Positions 1-64,000 of a stretch of DNA of 64,000 nucleotides are shown here, in pieces. A program made the position numbers and the translations under genes. The notes beneath the pieces are model-generated. The model saw nothing but the letters and a program-made list of their open reading frames with translations, did no database searches and was not told the origin of the DNA. Location of the stretch: NCBI GenBank assembly GCA_000333855.2, contig CM007348.1:530093-594092 (forward strand). Reading direction: 5' to 3'. Position 1 is the stretch's first letter; every line of letters starts with the position of its first letter. This DNA is from Endotrypanum monterogeii. Its lineage: Eukaryota; Euglenozoa; Kinetoplastea; Trypanosomatida; Trypanosomatidae.

Positions 1-39
<39 letters not shown>
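1..39. repeat. (AT)n microsatellite at window edge
   Basis: Uninterrupted alternating AT from the first base of the window; its true length is unknown because it runs off the edge. Confidence 0.95.
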
Positions 40-40
<1 letters not shown>

Positions 41-844
41 GTCTGAAGAACCCCAAGCGATACCAATAAAGGGAAGGGCAGAGAAGAACGTGGACGTCGA
101 AGTAGACAGGAAAGCGAGAGGAGGCAGATGACTGTGCTGTATATTCCTTTGTCCCCTTGTCAAGTCAGTGATGAATCAAGGGTGGGAAAACACGAGGAAA
201 AAAAAAGTAGAATTTTTTTAAAAATGGCGCAGTGAAGTCGACGGAGCTTCTCCGCTCAGTCGAAGAAGTCGGGAAGCCCTACACGTCATACCCCTTCTAC
301 CCGAACTCGGCATCCCTTTCATTCACACTCATTTACAGAAACACACGCGCATAAAATGGCCACTGGCCTCTATTCAACTATAGTCTCCTCCAAGCAGGGA
401 AAGACTAACAAAATAATAAAGCATGTAGTCACACGCAGTACAAATAAAACAAGGCGGAGATGAAGTCAGCAGTGTGGGCGCAGCCCCCTCCCCACAAGAA
501 GCACTTCGGCTTTTCCGCTCTTGTCAACAAGGCTACCTCGTTCACTTGGCTTCAATAAAAGATGACTGACACGAAACACTCCTTTTTATATATGCTTGCA
601 TATAAAACTAATAAATAAATAAATATATATAGAGAGAGAAATATCTATTTTTCTTTTCAGGTGACAAATATGTTTCAGAGACAACAACACTTTTAACTAG
701 TGCGTACCTTCGCCGCCTCGGCATTACAAAACGGGGAGAGAAATGATGGCTGTGTGTGGGGGGGGGGGATATGTAGATGTCTGCGTAGCAAAAAAAAATA
801 TCAAAAAAACAAGTGTTCCCCGAAACGTTCTTTGTACCACGAAA

Positions 845-850
<6 letters not shown>

Positions 851-877
<27 letters not shown>
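851..877. repeat. (AC)n microsatellite
   Basis: Thirteen AC units followed by imperfect ATAC units. It lies in the 3' spacer of the 492-aa gene. Confidence 0.95.
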
Positions 878-881
<4 letters not shown>

Positions 882-1129
882 TACACACGCGCACAGCCAT
901 CACCACCATGATCCCCATCATCATCCTTTCCTCTTCGTTCCCCCATCCAGCAGCATCACCGATGTAAATATACGGATATGATGTACACTTTATCCTTTGC
1001 CCCCCCCTGCCCAATACACGCTACTGCAACGTGTCGACATCTGCGCGCAAGCGTTTCGGCTGTCCCATCGAGCTGATCCACAGACGCGTAACGATACATC
1101 CTCTTGATGGCTTCGATGAAGGAATTGTT

Positions 1130-2608
1130 TCAGCTTTTGCGGCTCTCCAACACATGTTCCCGACACGGGCGCGGGTACCCAACGGTGGCGTTGTGCGTAC
1201 ATATCAATTCGCCACAAACTTCAGCGCCGCAGACGGTACAGTGGTATTGCAGCAAATGCCCGCAACCAGTACACGCACGCGGCAGTGAGCGAGGATTCGT
1301 GGAACGATGGATCAGCTGTGGTGCCGCACGGTTTAACTTCACCAGCGCACGTAATTTCTCCTCGTAACTCTTCAACGATGGTTTTGAGGATTCCGTCATG
1401 CTCAGAACACACTGACCGCGTGATATGAAATCTGTGCAGTAATACGCCTCGGTGCGGCAGCCATAGACCACCTCCACCCGCAAAGGCAACTCCAGATACC
1501 AGGCCTTCGCAGGGCTCGAGTTGGTTGTCGAGCAGGATGAAGTGAGCGTCGGCGATTCCTTGACGCGCTCCCCTACACAGACAGCAGGATCGCGGCCTGG
1601 CAGCTTAACCCGTAGGAGATGCTCCACGAAGCTCAGGGAAAGAGTGTGAAACATAGATATAGGGTTTAAAAGCGTTTGGTTGAGGTACCCTATCAGCACA
1701 AGCGGCACGCAGCTCCACAAGTGGGCAGCCTCCTTTGCAGTGATTGTCGCCGTACACTGTGGCAGGGCGTGAACGTCCGGATAGTGGTCCTCAACGAGTT
1801 CGTCATTCACATAAACCTTAAAACCAATCCGCAAATTGTCGGCGGGGTGATCGTAGACAGAAGCTTCCCCTCGAGCGAAGCGCATGATGTTGCCGTACTC
1901 TGCTGACGTGATTCCTGGGGCAACTGGACATGGAGACGGTGACCGCGATACTTTTGCAGCCGAGGACGGTGATGATGACAGTTCTCTAGGCACACTACCC
2001 TGCTGCTTCCCTAATAGAGAAGCTCGTCCTTCAAGTCGTCGACGCACCGCCTCTGGTATTGGTGCCTGCATCTGCTGTACTCGATGGAGGTGCGCAACGC
2101 GGCCACGCCACCGATGCTCGATTGCAAGAGGTGGGGCGTAGAGGTAGGCCATCCCGTAAAGCAGATCCTTGCCGACCTCGCATACAGTCAACGTCATCGG
2201 ACCCTGCCCGGGCAACTTCGCCAGTTCATCTGCCTCTACCGGCACAGCGCGCGGCGAGAAAACTACCTTGCCACGGTGACCTCTATGGAAGGTGGACATT
2301 GGAGCAACTAGCGGATCGGCCAACGCATTGGCATACCAGCTGCCCGCCGGTACCGCTGGAAGCGGTAGAGAAAGAGTGGGACTTGAGGCTACATAAGATG
2401 CGGAGCGCGAGTGGTGCGGCGAACTCTCTGGTGTTGCGGAATGCTGGCGAGAGATCGATACCGTTGGCTTCCCTACCGCTGACCTGACGAGCATAACGCT
2501 TGGGGGCAGGCCTACTGAACAAGGACGCTGCTGCACGCGTGGGATGTGCATCGTAGTTGGAGGAAGCTGTTCCCCGGATCCCACCGGCCCCGGTGTCAGT
2601 GTCGTCAT
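1130..2608 (-). CDS. Hypothetical protein with C-terminal Cys/His cluster
   Basis: I do not recognise a family. The protein is 492 residues. Roughly the first 200 residues are rich in Ser, Pro and Ala and look disordered. Residues about 240-430 have a more ordered composition with alternating hydrophobic residues. The C-terminus (about 446-485) has seven Cys and several His in the pattern CxxC-x7-CxxC-x4-C-x4-C-x11-CxxH, which suggests a small treble-clef or double zinc-binding module. The reading frame stays open 33 codons upstream, but that extension translates the polypyrimidine splice tract (Pro/Leu/Phe-rich). I therefore chose the ATG at 2608 downstream of the tract. A protein- or RNA-binding adaptor is possible, but nothing in the sequence fixes a function. 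Confidence 0.8.
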   Translation of the reverse strand: MTTLTPGPVGSGEQLPPTTMHIPRVQQRPCSVGLPPSVMLVRSAVGKPTVSISRQHSATPESSPHHSRSASYVASSPTLSLPLPAVPAGSWYANALADPLVAPMSTFHRGHRGKVVFSPRAVPVEADELAKLPGQGPMTLTVCEVGKDLLYGMAYLYAPPLAIEHRWRGRVAHLHRVQQMQAPIPEAVRRRLEGRASLLGKQQGSVPRELSSSPSSAAKVSRSPSPCPVAPGITSAEYGNIMRFARGEASVYDHPADNLRIGFKVYVNDELVEDHYPDVHALPQCTATITAKEAAHLWSCVPLVLIGYLNQTLLNPISMFHTLSLSFVEHLLRVKLPGRDPAVCVGERVKESPTLTSSCSTTNSSPAKAWYLELPLRVEVVYGCRTEAYYCTDFISRGQCVLSMTESSKPSLKSYEEKLRALVKLNRAAPQLIHRSTNPRSLPRACTGCGHLLQYHCTVCGAEVCGELICTHNATVGYPRPCREHVLESRKS

Positions 2609-2663
2609 GTGTTCCTTAGAACTTTCTTTTTTTTCAAAAAAGAGGTGAGAGACGCAGGTAAAT

Positions 2664-2691
2664 AGAAAGAGGGGGGGAAGGAGAGGGAAAG
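2664..2691 (-). promoter_or_regulatory. Polypyrimidine trans-splicing tract, 492-aa gene
   Basis: 28 uninterrupted pyrimidines on the coding strand, about 55 bases upstream of the chosen ATG, with several AG acceptor candidates between them. Trypanosomatids use such tracts to direct spliced-leader addition. Confidence 0.65.
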
Positions 2692-2717
2692 TGGTGCTGG
2701 ACAACACCTCTTTGGGC

Positions 2718-2741
2718 GGGGGGGGGGGGGGAGGGGGGGGG
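2718..2741 (+). repeat. G-run (C-run on coding strand)
   Basis: Guanines broken by a single A on the plus strand; just upstream of the splice tract of the 492-aa gene, so it may extend the pyrimidine signal. Confidence 0.9.
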
Positions 2742-3260
2742 ATCTATAGCGCTGGGCGGAGAATACACGAGTCAATGGAATACTGCAGCACAGCGTGCAC
2801 TCAAAACCTTTCCTCGAACCGATTGTGAAGAATCAAAAAGAGTAGTGCAAGAAAAAGAAAAAGGGGGGGAGGAGAAGGAAGGAGATGGGGGGCTAGAGGA
2901 GACATGGCGCATCGAGAAAAGTAAGTTAAGGGAAGGGAGGTGAGCAGATGATACGGTCATCGTGGGTAAAAACAGCTAGACGAGTGACTGCCCGATAGGT
3001 ATACTTTCTATGTTCAACATACATTGTACGTGAGGGAAGGGGGTGAGGAGGCGTGACGAGGTGTCTCCTGAGATGCGTAACTGCTGCAAACCCTTGCTCT
3101 GGGACCAAACTCTCCAGATCAAGATTATTTCTGCGTCGGCCGCATTTAACCGATTGTCCGTTGTTGCTGTAGTTGCTGATGCTGCTCAACATTGTGATCG
3201 TTTGCCGATGCTCTGTACATGAGGTGCACCACAGCACCGCTTCTAATAACATTTCTCTTC

Positions 3261-3360
3261 ATACACCCACACATATAAGTATATACATACATACATATAT
3301 ATATATATATACATATACATACATACATATATATATACATATATATATAGGTGGGTGTAT
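3261..3360. repeat. 100-bp inverted repeat with TA/TACA core
   Basis: The outer 10 bases (3261-3270, atacacccac) are perfectly complementary to 3351-3360 (gtgggtgtat). The interior is TA, TACA and CATA repeats that can pair with themselves, so the whole unit can form one long hairpin or cruciform. Confidence 0.85.
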
Positions 3361-3363
3361 GCA

Positions 3364-3397
3364 GGGTGGGGTGGGGTGGGGTGGGGTGGGGAAGGGG
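3364..3397 (+). repeat. (GGGGT)n G-quadruplex-type tract
   Basis: Seven G-tracts of 3-4 bases separated by single T or AA on the plus strand, which is the template strand for transcription here. It matches the usual quadruplex pattern with one-base loops. It directly abuts the inverted repeat on its left. Confidence 0.85.
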
Positions 3398-3668
3398 AAG
3401 TAAAACAATCTTGAGATCATGACGTGTTTTGCTGTATTGAATAGGGGCAGGGAAATCGATAAAAACAAGGCATACATACAATCAACCACTGAACCAGAAG
3501 CAGGTAAACGGGAGTGAGAGAAAAAAAAAAAATGTGACGGCAAGAAAAAAAAAGGGGGGAAGATGAATTGGTGAATCATATTTCTCCCAAGACGATCTCC
3601 CCCCCCCTCATGGTCGTGAAAGAACCCATTCGTCTCTGCCGACGAACTCGCTAGCTCCGTTAACAAAG

Positions 3669-3701
3669 TATATATATATACATATACATATATATATATA
3701 C
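3669..3701. repeat. (TA)n/(CATA) microsatellite
   Basis: Imperfect TA repeat about 100 bases downstream of the stop of the 2309-aa gene. Confidence 0.9.
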
Positions 3702-3797
3702 GCGTAAGGAAATGCACGGAACACAAAAGAACAAAACAGTCATCCTCACGGCCAGAGGAAGGAGAAAAGATCGATTGACAGAAAAGCGCATTGCGCA

Positions 3798-6700
3798 TCA
3801 CAAAACGGGAAACGGAAAATCACTATCGCACTTCTCTCGTGGTGAGAACATCTTCGACACTTTCTGAAAAGCGGCGGTGCGCTGCAGGCGCCGCTGGTAA
3901 CGTAGGCGCTCCCCGCTTGTTTTCATGTCATCGAGCCGATCGGGGCTGAATATGGCGGCCTGATTGTTGAAGTAGTCAAGACGTCGTCGCGGCAACCGAC
4001 GCTGCGGCCATCTATTGAACTTTGATCCGTCGTTGGAGTCGCCCGCCTCCTCGTCTGGGTTTCCCAGAACGATTTTGTTGTAGCCGAGGAGAAGGTGCTG
4101 GTTATGGCTCTGGTGGATGCCAGCACGGACGAGACGGAGTGGAAGCATGCGACCGAGCTTCACCAGGCGCATGTAGCAGTACATTCGGCGCTGCGGTAAA
4201 TAGTAGAGATATCGCGGGCAAACTTGTCCTGAGTAGCCGCCGACTGAATCTTGTGCAGCGTCAATTGAGATCTGCTCCCGCTGGCGGTACCACGATGCAA
4301 GGGGAGCATGAGCCCTCGCAGATGAAGACATGGTTGTGGTGCCCATGTTACGAGGCAGTGAATCGAAAGAATATCCGTCCATGAGAATGTTTGAGTCGGC
4401 GTAATGCGGCAGCCACCCGTGTACACGGCCCACCCGGCGATCCAACAAGTATATCAGTTTGTGAAGGTGAACGACGCGCTGGCGCTCTACAGACCATGCA
4501 GCAGCCATGGTGCGCTGCATAAAGCGTTGTTTGAGGTACGCGAGGCGCTCTCGGCGCTTCGCATCTGCGGCGTTCCGCTTAGTCTTCCACATCTGCTTCA
4601 TCTTCTGGATAATGGCTCGAAGCAAAACCTGCGCCTTGAGTTGCTCGTGTAGAATTCGCTCCACCTCGGTCACCGCGTCTCCTGTGAACAACGCGCCATC
4701 CTCCCCGTCCCCGAGATTGACACTGGACCTCAGAAAAGTGTGGGTGTCACGTCGCGGCCCAGCTGTCGCGGGCTGCAATGACGACGAAAAGGCAAACTGT
4801 TCATCGATCGTGACATCTGCACCGCGGAAGGTCGACCGTCTTCCTTCGAAGTGGTAGCACGGAATCGAGGACGCCACGCCGTGCGACGGCAACGGCGATA
4901 AGCCGGCGCTGTCGCCAGGGTGCGCCTGCCAGTGCTGCAGACCCCCTTCACCACGGTTGTCGCGCCCCCTCTCATACTCTGCCAATGTTTGAAGCTGCGG
5001 CAGACTTTCGTGAGTCGCAAGAGAAGCACCCATGGATTTCCCTTGTGCGAAAGAAACGTCGCCGGAAGCAAAAGGAGTGAGATGCATCTCATCTGCACTG
5101 CCTGCACCCGGGGAGTGCCCATGACGCAACGGTGGCAGAGAGCCGCTCTGTGAAACGTCGTTTGCTGGCGTACCAGCCATCCCCTTATAACCCGACGAGA
5201 GTGATGTATCGCGCCCACAGCCCTGCTGCAATGTGCTGGCAGCCTGATTCATCAGCTCGGATATCACTGTGTCAAACCGCTCAGGGTCCATCATGAAGAG
5301 CTCACGAGCATCCTCCTGCAACTCACTCAGCTCGGTCAAGAGCGCACCCCCCGCCGCTGGTGTTGAGTGTCGCGCCCCTGCCTGACCAGAGAGGCCACCT
5401 CCCACCATCATACTAGACCGAAGCTCGTCCTTTACAGACTCAAGGAAATTCTTCACGTGTGATACGGTCTCGACGTCAACAGCGATGGCTGCTGCAGCTC
5501 CTGCTGTAGGAAGCACGGAATTCTCTGCATTTATGAGTAGCGGCAGCGAAGTAGTAGAGCTTTCTCCGGCGCTCTGATTGGAGCCCAGACCTCCCCGTGG
5601 ACCGACTGCTTGATGCCCGGTGCGCTTCTCGAGGGTGCCTTTGGCAGGCCGCACACCCGCTTTGTTGCGAAGCGAAGGACCAAGGGAGCTTGCAGCGGCT
5701 TGCTGAGGAAGCAATATATACGGCTTTCTGCAACCCGGAGTCCCTTTCACCACCATCACCGGTGGCGGAGCGAGCGACGTCGCATCTTCCTTGCCGTTAT
5801 CCTGCTCGAATTGTGCCGAGGAGACGGATGGCTCCCCCGTGGTACCAGCCTTGACTGCTGATGAGGTAATGGCAGCTCCTCGCTTCAGCGGTTTCTTACT
5901 AGCCTCCCTGCGTGAAGGTAGCGACTGATTGGCGGACATTTTCAGCGAGGATGTAGATGGTGCATCAGCCGCAGCGTCGCCCGAATGCCCAGGGCGAGCG
6001 GGGCCACCGCTGTACTCAGCCGCTTCCCCACCGTGAGGAGGTTGCGAGCTCGAGGTGGTGTAAAAAGGGGACTGTGTCATAGCAGACTTAGCAGTTGACT
6101 CCCGTGCTCGCCTGAAGCGCGCGAGCATCTTGGACTTCGACTCCTTTATCGTGAATTCGCCTAAAGAACCTTGCATGACGAAGGATTTCCTGCCACCTCC
6201 AGATTGATCCTGTTGCTGCGACAGCGCGGAAGATAAGGGGCGGCCCTCAGAATCAGTCTCGGGGAAGAGCGATGCGCCATGCGCAGCTGCCTCATCACTG
6301 CCGATGAAAGAACTCTTACTGCCATCTTTCCCAATGGAGACTGCAGGCCAGCGTTGCGAGTAGCCTGTCCCCATTTCGTCCTCGCCCGCCAGCCCTCCAG
6401 GGCCCGTCATGCCTTCCTTGCCCAGAGCCTCCCCTTCGCCGTCGTCACCCATCATCGCCTGGGAAGCAATCTCCTCCGCTATGGCATTCGCCACCAAGGA
6501 AGCACCAGAGCCGGGGGCCATCAGACCAGTCATCATCCCCCTGCCCCCATCCTCGTGACTGCCAAATCCCATCGTCCCTGGTGATTGCTGCCCCTCCGCC
6601 AAGCCGCCTATTTTGCTGTCAGGGATGACTGCGAGCAGCTTCTCTACCGCAGACAAACCACCCCCGTCGTGTCCACCCTGCACACCCGCAGACAATGCCG

Positions 6701-9700
6701 CTGTCTCAGCGGCGTAGCCTTCCCCGGCTTGCAAAACCGCCAGCACAACCGCATTCTTCTCCAGTGCCTCCATATCCTCACGCGCATGTGGTACCCCCCA
6801 CTCACCGATGGGGCGCGGCACTGAAGAAAGGGGCGGCGTATGAGGAAGCCGTCCTGAGTGCCTCTGTAGCCCCTCGTCTGCCTTCGATCGGGCGTCCGGT
6901 GAATAAAGCGATGCTTGCGCCTTTAGATTCACTGCCTTCTCGTCCTCAGTGACCGCCCTTGAAGTCGGCGATGCCGCATCTGTTAATTCGCCGCCATGGT
7001 CACCGAAGTCCCTCGACACAGAGCCCCGCAGTCTCGCAGAATCACTGGACCCCCTCTTCTCCCCACCCCTCTTCGCTTTCGATGCACCTCGGCCAGCACG
7101 CGCCTTATCACCCTTCGCACCTTTCTTTCCCTTTGAAGATCGAGCTGGGTGACTGTCCAGCGACGATCCGTGCACAGTTTCCTTGAGACCAAGACCGCCT
7201 AGAGGAAACTCTAGAAGACTAGGAAGCGGTGGATCCGCATCCCATCCTTCGCGCCAAGACTGCTGGTCCTGCTGCATCTGCTGCATCTCCTGGTCCTGCT
7301 TCGGCCTCGTCGCAGCACTACCGGTAACGCCATCAGCACTGAAGCTGAATGCCTCATCATATGAAACACCCTTGCCGGGCTTAGCGGGTGTAAGCGTCAT
7401 CAACAGCCGAGGTGGAGCCCCGGGGGCGACGCTCACCTTCATGACCCTCCCACTCGAATCATCCTTCACTGATACTCCAGACCCTGAGGAGATAGTCAGG
7501 TTTCTCAGTCGGTGTGAGGCAACAGTCACGGCGGCCACAGTGCGGATCGAAGAAGCGGTAGTGGGGCGGCTGGTGAGACTTCCAGGATCTGTGGATGGAG
7601 GAGGACTATCTGAAAGAGGTCGCTCCACGCGAAGTACGTAGTGGTGGAAGCTGTTGGACTCGCCATCCTCACTGAGAACTGCGCTGCGGTGAGTCTCGTT
7701 GAGCTGCGTCGTGACAGCGCCGGCGCCCGCCTCCGCAGCAGCAGCAGTGGCACCGCGAGCACTATTCGAGCTGCCCGCCACACAGTCGGCCTCGCTCAAA
7801 TGAACACCAACAATGGTGAAAACAAGCCCCGTGCCTGGGAGGATCTCACGCAGCAACTCCGTCTCCAGCTGCGCTGCAACCGGCTGCTGCACAGCCGGCC
7901 TCCGTGGGGTTGGCGATTCAAGCCGAGTCGGGACCTCCGAGGGTTTTTTGTCAGCACGGACCGATGACTCCCGTGGGACTGGGATTCCCTCTGAGAGAGA
8001 GTCCTCACTCTCATCGTCGAGATCTGGTCGGATGGGGCCGGTGAGGCTGCCTAGTTTATTTTGTCTAGTCCTGCGACCATCGACATTTTTTTGGCGCATC
8101 TGCAGCGCCATCGCTTTCGCCTCCGCCTCGCGCCGCTCAGCCTCCTCGCGCGCGCGCTGAATTGCCTCGAGCTGACGACGATGCTCGGCTAGCTTCTCTT
8201 CCATCTCCGCCGCGTACTCCGCATCACCCTTGGTGGCACCTTTGCTGATTTCACGCCGGCGGGCCTCGATAAGCTGCACATAATTGTGCAACATGCAGAG
8301 CTCATAGAGGTCATGAAGCAATCCAGGACGCAGGTTGCGCAACTCAGCACCAAGCAGCGATTTTCCTTGACTGGCAGTTGTGCTAGGGGTACCCCCTCTA
8401 CACCACCTTGGGTCCGAAGAAGCAGCACCAAGTCGGCCCGGAATGTTGCCTGTACCAAAGGACTGCATAGTATCAGAGCTGCCAGGGATTACGCCTGAGA
8501 AGGTCAGCGAGGTCCGTCGCGCCCCTGACATGCTTCCAGCAGCACTACGACGATCCCGCTCATCTGCCGTGGTCATCCCACTAGCCTCTAGTAAGGAGCC
8601 ATTGTAGCTTCGCGTGGCGGTATCTGTTTCACTGCGCTCCACATGACCATGACCCGCCAGCTGAGACGCTGGTGAGTAGTCGCGCTTCACCGTCGGCGCG
8701 GACACTGGTCTTCCCTTCCTTAGCTCTTCCGGGTGTACCCGCTCCAGATGATACTGGGCAAGCATCTCCGACATGAATTTGAGTAAGTTAAGTCCAGAAG
8801 CTGGATCAGTGGACTGGGACGACACAAGAGGTATACCCTTACTGTTGCTAGACGTCAGATGCCCTTGCTGCCGGGGAGCGACGGCAGTCGACGTCGCGGT
8901 GGCCGAAAAGGGCTCAGAAACATTGCCGTCATGAGGAGAATCACTGAGCGTGAACGGCACCATGCTTGGGTCGCAGATGGTTGTCGTCAGAGAAAGGCGG
9001 TGGAGCGCGTGGGGGTCGAGCCCTGCCCTTTTAAAATCTGATGTTGCCGTGGTAGTGGAAGTGAACAAAGGAGACGAGGGGAAGTTCGGCGCATCTTTGA
9101 CGCTGGACTGGTGAAGTGCAAAACCCGCAGGTGAGCTAGCAGGCAGATCACCCACTGTCAGCAGACTTTGGCGGTGCGCCTCCCCCCCAACCTCAGTCGC
9201 CGTATCAAGTGACCGAGTCTCACACTCGTCCGTTGGCTGAGGCTGCTGAAAGTCTGTGAGAAGCTCCTCGCCCACGCTTTCCAGGAGCCACTCCATGCGC
9301 ATAATGTTAGATGATGCCTCCAGGATGTCTGCCCTTCTCCATCTCGCCTGCTGCACTCGTTGCCGAACTGATGGACGTGAAGGAGACGCTGACTCAGGAG
9401 CTCGAGTCTTCGGTGCAGGGGACTTCTCCTGCGAGTCTGCCGCTTCCAAATCGTACAACTCCTCCTCGAGCACCGTCTCCATCAAGCCCAGACCGCTGTC
9501 GAGCTCCCCCACGAGTTGATGTAGGTGTGTTGTGTCGAAGTCAGTGCCGCAGTTGCGAAAGAAATCTTTTCTTTTTGTCTCCAGCTGGAGGCGTATGCTC
9601 TCCAAGTCGGGCAGGGATGCCAAAGTCGTTCGGCCTGGGGAACGTCGAGTACGTTTGCCACTTTTTGAAGATCTTTTCGTACCCCCGCGGTTCGCCGAGC

Positions 9701-10727
9701 CTGAGGTAGACCTTGACATCTGATGCAGCCCCTCCTGCTGCGCCTTCTCCTTCGCAGCCTCGGCGACTTCGACCATGTCTATAATGTCAGACTCCACGTT
9801 CGAGTGGCGCCCCACCAACAAAATCATTTTTGTGTGCTCCTCCCCCAGCACCTCCATGAAACGCTCCTTTTCGCCCCGAAGCTCCCGGTGGGGCGGCACA
9901 GCGGCCGCCATCACAGCCGCTGCCTCGGCAAGCAACGCGTCTGCATTCGCTGTAGCGATAGAGCCGACCGTCACCTTCTTTACGTGACGGCGTGCCGACG
10001 GAGAAACGACGCTTTGGCTGCCTCTTTCACTGTTCTCGAGGGTCGCGACGGAGTCGCCGGAGATGCTGCTGCCTGAGCCGCTCGTCGAACGGGACGTGAG
10101 AGGGTTGCTGTGGAACATGTGAGTAGTGGCTCCCCTCCCTGCAATGCTGCCGGAGCGACCGTCAAGTCCTCCCGTCCTCTTGTCGCGCACATTCGATTGA
10201 GCCCCAGCACACGCACCGCTGCTCTTCTGCATTCGGTGGTTGGCCGAAGCCGAAGACGTCCGCTTCCCGTCCCCGCGGGTATCAGGCAAATCAGCAATGA
10301 TGGAGGTGCGGATCGGATTTGGAGAGAGAACGTGATGAGCTCGAGATTCAACACGCATAATGGACTCCTTAGGGATCCCTTTTTGATCTTCCCCGTTCGT
10401 CGAGTCATCACTGGTTAGCTCATCGGAGTCATCCAGGTTGTTATTGAGTGAGCTTCGAATGAACACGTTGCCCAGACGATGCAAGTAGCGGGATGCTATC
10501 ACCTCCTCAGGGTACGCCAACTGTGGCAACCGGCGCCGCGACGGTGGAGGTGGAATGAGCGAAGACTTTGAGAAAGCGGAACTGGGTATCGAAGATGGTA
10601 TCCCAGGCGTGGATCGAGCGGCTGCGCTGGTAGTGCACTCTGAGTTTGCAAAGGAGACAGCTTTCGCGTCGGGTGCTGGAGGCGTTGCCGCACCCGCGGA
10701 TGCTCTGTTGTTACTGCTTGGATGCAT
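3798..10727 (-). CDS. Very large hypothetical protein (2309 aa)
   Basis: I do not recognise a family. The frame is open for 6.9 kb and begins at an ATG. Most of the protein is low complexity, rich in Ser, Gly, Ala and Pro, and probably disordered. Islands of likely structure are a helical, charged stretch at about 275-330; a helical segment near 370-430; a helix around 800-830 leading into a Glu/Arg/Ala-rich coiled coil at about 835-880; and a strongly basic helical C-terminal block at about 2020-2110, followed by Tyr/Arg-rich sequence to the end. Glycine-rich, Met-containing repeats lie around 1400-1500. No membrane segment or signal peptide is evident. A scaffold or cytoskeletal role would fit coiled coil plus basic tail, but this is a guess. 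The gene follows the Mdm12-like gene in the same transcription unit. Confidence 0.85.
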   Translation of the reverse strand: MHPSSNNRASAGAATPPAPDAKAVSFANSECTTSAAARSTPGIPSSIPSSAFSKSSLIPPPPSRRRLPQLAYPEEVIASRYLHRLGNVFIRSSLNNNLDDSDELTSDDSTNGEDQKGIPKESIMRVESRAHHVLSPNPIRTSIIADLPDTRGDGKRTSSASANHRMQKSSGACAGAQSNVRDKRTGGLDGRSGSIAGRGATTHMFHSNPLTSRSTSGSGSSISGDSVATLENSERGSQSVVSPSARRHVKKVTVGSIATANADALLAEAAAVMAAAVPPHRELRGEKERFMEVLGEEHTKMILLVGRHSNVESDIIDMVEVAEAAKEKAQQEGLHQMSRSTSGSANRGGTKRSSKSGKRTRRSPGRTTLASLPDLESIRLQLETKRKDFFRNCGTDFDTTHLHQLVGELDSGLGLMETVLEEELYDLEAADSQEKSPAPKTRAPESASPSRPSVRQRVQQARWRRADILEASSNIMRMEWLLESVGEELLTDFQQPQPTDECETRSLDTATEVGGEAHRQSLLTVGDLPASSPAGFALHQSSVKDAPNFPSSPLFTSTTTATSDFKRAGLDPHALHRLSLTTTICDPSMVPFTLSDSPHDGNVSEPFSATATSTAVAPRQQGHLTSSNSKGIPLVSSQSTDPASGLNLLKFMSEMLAQYHLERVHPEELRKGRPVSAPTVKRDYSPASQLAGHGHVERSETDTATRSYNGSLLEASGMTTADERDRRSAAGSMSGARRTSLTFSGVIPGSSDTMQSFGTGNIPGRLGAASSDPRWCRGGTPSTTASQGKSLLGAELRNLRPGLLHDLYELCMLHNYVQLIEARRREISKGATKGDAEYAAEMEEKLAEHRRQLEAIQRAREEAERREAEAKAMALQMRQKNVDGRRTRQNKLGSLTGPIRPDLDDESEDSLSEGIPVPRESSVRADKKPSEVPTRLESPTPRRPAVQQPVAAQLETELLREILPGTGLVFTIVGVHLSEADCVAGSSNSARGATAAAAEAGAGAVTTQLNETHRSAVLSEDGESNSFHHYVLRVERPLSDSPPPSTDPGSLTSRPTTASSIRTVAAVTVASHRLRNLTISSGSGVSVKDDSSGRVMKVSVAPGAPPRLLMTLTPAKPGKGVSYDEAFSFSADGVTGSAATRPKQDQEMQQMQQDQQSWREGWDADPPLPSLLEFPLGGLGLKETVHGSSLDSHPARSSKGKKGAKGDKARAGRGASKAKRGGEKRGSSDSARLRGSVSRDFGDHGGELTDAASPTSRAVTEDEKAVNLKAQASLYSPDARSKADEGLQRHSGRLPHTPPLSSVPRPIGEWGVPHAREDMEALEKNAVVLAVLQAGEGYAAETAALSAGVQGGHDGGGLSAVEKLLAVIPDSKIGGLAEGQQSPGTMGFGSHEDGGRGMMTGLMAPGSGASLVANAIAEEIASQAMMGDDGEGEALGKEGMTGPGGLAGEDEMGTGYSQRWPAVSIGKDGSKSSFIGSDEAAAHGASLFPETDSEGRPLSSALSQQQDQSGGGRKSFVMQGSLGEFTIKESKSKMLARFRRARESTAKSAMTQSPFYTTSSSQPPHGGEAAEYSGGPARPGHSGDAAADAPSTSSLKMSANQSLPSRREASKKPLKRGAAITSSAVKAGTTGEPSVSSAQFEQDNGKEDATSLAPPPVMVVKGTPGCRKPYILLPQQAAASSLGPSLRNKAGVRPAKGTLEKRTGHQAVGPRGGLGSNQSAGESSTTSLPLLINAENSVLPTAGAAAAIAVDVETVSHVKNFLESVKDELRSSMMVGGGLSGQAGARHSTPAAGGALLTELSELQEDARELFMMDPERFDTVISELMNQAASTLQQGCGRDTSLSSGYKGMAGTPANDVSQSGSLPPLRHGHSPGAGSADEMHLTPFASGDVSFAQGKSMGASLATHESLPQLQTLAEYERGRDNRGEGGLQHWQAHPGDSAGLSPLPSHGVASSIPCYHFEGRRSTFRGADVTIDEQFAFSSSLQPATAGPRRDTHTFLRSSVNLGDGEDGALFTGDAVTEVERILHEQLKAQVLLRAIIQKMKQMWKTKRNAADAKRRERLAYLKQRFMQRTMAAAWSVERQRVVHLHKLIYLLDRRVGRVHGWLPHYADSNILMDGYSFDSLPRNMGTTTMSSSARAHAPLASWYRQREQISIDAAQDSVGGYSGQVCPRYLYYLPQRRMYCYMRLVKLGRMLPLRLVRAGIHQSHNQHLLLGYNKIVLGNPDEEAGDSNDGSKFNRWPQRRLPRRRLDYFNNQAAIFSPDRLDDMKTSGERLRYQRRLQRTAAFQKVSKMFSPREKCDSDFPFPVL

Positions 10728-10952
10728 TTTGCTTTTGCACGTTACTCACCGTCTCTTTTTTTTTTTTTTTGGTGTGTGTGTGTGTGCCTCTCTGCGTCTT
10801 GTCGGCACACTGATACAGATGTTTGGGGAGAAAGCTTCGATTTGTATTGGTACGTGTAACTCAGAACGCAAAATTAATAGGGAATGTAGGGGATCTTTAC
10901 ATGAGACACAGACCTACACCGCAAACCAAGCAAACAACCAGGTGCGACAGTA

Positions 10953-10954
<2 letters not shown>

Positions 10955-10982
<28 letters not shown>
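10955..10982. repeat. (TG)14 microsatellite
   Basis: Perfect TG repeat in the presumed 5' UTR of the 2309-aa gene. Confidence 0.95.
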
Positions 10983-10985
<3 letters not shown>

Positions 10986-11203
10986 GGGATAAGCAAGGGA
11001 AGCAACCGTGTACGTCAAGTACAAGTCGTTGCTGTAGCCGTGATATTGGCTATAGGTTCGAAAGGGGGGGAGGGTGTCACAGACGGTTCACAGACACCTA
11101 TAGATGCGGACCACAATCTCACGCCACCTAACTCGAAGAGCAGCAACACCCAAAAACGGGTAAGGAATCGAGAGGAAGAAAGTAGTGGAGGAGAAGTTCA
11201 TGC

Positions 11204-11232
11204 AAAAAGAGAAAAAAGGGAGAGAAAGAGAG
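11204..11232 (-). promoter_or_regulatory. Polypyrimidine trans-splicing tract, 2309-aa gene
   Basis: 29 uninterrupted pyrimidines on the coding strand. The first AG on the coding strand is near 11131, which would give a 5' UTR of about 400 bases. No closer tract of this quality is present. Confidence 0.5.
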
Positions 11233-11675
11233 CAGTCTCAAGTTGTGACCGCGTGCAGATATCATCGTGCTTTTTTTTTTCACTCTTTGAAAAGAGATGA
11301 TCGACTCCTCCGATCAGTTCTTCCCTCACCCGGGACGCGCCTTTCGTTCCTACAAACCTCGAAAAACGTGTTCGGAGCGAAGCTGACCCCACCCGCATAT
11401 CCCATCCCCAGTAATCATAAAAGAAGAAACTCTCTGTCCAAACCAAACGTATAAAATCGAAAAACGGGACAACATATCCTTCGTCATTGAGAACGCAGGA
11501 AGGGAGGTAAAGATGTGTGTATGTGTGCGTGTGTGTGTGTGCGTGTGTGGGGAGAGAGGGGGGACTCTGCACCACCACGACGTGCGTGAACTTCGTTATC
11601 ACTATGTCGCCGAAATGCTCACCCAAAACGCCCTTTGCGTCACTCTCGCACCGCCTCGCCCTCCACTCACTCACG

Positions 11676-13613
11676 TCAGGAGTCGCCTCCGCCAAAGGAT
11701 ATCGGTATACAAACCGAGTGTGGGGCAACAAGCGTTTCACGCAAGATGGCACGCAGCTCGTGTAGCACAAACTGCGACACCTCGTGTTCGTTCACATACA
11801 CGCCGTTGCCTTCCTCTGCGCCTTCGTTGTCTGACACGCTGCTGCTTCCAAAGCGGGAATAGAAATCTGCGGAGGAGGTACCGTAATCGCCGGTGCCACT
11901 ATTTTTTCTGCCACCATCCAAATCCGAGCCGCACTCGGCATCGTCCCCGCCAATGGTGGCGATGATGCTTAGCCGATTGACGATAAACGGTGATAGTAGA
12001 CCCGGCTCCAGCCACACCTCACACATGTTCTCTTTCATGTTAACGCAAACGAAGCAGTCGAGGTCAAGGTTGGCCAGGTAGAATGTCATAGGCAGACTAA
12101 GACGCAGTGCAACAGCGCCGAGTCGAATTTCGTGCTGTACCGCAACGTTGAGCGACAAATGCATCGCGCCCCCATATGTCATGTGAAAGCGCACGTGAAG
12201 GCCACCCGGACCCAGCACAGAAGCTAGTGTGTCCACCGAGTCCGGTGGAGAGGAATATTGCGATTGCGAGGGAAGAGATACCGGATTGCGAGGAGGCATA
12301 TCTGCTCGACCACTAGCACTGGCGCCGCAGACGCTGGCAGCATCGAAGAGCGAATGAGTCCCACCAAACAGATGTGGCGTGTTGGACTCAGTGTATACGC
12401 GGGAAGCTAGCCCGTGAGAACCTTCGCTGAAGCTGTCCGCCATGGCGCTGAGACCTGCGGCAAGATCCACAGCAGCGGTAGAGGAATTGAGAGTGTCCAT
12501 GGATGTGGTGTGGCTTACAGAGTACGGGGAGTTACCGCGAGCCTCGACACCAGTGCCATGTCCGTCCCTACCACCAGAGAGCAGAGCTCCCCTGCTCGGA
12601 TGTTGCTGCCGAGAACGCTGGCGTGTGCGACCAGGCGGACCGTCAATCGCGTTCTCAAAGCCCACGATTTCTACGAATGGTGGCGATGTGCCCCAATCGA
12701 TTCGCCCCACCTCCAAGTACACAATCGGCGGTATTTTGCTCGCGCCCCCCGATGCTGCCGCGCCCGCGCACGCTGGTATGCCACCGCCAGCTGCGGAAGT
12801 AGGGCCGGCGGATGAAGTAGCCGTGGTAGAGCCCCCTGGATCAAAACCCGGTGACGACTGACCAAGGACCGCTCGCTGCGTAGCGGAAGGGGTCACAGAA
12901 ATGGGCTCACTGGCGAAGACATTGCCTGCTGAGGGGCCGCCACTACCGGCACTAGCATTCGTTTCGGACACAGCCAGCGTTGCACCTATGTTGTGATGGC
13001 TACAATTGTGCTGCGAAGTTGCGCAACCGAGGACTGGTGCTGATATAGAGCCGCCTGTGCCAGCGACGTTGCTACCACCAGACCCAACCGGACCACCCAC
13101 ACTCCCGGTGGGAGGAATCGCTGCCGCAGACGCTGGCGTCGCAGAGGAGAATCCTGAAATAGCAGCACTGCTGTTGGACGTCTGCATATAAGAAGAGTGC
13201 AGTGGTGCAGTACTCGTCATTGTGGAGTGGGTAAACAAATTCGGGATCGACTCGGGGCAAAAATGTGTGGCGTGATGGACCACATTTCCTGGAATAGTGG
13301 TGATACCAGACGCAATCTCCTGCCGTGAAACGATGCCGCTGGCGTGGAGTGATGTCTCAGCCTTTTCCGCCCCGGCACCATGAGAGCCGACTGAGACAGA
13401 GAGAGCAGCCCCGGCGACGCTGGGACCAATGATGGGCATGACTGCAGTCGCCTTTGCGCCTGCGGCAGCTGGGCCCGCTGTGCTGCTGTCTGATGGGGCC
13501 GCGTTTCGGTTGTTGATGCGATCAACAACCTCTGCAAGGCGACTGTTGATGAGATGTCGCAGCGCCTCTGCACAAGTCTCATCCAGCCTTCCCCAATCGA
13601 AATGCAGAGACAT
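11676..13613 (-). CDS. Mdm12-like SMP-domain protein
   Basis: Probable lipid-transfer protein of the SMP (TULIP-type) family, closest in pattern to Mdm12, the cytosolic subunit of the ER-mitochondria encounter structure. Four separated blocks match the order of Mdm12. Residues 1-37 begin MSLHFDWGRLDE and continue with an amphipathic helix. Residues about 293-322 contain YLEVGRIDWGTSPPFVEIVG, like the LG..PP.I.I strand. Residues about 472-556 carry the strand-rich body, including LPMTFYLANLDLDCFV. Residues about 608-640 hold a final helix ending in SVCIPISF. Between them are Ser/Ala/Gly-rich insertions of roughly 250 and 145 residues and a shorter acidic one near 557-605, so the 645-residue protein is longer than typical fungal homologues. 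There is no membrane segment, as expected for Mdm12 rather than Mmm1. Family call is by remembered motif pattern only; another SMP protein is the main alternative. Confidence 0.7.
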   Translation of the reverse strand: MSLHFDWGRLDETCAEALRHLINSRLAEVVDRINNRNAAPSDSSTAGPAAAGAKATAVMPIIGPSVAGAALSVSVGSHGAGAEKAETSLHASGIVSRQEIASGITTIPGNVVHHATHFCPESIPNLFTHSTMTSTAPLHSSYMQTSNSSAAISGFSSATPASAAAIPPTGSVGGPVGSGGSNVAGTGGSISAPVLGCATSQHNCSHHNIGATLAVSETNASAGSGGPSAGNVFASEPISVTPSATQRAVLGQSSPGFDPGGSTTATSSAGPTSAAGGGIPACAGAAASGGASKIPPIVYLEVGRIDWGTSPPFVEIVGFENAIDGPPGRTRQRSRQQHPSRGALLSGGRDGHGTGVEARGNSPYSVSHTTSMDTLNSSTAAVDLAAGLSAMADSFSEGSHGLASRVYTESNTPHLFGGTHSLFDAASVCGASASGRADMPPRNPVSLPSQSQYSSPPDSVDTLASVLGPGGLHVRFHMTYGGAMHLSLNVAVQHEIRLGAVALRLSLPMTFYLANLDLDCFVCVNMKENMCEVWLEPGLLSPFIVNRLSIIATIGGDDAECGSDLDGGRKNSGTGDYGTSSADFYSRFGSSSVSDNEGAEEGNGVYVNEHEVSQFVLHELRAILRETLVAPHSVCIPISFGGGDS

Positions 13614-13740
13614 GGCTTCCTTATGTGTGGGGCAAAGATATAAATGGGGGAGAAAGTGGTTAGGGACAAATAGATGCTACTGAGGCGCAGTGCAGAAGAA
13701 AAAAAAAATACATGAGTCCTGCAGACAGAGAGTCTGTAGC

Positions 13741-13769
13741 GGAGAAATGGGGGAAGGGGGGGGGGGGGG
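13741..13769 (-). promoter_or_regulatory. Polypyrimidine trans-splicing tract, Mdm12-like gene
   Basis: C/T-rich on the coding strand with a C14 block and one A, about 130 bases upstream of the ATG at 13613. AG acceptors follow within the next 60 bases. Confidence 0.6.
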
Positions 13770-13919
13770 CTTGACGAGAAGGAGCAACAATCGCAGTGTA
13801 CTCGTTTCCAAAAGGTCGACACCAGGCGAACATACGTACGCGGCAAGATGAGAAAACTAACCAGTGCACTGTTGGCCTTCCTACTTCCACAAAACCGATA
13901 GCATATAATACATGCTAAT

Positions 13920-13921
<2 letters not shown>

Positions 13922-13972
<51 letters not shown>
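13922..13972. repeat. (TA)n microsatellite
   Basis: About 21 TA units followed by GTATATA. Located upstream of the Mdm12-like gene's splice tract. Confidence 0.95.
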
Positions 13973-14961
13973 CACAGCTACACTATGTAACACGACTTGA
14001 CCCGTTGGGTACACACACACACACTTTCTCTCTGTTGGTTGAAAATGTTGGATCGTGTTTCGTGCTGTCTTCATTTCCGAACCTCCTCCCCCCCCCTTCA
14101 CGTAAAGCCGCTGCTGTCGTATGTGGGGGAGGGGGGAGAAAAGACTCAAGGGGGGGGGGAGGGCTCCATACACAATACAAGTAAATGGAGACGGGACAAT
14201 GGGGCGGGTGCGGGGAGGTCTCCCAGTGCACTTCTCCAGGTAACCGTGTATGAGTTTCGTCGCTCGCCTCACTCACTCGTCCCTTGTCACCAGCTGACAC
14301 AAAAAGCCCTCACAGAAAGAAGAAAAAAAACACACATTTTTATTCCATCGTCGACCACTCGTCGCCTGCCCTCCTTTTTTTAACATCAGCCACACATCGC
14401 AGACATACAAACGCACACACGCAATCATGACAACAACGAGCAAGGGCGATCCTCTCCTCTATTTCATACAAACACCGCAGAAGGTAAAGAAACGCCACAA
14501 ATGGCATAGTACGCGGAGCAGTATACATGCACGACGAGGGAAAGACGGGGGGGGGGGGCACGAAAGACGACGCACCACGACAACCGCGCAGACGCATGGA
14601 GAAGTGCGAGATGATACAAGCTGCAGCGCACGGAGTACACATCAAGTGAAACTGATCAACGAAGATGAATAGATGGAGAAAGAAAAAAAAAAGAAGAAGC
14701 GTAGCCCGTTAGGGTAATGCGACCAGACACACGGAGGGATTCCAGAAGGAGAAAAAAGAGGTGCTCCTATATGGGGGACGGGTACAGGAAAAAGAAAGGA
14801 GCATAGGGCAGGAAAATTTGCCTGCCTGATCAACAAAAAATCAGGCAGAACTGATCGGTCGTGTATATGCGGGTGCTCGTATGTATTAGTGCAAGACACT
14901 CTACGCCCCCATCCACCCTCTGCACCCACCGACACACGCCCCTACTTTGTAGAGTGTTGCT

Positions 14962-17937
14962 CTATGGGTAAGTGAAAGGCTCAGGAACGGGAGCCTCGTC
15001 ACGGTCCGACAGCACCACGGGCGCCACCAGCGTGTGTGCGCCCATCTCTGGCTTTGTGTCCCTCAGAAGGCAGATTCCCATCGGATCTGGCTTTAGCGGC
15101 ATATATCGACCGTCGGCGTCATGCGTGATGACTGCAAACTGGTGCGCCGTCACACGCGCAGGATTGTGTAGGAGCTCAAACGAGGGCTCCTGCACCGAGT
15201 CCCCGCCATCCCCAGCGTTGCCGCTACCGTTACCGCCCTTTTTGCTGCCCTCACCAGTAGACCTGCCATCGCTGCCGGACGCCCCAGCGGCGGAGGTGAT
15301 GGCAGCGGCTCCTGGGCCTGCAGACCCTTGGTGACGACGCTGCCGCAGCTCTTCCTCCTTGCGCGTTGTGGACAGCACGACCGCCTGGACCCCTGACGAC
15401 CTAACTTTCTTCTCCTGAAGCACCGACTTGGGTACTGCGTATGTGCTGGGAGGAGCATTTGACTTGAACGTGTACTCGGGCAGCTCCAGCGACTCGTTCA
15501 GCGCGATGATGCAGGTGGGCTGCATGGCCAAATCGATCATGAGGAGGTACGGGTACCAGTACCAGTACTGTAGAAACATGAAGACCCCCACGACAGCCTT
15601 GTCGAGGCGGTGGCGCTGCTTGTGCATGGCGAAGGTGCAGTTGCGGCCACCTGCATCGAGCAGACCGGTTGCAAGAATGAAGCCGATCTTAGAACAACGA
15701 CTTTCGTTGCGGTCTTCAATCTTCTTTTCCAGCAAGATCCTGAAGTCCTTCACCTTCGGGTTTTCCTTTTCTGTGAGCTGCACCATGACCATGGAAAGCG
15801 CTATGGCAGCACCCTGGCGCACGTAATCCACGATATCTTCCAGCATCTCCCACAGCACATCAATGACGGCGGCGTTGCCAGTGCCAGCTGCGCTCACCGC
15901 CAGCGCCATCGCGATACCGTAACGGACATGCGGGCTGTAGCTGTCAACAAGCGCGCGAATCAAATCGAGACACAGGTTCGGATCTTTGAAGGTCAAAAAA
16001 CCAATCATGGTGATGGCGGTGCGGCGAACATCATCAGACATATCCTTCACTGTAATGCTGAGCAGCTTCTCGATCGTCTTGGCGTTCTCAGTGCCAGCGT
16101 ACGCCAAACCAAGCACAAAGCAGCCGCCCAGGCGCACCCACGAATCGCCGCTCTCGAGCAACTCTTCCGCCAGCTGGAGTGCCTCATCTTCGCGCCCAAG
16201 GTTGATGAACGCCATCGCCATACACACACCACGAATAATCTTCTCCTTCTGGTTCTCCTCGTATGCTACATTTTTGAGGCTCTGCAGTATCATCTCGTTT
16301 CCGCTTCCGAGCATCAACATGCCAACGCCCACCGCCGCCCCTTCAGCCGCCACAGCGTCCATGCCCGTTACACACGTGAAAAGGAGGTCGTAGAGATTCT
16401 CATCCTGCATCCCCATTGCGGTGAGGCCGATGCCGAGGGAGGCGCCGTGAACCATCTGAACATTTGTAGAGAACTTCTGCAAGTTGTCCTCCAGATACTG
16501 AATCGTTTTTCGGTCACGAGTGGAGCCGAGCGGGGAGTAGATGAGGCCAAGGGCGTACAGTGAGCCCGCCTCTTGGTACGGCAGCGTTGGCACGCTTGCG
16601 CCTTTGGGTAAGTATTGCTCCAGCACCCGCATCGCTTCCTCTGTGTGTCCCCGGTGAATCGCACCAATGCTCGCGACAGCGGTGAACTTGGCCCAGTGCT
16701 GCGCGGAGCCGAGCCACTTCATGTTGTCGCGGAGAAAACCGTCCATGGTGGTGCCGCAGTACATGAAAGCGTTTGCCACCACTGTCGCGTTGTGCACCAC
16801 GGCGTTGCGCGGGTCCGTCATCTTTTTGATGTGAGTCAGCACATACACATCAGCGACACAACGGGAGTAGAGAAACTTAACATTCAGGCTCGTAGTCACC
16901 TGGCCACTGAGGACAGACAACAGCTTCTGCTCTGGAGAATCCTGGAGCGTTGTAGCAGTCGGCGCGCCTGAAGTAGTGTCAGTGGCTGTGACGGTAGAAG
17001 GAGAGGTTGCGGTGGCGGACGGGGCCCCCACCTCCCCAGAGGCGTGGCCGGCACTTGCGCCAGAACTCGCCGCCAGCGCCGCTTCAGATACGCCCAACTG
17101 CTTCTCCAAATGGGCAATCACACCGGAGAGATACTCCTGGTTGCCGTGCTCGAAGAGGTCAAAGGCTAGCTGAAAGGCAACCGTTCTGTTGTCTCCCTTC
17201 CACAGGCCAGAAATAAGGCTCGACGTCGCCTCCACATCACCGAGGAACAGCAGGCAGTGAGCCAAGGAGTAGAAGTCGACGGTGGACAGGCCGTCTGTGT
17301 ACAGGTCCGCCAGGAGACGGAGGACCTTGCGACGGAATGTGATGTCCTGCAGCAGCACATTCGCCACGTAGAAGGTGAAGTTGAGAATCTCAGCCGAGTG
17401 TGTTTTGCACAACGCCTGGCGCAAAACCCTCTCCAGAAAATCCAGCCGGAGCGCACGCACGGTGAAGCCGACCATCTCCTTTAGGTCCGCCAGGGTCTCG
17501 TTCTCTACAACCCACGACTTGGTCAATGACACAAACAGCTCTTCCAGCTTTGGCGGCAGCGCCTCCCGCTCGTCCACCGGAGTCTCCTGGTACGCGACGT
17601 AGGTATCAATACATCGACTCAAAATCGTGTCTGTGAACAGAGACCGTGTTGTCGCGTCAAAGGCAGTGCCGGCCGCCAAAGCGTGCTTCACCGAGTTGCT
17701 GTAATCACCCAAGTGAAAATAAACCTGCGACGCGACGAGGGACGCGAGGCGGCGCGTCTCATCCGCAAGCTTCTCAGAGACTGCCAGCTCCTCGATAAGC
17801 AGAAGCTCAGCACTCACCTCGTGCCAGAACGTGTCCATCAAGGAGGAGAGCCGCTTCAGTGCGAAAAGAATAACAAGGTTATCCTGTTCGCTCAAGAGCG
17901 CCAAGACGGCCTTTGCCGAGGATAATCCCTGCACCAT
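14962..17937 (-). CDS. RPN2: 26S proteasome regulatory subunit RPN2 (PSMD1)
   Basis: Non-ATPase scaffold of the 19S proteasome base, which anchors ubiquitin-receptor and ATPase subunits. The 991-residue length fits the family. The N-terminal helical region starts MVQGLSSAKAVLALLSEQ. The proteasome/cyclosome repeats occupy about 400-780 and show repeated GxA/ALG..Y.G signatures. A Gly/Ser/Ala-rich linker sits near 880-910. The C-terminal beta domain keeps FELLHNPARV, and the last residues end PVPEPFTYP, matching the PEPFxY tail that binds RPN13 in other eukaryotes. A short insertion rich in Thr/Ala interrupts residues about 280-340. The frame is open 44 codons upstream, but without an ATG; the first ATG after the splice tract is at 17937, directly after an A-run. 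Identification is very firm. Confidence 0.96.
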   Translation of the reverse strand: MVQGLSSAKAVLALLSEQDNLVILFALKRLSSLMDTFWHEVSAELLLIEELAVSEKLADETRRLASLVASQVYFHLGDYSNSVKHALAAGTAFDATTRSLFTDTILSRCIDTYVAYQETPVDEREALPPKLEELFVSLTKSWVVENETLADLKEMVGFTVRALRLDFLERVLRQALCKTHSAEILNFTFYVANVLLQDITFRRKVLRLLADLYTDGLSTVDFYSLAHCLLFLGDVEATSSLISGLWKGDNRTVAFQLAFDLFEHGNQEYLSGVIAHLEKQLGVSEAALAASSGASAGHASGEVGAPSATATSPSTVTATDTTSGAPTATTLQDSPEQKLLSVLSGQVTTSLNVKFLYSRCVADVYVLTHIKKMTDPRNAVVHNATVVANAFMYCGTTMDGFLRDNMKWLGSAQHWAKFTAVASIGAIHRGHTEEAMRVLEQYLPKGASVPTLPYQEAGSLYALGLIYSPLGSTRDRKTIQYLEDNLQKFSTNVQMVHGASLGIGLTAMGMQDENLYDLLFTCVTGMDAVAAEGAAVGVGMLMLGSGNEMILQSLKNVAYEENQKEKIIRGVCMAMAFINLGREDEALQLAEELLESGDSWVRLGGCFVLGLAYAGTENAKTIEKLLSITVKDMSDDVRRTAITMIGFLTFKDPNLCLDLIRALVDSYSPHVRYGIAMALAVSAAGTGNAAVIDVLWEMLEDIVDYVRQGAAIALSMVMVQLTEKENPKVKDFRILLEKKIEDRNESRCSKIGFILATGLLDAGGRNCTFAMHKQRHRLDKAVVGVFMFLQYWYWYPYLLMIDLAMQPTCIIALNESLELPEYTFKSNAPPSTYAVPKSVLQEKKVRSSGVQAVVLSTTRKEEELRQRRHQGSAGPGAAAITSAAGASGSDGRSTGEGSKKGGNGSGNAGDGGDSVQEPSFELLHNPARVTAHQFAVITHDADGRYMPLKPDPMGICLLRDTKPEMGAHTLVAPVVLSDRDEAPVPEPFTYP

Positions 17938-18198
17938 TTTTTTTTTTTTGCCCTTCCACTGGTGTGTCTGTGCTTGTGTCTGTGTGTGCCGGTACCCTGT
18001 ACAGCTTCTGGGTATGACTGGGGTTAGTTGGGAGTGTAGGTAATGTGTTGTTGTCGCCACAAGTTTCAAAGGCGAAGGAAGGGAAGTTACGCAATGTCAC
18101 ACGAGCACACGTACACAAGGTAAAACAAAGGATACCAATACACCTCCAACGCGGCGGGCGCGCAATTCACCCGAAATTGGAGGCAGATGAGCGTGTGT

Positions 18199-18224
18199 AG
18201 AGAAGAAAAAGAGTGAGAGGGAGA
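18199..18224 (-). promoter_or_regulatory. Polypyrimidine trans-splicing tract, RPN2
   Basis: Two pyrimidine blocks separated by one A on the coding strand, about 260 bases before the start. No ATG occurs between the tract and 17937 on the coding strand, which supports that start. Confidence 0.55.
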
Positions 18225-18645
18225 CAGTCCCCAAATCCCAATAAATAAAGACGCCTTGATGTAAAACAAAAGAACAAAAAAATCAAGAATGACGAGGCTG
18301 CAAGTCGCTGCTGATAGCCAACCGCATGTAGAGGACCGGAGCACGGATAAGCTTGAGTCCAGATGTCATCGGGTAAAAATATATGTGCAAGTGGGTAACG
18401 CCACCATGATCGGGGTGCACAGAGCACCAGAAGCCAACAGAAAAGGTAAAAGAAAAAGAGCAAGAACGAGCGAGGGACAAAAATTCCGTGACGAGATTGC
18501 GAGCAGAAAAAAAAAGCCAAGAACAGCGCATACTGAAGAATGGGGAGAGACAGTGAGCTGTTCATCGCTAAGAGAAAGAATATACGACGCAGCGTCATCA
18601 GCTTGTCGGTTCATTGTGATCTATTGCCGATACTCCCCCGTTCCG

Positions 18646-18671
<26 letters not shown>
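18646..18671. repeat. (TA)n microsatellite
   Basis: TA repeat followed by TTATTTATTTATATAATA; in the NSUN5-RPN2 spacer. Confidence 0.95.
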
Positions 18672-18676
<5 letters not shown>

Positions 18677-18961
18677 TATTTATATAATATTGCTTGGAAT
18701 GGTTATGATATCTGTGCAGCTATTGCGACATTACCGAACGCTTAATTACACGAAGTGACCGATCGATGCAGTTAAGAGCACCTGGAACGTTTATGGCCGC
18801 TCGATGAAGGATGGATATGTGTATGAGTGAATCTGAAGAGGAATGACCCTCCCGGTGGTTCGGCACATCGAACCCCGAAGAAATACTGGCCCCTGTGATT
18901 GCCCCCTACTGCCCACCTCCTCAACTTCGACGCAGAGAAGGAAAAAGGAAGAACTCGCTCA

Positions 18962-20719
18962 TCAGCACACGCGGTCGAAGCGTGCAACGAAAAATCCGTT
19001 CGTCGCATCGGCCGTCGGATCGCAGCGGATGGTGAAGCGCAACGGGTGTTCCTCGTTCGCTTTTTCTAAGCCACGAGTCTTCCAGGTATCGGGCATAATG
19101 TTGCTCAGCTGCCATCCACGCGCCTTCACTCGCTCGTCGCTCAGCACCTGCCGCACAACTTCCTCGTTCTCCTCCTCGTGCACAGAGCAGGTGGAGTACA
19201 CAACAGTGCGGCAGTTTTCAAAAGAAAGCAGCGAGTGCGCCAGGAACTTGCGCTGCAGTCGCGCCAACTTCCCCACCCGCTCCTCCCTCATGGAAAATTC
19301 ATTGCCTTGTGTCTCGGGGTTGATGGCACCATTAGGGCCTACCTCTTCCTCCTCTCCGCCCGCCGCCTTCTCGCCCGCATCCTCAGAATCACCACCACCA
19401 CCACGAGACACGTGGCGAGGAGAAGAGACTCTCTCGGTCTGTTGAACCTTCCCTTCTCCCTCCTGATGCTTTTGGCCAGAGTGGTGGTGTTGCAGCGCCA
19501 CGTCAACGCGGGTCATGACCCCGCTTGCACTGCAGCTAGGGTCCAGCAGGATCCCCTCGGTCGCGATGCGGTCCTCGGAGGAGAGCTGGAAAAAATCCAT
19601 GTTGACAACGTTCACGTAATCAGCCGCGCCGAGGGACGTCACGCGCTTCAAGAGCAACTCGGCACGCCGCTCATCACGCTCGGTGGCCATAATTTTTACA
19701 TGTGGTGCACCCAGCGCCGCGAGCTGCGTCGTTTTGTTGCCCGGCGCTGCGCACGCGTCGACCACATACTCCAGTGGCTTGCGTACCGCCACTGCTGATG
19801 TCCCTTTGTCCTTCAGCCCCTTTGCCGGTGATTCACTAATATGCTTCTTCTTCTTCCCACCATTGCTGATGTTGCTGCTTCCCCCGCCGGCACCACCAAC
19901 CTCGACGGGTACGGCGTCGAGCAGCACCGCCGCAGGAAGACAGGAAGCGCGATCTTGAAGAATGAGCTGTCCACTGCGCACCGCCGGGTGGGCGTGCAAA
20001 TCTGTGCCTGGTGGGAAAACAAGAAGATCGGGCACAATAGGATCCTGCGTGAACTCGGGCAACGGACGATGGGGTCGAGAGGAGGCACGATGTGTGGCAC
20101 GCTTATCACCGTCTTTCTTTGGCGGTTGAGGCGTGGCAGCAGCATCCCCGTCATCAGCCTCAGTGTCACGAGCGCGCTTTCGAGCCTCTGCAGAGCGGCG
20201 CAACCGGCTCACAAGCTCCTCCACTGAGATTTTCAGAGTGTTGACGCGAGCGTACCGCGGCATCTGTAGAGCGCTGGATGAAGATGCGCCATCACCGCAA
20301 CACTTCTCCCCTCCGCTGCCGCTGGGTGTTTCAACGGTAGCCTCCTCCTCGAATTTATCATGATTACGCGGTGGGATGATGTGGTGCTTATGCACCTGCC
20401 AGTAGGCCTCACGAAGGTAGGAGGCAGACTGCGTCACAGCACGTGCGGTGCTGTCGTTGTGGGTATTCACCCCCTTGCCGAGCACCACATCGTAGGCCAT
20501 GCACATCGCAAAATCATGGTTCGCATGTGGGAAGTACTTGAAAAAATCGGCCACCTCCAAAACATCTTTGAGAAGCTCGTAGTGACGCAGCGTTTCGCAG
20601 ACGACAGCGTAGGTCTGCTTCTTTTTTTGTATTTCCTTTCGCAGGCACAGCGCCTTGGCCGTCCCGTTACCCTCGCGCACAATGCTGATAATTTCAGCTG
20701 CTTGGCGATACACGTCCAT
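18962..20719 (-). CDS. NSUN5: NSUN5/Rcm1-type rRNA m5C methyltransferase
   Basis: SAM-dependent RNA cytosine-5 methyltransferase of the NOL1/NOP2/Sun family. NSUN5 (yeast Rcm1) methylates a single cytosine in the large-subunit rRNA, so a nucleolar role in ribosome assembly is expected. The 585-residue protein keeps the NSUN5-type N-terminus (helical, with KKKQTYAVVCETLRHYELL and VLGKG). It also keeps the SAM motif VVDACAAPGNKTTQLAAL near 320, the DPSCSASG motif with Cys396, and YSTCSVHEEENEEVV with Cys511. The two cysteines are the product-release and nucleophile residues of the family. Insertions rich in charged and Gly/Ser residues lie at about 130-215, 265-300 and 410-460, the last between the two catalytic cysteines. 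The assignment to NSUN5 rather than NOP2 or NSUN2 rests on the N-terminal region. Confidence 0.92.
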   Translation of the reverse strand: MDVYRQAAEIISIVREGNGTAKALCLRKEIQKKKQTYAVVCETLRHYELLKDVLEVADFFKYFPHANHDFAMCMAYDVVLGKGVNTHNDSTARAVTQSASYLREAYWQVHKHHIIPPRNHDKFEEEATVETPSGSGGEKCCGDGASSSSALQMPRYARVNTLKISVEELVSRLRRSAEARKRARDTEADDGDAAATPQPPKKDGDKRATHRASSRPHRPLPEFTQDPIVPDLLVFPPGTDLHAHPAVRSGQLILQDRASCLPAAVLLDAVPVEVGGAGGGSSNISNGGKKKKHISESPAKGLKDKGTSAVAVRKPLEYVVDACAAPGNKTTQLAALGAPHVKIMATERDERRAELLLKRVTSLGAADYVNVVNMDFFQLSSEDRIATEGILLDPSCSASGVMTRVDVALQHHHSGQKHQEGEGKVQQTERVSSPRHVSRGGGGDSEDAGEKAAGGEEEEVGPNGAINPETQGNEFSMREERVGKLARLQRKFLAHSLLSFENCRTVVYSTCSVHEEENEEVVRQVLSDERVKARGWQLSNIMPDTWKTRGLEKANEEHPLRFTIRCDPTADATNGFFVARFDRVC

Positions 20720-20748
20720 TTACACGTTCCGATATTAATGTATATGTC

Positions 20749-20778
20749 TGTGTGTGTGTGTGTGTGTCTGTGTGTGTG
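20749..20778. repeat. (TG)n microsatellite
   Basis: TG repeat with two TC interruptions, immediately upstream of the NSUN5 start. Confidence 0.9.
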
Positions 20779-20820
20779 ACGGGTTTACTTGGGGTCTGTA
20801 TGCTTGTATAGGGCTTATGC

Positions 20821-20840
20821 GGAGGGGGGGAGGTGAGGAG
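20821..20840 (-). promoter_or_regulatory. Polypyrimidine trans-splicing tract, NSUN5
   Basis: C-rich on the coding strand with one A, about 100 bases upstream of the ATG at 20719. A weaker T-rich block lies at about 20893-20912. Confidence 0.5.
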
Positions 20841-21321
20841 CGTTACCTCAGGATAGCAGAAGATGAGCAACGAACACGATGTGAAACAAATAGGAAAAAA
20901 CAAGAAGGATGATTGCTTTCAGAAGGAGAGCTGATCTGCTCAGAGGCCACCGAGCGAATGTAAGGAGGGAAGAAACAGGATGGCACACCCCAAAGGGGGA
21001 GGTGGCTGTTGAGTCCCTCTGTCCCCCTCTCGAAAGATTCAAAGAGAAAAGATCACCTTTTCCCTCCTCCCTCTCCCTATTCAGGTGGTTTGGATTAGCA
21101 ATGGTTATACGTGACACCTAGGCTTGCCATAATGCCTCTTGATACGCACAACTGCGCAGGCGTGTAGGTGGAAATAGCAAGGCTTATCTTCGCTGTAGAT
21201 GCAACGAAGCCGTGTTCACCAGCGATGGCGCTCGTCGATCCCTGTCCACCTATCACCTATTTGGCAAGGAGCTCACAGAGTAGAGACATGCTGACCATCC
21301 CCCCAACACCACAAAGCACCC

Positions 21322-24234
21322 TCAAAAATAATGCTGCCAGACGTGCAAATCAAAATCCGCAGTGGAGTCCGGAGAGGGCGTCGCACTGGCCCGTCGCCCA
21401 CGCCTGCCAGTAGTCCCCGCGGCTAGGGGTACGACAATACGACGGCACGACTTCAGCCACCCCGCATCGAAGCGAAACGCTGGTATTTTTGAATGGAAAC
21501 AGTGTGAGGTACAAGATGGAGACGAGGAACACAGAGCGGGTTCGATAGGGGCACCAGCGGATGCCTTGTTCCACCCCGTAGTGATGACACTACGGGTCCC
21601 GCCTGATGACCCGTTGGTGGCTCTGTGGAGAGCTGTATTTAGGGCATCGGCCAACAGCTGTATCTGCCGAAGGGTAAATCTACACCGCTTCTCAGCCAGC
21701 ACTGGATCACCCACAGCACCCCTTGCCAGACGCGCAGGGACGGTATTTGACCCGACCTGCGTCGCCGTATCACGCACGACGCACACGACCACCGTCTGCG
21801 TACACCCTGACACTCGAAGCGCCTGCACAGTAGCAAACCGACTGTGGAAAAAGTCAGACCGCAAATTTTCTGCAGTGGGCAGCACATGCGCGTTCACCAG
21901 GAGCACCCCGCCAGGACGCAAACGCCGCGCGCAGAGCTCGACTAGCGTTTCTTCGTGGAGCATATTCTCCTTACTCGGGTCGTAGCAGTCAAGGAAAATC
22001 ATACTATACTGGATGGGTGACAGCGAACCCTCCTCAGCAGCAGCAGCAGCAGCAGCAGCAGCTGCCACCTTTGCCGCAGCTCGCGCAGAGGAGGACCCGG
22101 TCTGTGACTGAGCACCACGCCTAGTGCGAATCCCTTGTCGTAATGATGAGGATGCTGCGGCAGGTGCGGCTCCACGAGAGGTTTCGGAAGCCCCATGTGG
22201 TGCAGCAGCATCCTGTGACACAGTGGACCTAGCGACAGGCGCCGCGCTCGCTCGGAGATAGGCGTAGGCATCCTGCAGGAAACATACATATTCACCTCTT
22301 ACTTGTGGCACTAGCAACGGTGTTTCCTTTGCAGCTGCTGATGCATGGTGTGACCTCCGCTGACACTTGGCACCTTTCGTTGGACTTCTGAACACATTCA
22401 AAGGTTGCGCCGCCAGCGCCCCCAGCAATCCCGGCGCATCCTGTCGCCTCGCCATAAACGCGACAGGTGTGGTGCTCTTGCTACGAATCAGATCAGCTGC
22501 CTGCTGCATCGCTACAGAGCTCGCCAGCGAGGCAGAAGACCTCGCAGTGGTAAAAGAATCAGTAGAAGTAGAAACAGGTGAAGCCCCCGCGATGGCTTCA
22601 GACTTGCAGGGTTTGTGCCCTCTCCGGTAGTCGACCCACGCTGATGTTGAGGCCTTGGGCGATGACACGTCATTAATGTCACGTGCCCTCGTGTCCACTG
22701 CAACCATCTCAGCAAACTGGCCGTGCTCACAGCACGCTTGCAATACCGCCGGTTCCACTTCCACTATGTGTAGCGGCACCTCGGAAGGCAGGAGTGCATC
22801 CAAGCACTGCCCCAGAACATTCCCACCGAGCCCTAGAATTAGGACAGCGTCGTGCTTTGTGCGGGGCAGCAGCTCGGCCAGTGACTCGGCGTACGCTCCT
22901 CTGTCTGGCTCCGATGTGGAGGACGATGAGGTCGGCGCTGCTGCAGCCGCCACTGCATCGAGTGGGTGTGATACTGCTTGCTTGCAGGAAGTGCGCTGCG
23001 AAATAGTCACACGCGGAGGGCCTCTCGACGGCAGCGATGCCACATGCCCATCCGCCTCTGTGAAGCGGTCATCCCTCCAAGCCTGTTCACCCGAGAGTAT
23101 TTGTTGCCATGTCTGCGAACTCGCATGCCATGCCGCGTACACCAACAGACCAAAGTGTATCATCTGTCGCGGGTAACATTCCAGTGTCGTCCTCCAGCCC
23201 GGTTGCAGCACAGATTGTAGGGCAAAGGACGCCGGATGCGCAGTGCGGGCCGCGTCACGCCTCACAATGTGCAAGCTGTGTAGCGTCACGATCTGTGTCG
23301 CTGGCTCTGCGATCACAGCACAGGTACACGGATCGGTACTGTGTTCATGGACGGTGCTCTGTTGCTTCGGCGGACGCACCGACGCTCCTTTCGACCTGCG
23401 GGGAGACGGCGCGAGCACAGCCGTCGTGTCCTCTACAAATTCCTCAGGTGTACCTGCACACGCGTTGCTTATTCGATGCAGCAGTGAGCGCAGACCTAAT
23501 GGCGGGGGCAACGGAGAAAGATGAGGTTGTGAAGTAGATCTCGGTGCGACGACGGCACGAGAGTTGCGGCAATCATCCACACGACGCCGCCTTATCGAGC
23601 GCGAAGTATTTCTCACCCTTGAGTCGTTGTTTATCTGCGACTCTGCATCCTCCACTGCCAACGAGGGTGCGGCCACGGACCCCTTCGTCGGGACACACTC
23701 AACCTCGAGAAGTGATTCAGCCCACAGCACCACGTAGCCCTCTAAAACCCAACACGGGTATGTGGATGTGACACATGTAGTGCAGCTATGACAGGTCACA
23801 GTGTACGGCGCGGCCCCATCCCTGAGAGCGGGTGATAGCGCTGCTGTAGCCGCGCCCACTACCGCCTCGCTTTCCTCGAAAGGAGTGACGCTGCTTGTCA
23901 GTGGTGCCTGCGGAGGCGCTAGAGTAGTACCCCTGAATCCCTCGAGGCTTTTTTGCAGTTCATCCACAATGCTTGCTCGCCTGCGCTTGGGCCGAGCCAG
24001 CCCTGCTCCAGGAGCGGAGTCTGCTCCCTCCCCCAGTGATGACGATGTGACAAGCACGCCGGACTCTATAGGGCCAACGAGGCGAGGTGAAAACTCGCGG
24101 TATGTGTAGTCCCCTGCGTGCGCCCATCCCCCCCAGCGTAGGCGGCGATAGAGGGCGGTGTCAGGAAAGTAGGCACGAATCTCACCCTCGACCGTGGCGT
24201 TGGCAAGTGCAAGAAAGGCGGCATCTGTGCTCAT
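21322..24234 (-). CDS. Spermidine-synthase-fold methyltransferase-like protein
   Basis: Probable class I SAM-binding protein of 970 residues with a spermidine-synthase-like core. The glycine motif is AVLILGLGGNVLGQ (Gly468 region), followed by the acidic strand HIVEVEPAVLQ near 485-495. The strand-IV motif is IFLDCYDP (Asp749), and RRLRPGGVLLVN follows. The core is split by a Ser/Ala-rich insertion of roughly 220 residues between these motifs, which includes a polyalanine stretch coded by nine CAG/CTG units (22035-22061). The first 60 residues have a conserved-looking WGGWAHAGDYTYREF segment. True spermidine synthases are about 300 residues with a different active-site loop, so I do not call it polyamine synthase. 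A protein methyltransferase related to METTL13's C-terminal domain is one possibility. The frame is open upstream, but I chose ATG 24234, just after a TTT/AAA-rich leader. Confidence 0.75.
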   Translation of the reverse strand: MSTDAAFLALANATVEGEIRAYFPDTALYRRLRWGGWAHAGDYTYREFSPRLVGPIESGVLVTSSSLGEGADSAPGAGLARPKRRRASIVDELQKSLEGFRGTTLAPPQAPLTSSVTPFEESEAVVGAATAALSPALRDGAAPYTVTCHSCTTCVTSTYPCWVLEGYVVLWAESLLEVECVPTKGSVAAPSLAVEDAESQINNDSRVRNTSRSIRRRRVDDCRNSRAVVAPRSTSQPHLSPLPPPLGLRSLLHRISNACAGTPEEFVEDTTAVLAPSPRRSKGASVRPPKQQSTVHEHSTDPCTCAVIAEPATQIVTLHSLHIVRRDAARTAHPASFALQSVLQPGWRTTLECYPRQMIHFGLLVYAAWHASSQTWQQILSGEQAWRDDRFTEADGHVASLPSRGPPRVTISQRTSCKQAVSHPLDAVAAAAAPTSSSSTSEPDRGAYAESLAELLPRTKHDAVLILGLGGNVLGQCLDALLPSEVPLHIVEVEPAVLQACCEHGQFAEMVAVDTRARDINDVSSPKASTSAWVDYRRGHKPCKSEAIAGASPVSTSTDSFTTARSSASLASSVAMQQAADLIRSKSTTPVAFMARRQDAPGLLGALAAQPLNVFRSPTKGAKCQRRSHHASAAAKETPLLVPQVRGEYVCFLQDAYAYLRASAAPVARSTVSQDAAAPHGASETSRGAAPAAASSSLRQGIRTRRGAQSQTGSSSARAAAKVAAAAAAAAAAEEGSLSPIQYSMIFLDCYDPSKENMLHEETLVELCARRLRPGGVLLVNAHVLPTAENLRSDFFHSRFATVQALRVSGCTQTVVVCVVRDTATQVGSNTVPARLARGAVGDPVLAEKRCRFTLRQIQLLADALNTALHRATNGSSGGTRSVITTGWNKASAGAPIEPALCSSSPSCTSHCFHSKIPAFRFDAGWLKSCRRIVVPLAAGTTGRRGRRASATPSPDSTADFDLHVWQHYF
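22035..22061 (+). repeat. (CAG)9 coding for polyalanine
   Basis: Nine CAG units on the plus strand; read on the minus strand in the GCT frame they give part of a run of alanines inside the insertion of the methyltransferase-like protein. Confidence 0.9.
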
Positions 24235-24471
24235 ATTTCTTTTTGTGGTGTTTGTTTGTTTTTTCTGTTGATGTTTCGTTTGTGCGGCATATGTAAGCAC
24301 GGACACACACATACGTAGCTGCGGCGTGGGCCCGCGCCTGGATCTCCCCGCGGCGCTTCCCCTGCCCACTCAGTTTTTCTTTTGTTTTGTGGCAGGGCGC
24401 TAGCGAGGAGGTCGTGCCTGTGGATGTGTGCGCGTGTGCGTCTTCGCACCCCAGATGAGCCCTATCAGTTG

Positions 24472-24489
24472 ATATATATATATATATAC
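24472..24489. repeat. (TA)9 microsatellite
   Basis: Directly next to the splice tract of the methyltransferase-like gene. Confidence 0.9.
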
Positions 24490-24497
24490 GTTTGTGC

Positions 24498-24532
24498 GGA
24501 AAGAAGAGAGGCGGGTATGGAGGGGAGAGGGG
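24498..24532 (-). promoter_or_regulatory. Polypyrimidine trans-splicing tract, methyltransferase-like gene
   Basis: Two blocks of 14 pyrimidines on the coding strand, about 265 bases upstream of the start. Confidence 0.55.
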
Positions 24533-24695
24533 CAGTAAGAGCGGTATGCAGATGCGAAAATCCACTCACCTCGGGTTTTCATCGTAGTCATCACCACAGG
24601 TGCATCAAGAATCCCGCTGCATTCTGTACAGGGGTGCATTTGTATCACAATGCATACACATTCGTACATGGCTGTGTTTGTGTGTTTGTGTGTAA

Positions 24696-24716
24696 GTGTG
24701 TGTGTGTGTGTGTGTG
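24696..24716. repeat. (TG)n microsatellite
   Basis: Ten TG units, with shorter degenerate TG repeats to the left. Confidence 0.9.
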
Positions 24717-25183
24717 CACCAGTCAAGTGTATTCCCGATCAGTTGTGTTTGGACAGCGCACCTTGGCGCGAGCTACTCGATGTTGCAGATGATCCCCCAT
24801 CTCCCGAAACGCTGGAAGGATTCCAACAACGACCCCCTCCCCCTTTTTTTAACCCAGAAGCCTTTCCGTTGCTTCAGGGAATGCCCCACTGCAGCTTTCA
24901 GTGTTGCACGTCCCCGTACACACACACGCGCACACACACAGAGACAAAAGGTAAAGAAATCGGAAAAGTGAAGAGATCGGGAGGGAAAAGAAGGGGAGAC
25001 AAAAAGAATCGCCTGCCTTTCAGAAATGAGCGGCCTCAGATGGTGGAAAGAGAAACCGAGATGAAGGGAGTCTGACGATCATACACAAACGCAGACGCAG
25101 ACAAATATGTGTGTCCTCTTCCCCCTACCCTCCCCCCCTCGCGATTTCCCACTTGGCACGAGCCCGCAGCTGCTGCTGCTTCT

Positions 25184-28100
25184 TCAGGGCCGTCTATGAA
25201 CGTTACTCCACAGGGTCAGAGTGCCATCGCGGGCTCCGGATAGAAGATAGCCGAGCTCCCCACCCCCTCCCCCGCAACGGTTGCCCCAACTCCACTGCCC
25301 GAAGGGAGTGGCGGACGTGCGTACAGCAGACAAGGTAAGAATGGCATCTGAGGCGTGTCGCGGGAGAACGTGATTGCGGTGCCGCGTATCACCACCTTCG
25401 CGCAAGGTGATGGAAGCAAGACTATCGTTGCTACTGCCTCTTGGCGCGAATGCGTCACCGTGTGGAAGACTCGCAGCCAGTCCTAGCTTAGCTGCAGTGG
25501 TGCGCACCATCGAGTATGCTGGTGATCGAAACGGTGGGCACGACAGTGTGTGAGAGGTTTCCGGTTGGTCCGTTGACCAGCATCGAATGTACCCATCCTC
25601 GCCGCCTGTGAAGACGCGGCCATGAGTAGGCTGCGTCAGCATTGTGCGTATGGCAGCGCCAACACTGCGACGACACTCAAATGCAGGCCAATAAGTGCCG
25701 TGCTCGAGAAGAAGGCGATAAACGATACCCTCCGCGGTGCCGAGCAGCAGACTGGGCCCCACCGCCGGAGCAGGCGCCGACGAGCATGAACGGCAGCCCT
25801 GGCACAAAACCGACAAGGGGTCCACACAAGCCGTCGTGATGGAGAGCCGCAGTGATGACGCGACAGCCGGCCTTGAGGGCAGCCCCGCCTCATCACCACG
25901 AAGAACGATGCGTTGCGCGCACAGTTGATAGCGCAAGTCGTACAGGCACAGAGCGCCACCGTACGTACCGACGGCTGCTGCACACGCCCTGTCACCCGAG
26001 TAGAGTGGAGATATGCAGCTCGGCGCGCCATCGAGTGGGTTGAGACGAGTATTCCAAACAGAGGCAGTCGATGTCAGCGTTGGTGATCCATCGCTTGCAT
26101 AAACCCCGCCTCGGCATCGCGTATCCACAACATGGAGACCCCCAGCTGCAGTCGTCACAAGCAACGATGCTCGATCCTGCAATGCCAGCGCGGTCAAGCC
26201 GCCCTCTAGAGCCCCCGCCACAGCAGTAGACGACACCCATGTGTTCCTCTCCACGTCGAACACACGCACGCAGCCATCGGTGCTCGAGAAGGCCACCGTC
26301 GAGTCGACTGCCGACGCAGACGAGGAAGAATGCATTGTGTCTCGACCCTGATCCGGCACCCCTAACCATTGGCATGCCGTGTACGAGTGCCTCAACGAAT
26401 CTGGCCCCACCGTCGCTACACGCGCCACCAAAGACAGCTCACGCACGCGAGAAGAGCTCCTGTGTGACGCAGCAACTTCCCAGATAAAAGCCTCGTGATG
26501 TGCACCCGCTGATATCACGATCCCGTTGCCTAGCGGCGATGGAGCCATTGCGTAGATGGCCCCGGTATGATTGCTCACGGTGCTTAGTGGAGCCGCAGCG
26601 GGTCGCAACTCCGAGGATGACACTGCCGAGTACCGTGATGTTGCGGCAACCGACAACGCCACCGGTGGGGGCAGGGAATGAGGAGTCGATCGATCGTGCA
26701 GAGCTTGGACATTGCCGTCACTAAGGGTGCAGGAGAACAGACACGACGGAGGCGGCAACGTGGCGGCGAGTGGTGATATATCAATGATGCACGGTGGAGT
26801 CGGGGGGTGGCGACACAGTGCTGACATTGCTGCCACGGAACTGGTGCCATGACTCCTTGCCTTAGATGGAGGGACCCCGTAAACAGTGACACCCGGCGAA
26901 GGCGTCGTCTGCGGCGCGGAAGACACGTGGAGGTGAGACAACGCACAGCGACTTTCGAGTTGCACACGCTCGACCTCTCGCGCGGTGGGTTGGTAAACGA
27001 GGGTCGTGTCGCCCGATTCCCCAACAACGCAAGTGTTGGTGCTACCACCGCCCTTCTGTACGACAGCAGATGCCTCCGCAATGCTGCTCCCAGGACTCGC
27101 TTTTGATGTTGTCATAGACGGCGACGAGGCCTCGGTCGACGGAAGCCCATGCAAGAGCACCGGTACCGGATCGGAATCATAACGCGTCACTCCAACAACC
27201 TCCGGCAACACATCTTTGTAAGTGCCGGTGCTGCCTCCCCTGTTCTCGAAGCCACGGCACGCGGCTGAGGGAACGCATCCACTCTTGCAGGCACCGAGGA
27301 CTCTGTCGAGACTTGAGCACAAGGCCTCATCGCCTTGGAAGATATCCTCGTCCCAGAAGAAAGCTGAGCTTTTTAAGGGTGTGGTTCTCCCCCACAGCGC
27401 ACTGTTGGCGTAGCTGAGCAACGTCACCCCGGCTGCGCCGCCGGCTGGAATAGAAGACGAGGTCAGATCCGCCCGAATCGCCGTAGCAGCGTGACGGCGC
27501 AAATGTGCCAGAGGAACCGGGTGTGTTAGTAAAGGCCGAACAGCGTACTCAAGGTGCAGAGCAATGTCGCTGGCTGAGTAAGTCTGTGCTGCCGCCTCAA
27601 CCACCCCACAGGCCGCCTCACGCAGCCACAGACGACTCTCCACCAGCAAAGGCAGGCACTGGTGAACAAGTGGCATTGTATCCGCCAGTGGCAACCTGCA
27701 ACTACGGACCACCACTGCCAGACTCTCCATCGTTTTCGTGAGGACGACAACATCCTCGTGGCGCAGGCCTTCTTCAACGAACAGACAAAGCGTCTTTGCA
27801 TGTGGTGACTTCAGGAGCGCGTGCAGCAGGATGGCTTGCGGGTAGAGCACTCGCTGCACCCGCAGTGGTGCCGCAAGGGCTGTGGTGAGGAGAGGTATCA
27901 GATCCTCTGTAACTCGCTGTTCGCCCAGAAAGGCAGCCACAGCGCTAGCCGATTGTTCAATAACCGCCACAACAACAGCGACGCATGGGTGATTATATAG
28001 CATCTGCAACATGTTCCAGCCGTTGGTTACAAGACAGCGAAGCTGGATCAAGTACTGATGTACCCCCGCGGCTCTGATTCCATACGTATTACTATCGACT

Positions 28101-31100
28101 CTCTCTCCCCCCGATCGACCAACGCCAGAGCGGCGCTCCGTCGTAGCCGCCGTCTCCCATGCTCCGCCGCTCCTGCTTCGCTCGCTCTGACTGCAGACCT
28201 CTGCAGCGCTAGCGCACGGCGCGTCACTGCTGCTACGGAGCAGCGGCGAAAAAATCAGCGTCGTGCTCGACTCTCCTTCTACTGTTGGTGCTTTTAAACT
28301 GCTGTCCTCTTCACGTCCCTGGTTGAGAACAGAGACCCGGCCACCCTGGCGACACCTTTGCCCGAGGAGTGAGTCGTGATGCCGCCTCTCATTCGCCGCC
28401 TCCTCAGGTGGCCGAGAAGCATGACCTTGCTCCTCAGACTGACGTGAAAACGTGGTGGATGCCGTCGTCGACGCATCGGCTCCGTACACGAGCTGCCTCC
28501 GCTCAGTGATGTAACGTGTCAAGAGCAACAGCCGCGGCAACCGACTCGCCACCTCTACCAGCACTGCCGTCGACTCTTGTTCCGCCTCTCGCAGGATGTC
28601 GTAAAGGCAGGGCAGCACAAGATGCTCCATGAGGGCCCACTGTTCCTCCAGTACTGTAGCGTCCACCGACTTGTTACCGAAACTCGCAGCGATTGTCTCA
28701 CTAAAATGGGCCGTAGATCCACTCCAACGCTGCGGCGAATTGAGTGTGAGGTGACGCGCGATCACTTCGGAAATAAAGCTGAGCAGCCGAATCGCTATAA
28801 GGCGTGTAGGCGGTCCGTACACGTGGGTGTCGTTGTTCACATAAAAAACAACGTGTGGCAACACGACATCCACTAAAGAGGTGAAACTGCAGTACAGTGC
28901 ACACCGACGCAGGCAAAGTAGTCCGCGGTAAGCCGCCTCGTCGCTCCAGTGACCGTTATGCAATGTTTGAAGAAGGGTGGGTAGAAGAAGACAGACAGCA
29001 AGCTCTCGAGACGAGCGTGCAACTGCCGATAAATGAGCCGAGTCGTCATGCATCCCCTCATTGGATACCGCAGTCTTCACCTCTGACGCAGCTGCCGAGA
29101 AGTCGCTGCCACGACGCCCCGGCGTCGCGTCTAGACCCTCGCACCTCTGCAGAACCGCCTCCAGCTGGTTATGAAAGAGTACCAGTCGCGTGTCCGGAGC
29201 CGCAGTGAGTAGCTGAGGCAGCACAGACTCGTATAAGTAAGGAAATAAAGCGGGAAAGATACGCTGCTGGAGGCCACGACTCAGGAGATCTCGCGCGGAC
29301 GGTCTGTCTTGCGCGGCGGCACACAACATTGGCAGCAAAAGCGCGTCAAGTTCGACAGGCACGCCGGCGTCACGCAGGATGGGCAACATGACTTCCCCTC
29401 GTGCCTCCGCGTTTGTGAGATGACGTAGATTCAGTACGTGTGACAAAGTGAGTGGGTCCGCCTCCTTGTAGAGGAACAGCACGACGCACGCTGTGGAGAA
29501 GATATCCATAGAGGCTAGATGGCCGTCGAAGTTGACGTTGCTCACGTTGTAGGTCGCGCTGCCGCGTGCCTTGCTCTCCAACGGTGGGGTGGGGAGTGGC
29601 TGGTCGGTAAATTTTTCGGGTGCCACGTAACACGCCCTGTTCTCGTCTGTATCGTAGTAGTAGTCGAACAAGAGAGGACTGTCAAGTGGCATACGGCAAG
29701 GTTTGAAGGGAGCCATGTCGCAAAGCAGCAGGACACCAGTGCTCTGAATCAGTACATTGTTGGGCTTGATGTCACCGTGAGCAAAACCGTAGGTTTCGTG
29801 CAGGTGCGCCACCGCCTCCAACAGCTGATAAACGATAAAAAGTTTTTCTTTTGGTGTCCACAGAGGGCGAGCTGCTAGACGCTCACGAAGCGAGAACGCG
29901 ATGTAGGGGCGCTGCAATACACAAACATCCTCCCTCTCGCAGACAACGCTGTACCATAAACAGTTGCGTGGAGTTGACCGCTTCAGTGTTGAGCACACGG
30001 CGTGCAGTTGCTCACCGGTGTTGTCCATCATCCGGTGCACGTATTTGAGGAAATATGCCTGACCAGGATCGTCGGGGGTACGCACAAACACCTTTGTGAC
30101 GACATCCTCGACTGAAATACACTCCTCTGGTGATGTCAGCGACGTCGAAGGGCTGCCGCTCGCTGGTGCGGGAAGCGCAGCACTGCACAGACCCCCGTGG
30201 GCAGCGAGGATGGAGGAGAACGTCATCCCGACGCCGCAACTACCGCTGCTGCCACCACCACCACAACGTAGAAGAAGCTGTACATAATTGCCGTAGTTGC
30301 TGCGCCACTCCCCGCTCACACCGGCCACAACCGCGTCAAGGTTGGAGGTCTGGCCTGCGTTAGCCGAAGCCGCCGTGGCGTACGAGGACCTGGCGACATT
30401 GTGCGACGTTGCCAAGTGCAGAGGTGCAGACGAGCCTATGCCGGTGCGATTCGGCGTGCTGTGATCAGCACTGGACAAACCAAAGCCGTAGCCGCTGCCA
30501 CGCGTGACCGACAAGGCGCGAGTGTTCGTATCACGACACCAGACCTCCATCACTGCAGCGGTGGTGGAACTTGGCGCCGATGCCCCCTCAGACTGCAGCC
30601 ACGACGGAACGATGCGCCATGGGCGGTCACACAGAGGTAGGCGTTGACGCCATCGCGCCTGATGCCACATGGTGTGCTCGTAAGCCGAAAGCTGTGTCGT
30701 ATTGGCTGCCTCCGCGACGGCGGTCACACCCTTGCACAAAGCGTGAAACGCGTCGATGCACTTCACAGCGTCACCCGTCTCTCGCCCACGCCCAGCTGTC
30801 CCAGGATGGGCGCTAGACGCCTTGGTGAATGAAGTGAGAGCTGTGGACGAGCAGCCGCCAGATCCCCCATTTCGCAACGCAAATGCTGGAGCGCTGAAAA
30901 TTTGACTCGGGAGGTGCTCGAGGCGGTGCTGCGGGACGCTTTTTCCATCAGCCGAAACGAAGCCGTGAGAGCAATGGGGAGAATTGGATCTACGACGCAA
31001 TGTTGAGGTGTGCGCGAGGCCTGGTCCTCGAGCGTTCTCCCCATCGCCGGTTCCCGCCACAACTCGGGTATAGAAGAGGCAGCGAAACGTGGCAAAGTAA

Positions 31101-31195
31101 TTTCGACCCTCTGCGCCGAGAGAGGCAACAAGCTCCAGGTCATCCGATACGTTGGCGAGGTCAACAGCGGCCGTCGCCGCGAGTTGATTGCCCAT
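25184..31195 (-). CDS. VPS15: VPS15, class III PI3-kinase regulatory kinase
   Basis: Regulatory protein kinase-like subunit that recruits and activates the VPS34 PI3-kinase on endosomes and in autophagy. The 2003-residue protein has the full architecture: N-terminal MGNQLA, the N-myristoylation signature shared with human PIK3R4; a kinase domain with HGDIKPNN (Asp475) and CDMAPFKP in place of DFG; a long HEAT-like helical region from about 600 to 1300; and a C-terminal WD40 propeller from about 1540 to the end. Human VPS15 is about 1360 residues. The excess comes from an insertion of about 300 residues between the glycine loop (about 22-35) and the beta-3 lysine region (about 365), and from Ser/Gly-rich linkers around 960-1060 and 1340-1530. 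The ATG at 31195 is chosen for the conserved MGNQL; it directly follows a (TA)n tract, and an in-frame ATG exists at 31252. Confidence 0.93.
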   Translation of the reverse strand: MGNQLAATAAVDLANVSDDLELVASLGAEGRNYFATFRCLFYTRVVAGTGDGENARGPGLAHTSTLRRRSNSPHCSHGFVSADGKSVPQHRLEHLPSQIFSAPAFALRNGGSGGCSSTALTSFTKASSAHPGTAGRGRETGDAVKCIDAFHALCKGVTAVAEAANTTQLSAYEHTMWHQARWRQRLPLCDRPWRIVPSWLQSEGASAPSSTTAAVMEVWCRDTNTRALSVTRGSGYGFGLSSADHSTPNRTGIGSSAPLHLATSHNVARSSYATAASANAGQTSNLDAVVAGVSGEWRSNYGNYVQLLLRCGGGGSSGSCGVGMTFSSILAAHGGLCSAALPAPASGSPSTSLTSPEECISVEDVVTKVFVRTPDDPGQAYFLKYVHRMMDNTGEQLHAVCSTLKRSTPRNCLWYSVVCEREDVCVLQRPYIAFSLRERLAARPLWTPKEKLFIVYQLLEAVAHLHETYGFAHGDIKPNNVLIQSTGVLLLCDMAPFKPCRMPLDSPLLFDYYYDTDENRACYVAPEKFTDQPLPTPPLESKARGSATYNVSNVNFDGHLASMDIFSTACVVLFLYKEADPLTLSHVLNLRHLTNAEARGEVMLPILRDAGVPVELDALLLPMLCAAAQDRPSARDLLSRGLQQRIFPALFPYLYESVLPQLLTAAPDTRLVLFHNQLEAVLQRCEGLDATPGRRGSDFSAAASEVKTAVSNEGMHDDSAHLSAVARSSRELAVCLLLPTLLQTLHNGHWSDEAAYRGLLCLRRCALYCSFTSLVDVVLPHVVFYVNNDTHVYGPPTRLIAIRLLSFISEVIARHLTLNSPQRWSGSTAHFSETIAASFGNKSVDATVLEEQWALMEHLVLPCLYDILREAEQESTAVLVEVASRLPRLLLLTRYITERRQLVYGADASTTASTTFSRQSEEQGHASRPPEEAANERRHHDSLLGQRCRQGGRVSVLNQGREEDSSLKAPTVEGESSTTLIFSPLLRSSSDAPCASAAEVCSQSERSRSGGAWETAATTERRSGVGRSGGERVDSNTYGIRAAGVHQYLIQLRCLVTNGWNMLQMLYNHPCVAVVVAVIEQSASAVAAFLGEQRVTEDLIPLLTTALAAPLRVQRVLYPQAILLHALLKSPHAKTLCLFVEEGLRHEDVVVLTKTMESLAVVVRSCRLPLADTMPLVHQCLPLLVESRLWLREAACGVVEAAAQTYSASDIALHLEYAVRPLLTHPVPLAHLRRHAATAIRADLTSSSIPAGGAAGVTLLSYANSALWGRTTPLKSSAFFWDEDIFQGDEALCSSLDRVLGACKSGCVPSAACRGFENRGGSTGTYKDVLPEVVGVTRYDSDPVPVLLHGLPSTEASSPSMTTSKASPGSSIAEASAVVQKGGGSTNTCVVGESGDTTLVYQPTAREVERVQLESRCALSHLHVSSAPQTTPSPGVTVYGVPPSKARSHGTSSVAAMSALCRHPPTPPCIIDISPLAATLPPPSCLFSCTLSDGNVQALHDRSTPHSLPPPVALSVAATSRYSAVSSSELRPAAAPLSTVSNHTGAIYAMAPSPLGNGIVISAGAHHEAFIWEVAASHRSSSRVRELSLVARVATVGPDSLRHSYTACQWLGVPDQGRDTMHSSSSASAVDSTVAFSSTDGCVRVFDVERNTWVSSTAVAGALEGGLTALALQDRASLLVTTAAGGLHVVDTRCRGGVYASDGSPTLTSTASVWNTRLNPLDGAPSCISPLYSGDRACAAAVGTYGGALCLYDLRYQLCAQRIVLRGDEAGLPSRPAVASSLRLSITTACVDPLSVLCQGCRSCSSAPAPAVGPSLLLGTAEGIVYRLLLEHGTYWPAFECRRSVGAAIRTMLTQPTHGRVFTGGEDGYIRCWSTDQPETSHTLSCPPFRSPAYSMVRTTAAKLGLAASLPHGDAFAPRGSSNDSLASITLREGGDTRHRNHVLPRHASDAILTLSAVRTSATPFGQWSWGNRCGGGGGELGYLLSGARDGTLTLWSNVHRRP

Positions 31196-31218
31196 ATATA
31201 TATATATATATATATATT
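31194..31218. repeat. (TA)n tract abutting the VPS15 start codon
   Basis: TA repeat on both strands whose last bases form part of the ATG at 31195; read in frame upstream it codes Ile-Tyr repeats. Confidence 0.95.
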
Positions 31219-31345
31219 TCTCCCAATATGTAAAACAAAAAATAATAATCATGTATATCCGTCTGCACACGCAGAGGTGTGTCAAGACGTACTGCAGTAT
31301 TCAGTGCGTGCAGCAGCAGCAATCCCCAATCGCGGTGAATCTTGT

Positions 31346-31378
31346 GAAAAGAGGAAAGGGGGAAGGAGGTGAGAGGGA
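31346..31378 (-). promoter_or_regulatory. Polypyrimidine trans-splicing tract, VPS15
   Basis: 24 uninterrupted pyrimidines plus a further 8 on the coding strand. The first AG after it is at 31341-31342, giving a leader that would include the upstream in-frame ATG at 31252. Confidence 0.6.
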
Positions 31379-31731
31379 CACCCAACACAGCAAACAATAA
31401 CGAAAAGCCTACAAAACAAGAGGAGTAGGGGAGATGAGAAATGAAAATGTTTCACGAGTGAAGATGGCGAGGGAAACGAGGGCCCCCCTTTTGCTTGGGG
31501 GGGAGGGGGGGCAAGGGGAGGCAAGCAAGCTGCGAGGAAGGGAGTGAGGAAGTAAAAAGAGGAGAGAATGCGTCTGTTGCATCGAACTCTCGGCATCAAG
31601 CAAGTCCCTAACTTGATATTTATGAAGGCACCCTCGTATTTCGGACCCAAGCGCCACAACATTAATGTATCTGAGGAGGGGAGGAAGCTGAAGTTTACAG
31701 ACGCGTCACCCACATCTCCTTCAAACCATGA

Positions 31732-31768
<37 letters not shown>
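31732..31768. repeat. (TA)n-(TG)n compound microsatellite
   Basis: TA repeat passing directly into TG repeat. Confidence 0.95.
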
Positions 31769-32329
31769 GATGTGTAGGGGTGCATATCAGAAAAAGAGTA
31801 GCGATTTTGAGAACATCCCTTCGGTGCGCACGAGGTCAACCCTTCCCCCTGGCGAGACGAAACGCGAAAATTCAGGTGTGCCAAAAAAGAAAGATAATGC
31901 GAGCCCCCTTTTGTGTGTGTGTGTGTGTGTATGTGGAGGAAGAGGAAGAGAAGGTGTATGAATAATACTAACGTCTCCAGAACTGCGTTGGAGCGTTGCG
32001 GGTGTGTTTGCGTCCAACTTTGAGGGATCGTCCACTAGAAGAATGTTCCGAGATGGAGATCTACACACAGGAAGGGTGCGACGACGACAGACGTGATATC
32101 CCAAGGAGATTGCGGAGGGAAGGCGAGGCGAAAGGGTGCACACAGACAAACAGACTTCATTTTTGTTGGGAACAGGTGCCCATGCATGAGCTTGCTCGGC
32201 CGCATTGGGGAAAAAAAATGTTGTGACGGAAGAAAGGCAGCGGCAGAGAAAAACGGGGCACAAAAGAGGGGAGCCAGCCCAAAGGAAAAAAATGGAATTG
32301 AACACGCGACAATACATCTTTTGTACTCG

Positions 32330-32374
32330 ACACACACACACACACACAGATATATATATATATATATATATATA
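32330..32374. repeat. (CA)n-(TA)n compound microsatellite
   Basis: CA repeat passing through GA into a TA repeat; the opposite order to the tract at 31732. Confidence 0.95.
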
Positions 32375-33007
32375 CTGAAACATACAAGAACTTTAACAAG
32401 AATGCTCAAGTATCATGACCCCCCGACAGATTTTATTTGTTTCTAGATGCCAACGATATGAAATGGCGACAGCGGTAGAAGTGGGGGGAAGGGGGGTGGG
32501 ACGAAGAGAGAGAAAAGGAAGCCAGAAAAAAAAAATGGGTGAAGAAAAGCGGACCTAAAAGAAGTCTAACCCATGTCACTGACGAACTCGACGGACATGG
32601 AAGCACAGCACTAACATATCAAAACACCTTCACTAGTAATCACGCCCCTTGACTGAGGCACCAAAGACTTTCCTCACCTGTGCCCCACAAGACTGACACT
32701 ATGGCCGCATTCGCCCTCTACATTCACCATCCCTGCATCACCATATATCACTTAGTTATTTCGGTGTAGCACGAGAGCATGGGGTGGACCGCTATAATAA
32801 TAAAAAGTAAGACATACGGAGAAAAAAAAAAAAACATGAATTCCACCCGCCTCTCAGAAAGACAACAACCCTTCTTCCACCATCCAGAAATACAGTCAAT
32901 TTGTGCGAGGAGAGAGGAGTATACAGCATAATGAGAAGAAAAAGAACACGTGCCTCGCCGCCGATGGCGCGCAAGCTGAGGACAAAAACAAAACAAAGAG
33001 CAGGGAC

Positions 33008-33008
33008 A

Positions 33009-33050
<42 letters not shown>
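33008..33050. repeat. (TA)n microsatellite
   Basis: About 20 TA units with one GTA interruption, in the presumed 3' UTR of the ArfGAP gene. Confidence 0.95.
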
Positions 33051-33319
33051 ACGGGGAAAACAAATCCGGAGTGGAAAAATTAAAGGTCGGCCAACTGGGA
33101 GGAAAATCAGCGCATCTCTCTCTCTTTTCCAAGTGTGTGTGTGTGAATACGTTGAACAAGTGTCGCTGACCTACCCACTACCCGACTTCCCACCTTCCTA
33201 CTCGACTATACAAGTGCACCTCTTCACCAAAAAAGCAACATGAAAGACCTCGAACTCGCCGAGGATGTATCTTTTCTTTCTTATCTACATGGTGTGAGGC
33301 TGCGCTCCCCCCCCCTTCC

Positions 33320-34564
33320 CTATCCGGGGTGGTACAGCGGCTTCGCCATCTGCGGCTGCCATGCCACCGAGCCCCCACCCGTGTTTGGATTCGAGCTGCC
33401 TCTGGTTTGCACACCCGCTCCAAGAACGGGGGCGGAACCAAACAGGGAAAGAATCTCATCCTTGGCACTTCCACTGCTGCCGGCGCTTGGACTCCCCTGG
33501 AAACCCATAAACAAATTATCAGTGTTACTAGGCCCTGTCGATGGACTAGACAAGGAATGCGACTTGTTCGGCAACGGCGCCTTGTCGTACATGCCGCCAC
33601 CTAAGGGGCTGCACGCATTGGATGCTGCCTCACCGAGCTGCGTCCTCGCCCAAGCCCAGTTCTCCTTTGAGCCCACTGGTGATACCGACGACGGCGACGC
33701 CAAAGCACTTCCCCAGGCAGTAGGCAATGGGGAAGCGGTACCACCGACCGCTGGAGAGCTCACGCTGTTGTCATGACGCCGATAAGCACCAGAGAAAAGC
33801 TCCTCAACGTTTGTGAAGGCGGCTGTAGTACTCTGCGTCGTCTCCTTGCTTGACGACACTGTCGTGGTTGAAGAAACAGGTGGCCCCCAGAGCTCCACGA
33901 GGACGTTGTGCTGGTGCGGCGGCTCCACGGGCGTGTCCGCTTGGCGCGGTGAAGAAATCAACCGGGGCGATGGCGCTGAAGCTTCGACCACGGTGGCGCA
34001 CACGCCCTCATTTGGGGACTCCATAAACTTTTTGAAAAGTTCGGTGAAGCGGGGGTGAAAGTATTGCCTCCGCTCATACTTCCCGCGAATGGCTCGCTCC
34101 ACAACGGCGGTGTCGGTGGTGGCGGCGACACGTGCAGAAGGTGGCATATTATACTCGTATAAGAGTCGTCCTCGTGTGTTGCCAACATGCTCCATCACGA
34201 ATAGCATCGAATCTGGCCAGGCGTCCATGCTAACCGACTTCACCTTGGATATGTGCGTGCCCATAGAGCGATGGATGCCAGCGCAGCGAAGGCAGAAAAA
34301 AATACCAAGATTTGTGCTTGCCCATCGTGGTTGTTTCGCACCGCAATCGAAACACTCACGATTATCCTGACGACGCAATAAAACATCAAAGCGTTGCTGT
34401 TGCGGCGGCGAGACACCTGCGCTTGGCGTCACCGTGTTGGTGGTGCGCTTTGTCACGAAACCAGCGTCTACATTTTCAGAAACACCACTACTATTGCGCG
34501 CACAGTATGTGTCCCCGCGCCGCGCACCCGGCTCGTAGCGGTCTTGGTAGAACTGGTTTGGCAT
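33320..34564 (-). CDS. ArfGAP-domain protein
   Basis: Putative GTPase-activating protein for Arf-family GTPases, acting in vesicle coat and membrane traffic. The 414-residue protein has the ArfGAP zinc finger with Cys71, Cys74, Cys91 and Cys94 in CxxC-x16-CxxC spacing, followed by AGIHRSMGTHISKVKSV, which carries the catalytic arginine. The domain runs to about residue 180, ending with a KYERRQYFHP-type helix. The N-terminal 60 residues and the whole C-terminal half (about 200-414) are Ser/Thr/Pro/Gly-rich and look disordered. They could hold short clathrin or adaptor motifs; I see LFSG- and LFMGF-type hydrophobic patches. The domain resembles the SMAP/AGFG type more than the ARAP or ASAP types, since no PH, ankyrin or SH3 region is visible. 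Subtype is uncertain. Confidence 0.92.
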   Translation of the reverse strand: MPNQFYQDRYEPGARRGDTYCARNSSGVSENVDAGFVTKRTTNTVTPSAGVSPPQQQRFDVLLRRQDNRECFDCGAKQPRWASTNLGIFFCLRCAGIHRSMGTHISKVKSVSMDAWPDSMLFVMEHVGNTRGRLLYEYNMPPSARVAATTDTAVVERAIRGKYERRQYFHPRFTELFKKFMESPNEGVCATVVEASAPSPRLISSPRQADTPVEPPHQHNVLVELWGPPVSSTTTVSSSKETTQSTTAAFTNVEELFSGAYRRHDNSVSSPAVGGTASPLPTAWGSALASPSSVSPVGSKENWAWARTQLGEAASNACSPLGGGMYDKAPLPNKSHSLSSPSTGPSNTDNLFMGFQGSPSAGSSGSAKDEILSLFGSAPVLGAGVQTRGSSNPNTGGGSVAWQPQMAKPLYHPG

Positions 34565-34699
34565 GTCGTACTTTAGGTAGGTGAAAGTGGGGCAGGTAAT
34601 GTGTTCAACTGTCTACTGATGTGTCTGTACGTATCGGGGAAGGTGGGAATGAAGGGGAAGGGGGTTGACGCCAGAGACTTCTACAGCACTGCAATCAAT

Positions 34700-34748
34700 G
34701 AAAGAAGAAAAAAGAAAACGTGATTCACGGAGGGAAGAGAAGAGGAAA
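34700..34748 (-). promoter_or_regulatory. Polypyrimidine trans-splicing tract, ArfGAP
   Basis: Two pyrimidine blocks (34700-34718 and 34729-34748) on the coding strand, 135-185 bases upstream of the ATG. Confidence 0.6.
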
Positions 34749-34954
34749 TGAAGGATGTGCAGAAGTGGTACAGAACTACGTTGCTGAGCAGCGCACACAT
34801 TGGTGGGAACAACCCCACTACCGGCCCACTCTACGCCCTGCCCATTAACACGTCCGCAGAACGAGACACCTTGCCACAAAAAATCATCTTCAAGAAGCGG
34901 AAAGAAAGGAAAAAAAATAGATCAAGACGACCCAACATACAACTGAGCTGATGT

Positions 34955-34958
<4 letters not shown>

Positions 34959-35011
<53 letters not shown>
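34959..35011. repeat. (CA)26 microsatellite
   Basis: The longest perfect CA repeat in the window, about 90 bases downstream of the TOP3B stop. Confidence 0.97.
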
Positions 35012-35013
<2 letters not shown>

Positions 35014-35098
35014 CGCACATGCGCTAACAGCTTCATGGTGTTAGGGTAAAAATTGACTGAACCGACCACACCGCGCAGAAGCGAAAGCGATGTGCCTG

Positions 35099-37690
35099 CT
35101 AACGGTCCTCGCGATGACCACGACCCCCACGACCACCACGCCCCCCACGACCCCCACGACCCCCACGACCCCCACGACCAGTACCGCCTATGCGGTAGAA
35201 ATTTCCAACACGGCCGCGCACCTCCTCGCAGAGTGGGCTGAGGCCCGGATCACAAAAGATGCAAGCAACAACACGTTCCTTGCGGTTCGGCAAAACACTC
35301 TTCCCCTCTGGAAACATAATGTCTAAGCAGTTGGCCGCACACTCAGCGCATTCCTCGGAGGTGACGTAAACCCGTTGTGCCGTCGGCGGTAGCTTAACCA
35401 TCATGGGGCATTTATTGCAGCAAACCTTCCACTGGCCGGCTGTTCGAGGAACGAATGCCATGCTGCCAGCGCAGGAGCCGTCCACGCAATCACAGACATA
35501 GTTCCTGGCAAGAGAGTGCTCGCACGTCGGGTGGCGGCACTCGTCACAGGCCATATGCCGTGTGGATGGTGCCGCTGCCCTTGCACCGTTGCCCTGATGG
35601 TGGTGCTGCGTGGCGGGGCGCATGTTCTCGAATGGCGGATTATTGTAGCAGTTGGGGCAAATCGGAAAAGACTTACCCCCCTCGATATGGCAGATGACCA
35701 GTTCAAAGTTGTCGATGGGGCACTTGAAGCTGGAATATTGCTTAACGGTGCCACCCTGCGGCAAACTAAACGTGATCTCGCAGTAGGGGCAATAAAGACG
35801 TTGAGGGCGGGTGTCGAGGTGCTTCAGGTATCGCATGCAATTTCCACATCGCGTGATGGGCTTCCCGGTTGCCGAAATGGCAGAGAAAGAGGCGCCCATG
35901 AGGGCATCGAAGGTATCGATGTGCTCCTTGAAGAACTTAAACTTGGCAAAGAACAGGTCAAGCGAGTAGCTGAGCACGTCATTGAGTTGCGCGCGGCCCT
36001 CTGCGATGTGGGTGACGTACTCCTCCACGCGGCTGCGGACAAGTGGCAGCACCAGCTCCGGGTCAATAGTCTTGATGCCGTGAATCAAAACGATGCCCAG
36101 CTTCGATGGCTTCATGACACGCCCTGCCTGTACACTGCAGTACCCCCGCTCTACGATATTATTAATGTGAGTAGAGATGGACGCGTCCGTCCCGATCCCG
36201 TTCTTCTCCATCAACTCGATCAAATCAGACTCCGTCAGGTACGGCGGAGGCTGTGTCTGTCCCGCCTGTAGGCGCACATCGGACAGCTGAAAAGCATCGC
36301 CCTTGTTGACACCAGTTGGCATCTTGTCATCCTCCACACGGGCGTGTGGCATGATCTCCGTGAAGCCGGGGCTCACAACTACCTTGCCCGAGATGCTGAA
36401 GTGCTCGCCACCAAGGTCGATGGTGATCCTTGTCCTGAGCAACTGGCAGTCCGGTGCCACAGAGGCGATAAAGTGCCGCGTGATGTACTCGAAAATGCGC
36501 CACTCATCCCCGGACAGCTCACCAGGAGATGCACCCCGCATTGGTGTGATTGGCGGGTGATCCCCGGCGTCCTTGCCTGCCTTGGGTCGCACATGCCCTT
36601 GTTCTAGGAGGTTGGTGACGTATGCGCCCCAAATAGAGCTGTTTTTGTGCTGAGCGAGGGTTCCGGAAAGGTTGAAGGAGGGCGGATACGCGGTGGACTC
36701 GGTACGAGGATACGAAATGTAGCCGCGGATATACAAGTTCTCTGCAATGCTCATCACGTAGTGAGGGCCGATACCGAGAGCCTTGCTCGCGACCTTCATG
36801 AGATCCACTGTATTCAACCCCGTTGGTCGTGAACGCGTGTCCTTGGTGACAGATACGTCTGTGACAGTGGCGACCTTGCCATTCTTAGTGATGCGCTGAA
36901 GCATCAATCGCGCCATCGTCTCATCAAAAAGACGCCGGCGCTCCCACTCAAACTGAAGGAGTACCCCGCCGCGTGAAGCGACTGGGACCAGACGCCAAAA
37001 ATTCTCCGGCTTAAAACTGAGGATCTCATCGTGGCGCTGCACACAGAAGCCGAGCGTGGGTGTCTGACATGGGCCGTAGCTGATGACACTTGCATCTAAG
37101 TCGCCGTACTTTCCCTGGAAGTACTTCGTTTGAAAGCGGGTGAATGCCACGCCAACCTTGAGGTCCAACTCCTGGCGGCACGTCACTGCATCGCTGATGT
37201 TCTTGTTCGGCCGCCCAAGGTGATAAAACGCATGAAAAATCTCCTCGCTGGTGATGGCCGAAAAGTGGGCACGGAAGATGTTGTTATGACTATACACCTC
37301 ACGCTGAACGACCTGCATCACCTCAAAGCAGATGTTCTCTCCCTCTCGATCGCAGTCCAGCCACAACACCAGCGTATCACAGCCTTGCGCCTCATGTTGG
37401 AGGTGATGAGTCACCTTCCCTGAGGTATCCTTCCAGGTGACAGGTGCGGTGAAGAGCTGCTCCTCCTCGGTGCGATCCCAGCTCTGGTGCTGTGAAGTGA
37501 AATCGCAGGAGAAGACATGGCCGGTCGTACTCGTCACCTTGAAGTGAGCCGGGAAGCCCATGAAGCTGCCCGTGTACTCGTACACAGGCAGCGCACGGGT
37601 GCGGCGCGAGCACCTTCCTTCACTTAAGATAGTCGCGATGCTCTCTGCCAGCGACGGCTTCTCAGCCACCATCAACACATTGCGGCGCAT
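35099..37690 (-). CDS. TOP3B: DNA topoisomerase III beta
   Basis: Type IA topoisomerase that passes single strands; in animals the beta form also acts on RNA with TDRD3. The 863-residue protein begins MRRNVLMVAEKPSLAESIA, the Toprim start typical of the beta form. It keeps the acidic Toprim triad region LWLDCDREGENI and the catalytic motif ISYPRTES with Tyr327. Several Cys-rich zinc modules follow at about 610-830, for example CGNC...CPYC, CPIC-like and CDCVDGSC. The tail is a run of RGG repeats (last 30 residues), coded by a CCCCACGAC minisatellite at 35112-35180. TOP3-alpha has a different N-terminus and no RGG box, so beta is favoured. The frame is open 72 codons upstream, but the ATG at 37690 fits the family start. 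Confidence 0.95.
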   Translation of the reverse strand: MRRNVLMVAEKPSLAESIATILSEGRCSRRTRALPVYEYTGSFMGFPAHFKVTSTTGHVFSCDFTSQHQSWDRTEEEQLFTAPVTWKDTSGKVTHHLQHEAQGCDTLVLWLDCDREGENICFEVMQVVQREVYSHNNIFRAHFSAITSEEIFHAFYHLGRPNKNISDAVTCRQELDLKVGVAFTRFQTKYFQGKYGDLDASVISYGPCQTPTLGFCVQRHDEILSFKPENFWRLVPVASRGGVLLQFEWERRRLFDETMARLMLQRITKNGKVATVTDVSVTKDTRSRPTGLNTVDLMKVASKALGIGPHYVMSIAENLYIRGYISYPRTESTAYPPSFNLSGTLAQHKNSSIWGAYVTNLLEQGHVRPKAGKDAGDHPPITPMRGASPGELSGDEWRIFEYITRHFIASVAPDCQLLRTRITIDLGGEHFSISGKVVVSPGFTEIMPHARVEDDKMPTGVNKGDAFQLSDVRLQAGQTQPPPYLTESDLIELMEKNGIGTDASISTHINNIVERGYCSVQAGRVMKPSKLGIVLIHGIKTIDPELVLPLVRSRVEEYVTHIAEGRAQLNDVLSYSLDLFFAKFKFFKEHIDTFDALMGASFSAISATGKPITRCGNCMRYLKHLDTRPQRLYCPYCEITFSLPQGGTVKQYSSFKCPIDNFELVICHIEGGKSFPICPNCYNNPPFENMRPATQHHHQGNGARAAAPSTRHMACDECRHPTCEHSLARNYVCDCVDGSCAGSMAFVPRTAGQWKVCCNKCPMMVKLPPTAQRVYVTSEECAECAANCLDIMFPEGKSVLPNRKERVVACIFCDPGLSPLCEEVRGRVGNFYRIGGTGRGGRGGRGGRGGRGGRGGRGHREDR
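35112..35180 (+). repeat. 9-bp minisatellite coding the RGG tail of TOP3B
   Basis: CCCCACGAC-type units on the plus strand; on the minus strand they read Gly-Arg-Gly. Two units are variant, so the array is imperfect. Confidence 0.9.
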
Positions 37691-38464
37691 TACACCCCCG
37701 GCACGTAAACTTTTTGGATCGAAAATAGCCACCACCACCCTCGTGTGAAACGATGCGTGAGTTACTATGTTGAAAGTATTCCCAACAACGACAGACAAGA
37801 ACAGAATGCACGAGAAAGACAGACTTGAGGGAAGAAGGTGGGACATACGAGATGTTCGAGGCGATGATACGCAGCAAGATAGCCATCGAATCACTGACAA
37901 GGACATGACCTACACACACGCAAGGAAACGCGCCCATGCACGGAAGGTTGAAAGGCTGGGAAATGAAGCGGGGGGAGGAGAAAGGGGGAGGGGGGGGCGG
38001 CGGCTTGCAAATTTTCCGTGCGTAATGTGATTGCAGTGCAACGGCTCTCTGCAGGGATTCGAGAAAGGCCACGCGACAGGATCGCAGCGACAACTTGACA
38101 GACTCACAAATTGCGAACCCTTAGAATAACCTCTCGTACTCCTCTCTCTCTTTCCTTTGTTTTTTTTTTTCTGTGACGGTGCCGAAGGACTCACTGACGC
38201 GCAGTTGCAAAAAAAAAAGGATTAAATATTTCTTTTTTGCAAACAAAAAAAGGAAAAAGTGACCTCTGAGTGAAAGCAGGGTGATAAAGATCTGTAGACC
38301 CCCTATCCAGGGGGGGGGGCGGGGTATGCCCTACCATCGTCGGAAGGCGCGCGCGCTGCTCTTGCAGGAGCTTCGTTGGAGAGAGAAAGATGACGGGAAC
38401 AAAGGGAAAAAGTATGCGGAAGGGTGATGGCGGTGTCTCACGGCGGCATCGTCGGCAAATCGCC
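37691..38464. other. Spacer between TRIP13 and TOP3B genes
   Basis: No gene seen. This is the only spacer without a TA, TG or CA dinucleotide tract. It has the TOP3B splice tract at 37970-37997, CT-rich and T-rich runs at about 38140-38170, and a G10 run at about 38310. Confidence 0.7.
37970..37997 (-). promoter_or_regulatory. Polypyrimidine trans-splicing tract, TOP3B
   Basis: 28 uninterrupted pyrimidines on the coding strand, about 280 bases upstream of the ATG at 37690. Confidence 0.6.
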
Positions 38465-40216
38465 TCAGAGACCGCTTTGGGCGTCGGGATCGGCTGAGGC
38501 CGCAGCGTCCTGGGCAACCTTGAGCAACGCCTCTAGAAACTCAGACAACGGCAGCGGTGAGCTGAAGTCCGCACCCCCACGACCCCTGCACACCGACCCG
38601 CTGCCGCTGTAGCCGCTAAAAGAGGCGTTAGACATGCAAGCACCGTAAGCCAGGAAAGCCAACTTCTTCAGGGTTCGGCCGTTCAATCCCACGCACATAT
38701 CTGCAATATGACGAAGCAAAGTACTTAGGGTGAACGCTGGCCCAGATAAGGGGTGCGACGAACATTGGTTATGAACTACCCGGGGCGCACACGTTGCCCC
38801 TGCAATCGTAGATGACGGCGGCGGCATCTTCGTCTGTGGCAAGGGCTTATCACACTCGCTAGACGCGCCGAGCTGTGGAGTTACCTCGCCGCCCCGCATG
38901 CACGCAGTGTCGGTGATGCCCCTGCTGCCATCCAAAACGTAAACCCCAGCGTGGCCAAAAGCACTCACGTTGTCCACGTCAGCTTTTTGGACATCGTAGC
39001 AAGTCTCGTGCAGACCAGAGCGCGAGCCTGGTTCATCGGGCAACACCGACGTCCCAACTTGCGGAGCAGCCACCAAGTGCCTTTCCAGCAACTCCTGGAC
39101 GCTTGCATGGAGAATGAAAAAGCGGGCCTGGGCCCCTGGAGGACCGACAAACACGCGCTTGTCTGCCCTACTCAAGAGTGCTTCATCAATCGCTGCCGTC
39201 AAGTTAGTGGTGGCGAAGACAATGATGTTCTCACAGTTCTGCAGTCGGTCTATCTGCGTGAGCAACGCGTTCACCACACGTATAGAGTCTGAAGGCTCGT
39301 TGCCTTTCATAGCAGCAGTGCGCGCTGCTGCCAGACTTTCAACCTCATCCATCATACAGCACACCAAGCAGTCCTTGTCGTCAGCGATGCGGTGCACTTG
39401 CTCGAATAGCTGCATGACCCGTTTGCCGCTCTCGCTGAACCAGCGACTGAACAGGCTGTGGGCGTTGATCTCCAATAGGCACGCGCGAGCATACACAGAA
39501 GAGGTGAGTCGTATGGCTACCTTCTGAGCCAATGCGCGACACAGAGACGTCTTACCTGTGCCCGGTGGACCATAAAAAAGAACCAGTCGATTCCAGCTTA
39601 CAAAATTGGGGTTCACCCCAGCATGAGCGAAGCGCATGGCAGTGTCTACATAACTCACTATGTCCCGCTTGAACGCGATCGATGCCGCCTCGCTTTCGCC
39701 GTAGTGCAAAGACTCCCACTGACCCTCGAGTGAGATGTGCGGCAGGGGTGTCAAAGTGAATGAGGCGCTCTCATCGCCATCGTCGCCCTGTATGTCATCG
39801 CCCCTGGCCCACGTTGGCAGAGACGCCTGTGTGACCGGAGCAGAGGTAGCAGTGGAGGTTGGCGCACGGGTTACTTCACCATGCAGTCGGTACAGGCGGA
39901 TGCCGAAGTGAACCTGCTCTAGATTTATCCAGAGACACCCTGTCGGGAAGGAGACATCGCAGATCCTCACAGACACTACATCGTCTCTGAGCAGGGGTGG
40001 TGCATCTGCCAGCGAAATCATGGACCCAGGGAGAAATGGGGGCACGTGGCCCTCGCCTAGCCGCCGACTGGCTTGCACGCGCACATAGGATCGAACGAGG
40101 CAGATCAGCTCAGGCCAGGCAACGGTGTCGGTTGTGGTCCTCACCTCAACCACGATAAAGAACTGTGTTGGCTCGTCGCTGGGCGAAAAGGGAGATGATG
40201 TCGATTGGCGACGCAT
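38465..40216 (-). CDS. TRIP13: TRIP13/PCH2 AAA+ ATPase
   Basis: Hexameric AAA+ remodeller that unfolds HORMA-domain proteins such as MAD2 and meiotic axis proteins in other eukaryotes. The 583-residue protein has an N-terminal substrate-recognition region (1-150) and then the ATPase core: VSWNRLVLFYGPPGTGKTS with Lys222 (Walker A), EINAHSLFSRWFSESGK, CCMMDEVESL with Asp290-Glu291 (Walker B), RVVNALLTQID, and sensor-1 FATTN. The sensor-2 region is NGRTLKKLAFLAYG. These match TRIP13 closely. An insertion of about 110 residues, Ser/Pro/Cys-rich, separates the large ATPase lobe from the sensor-2 helix region. A GTG lies eight codons upstream, but ATG 40216 is the first real start after the splice tract. 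Confidence 0.95.
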   Translation of the reverse strand: MRRQSTSSPFSPSDEPTQFFIVVEVRTTTDTVAWPELICLVRSYVRVQASRRLGEGHVPPFLPGSMISLADAPPLLRDDVVSVRICDVSFPTGCLWINLEQVHFGIRLYRLHGEVTRAPTSTATSAPVTQASLPTWARGDDIQGDDGDESASFTLTPLPHISLEGQWESLHYGESEAASIAFKRDIVSYVDTAMRFAHAGVNPNFVSWNRLVLFYGPPGTGKTSLCRALAQKVAIRLTSSVYARACLLEINAHSLFSRWFSESGKRVMQLFEQVHRIADDKDCLVCCMMDEVESLAAARTAAMKGNEPSDSIRVVNALLTQIDRLQNCENIIVFATTNLTAAIDEALLSRADKRVFVGPPGAQARFFILHASVQELLERHLVAAPQVGTSVLPDEPGSRSGLHETCYDVQKADVDNVSAFGHAGVYVLDGSRGITDTACMRGGEVTPQLGASSECDKPLPQTKMPPPSSTIAGATCAPRVVHNQCSSHPLSGPAFTLSTLLRHIADMCVGLNGRTLKKLAFLAYGACMSNASFSGYSGSGSVCRGRGGADFSSPLPLSEFLEALLKVAQDAAASADPDAQSGL

Positions 40217-40327
40217 TATCGCAGGCGGCAATACTGTCACTTCTGCTCAATATGAGTGTCCTTTGAAATGCTGCTCCACTCCACACAAAGCACGGCAGTG
40301 TAACAAAGAAATACGGGAAACCTCTGT

Positions 40328-40346
40328 AAAGGAGAAGTGGGAGGGA
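40328..40346 (-). promoter_or_regulatory. Polypyrimidine trans-splicing tract, TRIP13
   Basis: Pyrimidine-rich on the coding strand with a single A; about 110 bases upstream of the start. Shorter than those of its neighbours. Confidence 0.45.
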
Positions 40347-40360
40347 CACGGGCACTAAGA

Positions 40361-40366
<6 letters not shown>

Positions 40367-40404
<38 letters not shown>
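40367..40404. repeat. (AT)n microsatellite
   Basis: Nineteen AT units followed by GTATGTGCGTGTGTGT. Confidence 0.95.
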
Positions 40405-40410
<6 letters not shown>

Positions 40411-40461
40411 GCGTGTGTGTTGTTCTGTGTATCTCTAGTACAGTAAGTCGTCGTGTAGGAG

Positions 40462-40475
40462 GACGTACGTACGTC
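40462..40475. repeat. 14-bp perfect palindrome
   Basis: GACGTACGTACGTC, lying between GTAAGT (40443-40448) and its complement ACTTAC (40484-40489), 25 bases before the N run. Confidence 0.8.
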
Positions 40476-40498
40476 TCTTACGTACTTACCCGTTAAAA

Positions 40499-40585
40499 NN
40501 NNNNNNNNNNNNNNNNNNNNNNNNNNNNNNNNNNNNNNNNNNNNNNNNNNNNNNNNNNNNNNNNNNNNNNNNNNNNNNNNNNNNN
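40499..40585. other. Assembly gap (87 N)
   Basis: Run of N bordered on the right by TA-rich repeats. The sequence is unknown; the reading frame that spans it is not a gene. Confidence 0.98.
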
Positions 40586-40623
40586 TATATAATGTGTATA
40601 TATATATATATATATATAATGTG

Positions 40624-40646
<23 letters not shown>
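40586..40646. repeat. Two AATGTG(TA)n units
   Basis: The block AATGTG followed by a TA run occurs twice in direct orientation, then a T9 run. More copies may be hidden in the adjacent gap. Confidence 0.85.
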
Positions 40647-40654
<8 letters not shown>

Positions 40655-41103
40655 GAGGACGGATTGTTTTGACTAGAAATTGCAGTTCGTCCGAACAGCC
40701 CCAGATCTCGACCGTCGTGAAAGGAAAGTTATTCGATAAACATAGAGGCAAAAAATAACACCATTGCAACATGAGGGGAACCGCCGACATCAGAAAAAAA
40801 ATGAGGCGTGTGTGCGTACGTGTGTGTTGAGGAGAAAGGGCGGATACAGGAAACTCTCCTCGAAAGCCATTGACCACAACGTCCATTTTTTTTTTCTTAA
40901 TCGCTGTATTTTGATGTGGTGATGAGCGCACCCCTCCCCTCCTCCCACCCCTTCACCTCGGAGCAGTCAGTGATGGAGGCCACTGTACCTCTGAAGCAAT
41001 CTGTAGCAAGCAAACAACAGCCCACACATTCACACAAATAAATGAAGCACACAAAGAGCGGGGTCACTCAGTTCCCCCTCCGCCGTGCCCTACCCAAAAG
41101 ATA

Positions 41104-41127
41104 ATATATATATATATATATATATAT
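41104..41127. repeat. (TA)n microsatellite
   Basis: Twelve TA units directly left of a C-run and the hairpin at 41134. Confidence 0.9.
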
Positions 41128-41133
41128 CCCCCC

Positions 41134-41165
41134 CCATTCGGTAGCAAGCGTATGGCACCGAATGG
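41134..41165. repeat. Perfect 9-bp stem-loop
   Basis: CCATTCGGT (41134-41142) pairs with ACCGAATGG (41157-41165) across a 14-base loop. On the coding strand it lies about 130 bases after the stop of the giant protein gene, so it may form in its 3' UTR. Confidence 0.75.
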
Positions 41166-41292
41166 TCATCTTGCAGAGTGACTGCTCCCGACAAGCGGGG
41201 GGGTAAGGTGTCATTGCACCTTCCAAAAAGGGAAGCACACTGCCTCGGGTGGCCTGTGGATTAGCTACTTATGCAGGAACGTGACATCCGTC

Positions 41293-44200
41293 TCACGACG
41301 GCGGAGAGGAGATCGGCAGCGACCCCGTAGCGCCTGCCGTTGATGCAGTGGCCTCCTCTAACGCCTCCAGATGCGATCGCATCCACTCAGCCACTGCATC
41401 CACATCGCCCTCCTTCGTCGCTGTCGTCCAGGTGTCGCTAAACAAGAGAGAGAACTGACCCGCAGACTGCGCTGCCCAGTTGAAGCTGTGCTGTAGCTCT
41501 GTCACCCACGAAAGCCGTACCGCCGACGCGCATCCCCTTGGCGCCGAGGACGGCTCACTCGCACCGTCGGCAGGGTCGAAAACGATGGCGGCACACCATG
41601 ACTCGACGCAGCCCTTCACGCGACACCAAAAGCACGCGTCTTCGACGAAAAGCCTCGGGATGGCCTCCAATAATTTGCAGAGACATGCTCCTGCGAGGGG
41701 AACTTCGTCGTCGATGACCACCCGGCGTGATTCATTAGCCGCAGCCCCTGATCCTTTTGATGAAGGAAATGAAACTGAAGGTGTTGCAACACCTCCCTCA
41801 CCAGCGCAGGCAAAAGCAACGGCGCGCTCGAGGAAACGAAAAAACTCATCTCTGAGTAGCGCTCGATACGCCGTCCGACTGTGGTGGTCGGATGCTGTGC
41901 CACACGCCTCCAACACGAGGGTCCAACCCACCGTGTCCAGCGTGGCAATGCGTCCTGTGGCGATTGCCGCCGAGGTGGTGGGGGTTGTACCGCCAAAGAC
42001 GAGAGAGGCCAACAACTGCTCAAATAGTTGCGTCCCCGCACAGTTCACCATAGCGCCGCAGTATAGCGCTGACACCCAAAGCGAGCAGTCGCGAAGGGCG
42101 CGATCATCCTCTTCGTGGAGAAGACGGCGGGCGAGGTCGCCCCAGACCTGTCGCAGTTGCGACGGTGCACTCCGTGTTGCAGGCGAGACGGCAGCAGAGC
42201 GGAAGAGAGGCACCGATGCCGCGCTGCCGTTACCCCGCGGGTCTCTCATCTCCCCCACGCGTAGAGACGAGCCCTCAGTCGACGACCGCGGCACCGTGAC
42301 CCCGGCGGGTTGCGGTGCATGACTGTTATCCATACATCGGTGGTGTCGGTCTATCACAGAGGCTGCATCTACACGATCGGCGGGAGAAGAAGCTGTGGCT
42401 CTTGACACTCGATCAGACCCGGTAATTGGCATCGGGAGCAGCGGCAGAAAATCAGCACGCGACAACATTTCCGCTTGATTGTGCCGCTGAAAGCTCATGG
42501 CAGATACGGCGATGGCCTTGAACACAACGTCCAGCATTCCCCACGATATTCTTGATCGCGCATCGCGCAAGTAGTGCGTGAGAGGCAGCAGCGCCATTGA
42601 AAATTCTGAGGCGTTCGCAGCCAAAGTGCACAGATGCAGCCCGTGCCGTGACGCCATGAGACGGTCCATGGCCGCTCGGTGAAGCAGAGACTGGAGTGGG
42701 GCCTGAGACCAGAGGGACTGTGTCGATAACCCTGAGGACTCCGGGACTGCATCGCTGCGGATGCCATGGTTGGCGCTTTCAGACTCCCTCACCTGCACCG
42801 CCGTGGGGGCCGCGGGTGGCAATCCAACGTCAGCGCCAACAGGAGTCGTTGCGGCCGAAGTGACACTAGACCTCCGTTGCAAACGCTGCGTCGATCGTCT
42901 AAGGCCAACTGACACACTTCGTAGAGCGTCCTCGACAGACGACTTGGCGCTGCAGATCAGAGTCAAGCTGAGCAAGCTGGGAAACCGCGGTTTGGTGCAG
43001 CGAAGTACCTCGGCATCAACGTACGGCATCAACCGCGCAACGCTATCGCGAAAGCAGACCAGCAGGGGATCGACGGATACATCCCCTTTGCTGTCGTCGC
43101 GAAGCATGCCAAGTCCAGAAGCAACGCTGCCCTCCATCAGAGACCGCCCGCGCTTCACAGGCGCCACCGCGGCAACCTCCGTATTGATGCTGAAGCAGTC
43201 ATCCAGTGGACCATCATTGACGGCCAGAAGCGCAGGTGCGCGTGGCTCCTCTACATACGATTGCCACGGCATGCGACAAGTGATGACGCCTAGCATCTGC
43301 ATCACCTCTACAGCACTACCATGTTCGCCGTAGGGCACGAAATCCGTAACCGTATCCATTAATGTGGCGTACAAGACTCTGAGCTGGCAGCGCATTCGCC
43401 TCACCTTGTCGCTACGGCGATTGCCCACCTCGACTGCATTGGACACCGCCCCTGTCGATGGTTGCCCAGATGCTGACCATGTGATCGCATCTTCGTAGGC
43501 TGAAAGGAGTTGGTGAAGCTCGTTCGCCACCACAAATACTTTGCAAAATCGCCGGCCATGCTCCTGGTGCGGCGCGACCGCATGCGATATCATCACCACT
43601 TCAGCAACACCGCCATCCCCGTCGGCATTCGGAGCGGTCATCGACCCAGACACTGTCGCCTTCACAGGCGATTCTCCCACGACAACCTCAGCGGTTGCAC
43701 TATTCCCAGATGCGTTGGCTACACGCGCCTGCTGCGTTTTAACAGAATAGAGTGCGATGACAGCCTCGGCGCAGCTCGTGCATAGCCTTGTGAAGAACTG
43801 TTGGAGACGTGATCTGATGAACGATGGCCCGCTGGTGGTGCTACGACCTTCCTCCGTGAAAGGCGAGGTGGTCTCTGGAGTGTCGTCGCAGGATACGGGA
43901 ACCCCGCGGCACGCTTGGGGACTACCGCTAGAGAGCCTTGCTGCTGAACCAGACGCGCTGGAGCAGTAGAGTCTGTCCGGGTTGGCCAAAAAGGCGTGAA
44001 ATGACGAGACAAAGCAGGTGACAATGTGACGAGAATGGCGGCTCGTGAGAAGCGCATCGTGCAATGCGCGTAGCCATGGCGACGGCGCTTCCCGCAGGGA
44101 GCCATCAAGGTGTAGTGCCGATTCGAATGAAGCAACAGTAGAAGACCCTTTTATGGGAGATGACGGCGACGACGGCGTTTCTGCTGTCGCCGCTGGTGAG

Positions 44201-47200
44201 TCAGTGCACGCTGCATGCGCCGCTAGCCGCGCTCTCGACGGCCCCTTTCCTGCCTCTCGGCCGGGCAGAGAGCCGGAAGACGGCCCTGCTGAAGGTTTGG
44301 AGAAAGACTCTTGATGCTCGAGAACGCGATGGAGCATCGACAGGGATAGCAGTCGAAGCCACGTCGCCTCTACTATCGTCACCGCTGGCAGGGAAGTGCT
44401 GTGTGCAATCAAGCTTGTTAGCAGCGCCTCCTCGATTCGCTGAACCGCCGTCTGTGCAGAAAAAACAGCTTGGCTGCCTGTATCACGCCCGATGGTCTCC
44501 TGCCCAGCATCGACCTTGGCAGAACCGGTGCCTTCGGCAGCGCAGTTTGTGCTTGAGAGGCCTAAGGCACCGGCGTCCTTCGATCGACTCACATCCGCTG
44601 TTTTTGGAGGAGGAACCGCTCCTTTGGTTGTCGTCGCCGCGGCGTACACCGCCGCACGTCGTAGTGCGTCCATGATAGAGTCACCCCCAAGAGAGACCGC
44701 CGCGCCACCAACAGAGTTATCCGCTAAGCCGGCAGACGAAGAAGGCTTGCCAGGGGTGGGGCGTGCGGGCGCCCGCTCTATCAAACGACCAAGTGTCGCT
44801 GTCGTGACGCCGCGCGACGCAATGCTGCTCATCACCCGCACAATAATGACGACCTCTGATGCAGAGAAAACCGCCTTGTCTTCTTCTGTGCGGTCGGGTA
44901 TGTCAATCGAGATACTCGGCCCTGACCTGCCACCGTTTTCTGCTGTGCCAGCACCGGCGCCTTCGCCTACTGGGAGTGAGCCACGCACAGAATCGAGCCG
45001 GCGCGCCTCCACCGCCACTTCTGGGGAAATAGACACGGATGTGAAAGCGCCACGAGTAGATACGATGCGCACAAGCTCCGTGTACACCTGCGTCAGATAA
45101 ATAGACGCCGATGGTAGCCCAACGTCCTCTTCAGCCAAGCAGCGCCACCAGCCAAGGAGCACCAGGTCCACGTCAGAGGATACCGTTGAAGCAGAGACAC
45201 TGCTGTCACTTTTCTTTTCTGTCTCCCTGGAGCGGAAAGGATCATCTTCGGGGCAGGGACGCACTGCCACCCTTGGCATCGCAGATTGTGGAGAGACGGA
45301 CCCTCCTGCTGCAGTCGGGGAATCGGCGACCTCCATGATTCCCGTCGGCCGAGCTTGTATATAGCGGGTTTTCCTAATCCAATCCTCCACAGCACCACGC
45401 AGCGCAGCAGTCCACACATGCGTCTGCGCGGCTTTCGTCAATCCCCTGAGTAGTTCAGCTGCATCCGCCCCCTCTTCCCATTCTCCCTGAGTCGACAGCA
45501 GGGCACTTGGATCGTCTGAAGTCTCAATGACAGCGCAGTTTTTGTCCGAGTCCTTCGTGGCGCCATGCGTCACCGTCGTCGGCGTGTCATTGCTGGACCC
45601 TAGAAACATACCCAGAAGCTGCTCAGCCACATCAGGCGTCGCGCCGGTCTGCGTCCAAATGGCGAGAAGCCCATTGATGCAGTGCGCGAATCCCGAGCTC
45701 ACGCGCTCCGTGTACGCCCCTTCAGGGGAGGGTGCAGAAGCCAACGCTGCCGCCGCAGTAGGCTGCTCAGCGCGGACCGATTGCGTCATGGAAATCAGCA
45801 GCGCGCACATTGCCGCCACTTCCTCGAGTTTTTGGAAACAATCATGCATCTCATCATTCGACTGATGTTGTCGTCTGGGAGCAGTAGCATCACTGCTCTT
45901 CTCATATCCTACGCCCACGTGTGCCAATCTCCTCACTTGCTCCATCTTCTGTGACAGAGACTTCATCTCAGAGATTACATATGCCCACATCGCGCTCCAC
46001 AAAGCGGGGCACGCGTAGGAGGTTAAAAGGGCCATCACCGGCGCCACTGCTTGCCACTCCCCGGAGCGCGCCACCAAGTGCACCGCGTGCGATGATGTCG
46101 CACGGAGGCTGTTACGACTCGCTGAGGACCCAGTGTGGATGCCGGTAGATGTACTGAAGAGGAACGAGCGCAGCATCAATGCAGTGGGAGCTGCAACGGC
46201 CTTTTGTAATGCCACCATGATCAGCTGCACACGCTGGGGCGAAAGGGTGGACCAACTCCGCAGGAGAGAGGGACTCAGAGCGAGCAAAGTCAAACGAGAA
46301 AGGCTGTACGGCTGAGATGTCTGCTCTGCAAGCAACTGTTTTAGTGAAGCGCGGGAGTCAGACAGTGACATCGGCGCCTCGTAGGGTAAAGAAGACGGAA
46401 CATTCAGCACTGGGAGTACGCCACTTGTCGGGGAGAGGGCCCCAATCCGCTCCGTCACGAAGCGATCGACGTCAAGGGCATAGATGCACACGGTAGTCAG
46501 ACGACGCGTATCTGAGGGCCGGTGGCACAGCGACGCACTCTTATGGTGAGCCGCAGCATCTGCAGAGGTGGTCTGAGTGAGAGGGGATGCACACCGCAAC
46601 ACATTCCCAGACTTTAAGGCGCCGAAAAGGAGAACCAGAAGATTGTACCCAAGCCGTTGCATGTCCTCGCTGCCTTGGACAACCGCGACAACATCACTCC
46701 ATGAAGGGGCGCGAACTCGGAAAGTATGCGCCGGATCCACAGCGCCTGCTGATACTACAGTCGTGCCTGCCGCGGCGTCACCATGAGGGCTCCCAACATG
46801 CGGCTGTCGTGCCTGCCGCTCTGACGTTGATGCATCTAAACAGGATGGTGACGAGGATGCTGCAGGCACGGCTTCGGGAAGGCACAGGACTTGCTGCACG
46901 ATGCTGGAGTGGCGATCGAAGACCGTGGGCCAGCAGAAGGAGCGCAGCTCCTGTACCACACCTCGCAAAACCGAAAGAGTTAAGTTGTCTGCGGCTAGCA
47001 CGGTAGAGCTCGGGTTTCTGCCATCGGAGCCTTTGAGCGCGCCAGAGGACAACGCCGCAGTACCCTCCTGTCGCCTTGGGGCCCTGGTCGTGGAAAGTAC
47101 GTTGGCGACACTAAGAAATACCATCCAGCACGCAGCGCGAGCACCCCCTTCTGGTGCTTGTGTCAGCCAAGGGGCCCTGATCTGCTGCAACACAGAAAAT

Positions 47201-50049
47201 GCGTTTCTGGCAGACAGCGCTGGGAGATAGAAAAGTAGGCAACGCATCACGACGCCCATCAAGATATCCAGCACTGAGGCACTGTACAGCGGCGTCGCAC
47301 CTGTTGATTGAATTGATGACAAAAGCGACCCTGGTGCACCAGGCGCCTCGCCAGCATCTAAATCACCGACTGGCCGCCCCAACGCCGCCGAGATGTCGTG
47401 CGCCTGAAAAACAACCTCGTCGACCCTAGAAATCGATCGCAGGTACGTGTGGGCTGCGCTCTCAAGCTCCTCTTTCATGCCACAGCCGCCATCGAGCTCA
47501 TGTGAAGGACTGCAAGATGTCCGCTGCGGAGCCTGGTCTGGCATAAGTGACTCGTGAAAGCGACGCGCGGAAAGGCAGAGGTGCGCGTACCATCTTCCCT
47601 GAGATCTGAAGGCGGCTTCCTTCTCTGCATGAGGACCTGCACATTCCAAAACCCCTAGTAGGGCTCGGTACTCCGCCTGCAACTTAGCCTCCTCCAGTGC
47701 GGCTTTGAATGCCCTTAGCGTTTGAAGCAGCTCCACAAGGTAGGGGAGCAGCTCTCGCATCGCCGCATCAATGGCTTGGTCGGGTCGCGCCACTGCGTGA
47801 TCTGCAGGCTGGGCCGAGGCGCAGTTGGTATCGGCATACACTGTGTGACTGAATTCTCCGTCGGGTACATTATGACCGTTGACGTCTGGACGAGTAGCCG
47901 AGCACTCAGGCCATGCATCTCTCACAGGTGCTGCACCCCCCTCAGTCAGGTGTGAGAGCAACACATCCCCCACCGCGATTTGCATATGGTGCCAATGCAC
48001 CATGGACGTCTTCAGAGATGGTGCCCCTGGTGCCGCGCTGCTGTCGAGTGCCTCCTTTGTTGTTTGGCGAAGGTGCTGTTGTCTCCCCCACGCGCGGTAC
48101 CACATCTTGATAGCCTCATCCCGCTCATACTCATCCGTGACAGCAGACAGCTCACCACCTGAAGTGGCGAATGACTCGCCGGAAGAAGCGGCCCCAGTGC
48201 AACTCCTTGCACCTCTGTCGGCGGACGTCGGCAGCAAAATATTCTCAAGCACGTGCGTGAGTGCGGCCACATCCAGCTCCGGCAGAATAATAGGCGCGTT
48301 CAGCCAAGCCACAACCGCAGGAGCCACCTCGATTACGGCTAGGGGCGATGCCTCCGAGTGATCAGCCCTCTCGGCCACTGCTGTCCTCCTGACGCTTGCT
48401 TGGCTCCCGCCGAGGGTGGCTGAGAAGAGGAGGAGACGAACCGGTGTAGCCGCAGAGCTAGCGCTGCCGAACGCTGACGCCAGATGCTCTATCAAGCAGC
48501 TGTGCGCGATGGCCTCGGCGCATGACCGCTCGAACGCTGCCGCAACTGCTTCACTCCTCTGCAAACTCCTGTAATTCTTCAAAAAAGTGTGATGTGACTT
48601 GAGAAGTCGCCGTAACGCCGCAGAGTTCGACTTTCTAGCATTCGTGTACAACGCATCGGTCGGCATCGTATGGGAGCGTGACGCGATCTGTGTGGATGCA
48701 GCCGAGGTCTTCACCCCTGTTGCGGTTCCATTTGCCGTCTGGCTTGACAACGGCGATGTGTGGGAGCCGCACGACGCCGGCCCCTTTGATGGTTTTTTTT
48801 TGAATTCATCGTCCGCATTTGGGATGTGCTTTCTAGAGAAGCAGTCGCCTCGACGCCATTCTGATCCACTCCAAATGGTACACACATCCTCGTCACCGCT
48901 TAGCTGTGGAGGTTTTCTCTTGGGGATTGCAGCGCCACCTCGCCCCTGCGAGGAACTCCTCTGCCTATCATCAACAACACCGCCTTCGGGAGAAGACAAC
49001 GGTACAAGTGAAGGTGGAGCAGCATCGTGACGCGGCGAGTGGACCGACCTCCTCCCCTTTGGGGGTGGCGGACCCGGTACCGGTTCTTGTTGCGGCTCCC
49101 GCGCTGAGGTCGGGGTGTTATACCTCTTCCTACGTGATCCCACTCTGTGCTTGTGCGGTCGAAAGGAGTCCTGCGAAGAAGCGCGTCTCTCCTGGTTCTG
49201 CTCTGCCCTACTCCGAGTTGATCCCTCCCGCTGTGTCGATTGCTGGCGCCGTTGTTTGGAGCTGAAGCGATGGGAGACTTCTTTCCGTGTCGGGGTGCTC
49301 TGCGCATCAATGCCTACAGCGCTGCTGCTACTCAGCACAGGTCGAATGGGCGCCTCATTAAGGTCTAGAAACGACTCTGGGGAAGCCGACTGTGCTTCAC
49401 TGGAGATGGGGGCGAACGGTGTCGCAGGTGTAGTCAAGGTACGCGCAGCGACAACGAGCATCGGCGTCGATGTTGTGAGGCGACCACCCACCACCACGAC
49501 GGCATCTCGCCATCGTCGGAGTTCACCTTTGTGGGGGAGAAACTGCGGACTTACGATTTGGCGGACGCCGGAATGCTGCGACGTGCGCCATGAGAGACGC
49601 TGAGTGACGCGTCTGGCGCCTGCCGAAGCGGCCATCGGCGTAGCAGCGACTGAGGAGGCCAGCAGTAAGCGCTGCCATACCCTAGGAAGGGCACAACGCA
49701 GCGAAAAGGATAACACAGTCGAGAAGCGCAGTAGCCGAAAAGACACTACGTCGTAATTTGGCCACCCATGAGAACAATAACGCATAACGGGAGTCAGGCC
49801 ACAAGAAACAACGGACCCGTTGGCGAAGGCTGCCACCGTCTCTACAGGCTCCGTGGAGGAGTAGTGGGGACGGTGACCACCGCTGCTCAGTGGGGAAAAG
49901 GTCTGCTGCGAGCGAGTCACGGCGTGAGACCGGGCAGACTCCGCAACTTCGGTTGATTTTTTCGAGCGACTGAAGACATCACTCACCCCCTCTGGTGTGA
50001 AAACACGCCCAGTGCCACTCTCAGATGAGCGCGAAGGCGACAGCCGCAT
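41293..50049 (-). CDS. Giant hypothetical protein (2918 aa)
   Basis: I do not recognise a family. The 8.8-kb frame is fully open. The protein alternates Leu/Ala-rich helical segments, suggestive of an alpha-solenoid, with long Ser/Gly/Pro-rich linkers; a basic Arg/Ser-rich low-complexity zone lies at about 200-420. No kinase, helicase, zinc or membrane motif is evident. The start is uncertain. The ATG at 50049 is the first in the frame, but the nearest pyrimidine tract (50059-50105) has its first AG only at 50020-50021, inside the frame. If that acceptor is used, the first available ATG is 49785. That start would give a 2830-residue protein beginning MRYCSHGWPNYD and rich in Arg, Leu and Ser, like a mitochondrial presequence. 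A second tract at 50117-50137 with an AG near 50110 would keep the longer form. A mitochondrial role is only an inference. Confidence 0.8.
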   Translation of the reverse strand: MRLSPSRSSESGTGRVFTPEGVSDVFSRSKKSTEVAESARSHAVTRSQQTFSPLSSGGHRPHYSSTEPVETVAAFANGSVVSCGLTPVMRYCSHGWPNYDVVSFRLLRFSTVLSFSLRCALPRVWQRLLLASSVAATPMAASAGARRVTQRLSWRTSQHSGVRQIVSPQFLPHKGELRRWRDAVVVVGGRLTTSTPMLVVAARTLTTPATPFAPISSEAQSASPESFLDLNEAPIRPVLSSSSAVGIDAQSTPTRKEVSHRFSSKQRRQQSTQREGSTRSRAEQNQERRASSQDSFRPHKHRVGSRRKRYNTPTSAREPQQEPVPGPPPPKGRRSVHSPRHDAAPPSLVPLSSPEGGVVDDRQRSSSQGRGGAAIPKRKPPQLSGDEDVCTIWSGSEWRRGDCFSRKHIPNADDEFKKKPSKGPASCGSHTSPLSSQTANGTATGVKTSAASTQIASRSHTMPTDALYTNARKSNSAALRRLLKSHHTFLKNYRSLQRSEAVAAAFERSCAEAIAHSCLIEHLASAFGSASSAATPVRLLLFSATLGGSQASVRRTAVAERADHSEASPLAVIEVAPAVVAWLNAPIILPELDVAALTHVLENILLPTSADRGARSCTGAASSGESFATSGGELSAVTDEYERDEAIKMWYRAWGRQQHLRQTTKEALDSSAAPGAPSLKTSMVHWHHMQIAVGDVLLSHLTEGGAAPVRDAWPECSATRPDVNGHNVPDGEFSHTVYADTNCASAQPADHAVARPDQAIDAAMRELLPYLVELLQTLRAFKAALEEAKLQAEYRALLGVLECAGPHAEKEAAFRSQGRWYAHLCLSARRFHESLMPDQAPQRTSCSPSHELDGGCGMKEELESAAHTYLRSISRVDEVVFQAHDISAALGRPVGDLDAGEAPGAPGSLLSSIQSTGATPLYSASVLDILMGVVMRCLLFYLPALSARNAFSVLQQIRAPWLTQAPEGGARAACWMVFLSVANVLSTTRAPRRQEGTAALSSGALKGSDGRNPSSTVLAADNLTLSVLRGVVQELRSFCWPTVFDRHSSIVQQVLCLPEAVPAASSSPSCLDASTSERQARQPHVGSPHGDAAAGTTVVSAGAVDPAHTFRVRAPSWSDVVAVVQGSEDMQRLGYNLLVLLFGALKSGNVLRCASPLTQTTSADAAAHHKSASLCHRPSDTRRLTTVCIYALDVDRFVTERIGALSPTSGVLPVLNVPSSLPYEAPMSLSDSRASLKQLLAEQTSQPYSLSRLTLLALSPSLLRSWSTLSPQRVQLIMVALQKAVAAPTALMLRSFLFSTSTGIHTGSSASRNSLRATSSHAVHLVARSGEWQAVAPVMALLTSYACPALWSAMWAYVISEMKSLSQKMEQVRRLAHVGVGYEKSSDATAPRRQHQSNDEMHDCFQKLEEVAAMCALLISMTQSVRAEQPTAAAALASAPSPEGAYTERVSSGFAHCINGLLAIWTQTGATPDVAEQLLGMFLGSSNDTPTTVTHGATKDSDKNCAVIETSDDPSALLSTQGEWEEGADAAELLRGLTKAAQTHVWTAALRGAVEDWIRKTRYIQARPTGIMEVADSPTAAGGSVSPQSAMPRVAVRPCPEDDPFRSRETEKKSDSSVSASTVSSDVDLVLLGWWRCLAEEDVGLPSASIYLTQVYTELVRIVSTRGAFTSVSISPEVAVEARRLDSVRGSLPVGEGAGAGTAENGGRSGPSISIDIPDRTEEDKAVFSASEVVIIVRVMSSIASRGVTTATLGRLIERAPARPTPGKPSSSAGLADNSVGGAAVSLGGDSIMDALRRAAVYAAATTTKGAVPPPKTADVSRSKDAGALGLSSTNCAAEGTGSAKVDAGQETIGRDTGSQAVFSAQTAVQRIEEALLTSLIAHSTSLPAVTIVEATWLRLLSLSMLHRVLEHQESFSKPSAGPSSGSLPGREAGKGPSRARLAAHAACTDSPAATAETPSSPSSPIKGSSTVASFESALHLDGSLREAPSPWLRALHDALLTSRHSRHIVTCFVSSFHAFLANPDRLYCSSASGSAARLSSGSPQACRGVPVSCDDTPETTSPFTEEGRSTTSGPSFIRSRLQQFFTRLCTSCAEAVIALYSVKTQQARVANASGNSATAEVVVGESPVKATVSGSMTAPNADGDGGVAEVVMISHAVAPHQEHGRRFCKVFVVANELHQLLSAYEDAITWSASGQPSTGAVSNAVEVGNRRSDKVRRMRCQLRVLYATLMDTVTDFVPYGEHGSAVEVMQMLGVITCRMPWQSYVEEPRAPALLAVNDGPLDDCFSINTEVAAVAPVKRGRSLMEGSVASGLGMLRDDSKGDVSVDPLLVCFRDSVARLMPYVDAEVLRCTKPRFPSLLSLTLICSAKSSVEDALRSVSVGLRRSTQRLQRRSSVTSAATTPVGADVGLPPAAPTAVQVRESESANHGIRSDAVPESSGLSTQSLWSQAPLQSLLHRAAMDRLMASRHGLHLCTLAANASEFSMALLPLTHYLRDARSRISWGMLDVVFKAIAVSAMSFQRHNQAEMLSRADFLPLLPMPITGSDRVSRATASSPADRVDAASVIDRHHRCMDNSHAPQPAGVTVPRSSTEGSSLRVGEMRDPRGNGSAASVPLFRSAAVSPATRSAPSQLRQVWGDLARRLLHEEDDRALRDCSLWVSALYCGAMVNCAGTQLFEQLLASLVFGGTTPTTSAAIATGRIATLDTVGWTLVLEACGTASDHHSRTAYRALLRDEFFRFLERAVAFACAGEGGVATPSVSFPSSKGSGAAANESRRVVIDDEVPLAGACLCKLLEAIPRLFVEDACFWCRVKGCVESWCAAIVFDPADGASEPSSAPRGCASAVRLSWVTELQHSFNWAAQSAGQFSLLFSDTWTTATKEGDVDAVAEWMRSHLEALEEATASTAGATGSLPISSPPS

Positions 50050-50058
50050 ATAGTGCAC

Positions 50059-50105
50059 AGGGGAGGGAGAGGGGAGAGTTAGGAAAGAAAATGGGAAAAA
50101 AGGAG
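50059..50105 (-). promoter_or_regulatory. Polypyrimidine trans-splicing tract, giant gene
   Basis: Three pyrimidine blocks on the coding strand ending only 10 bases before the ATG at 50049, with no AG in between. This casts doubt on that start. Confidence 0.6.
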
Positions 50106-51408
50106 TTCTCACAATCGGGGGAAAAAACGGGGAGGGGCCAAATGGCCGTGTGTAGCGCCTTGTCTCTGTTTCGTGTGTACGTGAAATTACGGCAGGCACG
50201 CTGGTTACGAGGCAGCGCTACCTAAACTTAGATTTATGACGAAGTTAGAGATAGGGGGGGAGGGGGCAGATGACTACACGCAGTTGGATGACCACGGGTA
50301 TCCTCCCCTCGTGACGACGTTGCACCACTGTGGCGCTGTCTTGCCAAATGAGTAGGTAGAGATGTAGTTGACCACTATGGGAAGAGATGAAGAGGACCCT
50401 AATGTATGATAGATCTGCCTGTTGCCTGCGCGCGTGCGTGTGTTTAGGGGGCGGGGGAGTCTGGTAATATGAAACCCTGTGCTCCGATCCTAGCTCTATA
50501 GATCAAAGGGACAGCTATGCCTGCCAGAATGTGTGCGTGTCTATGAACGTTTCTGCGCGCATGAAGTGGGTGCTGTAGCTGCACACACGTCCCCCTGGGC
50601 CCCCGTCGCTCCTCAGCAAGAGAAATGGGAGAGAGGGGCGACGGAGCGAAGAAGAATACCGAAGCACCTTTTTTTTTTCTAGAATGAGCACACGGACGGT
50701 GACGACGTGCGCGTCACCTGCTTTGAACTGTGTCCAACACTCCAAGGACGAGGGAAGGAGGGTGTAGGAAACGAGATGGTGTCATGAAGTGGGAAAATGA
50801 GTGATCCAGCATCATTGGGGCAGTAGCCTAGGCAGAGAGCCGAGGTATCCCCTGCTGCAAATTGCACCCGATAAGGGCGCGAGAAAAATAGAAAGACTCA
50901 TCGATGTACTCGCGATGGCGTTGCAGCGTCCACGAAAAAAGGCTGACAGGAAAACCTGGGCGGAAGTGCGCAGTGGGGAGAAAAAAAAACACTGGAGAGA
51001 GCGTAAGCCAACACATGCCGATAGGGACTTCTCTCCTCCCTCCCCTCCAGCGCGATCTCCCTTAGCCGCTGCTGTGGGTTACGCCTGTCGGTATGCCTGT
51101 TCATGTTTATGCGTGCGTGCGTGCAATCGCCTGTTTTGAATTTCATGCTCGCGTTTCACAGTTAAAACTGAGAAGATTAAGTGGGTATGCGACTGCATCC
51201 GTGATGATAGCCGCCATACACACAGCAGCAGCAACAGTACCACCACCACCCCCACCGACCCCCAAAAAAAAAATATATATATATATATCTTCTCACTCTC
51301 CTCCTTTGTCGTCCTCACCGAAGCGTGCAATAACATCGGCAGTCACACGCATTAGACACTTTCAAAATAACGACGTATCGAAAATAAGAAGCAATATATA
51401 AACGATGC

Positions 51409-51435
51409 ATATATATATATATATATATATATATA
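51409..51435. repeat. (AT)n microsatellite
   Basis: About 13 AT units in the upstream part of the long spacer. Confidence 0.95.
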
Positions 51436-51900
51436 GGTACGAGGGGTCATTTCTCTGAAACACTGGTGGGAAACAATGTGAAAAGAGGGACGTATGAAAG
51501 GGGTTAGATGCCGTCATCGAAAGGATGGGCAGCCGGGGGTGCTGCCACCATAAGCACCGTCAGCACAGTGACAACGATATATGTTCAACAGCAAGCTGTT
51601 GAATCAAGAGGGAAGGGGGGAGTACTCAGCAGCAGCAAGGGAAAAATGCAAAACAAACATACATGTATGCTCGCTTGCTCAGCTTCGGCTTCTGTACCCA
51701 CTACTGCCCACCCCACGCTGCTTTCTCTTCCCGACTCCACTAGGCGCCACCTTACCTCCCCAAGACACAAACGCGAGACAAACAAACAGGCAAAAATAAA
51801 AAGAGGGTGAAAAGAGATGACGTAGGAGTAATAGAGTTTGAGAAGGTGAGGGTGAAGGTGGGGGGAGGCAGGAGTTGCAAGGGGAGAGGGACGGCACGAC

Positions 51901-51920
51901 GGGGGGGGGGGGGGGGGGGG
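51901..51920 (+). repeat. G20 homopolymer
   Basis: Twenty consecutive G on the plus (template) strand; the longest homopolymer in the window and within about 150 bases of the stop of the 181-aa gene. Confidence 0.95.
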
Positions 51921-52064
51921 CGACGCGCCTTTTTCCCCCTTTTTTGTGTGTTTTTGAACGGTACACCTGGTACACAGCGCCCATGTGAAATCAGCGGTGA
52001 GTGCGATCTGCTCTGATCCCCCTACCCTCTCCCCTCGACACACACAGACAAACAGACATGCCCC

Positions 52065-52610
52065 TTACAGCGGGCCGTCTTTGCCCTTGGCCCAATATTT
52101 GGCGAAGTAAGCCCACGCGTTCAGAAGCAGCGACACCGCCTTCCCTTCAGCATTGTTAATCTGATCCTCCGTCAGTGAATTCAAGGCACGCCACGCCTCC
52201 TCCTCCACGCTTTTTTTGTCGGCACCGGCACCACTGCTCTGATGCAATTTTTTCATTTTGTTCACTCGCATGGCGACATCCAGAGCACTCTCGCTGCCAT
52301 TCGCAGATGCGGCAGAAGCGCTCGAAGCCTCACTGGGTATAGGTGTCTGTTGCGGCACAGTCTGCTGTCCCGCTGTGCTCGAGGCGTCATTCATACATAC
52401 GCGCGACACGGTAAAGTAGCAGCGGCGCGCATAGATGATGGGGCACGGGGCGGGGATCCTACTCACCAAAATATCTGTGCTGGCTGACATCTTCAAGGAT
52501 GCGCATACCTGCCCATCATATCTGGTGCTCTGCGAAGATGCGAGAAGACGGGTCGAACGACCTACCGCGCAACCAGCATAGAAAAATGAGGGTAACGTGC
52601 GGATCATCAT
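52065..52610 (-). CDS. Small protein with mitochondrial-like N-terminus
   Basis: I do not recognise a family. With the first ATG after the splice tract (52610) it is 181 residues. The N-terminus MMIRTLPSFFYAGCAVGR and the next 60 residues are rich in Arg, Ser and aromatic residues with almost no acids, as in a mitochondrial presequence. The middle (about 75-115) is Ser/Ala/Gln-rich. The C-terminal 65 residues look folded: a charged helix followed by an amphipathic or membrane-associated helix, LLLNAWAYFAKYWAKG. Two internal ATGs are candidate starts: 52490 (141 residues) and 52394 (109 residues, removing all presequence-like residues). A subunit of a mitochondrial complex is plausible but unproven. 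A 1.8-kb spacer separates it from RPA1 upstream. Confidence 0.65.
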   Translation of the reverse strand: MMIRTLPSFFYAGCAVGRSTRLLASSQSTRYDGQVCASLKMSASTDILVSRIPAPCPIIYARRCYFTVSRVCMNDASSTAGQQTVPQQTPIPSEASSASAASANGSESALDVAMRVNKMKKLHQSSGAGADKKSVEEEAWRALNSLTEDQINNAEGKAVSLLLNAWAYFAKYWAKGKDGPL

Positions 52611-52662
52611 TCCGATGGTCGTGAGGGACACAAATATCAGACTTGTTGTTTGCAAGAATATT

Positions 52663-52684
52663 TATATATATATATATATATATA
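52663..52684. repeat. (TA)n microsatellite
   Basis: TA repeat in the presumed 5' UTR of the 181-aa gene, about 50 bases upstream of its first ATG. Confidence 0.95.
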
Positions 52685-52728
52685 AAGTTGTGCCGGTCGT
52701 TCAGTGTTATCTTACTCTTCAGAGTTTC

Positions 52729-52748
52729 GAAAAAGAAAAAGAGGGGGA
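52729..52748 (-). promoter_or_regulatory. Polypyrimidine trans-splicing tract, 181-aa gene
   Basis: 20 uninterrupted pyrimidines on the coding strand, followed by AG within about 12 bases. The first ATG after it is 52610, which decides the chosen start. Confidence 0.55.
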
Positions 52749-52973
52749 TCGAGCTAAACCGTTCGATACTACCGTGCAGTGATGCCCACGCCACACCTGG
52801 CCTCCGTGAGGGACGGAAGAGGGAGGAAGAGATACAACAGCAACACAAAGCTTTGAGCCGCGACAGTGAAGCGCTCGTGAACAGACACAGGGGGAGTCAA
52901 AACGATCGTCACCTTTTCGATTGTGCCGCTTCGCTCAGTCAACGTGCTGGACGAGTACTCCTCCGTGTACCTT

Positions 52974-53005
<32 letters not shown>

Positions 53006-53023
53006 CGTGTGTGCGTGTGTATG
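52974..53023. repeat. (TA)n-(TG)n compound microsatellite
   Basis: TA repeat passing into imperfect TG/CG repeats. Confidence 0.9.
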
Positions 53024-54310
53024 TAGTTACTCGAGCCACCTTTTTCCCTGAAATCTCTGCGGTGTCGTTCTTTACACTTGATCTTGCTCATGAACGGATG
53101 CGGACTCCGCCATCCGTACGATGCAAAATGTTTAATTAAAAAAAAAAGAAAAAAAAAAGAAAAAAGAGTGAAGGAAAAGAAGAGTAAGTGTGTACACAAT
53201 TGGATGCCGCGCTGCAGAGTAGAGAACGCATCGTGTATGCATTTGGGTGAGGCCAAATACAGAAAGCTGCGAGAGAATGTATTCACCGGAGGCGGGGTGG
53301 AATACACAAACAGATATGTCTGAAAAAAAAAAAAAACATCCACATCATAGTCAGCATCTGGGAAATCTTTTCATTGTTTTATTCTACTCCGAAGGCTTCA
53401 ACTGAGCTATAACAATCTCTTTTTTTTTTTTACGACAGAAACAGCACATACCAACGCATACAGTTGATTTGAACAAAAATAAAAAATGAAAATAAACGGG
53501 AAAGGGGGAAGGGGGGCTTCGCTCGGCGATACACTCAAGCACCGACACACAAGCAAACGACGAAGTCTACCCCTCAACATGTAATGTGCGAGCGAATTCA
53601 AAAACAGATCAGCCAAAGCTGGGCAGACGGCGTATCACTACCAGCTCACGCAATAGATCCACTCAGCTGTGACGTAGAGCTGCACGCTAAAGGGACAAAG
53701 AAAAAAAAAAGCGCAGTAGACCCCAGAGGAAAAAATTGGGCCCGTCCTAGGTGAATCTGACCCATGTATTTCCCCCCTCCCCCCTCCCCCACTTCTTTTC
53801 CTGCACCACCCCTTCCCAAGCACACATTCCCCAACCCTTGCAGTTTTCTCTGAAAATAGATCCCTTACGACACAACATCGTGAGCACACACACACACAGA
53901 CTGATGCTGCTCGGGTAGCTTCTCCTCGATTTACCAGCAGGGCGCCAAGATATGTCCAGAGCATCACCAGCCCACCCCTAGCTCTTTTTTCTTAGCTCAG
54001 GTACGTCAAGAGCGAAGATGCCGACAAATCCCGAGCCCCGATGACTTTGATGACCGTTTAATGTGGATATCAAAAACAGTAATAATATAATGCAAGCCAG
54101 CAAAACGAAGCGTCCGCCGACGTACACACACGCAGACACACACACGAGGGCGAAAACTAAAACAAACCGACAAACGCACTCGAGCGAGTGTTCCCTTTTC
54201 TATGAGGCCTCTTTTTTTTTTTTTTAGTTGTCTGTGTTTCTGTCGCCGTCATCGCTTGGTAGTGCACGTGATGCACACCTCGCAAACACGGGAGGCGGAT
54301 GCGTAAAAAT

Positions 54311-54311
<1 letters not shown>

Positions 54312-54352
<41 letters not shown>

Positions 54353-54379
54353 TTGTTGTTGTTGTTGTGTGTGTGTGTC
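54312..54379. repeat. (TA)20-(GTT)n-(GT)n compound microsatellite
   Basis: About 20 TA units, then four GTT units, then a GT repeat; about 75 bases downstream of the RPA1 stop. Confidence 0.95.
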
Positions 54380-54454
54380 TGCGTCTCTCTCTCTCTATTG
54401 TTGATGTTCACTTTCGTCCAGTGGTAAGACATCTCTTTATAGGCACCGTAGAAC

Positions 54455-55858
54455 TTAAACGTAAGCCTCAATCGAGCGAAGGATGTTATCACACTCAGCG
54501 CGTAAATTCTGTGCGAGACGACGACGTGTTTCCTCTGAGGTGCCGCCGATAGGCATAAACTCAGATATGCGCACCACCGACATGCGCAGCCGATCCGACT
54601 CCTCCCCAGTCATGGCGTTGGCATTGGTCTCCTCCTTCACTCGCAGACGCATCACAACCGGTCTATTCATGCGACCCTGCGCTAGCTTGGAGATGTACAG
54701 CGGGTCCTCCTGCGCACGCCGCTTCAGCTCTGCCGCCTCCATTCCGAAGAATTCTACGCCGGCCTCATTGAACAACGTCAGCCAAGCCTGAGAAACGTTG
54801 TCCGTGACCTGAATGGAGACGAGGTATCGCTGCGTCGGCGTGACTGTCGCATCACACTTCTCGCAACGGAAGCGGTCCCCCTGCGCACCCTCCTGGGTCA
54901 CCTTCTTGTTGCACGTCGGGCACGCGTCGTACCACTGGGCATCTTGCTTGAAGTAGATTGGGACGCAGCGGACATCGACATACTCGGGCTTCAGACCCCG
55001 GCCAATGCGCTCTGACTGGATTTCGTCGAGGTACTTACGGCCGCGGTCGCTCTCGCCAGCGGAGCCGTTCGCAGCACCCAGCCCCTGCGATGACAATGAC
55101 GTCACGTTTGCGCCGCCAGTTGAGACATACCAAGTGGCTAGCTTCTTCACATCTGGCAGGTCGGCGGGATTGACGTCTATCTTCGTCTGATATGTGGACG
55201 AGAGAGTCACCCCATCGAAGCTGCCCACCTTCAGCTGGCGTAGCGCAACAACGGTGCCGGCCGAGTACCCCCACGCCTTTGCCTCGTCATTCCAGAGGGT
55301 GACCTCCACAGCCGCCGTCATGTCACCTATCTTCACATTTCGCTTTATCAGCTCCCGGCCTGTAGACTTTTGCGTGATGGAGGATACCTCGTCCACCTTC
55401 AATACCACCCCCAGCACGTCGACTAGAGACCCGACCTCGCGCTGCTTCAGAAGCTCAATCGGCACGAAATTATAACGCTGCAAGGGCAGCACCGAAGTCG
55501 ATGCATCCTGCCGTGCCAGGATAATTTCCGAGCCGCGGTCAAACGTGAGCTCGTAGTCGTTGTTCACATTGCTAAAACGGCGGTTCGCATTCTTCACCTG
55601 ACCCCCGCTGAAGTAATACACCTGTCCATTGACGATGAGCGGCTCGAAGGTGTCAACGGCGTCGTTGAAGACGGTCGCCCGAATCGCGGCGGACTCGTCA
55701 ATAAGGGTAAAGGAAAACAACTTTCCCTGCGATGTCGGCTTATTCCACGTACGGATGTCCGTCTTGTCTGTTACACGGGCTCGAATCCACCACTTACCTC
55801 CGAGAAACGGAGTGAGGGAATCAATGGGTTGGATCTGGTGGCTTCCCGGCTGCTGCAT
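54455..55858 (-). CDS. RPA1: Replication protein A large subunit (short form)
   Basis: Single-strand DNA-binding subunit used in replication, repair and recombination; in Leishmania this protein has been linked to telomeres. The 467-residue protein starts directly with the first OB fold: WWIRARVTDKTDIRTWN, then FTLIDESAAIRATVFN (DBD-A, about 20-125). DBD-B follows at about 135-245. DBD-C at about 285-455 contains the zinc ribbon CPTCNKK...CEKC (about 312-336). The N-terminal protein-interaction OB fold (RPA70N) found in yeast and human RPA1 is absent; the start at 55858 is the only sensible one and nothing upstream resembles the missing domain. This short form is known for trypanosomatids, so it is not a local truncation. 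A Gly/Ser/Ala linker near 250-275 separates DBD-B and DBD-C. Confidence 0.96.
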   Translation of the reverse strand: MQQPGSHQIQPIDSLTPFLGGKWWIRARVTDKTDIRTWNKPTSQGKLFSFTLIDESAAIRATVFNDAVDTFEPLIVNGQVYYFSGGQVKNANRRFSNVNNDYELTFDRGSEIILARQDASTSVLPLQRYNFVPIELLKQREVGSLVDVLGVVLKVDEVSSITQKSTGRELIKRNVKIGDMTAAVEVTLWNDEAKAWGYSAGTVVALRQLKVGSFDGVTLSSTYQTKIDVNPADLPDVKKLATWYVSTGGANVTSLSSQGLGAANGSAGESDRGRKYLDEIQSERIGRGLKPEYVDVRCVPIYFKQDAQWYDACPTCNKKVTQEGAQGDRFRCEKCDATVTPTQRYLVSIQVTDNVSQAWLTLFNEAGVEFFGMEAAELKRRAQEDPLYISKLAQGRMNRPVVMRLRVKEETNANAMTGEESDRLRMSVVRISEFMPIGGTSEETRRRLAQNLRAECDNILRSIEAYV

Positions 55859-55900
55859 CGCGACGACCTGATTGTATGAACGTATATGTGTATGTGTTTA

Positions 55901-55904
<4 letters not shown>

Positions 55905-55936
<32 letters not shown>
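55905..55936. repeat. (GT)n microsatellite
   Basis: About 15 GT units between the RPA1 splice tract and start codon; read as (AC)n in the mRNA leader. Confidence 0.95.
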
Positions 55937-56032
55937 TGTCGGGGACAGATGGAAGGGATACTCTGGCAATAAGCCTCAACAGTGAAAACAGAATCCCATC
56001 CCACGCAGGGCGAGGATACCACAGAGGATGCC

Positions 56033-56068
56033 AAGAGGAAGGGAGACGGATGTGAAGGGAAAGAAAAG
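56033..56068 (-). promoter_or_regulatory. Polypyrimidine trans-splicing tract, RPA1
   Basis: Two pyrimidine blocks of 14-15 bases on the coding strand, about 175-210 bases upstream of the start. Confidence 0.55.
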
Positions 56069-56579
56069 TGTGTAGGGTTGTTGGCGTTGCACACGCATGC
56101 GTGCACACCAAAATAGGTAAACCTTCGCGAATAGGCCAAAACATCTTTGCATGAGAGCGTGAGACGTGTGTTCGCTGCACTCTCTCGGAAAACAAAACGC
56201 AAGAATCTGACGGAGAAAAAACGCGCAGAAAACAGAATACCAACGATATTTTGCCGTTTCTTGAGGGGGGGAAGTGCAAAAAAAAAAAAATGCGCACGCG
56301 AATTCATGGACTACATCAACGAAGGCCTACTTCTCCCTCTTCCCCCCCCCTCCCACATCGTCCTCACCCACCTTTGAGCCCCCCCCCCCCTCTGCTCATG
56401 AGGCATCAAATATAAGCGAAGTACACTTGCTTTGGCGAATCCCCTCCCATCGTTATATCGATACACCAAACTAAGATACAAGCATTGTGTACTCCTGCCA
56501 GACATTTCCAGAGACAGTGAGGAGGAGAACCACGAAAATAATCGGTGTCTGTGGCAGCGTCTAGGCGCGGTGTGCGGAT

Positions 56580-56580
56580 G

Positions 56581-56621
<41 letters not shown>

Positions 56622-56640
56622 ATATGTGTGTGTGTGTGTT
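56580..56640. repeat. (TA)n-(TG)n compound microsatellite
   Basis: TA repeat passing into TG repeat in the presumed 3' UTR of the SNF2/RING gene. Confidence 0.95.
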
Positions 56641-56811
56641 TAGTAAAATACACGTACAACCGCTTGTCATCCATTGGGGGTGGAGGGGCGAAGAAGACAG
56701 ATACATATATTTAAACACTTTAGGAAAATTTAAAGCAATTGAAGAAAAGGAGCGAGCGCAGGGGAATTATTGTGACCACGACCTCCGCCAATCCTCCACA
56801 CACCCACGGCA

Positions 56812-59800
56812 TTACCCATCCTCGTCCTCTTCGCTACTGTCCTCGCTGTCGTCCGAGCTACACGCCGACTTCTCCGGTGCGAACAGCTCAAGTAAATCAG
56901 ACGTACGCAATCGACCATCCCCACCCCTGCTGCCACCAACGGCTGCACCGCCTGCCACGCCGTCGCTGAAGCAATAACCGCTCAGTGCGCGCTTCCGCTC
57001 GCACAGCTGGCTGATGTTCTGCTCGACCGTGCCCTCCGCGATGAGCTTTGTGATGGTCACCGGTTTTTTTTGTCCGATGCGATGTATCCGATTAAGCGCC
57101 TGCTCCTCTGTGCCGGGGTTCCAGGAAGGTTCCATCAAGAAGCAGTGGTTAGCACAGGTCAAGTTCAGCCCCACACCGCAGCTACTGGTGGTGGCAAGTA
57201 GGACGCGTGAAGATGCTGGATGGTCCGCGTCATTGAAGCGCTCCAGCAACGTCTTCTTCTGCTTCATCGTCATCGAACCGCAATAGATGGCGCACGAAAT
57301 ACCAGCCGCCTGCAGCCAATGCTGTGCACAGCGAAGGTACACCAGAAAGGAGCTGAAGACAACCACCTTATCCTCGACTGGCAAGCGACGGATGGTGTCC
57401 ACCAAGTATTGTGTCTTTGAGCTCAACTGAAGGCTCCAGTTGTTCATGTCCGTCAGGTCCAAACTCAGGGGAACCTCTGGTGCCATATCAGCTGCATTCG
57501 CTTTGCCATCCGCCCCGCGACTGCCTCCGTCCACAGAGGTCTGGGACCTCTGCGCCGTGCGTTGTAATATCTCTAAGGGAACGAGCAGCAGCTCTGAAGG
57601 TTTTGAGTTACGCTTGCACAGCGGACACCTTCTCGTTGCCTCCAGAGCGTGCATGATGCACTCCTCGCAGAAAACGTGAGCACAGGGCAGAATCGCAGGA
57701 CGGTTGACCGTGTCGAGACAGATGATGCACTCTCGCGACTCCAACTTCTGGTGTTTGATCTCATCGACGAGGGATTGGACGAACTCCTTCGTTTTTATGG
57801 TGCGCAGTCGACGAAGGACGACAGTCTGAAGAAAGGAATCAATGAGGCGCGCCGTCCGCACCTCATCCTCTCGCTGCTGCTGCTCAGCCTCGCCACTGGC
57901 ACCCTTCACAGATGCGGACACCCCGTCCAGCGTAGCAGAGCTGTGGGTATCGACCCCTAAACCCGGCAGTCGGTGACATCGGCGAAGAGCAGCGACGACT
58001 ATGTACGGATGAAGGCAGGTTTGCCGACAGCGCACAAGCATTTCAAAGGCCGTTGTGAAAGTAGATAGTGGTGTGCGCATCGCGTACGCCTCGCGGTTGC
58101 GCAATGCGTTCAACTTCTCCGTTGCCCTCTTGTGTATCGACTGGTAGAAGCGCATTTCATATCTCGACAGTCTGACGGTGTGGGTAATAACTGTCTTTGA
58201 CGGCAAAGACAAGATGGGCCTCCCATCCACGATCGAGTCTGGTGTGCGACGGAGCAAGATGGAGCCGAACAGGATGCTGAGCGCTGTGACAGGGCGCGGA
58301 TGATTCGGATCGACATTGTAGTATCGCACAATCTCCTGATTCCACCACGCCAGTGAGCTGAAATGTGGCACGTCGAGGAAGCGAAGGAGCGGATAGAGAT
58401 CGTTGAGACTGTTTTGGATCGGTGTTGCTGTTACGACCCAGCGGCAGACACCACTGAGCTTGAGGCACGCGCGACTCTGGTTGGTGCGCATGTTGCGGAT
58501 ATAGTGAGCCTCATCTAGGATAATGCGAGCCCAGCGGATCATAAATAGCGTACCGACCTTTTTCTGGAGTCGCAGATTGACATCGTACTCGCCCACGAGC
58601 CCCAACGGTGACTCATTCGCGGTCAACTCCTCCATGTTACAAAAGTCCGCCGCCGCAGTCGCGTGGTCGCCCCCGCTGATTGCGAGCCCTCTGTCGAGAT
58701 CCCTCGGCCCCGACCGCGACGTGGGTGGCTGGCTATTGCTAAGTGTCTGGTACGTAGTCAAGACGTAGTCATACGACTGCGCCACCTGGAAGAGGCTGAG
58801 GCGGCGCTTGCGTGATCCGTGGTAGAGGAGAATACGAAGTGGGGCACCGGCAGGCCGCTCCACGCAGCGCTCAATCTCACTCACCCACTGTAACAGGAGA
58901 GAGGTCGGACAAACGATTAGCGTGGCGGTCGACTCTACCAACGACCCAGTCACGCGATCAATGCGCCGGTGCCGGGCAGCTTCGCACAAGGCAATGAGTG
59001 TGCGCGTCTTCCCCAACCCCATATAATCGGCGAGAAAGCCCCCGCGGACGGTGCGCATCGTGTCCTCTTCTCCGAGAAACAACCTGGTCTCGTCCTCTGC
59101 GCTGCTGTCGGAAATAGGAGTGGTATCATCTGCGTGATAGCTAGATATAGGCTGCATAGCACTAGAGGCGGACGCTGCCACCGAATATTTCACTGCCTCC
59201 CCGCTACTACACCCATCCAGTGTCCCTCCCCCGCCACCCGGCGCACTACGACCGCTGGGGGTGCAGGTCACACCATGAACTCCATCCGTGCAGCTCTCGA
59301 CGCCATCTTCAGTGAAATTCTTCGAAGACTTCTTCATCGTGCGCGAGCTGGTATCCACGGCCACCGCACGCGTGCGAGCGCACTGCGACTGCTCACGCGA
59401 TAGGAGCCAGTGCAGCGCCTGCAGCTGAAATTGGCGCAGCTCCCCACGTGCGCGCATCGTTGCTGGCACGGCAGCGCATGGAAGTGTGTCAAACTTCACT
59501 GACTGCAGGGTCTCCAAGAACTGAACGAGTCTGTGGTGATCAGCCGCGTCGCGCGTCGCCACCTCCTGGTCATCGCCCCACTCCTCACCGCTTTCGCCGC
59601 CGTCATCCTCGTCGCTCCCAGACGAAGACGTCTGAGTGCTGCGGCTGCCTATGGACACAGGGGAAATAGACAAAGTTTCTCTATTGCATTCCTGTAAGCG
59701 TACCGGGTTACCCGTTCCCGGTGAGCACGGTGGCTGGTAGGCTGACGACCCTTCACTCTGTTGCCGGACATGGCCGGTCAAGTCAACGAGAACCGTCGAC

Positions 59801-60498
59801 GGGACTGAAGCAGCGGCGGCAGCACTGTGCCCTGACAATACACTACTGGACATCGTAGCCGTGGTGCCAACCGCTCCTTGGAAGACACCGTCATGATTCA
59901 CGGTGGTTTTGCAAGATGCGACTGTCTCCGGTGAGCGTGACGGAGGCTGAGGCAACGCCGCGTCGCACATCTCACAGGTTCGCCTCGAAGACGGGTTTAA
60001 AAAGGTGCATCGGAGGCACGAGACTTCCCCTGGTCCAGGTATCACGACAGGTTCGCTGACTGGCCATTGCTCGTGTGCACCCGAGGACGTCATCCGTGGC
60101 GGCGGCGGTGGCGGACCCTCCACACGGTGGCGACGACGATGGCAAAGCGCGCAGCTCAACATGTGCACTGAATTTTCCGCTGTGCATCTGCTGCACCACC
60201 ATGCACCCGAAGCGTTGGCATCTCTCACACCTCGCACATACGAAGGTGGGACGGCAAGCGCTCGCGACGACTGCAAAGAAGTCTCGGGAACAACAACAGG
60301 ATCACTGTCGTCATCGCGCTGCTGTCGCCGATGGTGCTGTTGAGAGCTAGGCGGTGCGACTGCGGACGAGGACGAGGCACACGGCGCTGTCACCGCACCG
60401 TCTCGCTGCTGCTGCTGCTGGTGCTGCTGAATGCCCGACTCGATGGACGGCGAAGAAAACTGAAGAAGACTGGCCAAGAATGCATCCGCATCCTCCAT
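56812..60498 (-). CDS. SNF2 ATPase with RING and RanBP2 zinc fingers (Rad5/Rad16-like)
   Basis: Putative DNA translocase and E3 ubiquitin ligase, as in the Rad5/Rad16/HLTF group of DNA-damage tolerance and repair factors. The 1228-residue protein begins with two RanBP2-type zinc fingers, WWCSRCTAENS...CALC (about 98-118) and SCLRCTFLN...CEMC (about 156-178). The first helicase lobe has DYMGLGKTRT (Lys497) and DEAH at Asp662. A C3HC4 RING finger (CIICLD from Cys924 to about 965) sits between the two helicase lobes. The second lobe carries VVFSSFLVYL and LNRIHRIGQ near 1130. No HIRAN domain is visible, so Rad16 is at least as good a model as Rad5. RanBP2 fingers commonly bind ubiquitin or RNA. 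Low-complexity Ser/Gly insertions sit at 400-480 and 830-900; the C-terminus is very acidic. Confidence 0.92.
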   Translation of the reverse strand: MEDADAFLASLLQFSSPSIESGIQQHQQQQQRDGAVTAPCASSSSAVAPPSSQQHHRRQQRDDDSDPVVVPETSLQSSRALAVPPSYVRGVRDANASGAWWCSRCTAENSVHMLSCALCHRRRHRVEGPPPPPPRMTSSGAHEQWPVSEPVVIPGPGEVSCLRCTFLNPSSRRTCEMCDAALPQPPSRSPETVASCKTTVNHDGVFQGAVGTTATMSSSVLSGHSAAAAASVPSTVLVDLTGHVRQQSEGSSAYQPPCSPGTGNPVRLQECNRETLSISPVSIGSRSTQTSSSGSDEDDGGESGEEWGDDQEVATRDAADHHRLVQFLETLQSVKFDTLPCAAVPATMRARGELRQFQLQALHWLLSREQSQCARTRAVAVDTSSRTMKKSSKNFTEDGVESCTDGVHGVTCTPSGRSAPGGGGGTLDGCSSGEAVKYSVAASASSAMQPISSYHADDTTPISDSSAEDETRLFLGEEDTMRTVRGGFLADYMGLGKTRTLIALCEAARHRRIDRVTGSLVESTATLIVCPTSLLLQWVSEIERCVERPAGAPLRILLYHGSRKRRLSLFQVAQSYDYVLTTYQTLSNSQPPTSRSGPRDLDRGLAISGGDHATAAADFCNMEELTANESPLGLVGEYDVNLRLQKKVGTLFMIRWARIILDEAHYIRNMRTNQSRACLKLSGVCRWVVTATPIQNSLNDLYPLLRFLDVPHFSSLAWWNQEIVRYYNVDPNHPRPVTALSILFGSILLRRTPDSIVDGRPILSLPSKTVITHTVRLSRYEMRFYQSIHKRATEKLNALRNREAYAMRTPLSTFTTAFEMLVRCRQTCLHPYIVVAALRRCHRLPGLGVDTHSSATLDGVSASVKGASGEAEQQQREDEVRTARLIDSFLQTVVLRRLRTIKTKEFVQSLVDEIKHQKLESRECIICLDTVNRPAILPCAHVFCEECIMHALEATRRCPLCKRNSKPSELLLVPLEILQRTAQRSQTSVDGGSRGADGKANAADMAPEVPLSLDLTDMNNWSLQLSSKTQYLVDTIRRLPVEDKVVVFSSFLVYLRCAQHWLQAAGISCAIYCGSMTMKQKKTLLERFNDADHPASSRVLLATTSSCGVGLNLTCANHCFLMEPSWNPGTEEQALNRIHRIGQKKPVTITKLIAEGTVEQNISQLCERKRALSGYCFSDGVAGGAAVGGSRGGDGRLRTSDLLELFAPEKSACSSDDSEDSSEEDEDG

Positions 60499-60684
60499 GG
60501 TTTTTCAGCGAACAACTATCCTCCCACCTCGATTAATTCTGCGATGGAAGCAGCAGCAAATACGTTTTCTCTTTTTTTTTCTCCTTTGGTCTCAAGATCG
60601 GGGAATTAATCCCAGCAAGATGATCCGTGCAAGAAGGGATCCTCACCTCCTTTCCGAGTTGGCAGACATAAATCCGTTCAGCTG

Positions 60685-60688
60685 ATAT

Positions 60689-60722
<34 letters not shown>
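60685..60722. repeat. (CA)n-(TA)n compound microsatellite
   Basis: CA repeat passing into TA repeat upstream of the SNF2/RING start. Confidence 0.95.
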
Positions 60723-60748
60723 TGCGCGTATGTATGTATGTTTTATGT

Positions 60749-60802
60749 AAGGGGGGAGAAGTAGGGAGAAAGGAGGTAGAAAGATAGATCGGAGAGGGAA
60801 AA
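60749..60802 (-). promoter_or_regulatory. Polypyrimidine trans-splicing tract, SNF2/RING gene
   Basis: Several pyrimidine blocks of 13-14 bases on the coding strand, about 250-300 bases upstream of the ATG at 60498. Confidence 0.55.
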
Positions 60803-61173
60803 CCGACAAGGCCTCTAGACAAGGGAACTGAAACATGAATCAGAAAGAGGAGGTGGTGCACATCGAAAACTAAAGTTGTGATGTGAAACAGCGCTTCACG
60901 ACCCACCCACCCCACCCCTGAAACGTCTAATATGACGGAAACGTCCCCTCATACCCCGTGGCGTCCCCTTTTTTCCCCTCGTGCAGCAACTCCAACTCCA
61001 CACACTCAGCGATGTGCATGTATTTATTTTCCCTGTTGGGTAACTGTTCTTGGCTAGGCTTCTTCTGTTACCAGAATAAGCGATCACAGCCGTCTCAAGA
61101 AAAAAAAATCGGTATATATATATATATATATACGTATGTGATGTCAGCAATAGAACGTGTATATATATATATA

Positions 61174-61631
61174 NNNNNNNNNNNNNNNNNNNNNNNNNNN
61201 NNNNNNNNNNNNNNNNNNNNNNNNNNNNNNNNNNNNNNNNNNNNNNNNNNNNNNNNNNNNNNNNNNNNNNNNNNNNNNNNNNNNNNNNNNNNNNNNNNNN
61301 NNNNNNNNNNNNNNNNNNNNNNNNNNNNNNNNNNNNNNNNNNNNNNNNNNNNNNNNNNNNNNNNNNNNNNNNNNNNNNNNNNNNNNNNNNNNNNNNNNNN
61401 NNNNNNNNNNNNNNNNNNNNNNNNNNNNNNNNNNNNNNNNNNNNNNNNNNNNNNNNNNNNNNNNNNNNNNNNNNNNNNNNNNNNNNNNNNNNNNNNNNNN
61501 NNNNNNNNNNNNNNNNNNNNNNNNNNNNNNNNNNNNNNNNNNNNNNNNNNNNNNNNNNNNNNNNNNNNNNNNNNNNNNNNNNNNNNNNNNNNNNNNNNNN
61601 NNNNNNNNNNNNNNNNNNNNNNNNNNNNNNN
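61174..61631. other. Assembly gap (458 N)
   Basis: N run flanked immediately by TA repeats on both sides (61161-61173 and 61632-61657), so the missing bases are probably a long TA-type repeat or a collapsed hairpin. Confidence 0.98.
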
Positions 61632-61657
61632 ATATATATATATATATATATATATAC
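61632..61657. repeat. (AT)n microsatellite beside the gap
   Basis: Thirteen AT units; the true array continues into the gap. Confidence 0.9.
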
Positions 61658-61950
61658 ACCTGTGCTGGTGATGAGTCGGAAAGCAGCAAGCAACGCCTGC
61701 CGGAAAGCACCTGGCCCTCGCGAGGAGGAGGAGAGGAAATAAAAGAGAGGGAAGAAGCTCCTTTTATATTTCCCCCCTCCCTTCCACACACAGACCCACG
61801 CACGCGCTACAGCGGGTCTCTCCCACCATGGAAAGAAATTAAATGTGTACTGCAGCACTGCACTTTTTTTTCCCCCTTGGACATCAGTGCATGAACGCAT
61901 ACAAAGCATTACTTCACCCTTGTCATCTGCAATGGTCAACCCTCCCCCCT

Positions 61951-62631
61951 TTACTTGACATCTTTCGGCTCCCACTCAAGACCCAAGCTCCTCATGCGAA
62001 TAGCCAAGCCCATCAAGTAGTCCAAGCACTCTACAGCACCCTTTGCTTTTTGCCAAGTGTCAGACCAGACGTACATGCCGTGCCGACGCACGAGTACTGC
62101 GCATGACTCTGGATATTTCTCCATGCACTCCGCCATGGATGAAGTCAAGTCCTTCTCGAAGTCTGTGTTCTCGATGATCGGAACGACGAGAGTATCGCGG
62201 AATCCCAGCGCCTTCTTCGTCTCATTATTACTGATCCCCTTTATCATTTCGATATGAGAAATGCGAAACTCGCGGTCGCACAAAAGACTGATGAGGACAC
62301 AGTTGCTGGAGTGCGTGTGGAGGCACGCGCCGGCGTTGCGCATCCGATAGGCATTAAAGAAAAGCGGTGTACACTCGGATATCCTCAGCTTCTTCTCCTC
62401 TGTACGCGGCGCTTCAATGACATCCTGACCAGCGTCCAGCACGAAGATTTCCTCCGGCTTGATGCGCTCCTTCTGAACACCGCTCGGAGCGACGTAATAC
62501 CTATCTCCCATTTTGATTGAGATGCCGCCACCCGTGCCGGTGGCCCACCCGAGGTCGTAAAACTTGCGGCATAGCTCCGGAATCAGGTTGTACGGGTGCT
62601 CCGGATGAGACTCGGGAAGAATGACGGACAT
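61951..62631 (-). CDS. MTNB: Methylthioribulose-1-phosphate dehydratase (MtnB/APIP)
   Basis: Zinc enzyme of the methionine salvage pathway: it dehydrates 5-methylthioribulose-1-phosphate to the diketo product, recycling the methylthioadenosine left by polyamine synthesis. The 226-residue protein is a complete class II aldolase/adducin-fold domain of usual length. It has [13 protein letters not shown] (about 29-41), [12 protein letters not shown], the zinc-binding pair HTHSSN (His105, His107) and RRHGMYVW (His184). The family's acid residue is probably the Glu in IEMIKG. The start at 62631 is the only ATG before this fold. No insertions are present, unlike most genes in the window. Identification is firm; a generic class II aldolase such as fuculose aldolase is much less likely given the motif set. 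Confidence 0.94.
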
Positions 62632-62713
62632 GGGATTCGCGCGAAGTGTGAAGGCGTTCGGAACTAATTGTGCCCCGTGGACAGCGCGATAATGAGCATA
62701 TTTGATGATGACG

Positions 62714-62741
62714 ATATATGATATATATATATATCATATAT
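62714..62741. repeat. 28-bp perfect palindrome
   Basis: ATATATG and its complement CATATAT flank a 14-base AT core; the full block equals its own reverse complement. It lies about 80 bases upstream of the MTNB start. Confidence 0.9.
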
Positions 62742-62742
62742 A

Positions 62743-62761
62743 GGGCAAGAGAGGAGGGGAG
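62743..62761 (-). promoter_or_regulatory. Polypyrimidine trans-splicing tract, MTNB
   Basis: Pyrimidine-rich on the coding strand with one G, about 110-130 bases upstream of the ATG and directly next to the palindrome. Confidence 0.5.
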
Positions 62762-62878
62762 TATGAGAGCACCGAAAGGGATCGTGCAAGCGAGATATCC
62801 GTCGTGTGCAGAGCGACGCACAAATAGAGAAGCGTCGCCATCCCGGCAAAAATAAAAATAAATGAGAGCAAAAAAAAA

Positions 62879-62898
62879 ATATATATATATATACATAT
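62879..62898. repeat. (TA)n microsatellite
   Basis: Short TA repeat with one CATATG end. Confidence 0.9.
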
Positions 62899-63053
62899 GT
62901 ATAACAATGAAAAAAAAAATTAGAACCAAAAGAAATCGATGGAAAATGGAAAGTTGTAATGATCGAAGAGAAGCCTGAATATGCGCACTTTAGGCACATG
63001 GAAGAGACGCGCACGCTGCAGTGGACGCACTCTGAACCTCACGCCTTGCCGCA

Positions 63054-63104
63054 CCCCCCTCCCCTCCCCTCCCCCTCCATCCTCCCGCTTCCCCCCCCCC
63101 CCCC
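63054..63104 (-). repeat. G-rich tract on the coding strand
   Basis: On the minus strand five G-tracts of 14, 5, 4, 4 and 6 bases, the last four separated by single A. This is opposite to most spacers, where the coding strand is C-rich. It fits a quadruplex pattern in RNA as well as DNA. Confidence 0.85.
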
Positions 63105-63270
63105 ACCTTTGCACTGCATCACATCACAGTGTACAATGTGAGTAAAGCTCCACACGGCATCATCATGAATGCATCATAGTCGATCAAGATGGCGTGCGCT
63201 CCTCTCGTAACAGACAGACAACACATCTCACCGCCCCAGACGCAGACAGCAAGAAAAGGGTGCAGTTGTA

Positions 63271-63323
63271 TACACACACACACACACACCTATATATATA
63301 TATATATATATGTGTGTGTATAT
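63271..63323. repeat. (CA)n-(TA)n-(TG)n compound microsatellite
   Basis: CA, TA and TG repeats in series, so the two ends are complementary and can pair across the TA centre. Confidence 0.9.
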
Positions 63324-63659
63324 GTAAGTGCGCGCGTGTGCGTAAAATTTGGCTGTATTGCACAGAGAGCTTCAAATGCAGAAGCCACACGGGCCACAAG
63401 AACGGGCGAGTCGAGCAAGTACGAAAAAAAACGAAAACAATGTTAGTAAAGAAATGTATGATCTAACGAAAATCTTGAAATGAAACAAACGGGAAAAAAA
63501 AAAACAAGCGAAGAAAAAAAAAAGAGATGAGACAGGAGTCCCACCGCCCCCCCCCCTCCGAGTGCATAGCAGTGAGCAATTCGCCACATAAGACCCCCAA
63601 TCAAGCACGCTCGCTGCAGAAATGAAGACGACTGTGAATAGAAAAGGGAGGGAGGCCAT

Positions 63660-64000
63660 CTAGATGCTTGTCAGACGCTTCACCGACGTGCCAACGTAAG
63701 TTTCCTGTACTCGTGCCGCAAACCGCAGCGAGTTCAAACTCTCCGGCACGTGAGTCTTTGCGCTGGAGACTGTCACAATCATCAGCATCTTACCACCCTT
63801 GGCACCGAGGTAATTCTGAAGGAGATAAGTGAGCTTGCAGTTGCGCCACGGCACCACAGATCCGCAGCGCAATGCCCGGATACACTTTCCAAGGTCTAAA
63901 AGAGAGCGGTTGATGTTCACCGCTTCCTTGAAGTGCTTCCCCTGGACCCCACTTTCATTGACGCGCTCACTGCCTGCGAGGTCGACAAGGCAAAGCGCCC
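63660..64000 (-). CDS. Kinesin motor domain, C-terminal part (5' end outside window)
   Basis: Microtubule motor. 112 residues are visible. They begin within the switch-II motif LVDLAGSERVNESG, followed by INRSLLDLGKCIRAL, VPWRNCKLTYLLQNYLG and LNSLRFAARVQETYVGT, and stop shortly after at 63660. The motor domain therefore ends the protein, which is the arrangement of kinesin-14 (minus-end-directed) motors; the SLRFA...V...GT ending also fits that class. The usual HVPYRDSKLT is HVPYRN-like here (VPWRNCKLT). The rest of the motor and any stalk lie beyond position 64000. A methionine-free upstream frame at the window edge shows it is not complete. Class assignment is fairly sure, the individual family member is not. 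Confidence 0.9.
   Translation of the reverse strand, partial: ALCLVDLAGSERVNESGVQGKHFKEAVNINRSLLDLGKCIRALRCGSVVPWRNCKLTYLLQNYLGAKGGKMLMIVTVSSAKTHVPESLNSLRFAARVQETYVGTSVKRLTSI

What the first reader, a model, noticed from the sequence alone, without database searches (positions are those of the whole stretch)
11676..13613. Mdm12-like lipid-transfer protein with its SMP domain split by long insertions
Four separated blocks (residues 1-37, about 293-322, 472-556 and 608-640) follow the order and pattern of Mdm12. They include an FDWGRLDE-type N-terminus, an LG-x-x-PP-type strand, an LPMTFYLANLDLDC body and a final helix. As I recall, kinetoplastids have generally been described as having an Mdm10-related barrel (TAC40) but no clear SMP subunits of the ER-mitochondria encounter structure. 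About 250- and 145-residue Ser/Gly/Ala insertions would make this gene hard to find by ordinary searches. If correct, a tether-type lipid-transfer system may be present in these parasites.
Basis: partly seen in the sequence, partly recalled or inferred. Interest (0 to 1): 0.8.

Follow-up and report, generated by a model that had tools for sequence, protein, structure and literature searches.

The report
Mdm12-type lipid carrier in a trypanosomatid
A Leishmania-relative genome carries an ordinary but overlooked gene for an Mdm12-type lipid-carrying protein, probably used where the cell's membrane network meets the mitochondrion, with long floppy stretches inserted between the folded parts.

Summary

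Novelty is limited. UniProt already names 10 of 18 relatives 'SMP-LTD domain-containing protein'. Reviews say Mdm12 and Mmm2 orthologues were proposed in T. brucei, and tabulate ERMES for Leishmania, citing a 2013 survey. A 2023 paper nevertheless says L. donovani lacks SMP proteins; that looks wrong. Function at ER-mitochondria contacts, lipid transfer and partners are inferred. Partner searches were uninformative; Mdm34 is not fully excluded.

The parts
13503..13613 (-). Block 1, residues 1-37: MSxxxxW start and first helix (predicted 12-36)
   Evidence: translation; conservation 0.91; helix; in-place Mdm12 match
12741..13502 (-). Insert 1, residues 38-291, Ser/Gly/Ala-rich, variable, predicted without structure
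   Evidence: conservation 0.43; pLDDT about 30 in most of it; composition
12630..12740 (-). Block 2, residues 292-328: PPIVYLEVGRIDWGTSPPFVEIV strand pair
   Evidence: conservation 0.90; strands 297-302 and 313-317; block match
12234..12629 (-). Insert 2, residues 329-460, at the position of the long variable loop of fungal Mdm12
   Evidence: conservation 0.59; alignment; ScMdm12 residues 74-114 absent from crystal construct 5gyk; recalled Aspergillus-type Mdm12 has about 145 residues there
11934..12233 (-). Block 3, residues 461-560: main beta sheet of the SMP-like domain
   Evidence: conservation 0.87; strands
11814..11933 (-). Insert 3, residues 561-600, Ser/Gly/Asp-rich loop
   Evidence: conservation 0.62; 40 aa composition
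11694..11813 (-). Block 4, residues 601-640: C-terminal helix 609-624 and last strand, the most Mdm12-specific block
   Evidence: conservation 0.88 (601-640); helix
11676..11693 (-). C-terminal tail, residues 641-645, and stop codon

Best explanation
The gene encodes a soluble SMP-domain protein of the Mdm12 type (possibly the common Mdm12/Mdm34 kind), whose folded lipid-binding domain is interrupted by three probably disordered loops. Most likely it works as Mdm12 does: the curved sheet and C-terminal helix form a half-open hydrophobic channel that holds a phospholipid, and the protein docks end to end with another SMP protein to pass lipids between the ER and the single mitochondrion. Shown here: gene, block order, conservation, Mdm12-like sequence similarity, no transmembrane segment by hydropathy. 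Inferred: fold in detail, lipid binding, partners, location. Confidence for 'SMP protein of Mdm12 type' is about 0.8; that it acts at ER-mitochondria contacts about 0.5.
Confidence: 0.72

Rival explanations
1. It is the orthologue of Mdm34/Mmm2, the mitochondrial-side ERMES SMP subunit, rather than of Mdm12.
Confidence: 0.15
2. It is a soluble SMP protein of a different contact site (for example ER-plasma membrane or acidocalcisome), derived from an ERMES subunit but re-used.
For: PMC6871780's footnote says the T. brucei homologues neither form a complex nor take part in ER-mitochondrion contacts. E-Syt shows that trypanosomes use an SMP domain at another contact.
Against: No C2 hit and no transmembrane anchor in the protein, unlike E-Syt; sequence closest to Mdm12 among those compared. 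None of this bears directly on location.
Confidence: 0.25
3. The similarity is chance: conserved blocks of an unrelated beta-alpha protein.
For: Library searches and hhalign do not reach significance; models are poor.
Against: 0 of 287 control segments and 0 of 200 shuffles reach the Mdm12 scores; in-place matches of first and last block to three Mdm12s; independent SMP label; Mdm12-only top ranks.
Confidence: 0.07

Closest known systems
Mdm12 (fungal ERMES subunit; PDB 5gyd, 5h5a, 5yk7)
   Same: MSxxxxW start, helix, strand pair, long variable loop, beta body, C-terminal helix; soluble; one SMP domain; best alignment of those compared
   Different: 645 aa against 271; an extra 254-residue insert between helix 1 and the strand pair, and a 40-residue insert before the last helix; below library significance
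Mdm34/Mmm2 (ERMES)
   Same: start of the same type and PP-containing strand block (recalled sequences)
   Different: C-terminal helix block does not match
Mmm1 (ERMES, ER-anchored)
   Same: SMP domain
T. brucei E-Syt (PMC8093936, passages read)
   Same: SMP protein in kinetoplastids
   Different: E-Syt has TM motifs and two C2 domains; none found here

Membership tests
SMP domain (SMP-LTD) | Significant match to a public SMP profile | tested here: inconclusive
   Pfam lists no SMP family for P0001, the joined blocks, P0018 or P0019, while yeast Mdm12 hits PF10296; yet UniProt names 10 of 18 relatives SMP-LTD domain-containing; the profile behind that name was not run here
SMP domain (SMP-LTD) | Helix, curved antiparallel sheet, C-terminal helix, hydrophobic lipid channel | tested here: inconclusive
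   Order of elements as expected but models poor; Foldseek ranks 1-14 Mdm12 without significant E-value
Mdm12 | Sequence similarity above chance to solved Mdm12s | tested here: met
Mdm12 | Closer to Mdm12 than to Mmm1 or Mdm34 | tested here: inconclusive
   Clear against Mmm1; against Mdm34 mainly block 4 separates them, and the Mdm34 sequences were recalled
Mdm12 | No transmembrane anchor | tested here: met
   Highest KD19 1.7 or less in 19 of 19 proteins; hydropathy only
Mdm12 | Variable loop between strand pair and main sheet | tested here: met
   Insert 2 at that place; not shown to be unique to Mdm12
Mdm12 / ERMES | Binds phospholipid and Mmm1/Mdm34; sits at ER-mitochondria contacts | not testable with these tools
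   needs bench work
ERMES complex | Mmm1, Mdm34 and Mdm10 partners in the same genome | tested here: inconclusive
   PF10296, PF17047, recalled Mdm34 and Mmm1 gave no candidates, but porin and Miro families also gave none, so the search seems too blunt; ArfGAP control rang 5 times. Mdm10 was not searched for by its own model
E-Syt | TM hairpin, SMP, C2 domains in one protein | tested here: not met
   no C2 hit in Pfam, no TM by hydropathy

The most novel reading that the evidence does not exclude
Leishmania-group trypanosomatids keep a working Mdm12-centred lipid bridge between ER and mitochondrion, contrary to statements that SMP/ERMES parts are missing or do not form a complex, and have loaded its folded domain with about 425 residues of fast-evolving disordered loops (three inserts) that regulate, cluster or tether the bridge in a way not seen in fungi.
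Probability: 0.2. Interest if true: 0.65.

Novelty: new member of a known kind. Interest (0 to 1): 0.4.

Why it matters
Which proteins make the ER-mitochondria contact in trypanosomes is stated as unknown (PMC8630539, passages read). A named Mdm12-type gene in the Leishmania group gives a concrete handle, and speaks against the statement that L. donovani lacks SMP-domain proteins (PMC10341546, passages read). It also suggests why domain libraries miss such genes: the domain is cut into four pieces, though even the joined pieces stay below library thresholds.

Tried and rejected
Library and profile routes that gave nothing: Pfam on P0001, on 8 joined-block sequences, on P0018 and P0019; NCBIfam on P0001 and P0019 (87); PDB by phmmer and by profiles A1 and A2 (one search's one hit, E 1.9, is an alanine-rich stretch of a ribosomal protein). 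hhalign of A2 and A1 against a two-sequence Mdm12 alignment: 8.5% and 6.1%. VIA-align did not separate Mdm12 from Hsp70 substrate domains and showed no Mdm12 in its 50 rows for model 2.

Two database searches meant to reach Trypanosoma and other kinetoplastids found only the Leishmania-type cluster plus one unnamed distant relative (P0019). The search needs shared 5-residue words, limits length, and scored only the 7995 candidates sharing most words, so absence from Trypanosoma is not shown. Own-genome searches with the protein and with P0019 found only this locus.

A weakness found on re-checking: blocks could align anywhere; block 4 of P0001 then fell on a wrong place in K. lactis Mdm12, and block 1 of three of four representatives fell on the C-terminus of the filamentous Mdm34. 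One search repeats the test with blocks 1, 2 and 4 held to their place, and I rely on it. Control segments are overlapping windows from 9 or 13 ORFs of this window with the first residue set to M; they are not independent. In one search, 400 shuffles and one reversal per target were given and only those listed by hmmsearch were counted: reaching 0 of 211 (ScMdm12), 0 of 229 (KlMdm12), 2 of 302 (Mdm34), 23 of 229 and 143 of 235 (Mmm1s).

Considered and rejected: Mmm1 (near background; no anchor) and E-Syt (no C2, no TM). An assembly artefact was rejected because the reading frame and blocks recur in other genomes.

Papers: 15 were opened, passages only, none as whole text. Wideman 2013 (mst120) and the TAC40 paper were not held, so whether this very gene is the Leishmania entry of that survey is unknown. 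Ten literature searches were run; in the passages I saw, none names this gene as Mdm12.

Full report
What is there. The finding's ORF is on the minus strand, 13613 to 11676, 645 aa, P0001. The genome, unnamed, has 30.7 Mb in 44 contigs, and one match to the protein was found in it. Its best relative is from Porcisia hertigi (85% identity over residues 465-645; 67% over the whole alignment). The other named relatives come from Leishmania, Novymonas and Leptomonas, so the source is a Leishmania-group trypanosomatid.

The blocks. I aligned the protein with 15 of the 16 relatives, leaving out P0011, whose gene model lacks the N-terminal block. Mean majority-residue identity is 0.91, 0.90, 0.87 and 0.88 in residues 1-37, 292-328, 461-560 and 601-640, against 0.43, 0.59 and 0.62 in the three stretches between. 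The stretches between are 53-67% Ser, Gly, Ala, Thr and Pro. So the blocks are under strong constraint and the inserts much less.

Inserts. Insert 2 sits where S. cerevisiae Mdm12 has a loop that is absent from the crystal construct 5gyk (residues 74-114), and where a recalled Aspergillus-type Mdm12, which matches PDB Mdm12s, has about 145 residues. So one of the 'long insertions' is a known Mdm12 habit; insert 1 between helix 1 and the strand pair is not matched in the Mdm12s compared here.

Anchor. No 19-residue stretch exceeds a mean hydropathy of 1.7 in any of 19 proteins, so it looks soluble, like Mdm12 and Mdm34 and unlike Mmm1 (those features are recalled).

Partners. Searches of the genome for MMM1, SMP_LBD, recalled Mdm34 and recalled Mmm1 found nothing, but neither did searches for porin and Miro families (89, 90), while the ArfGAP control rang five times (88). 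These negatives mean little. Mdm10 was not searched for by its own model.

What is known. PMC6027259 (passages read): Mmm2 and Mdm12 orthologues were proposed in T. brucei, citing Wideman 2013, and not studied in detail. PMC6871780 (passages and table text read): ERMES is credited to Leishmania and T. brucei, with a footnote that the T. brucei homologues form no complex. PMC9586877 (passages): ERMES was found in Trypanosoma, its role likely different from yeast. Against: PMC10341546 (passages) says L. donovani lacks SMP homologues; [quoted passage not shown] PMC12699882 (passages) retrieved none in Diplonema. UniProt's name for 10 of 18 relatives is already SMP-LTD domain-containing protein, L. 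donovani's P0009 among them. So the kind is known, the label is public, and the Mdm12 assignment of this gene family is the added value.

How it most likely works. By analogy with Mdm12 (established for fungi; recalled): a phospholipid lies in the hydrophobic channel of the SMP domain, which joins end to end with other SMP domains to make a bridge between ER and mitochondrial outer membrane. Sequence similarity is shown here; the rest is inference.

Noticed in passing
P0018 (L. major, 315 aa) and P0011 (L. mexicana, 466 aa): These public gene models lack the N-terminal helix block (for P0011, for P0018); they may be truncated annotations, which would further hide the domain.
   Followed up: no
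P0019 (unnamed source, 721 aa): A distant relative (46% identical to residues 455-645 of P0001) with longer inserts and an MSFRFNW start; its organism is unknown and it is the only relative found outside the close cluster.
   Followed up: partly
window 14962-18069, 18962-20719, 33320-34564: Neighbours on the same strand are housekeeping: proteasome RPN2, an NSUN5-like RNA methyltransferase, an ArfGAP; no functional link to lipid transfer is apparent.
   Followed up: partly
window 1130-2707 and 3798-10727: Two further minus-strand ORFs near this gene (525 and 2309 aa) have no Pfam hit at E 0.001.
   Followed up: no
window 13922-13972 and other stretches: AT and TG dinucleotide tracts lie between the large ORFs, including one about 300 bases upstream of this gene.
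   Followed up: no
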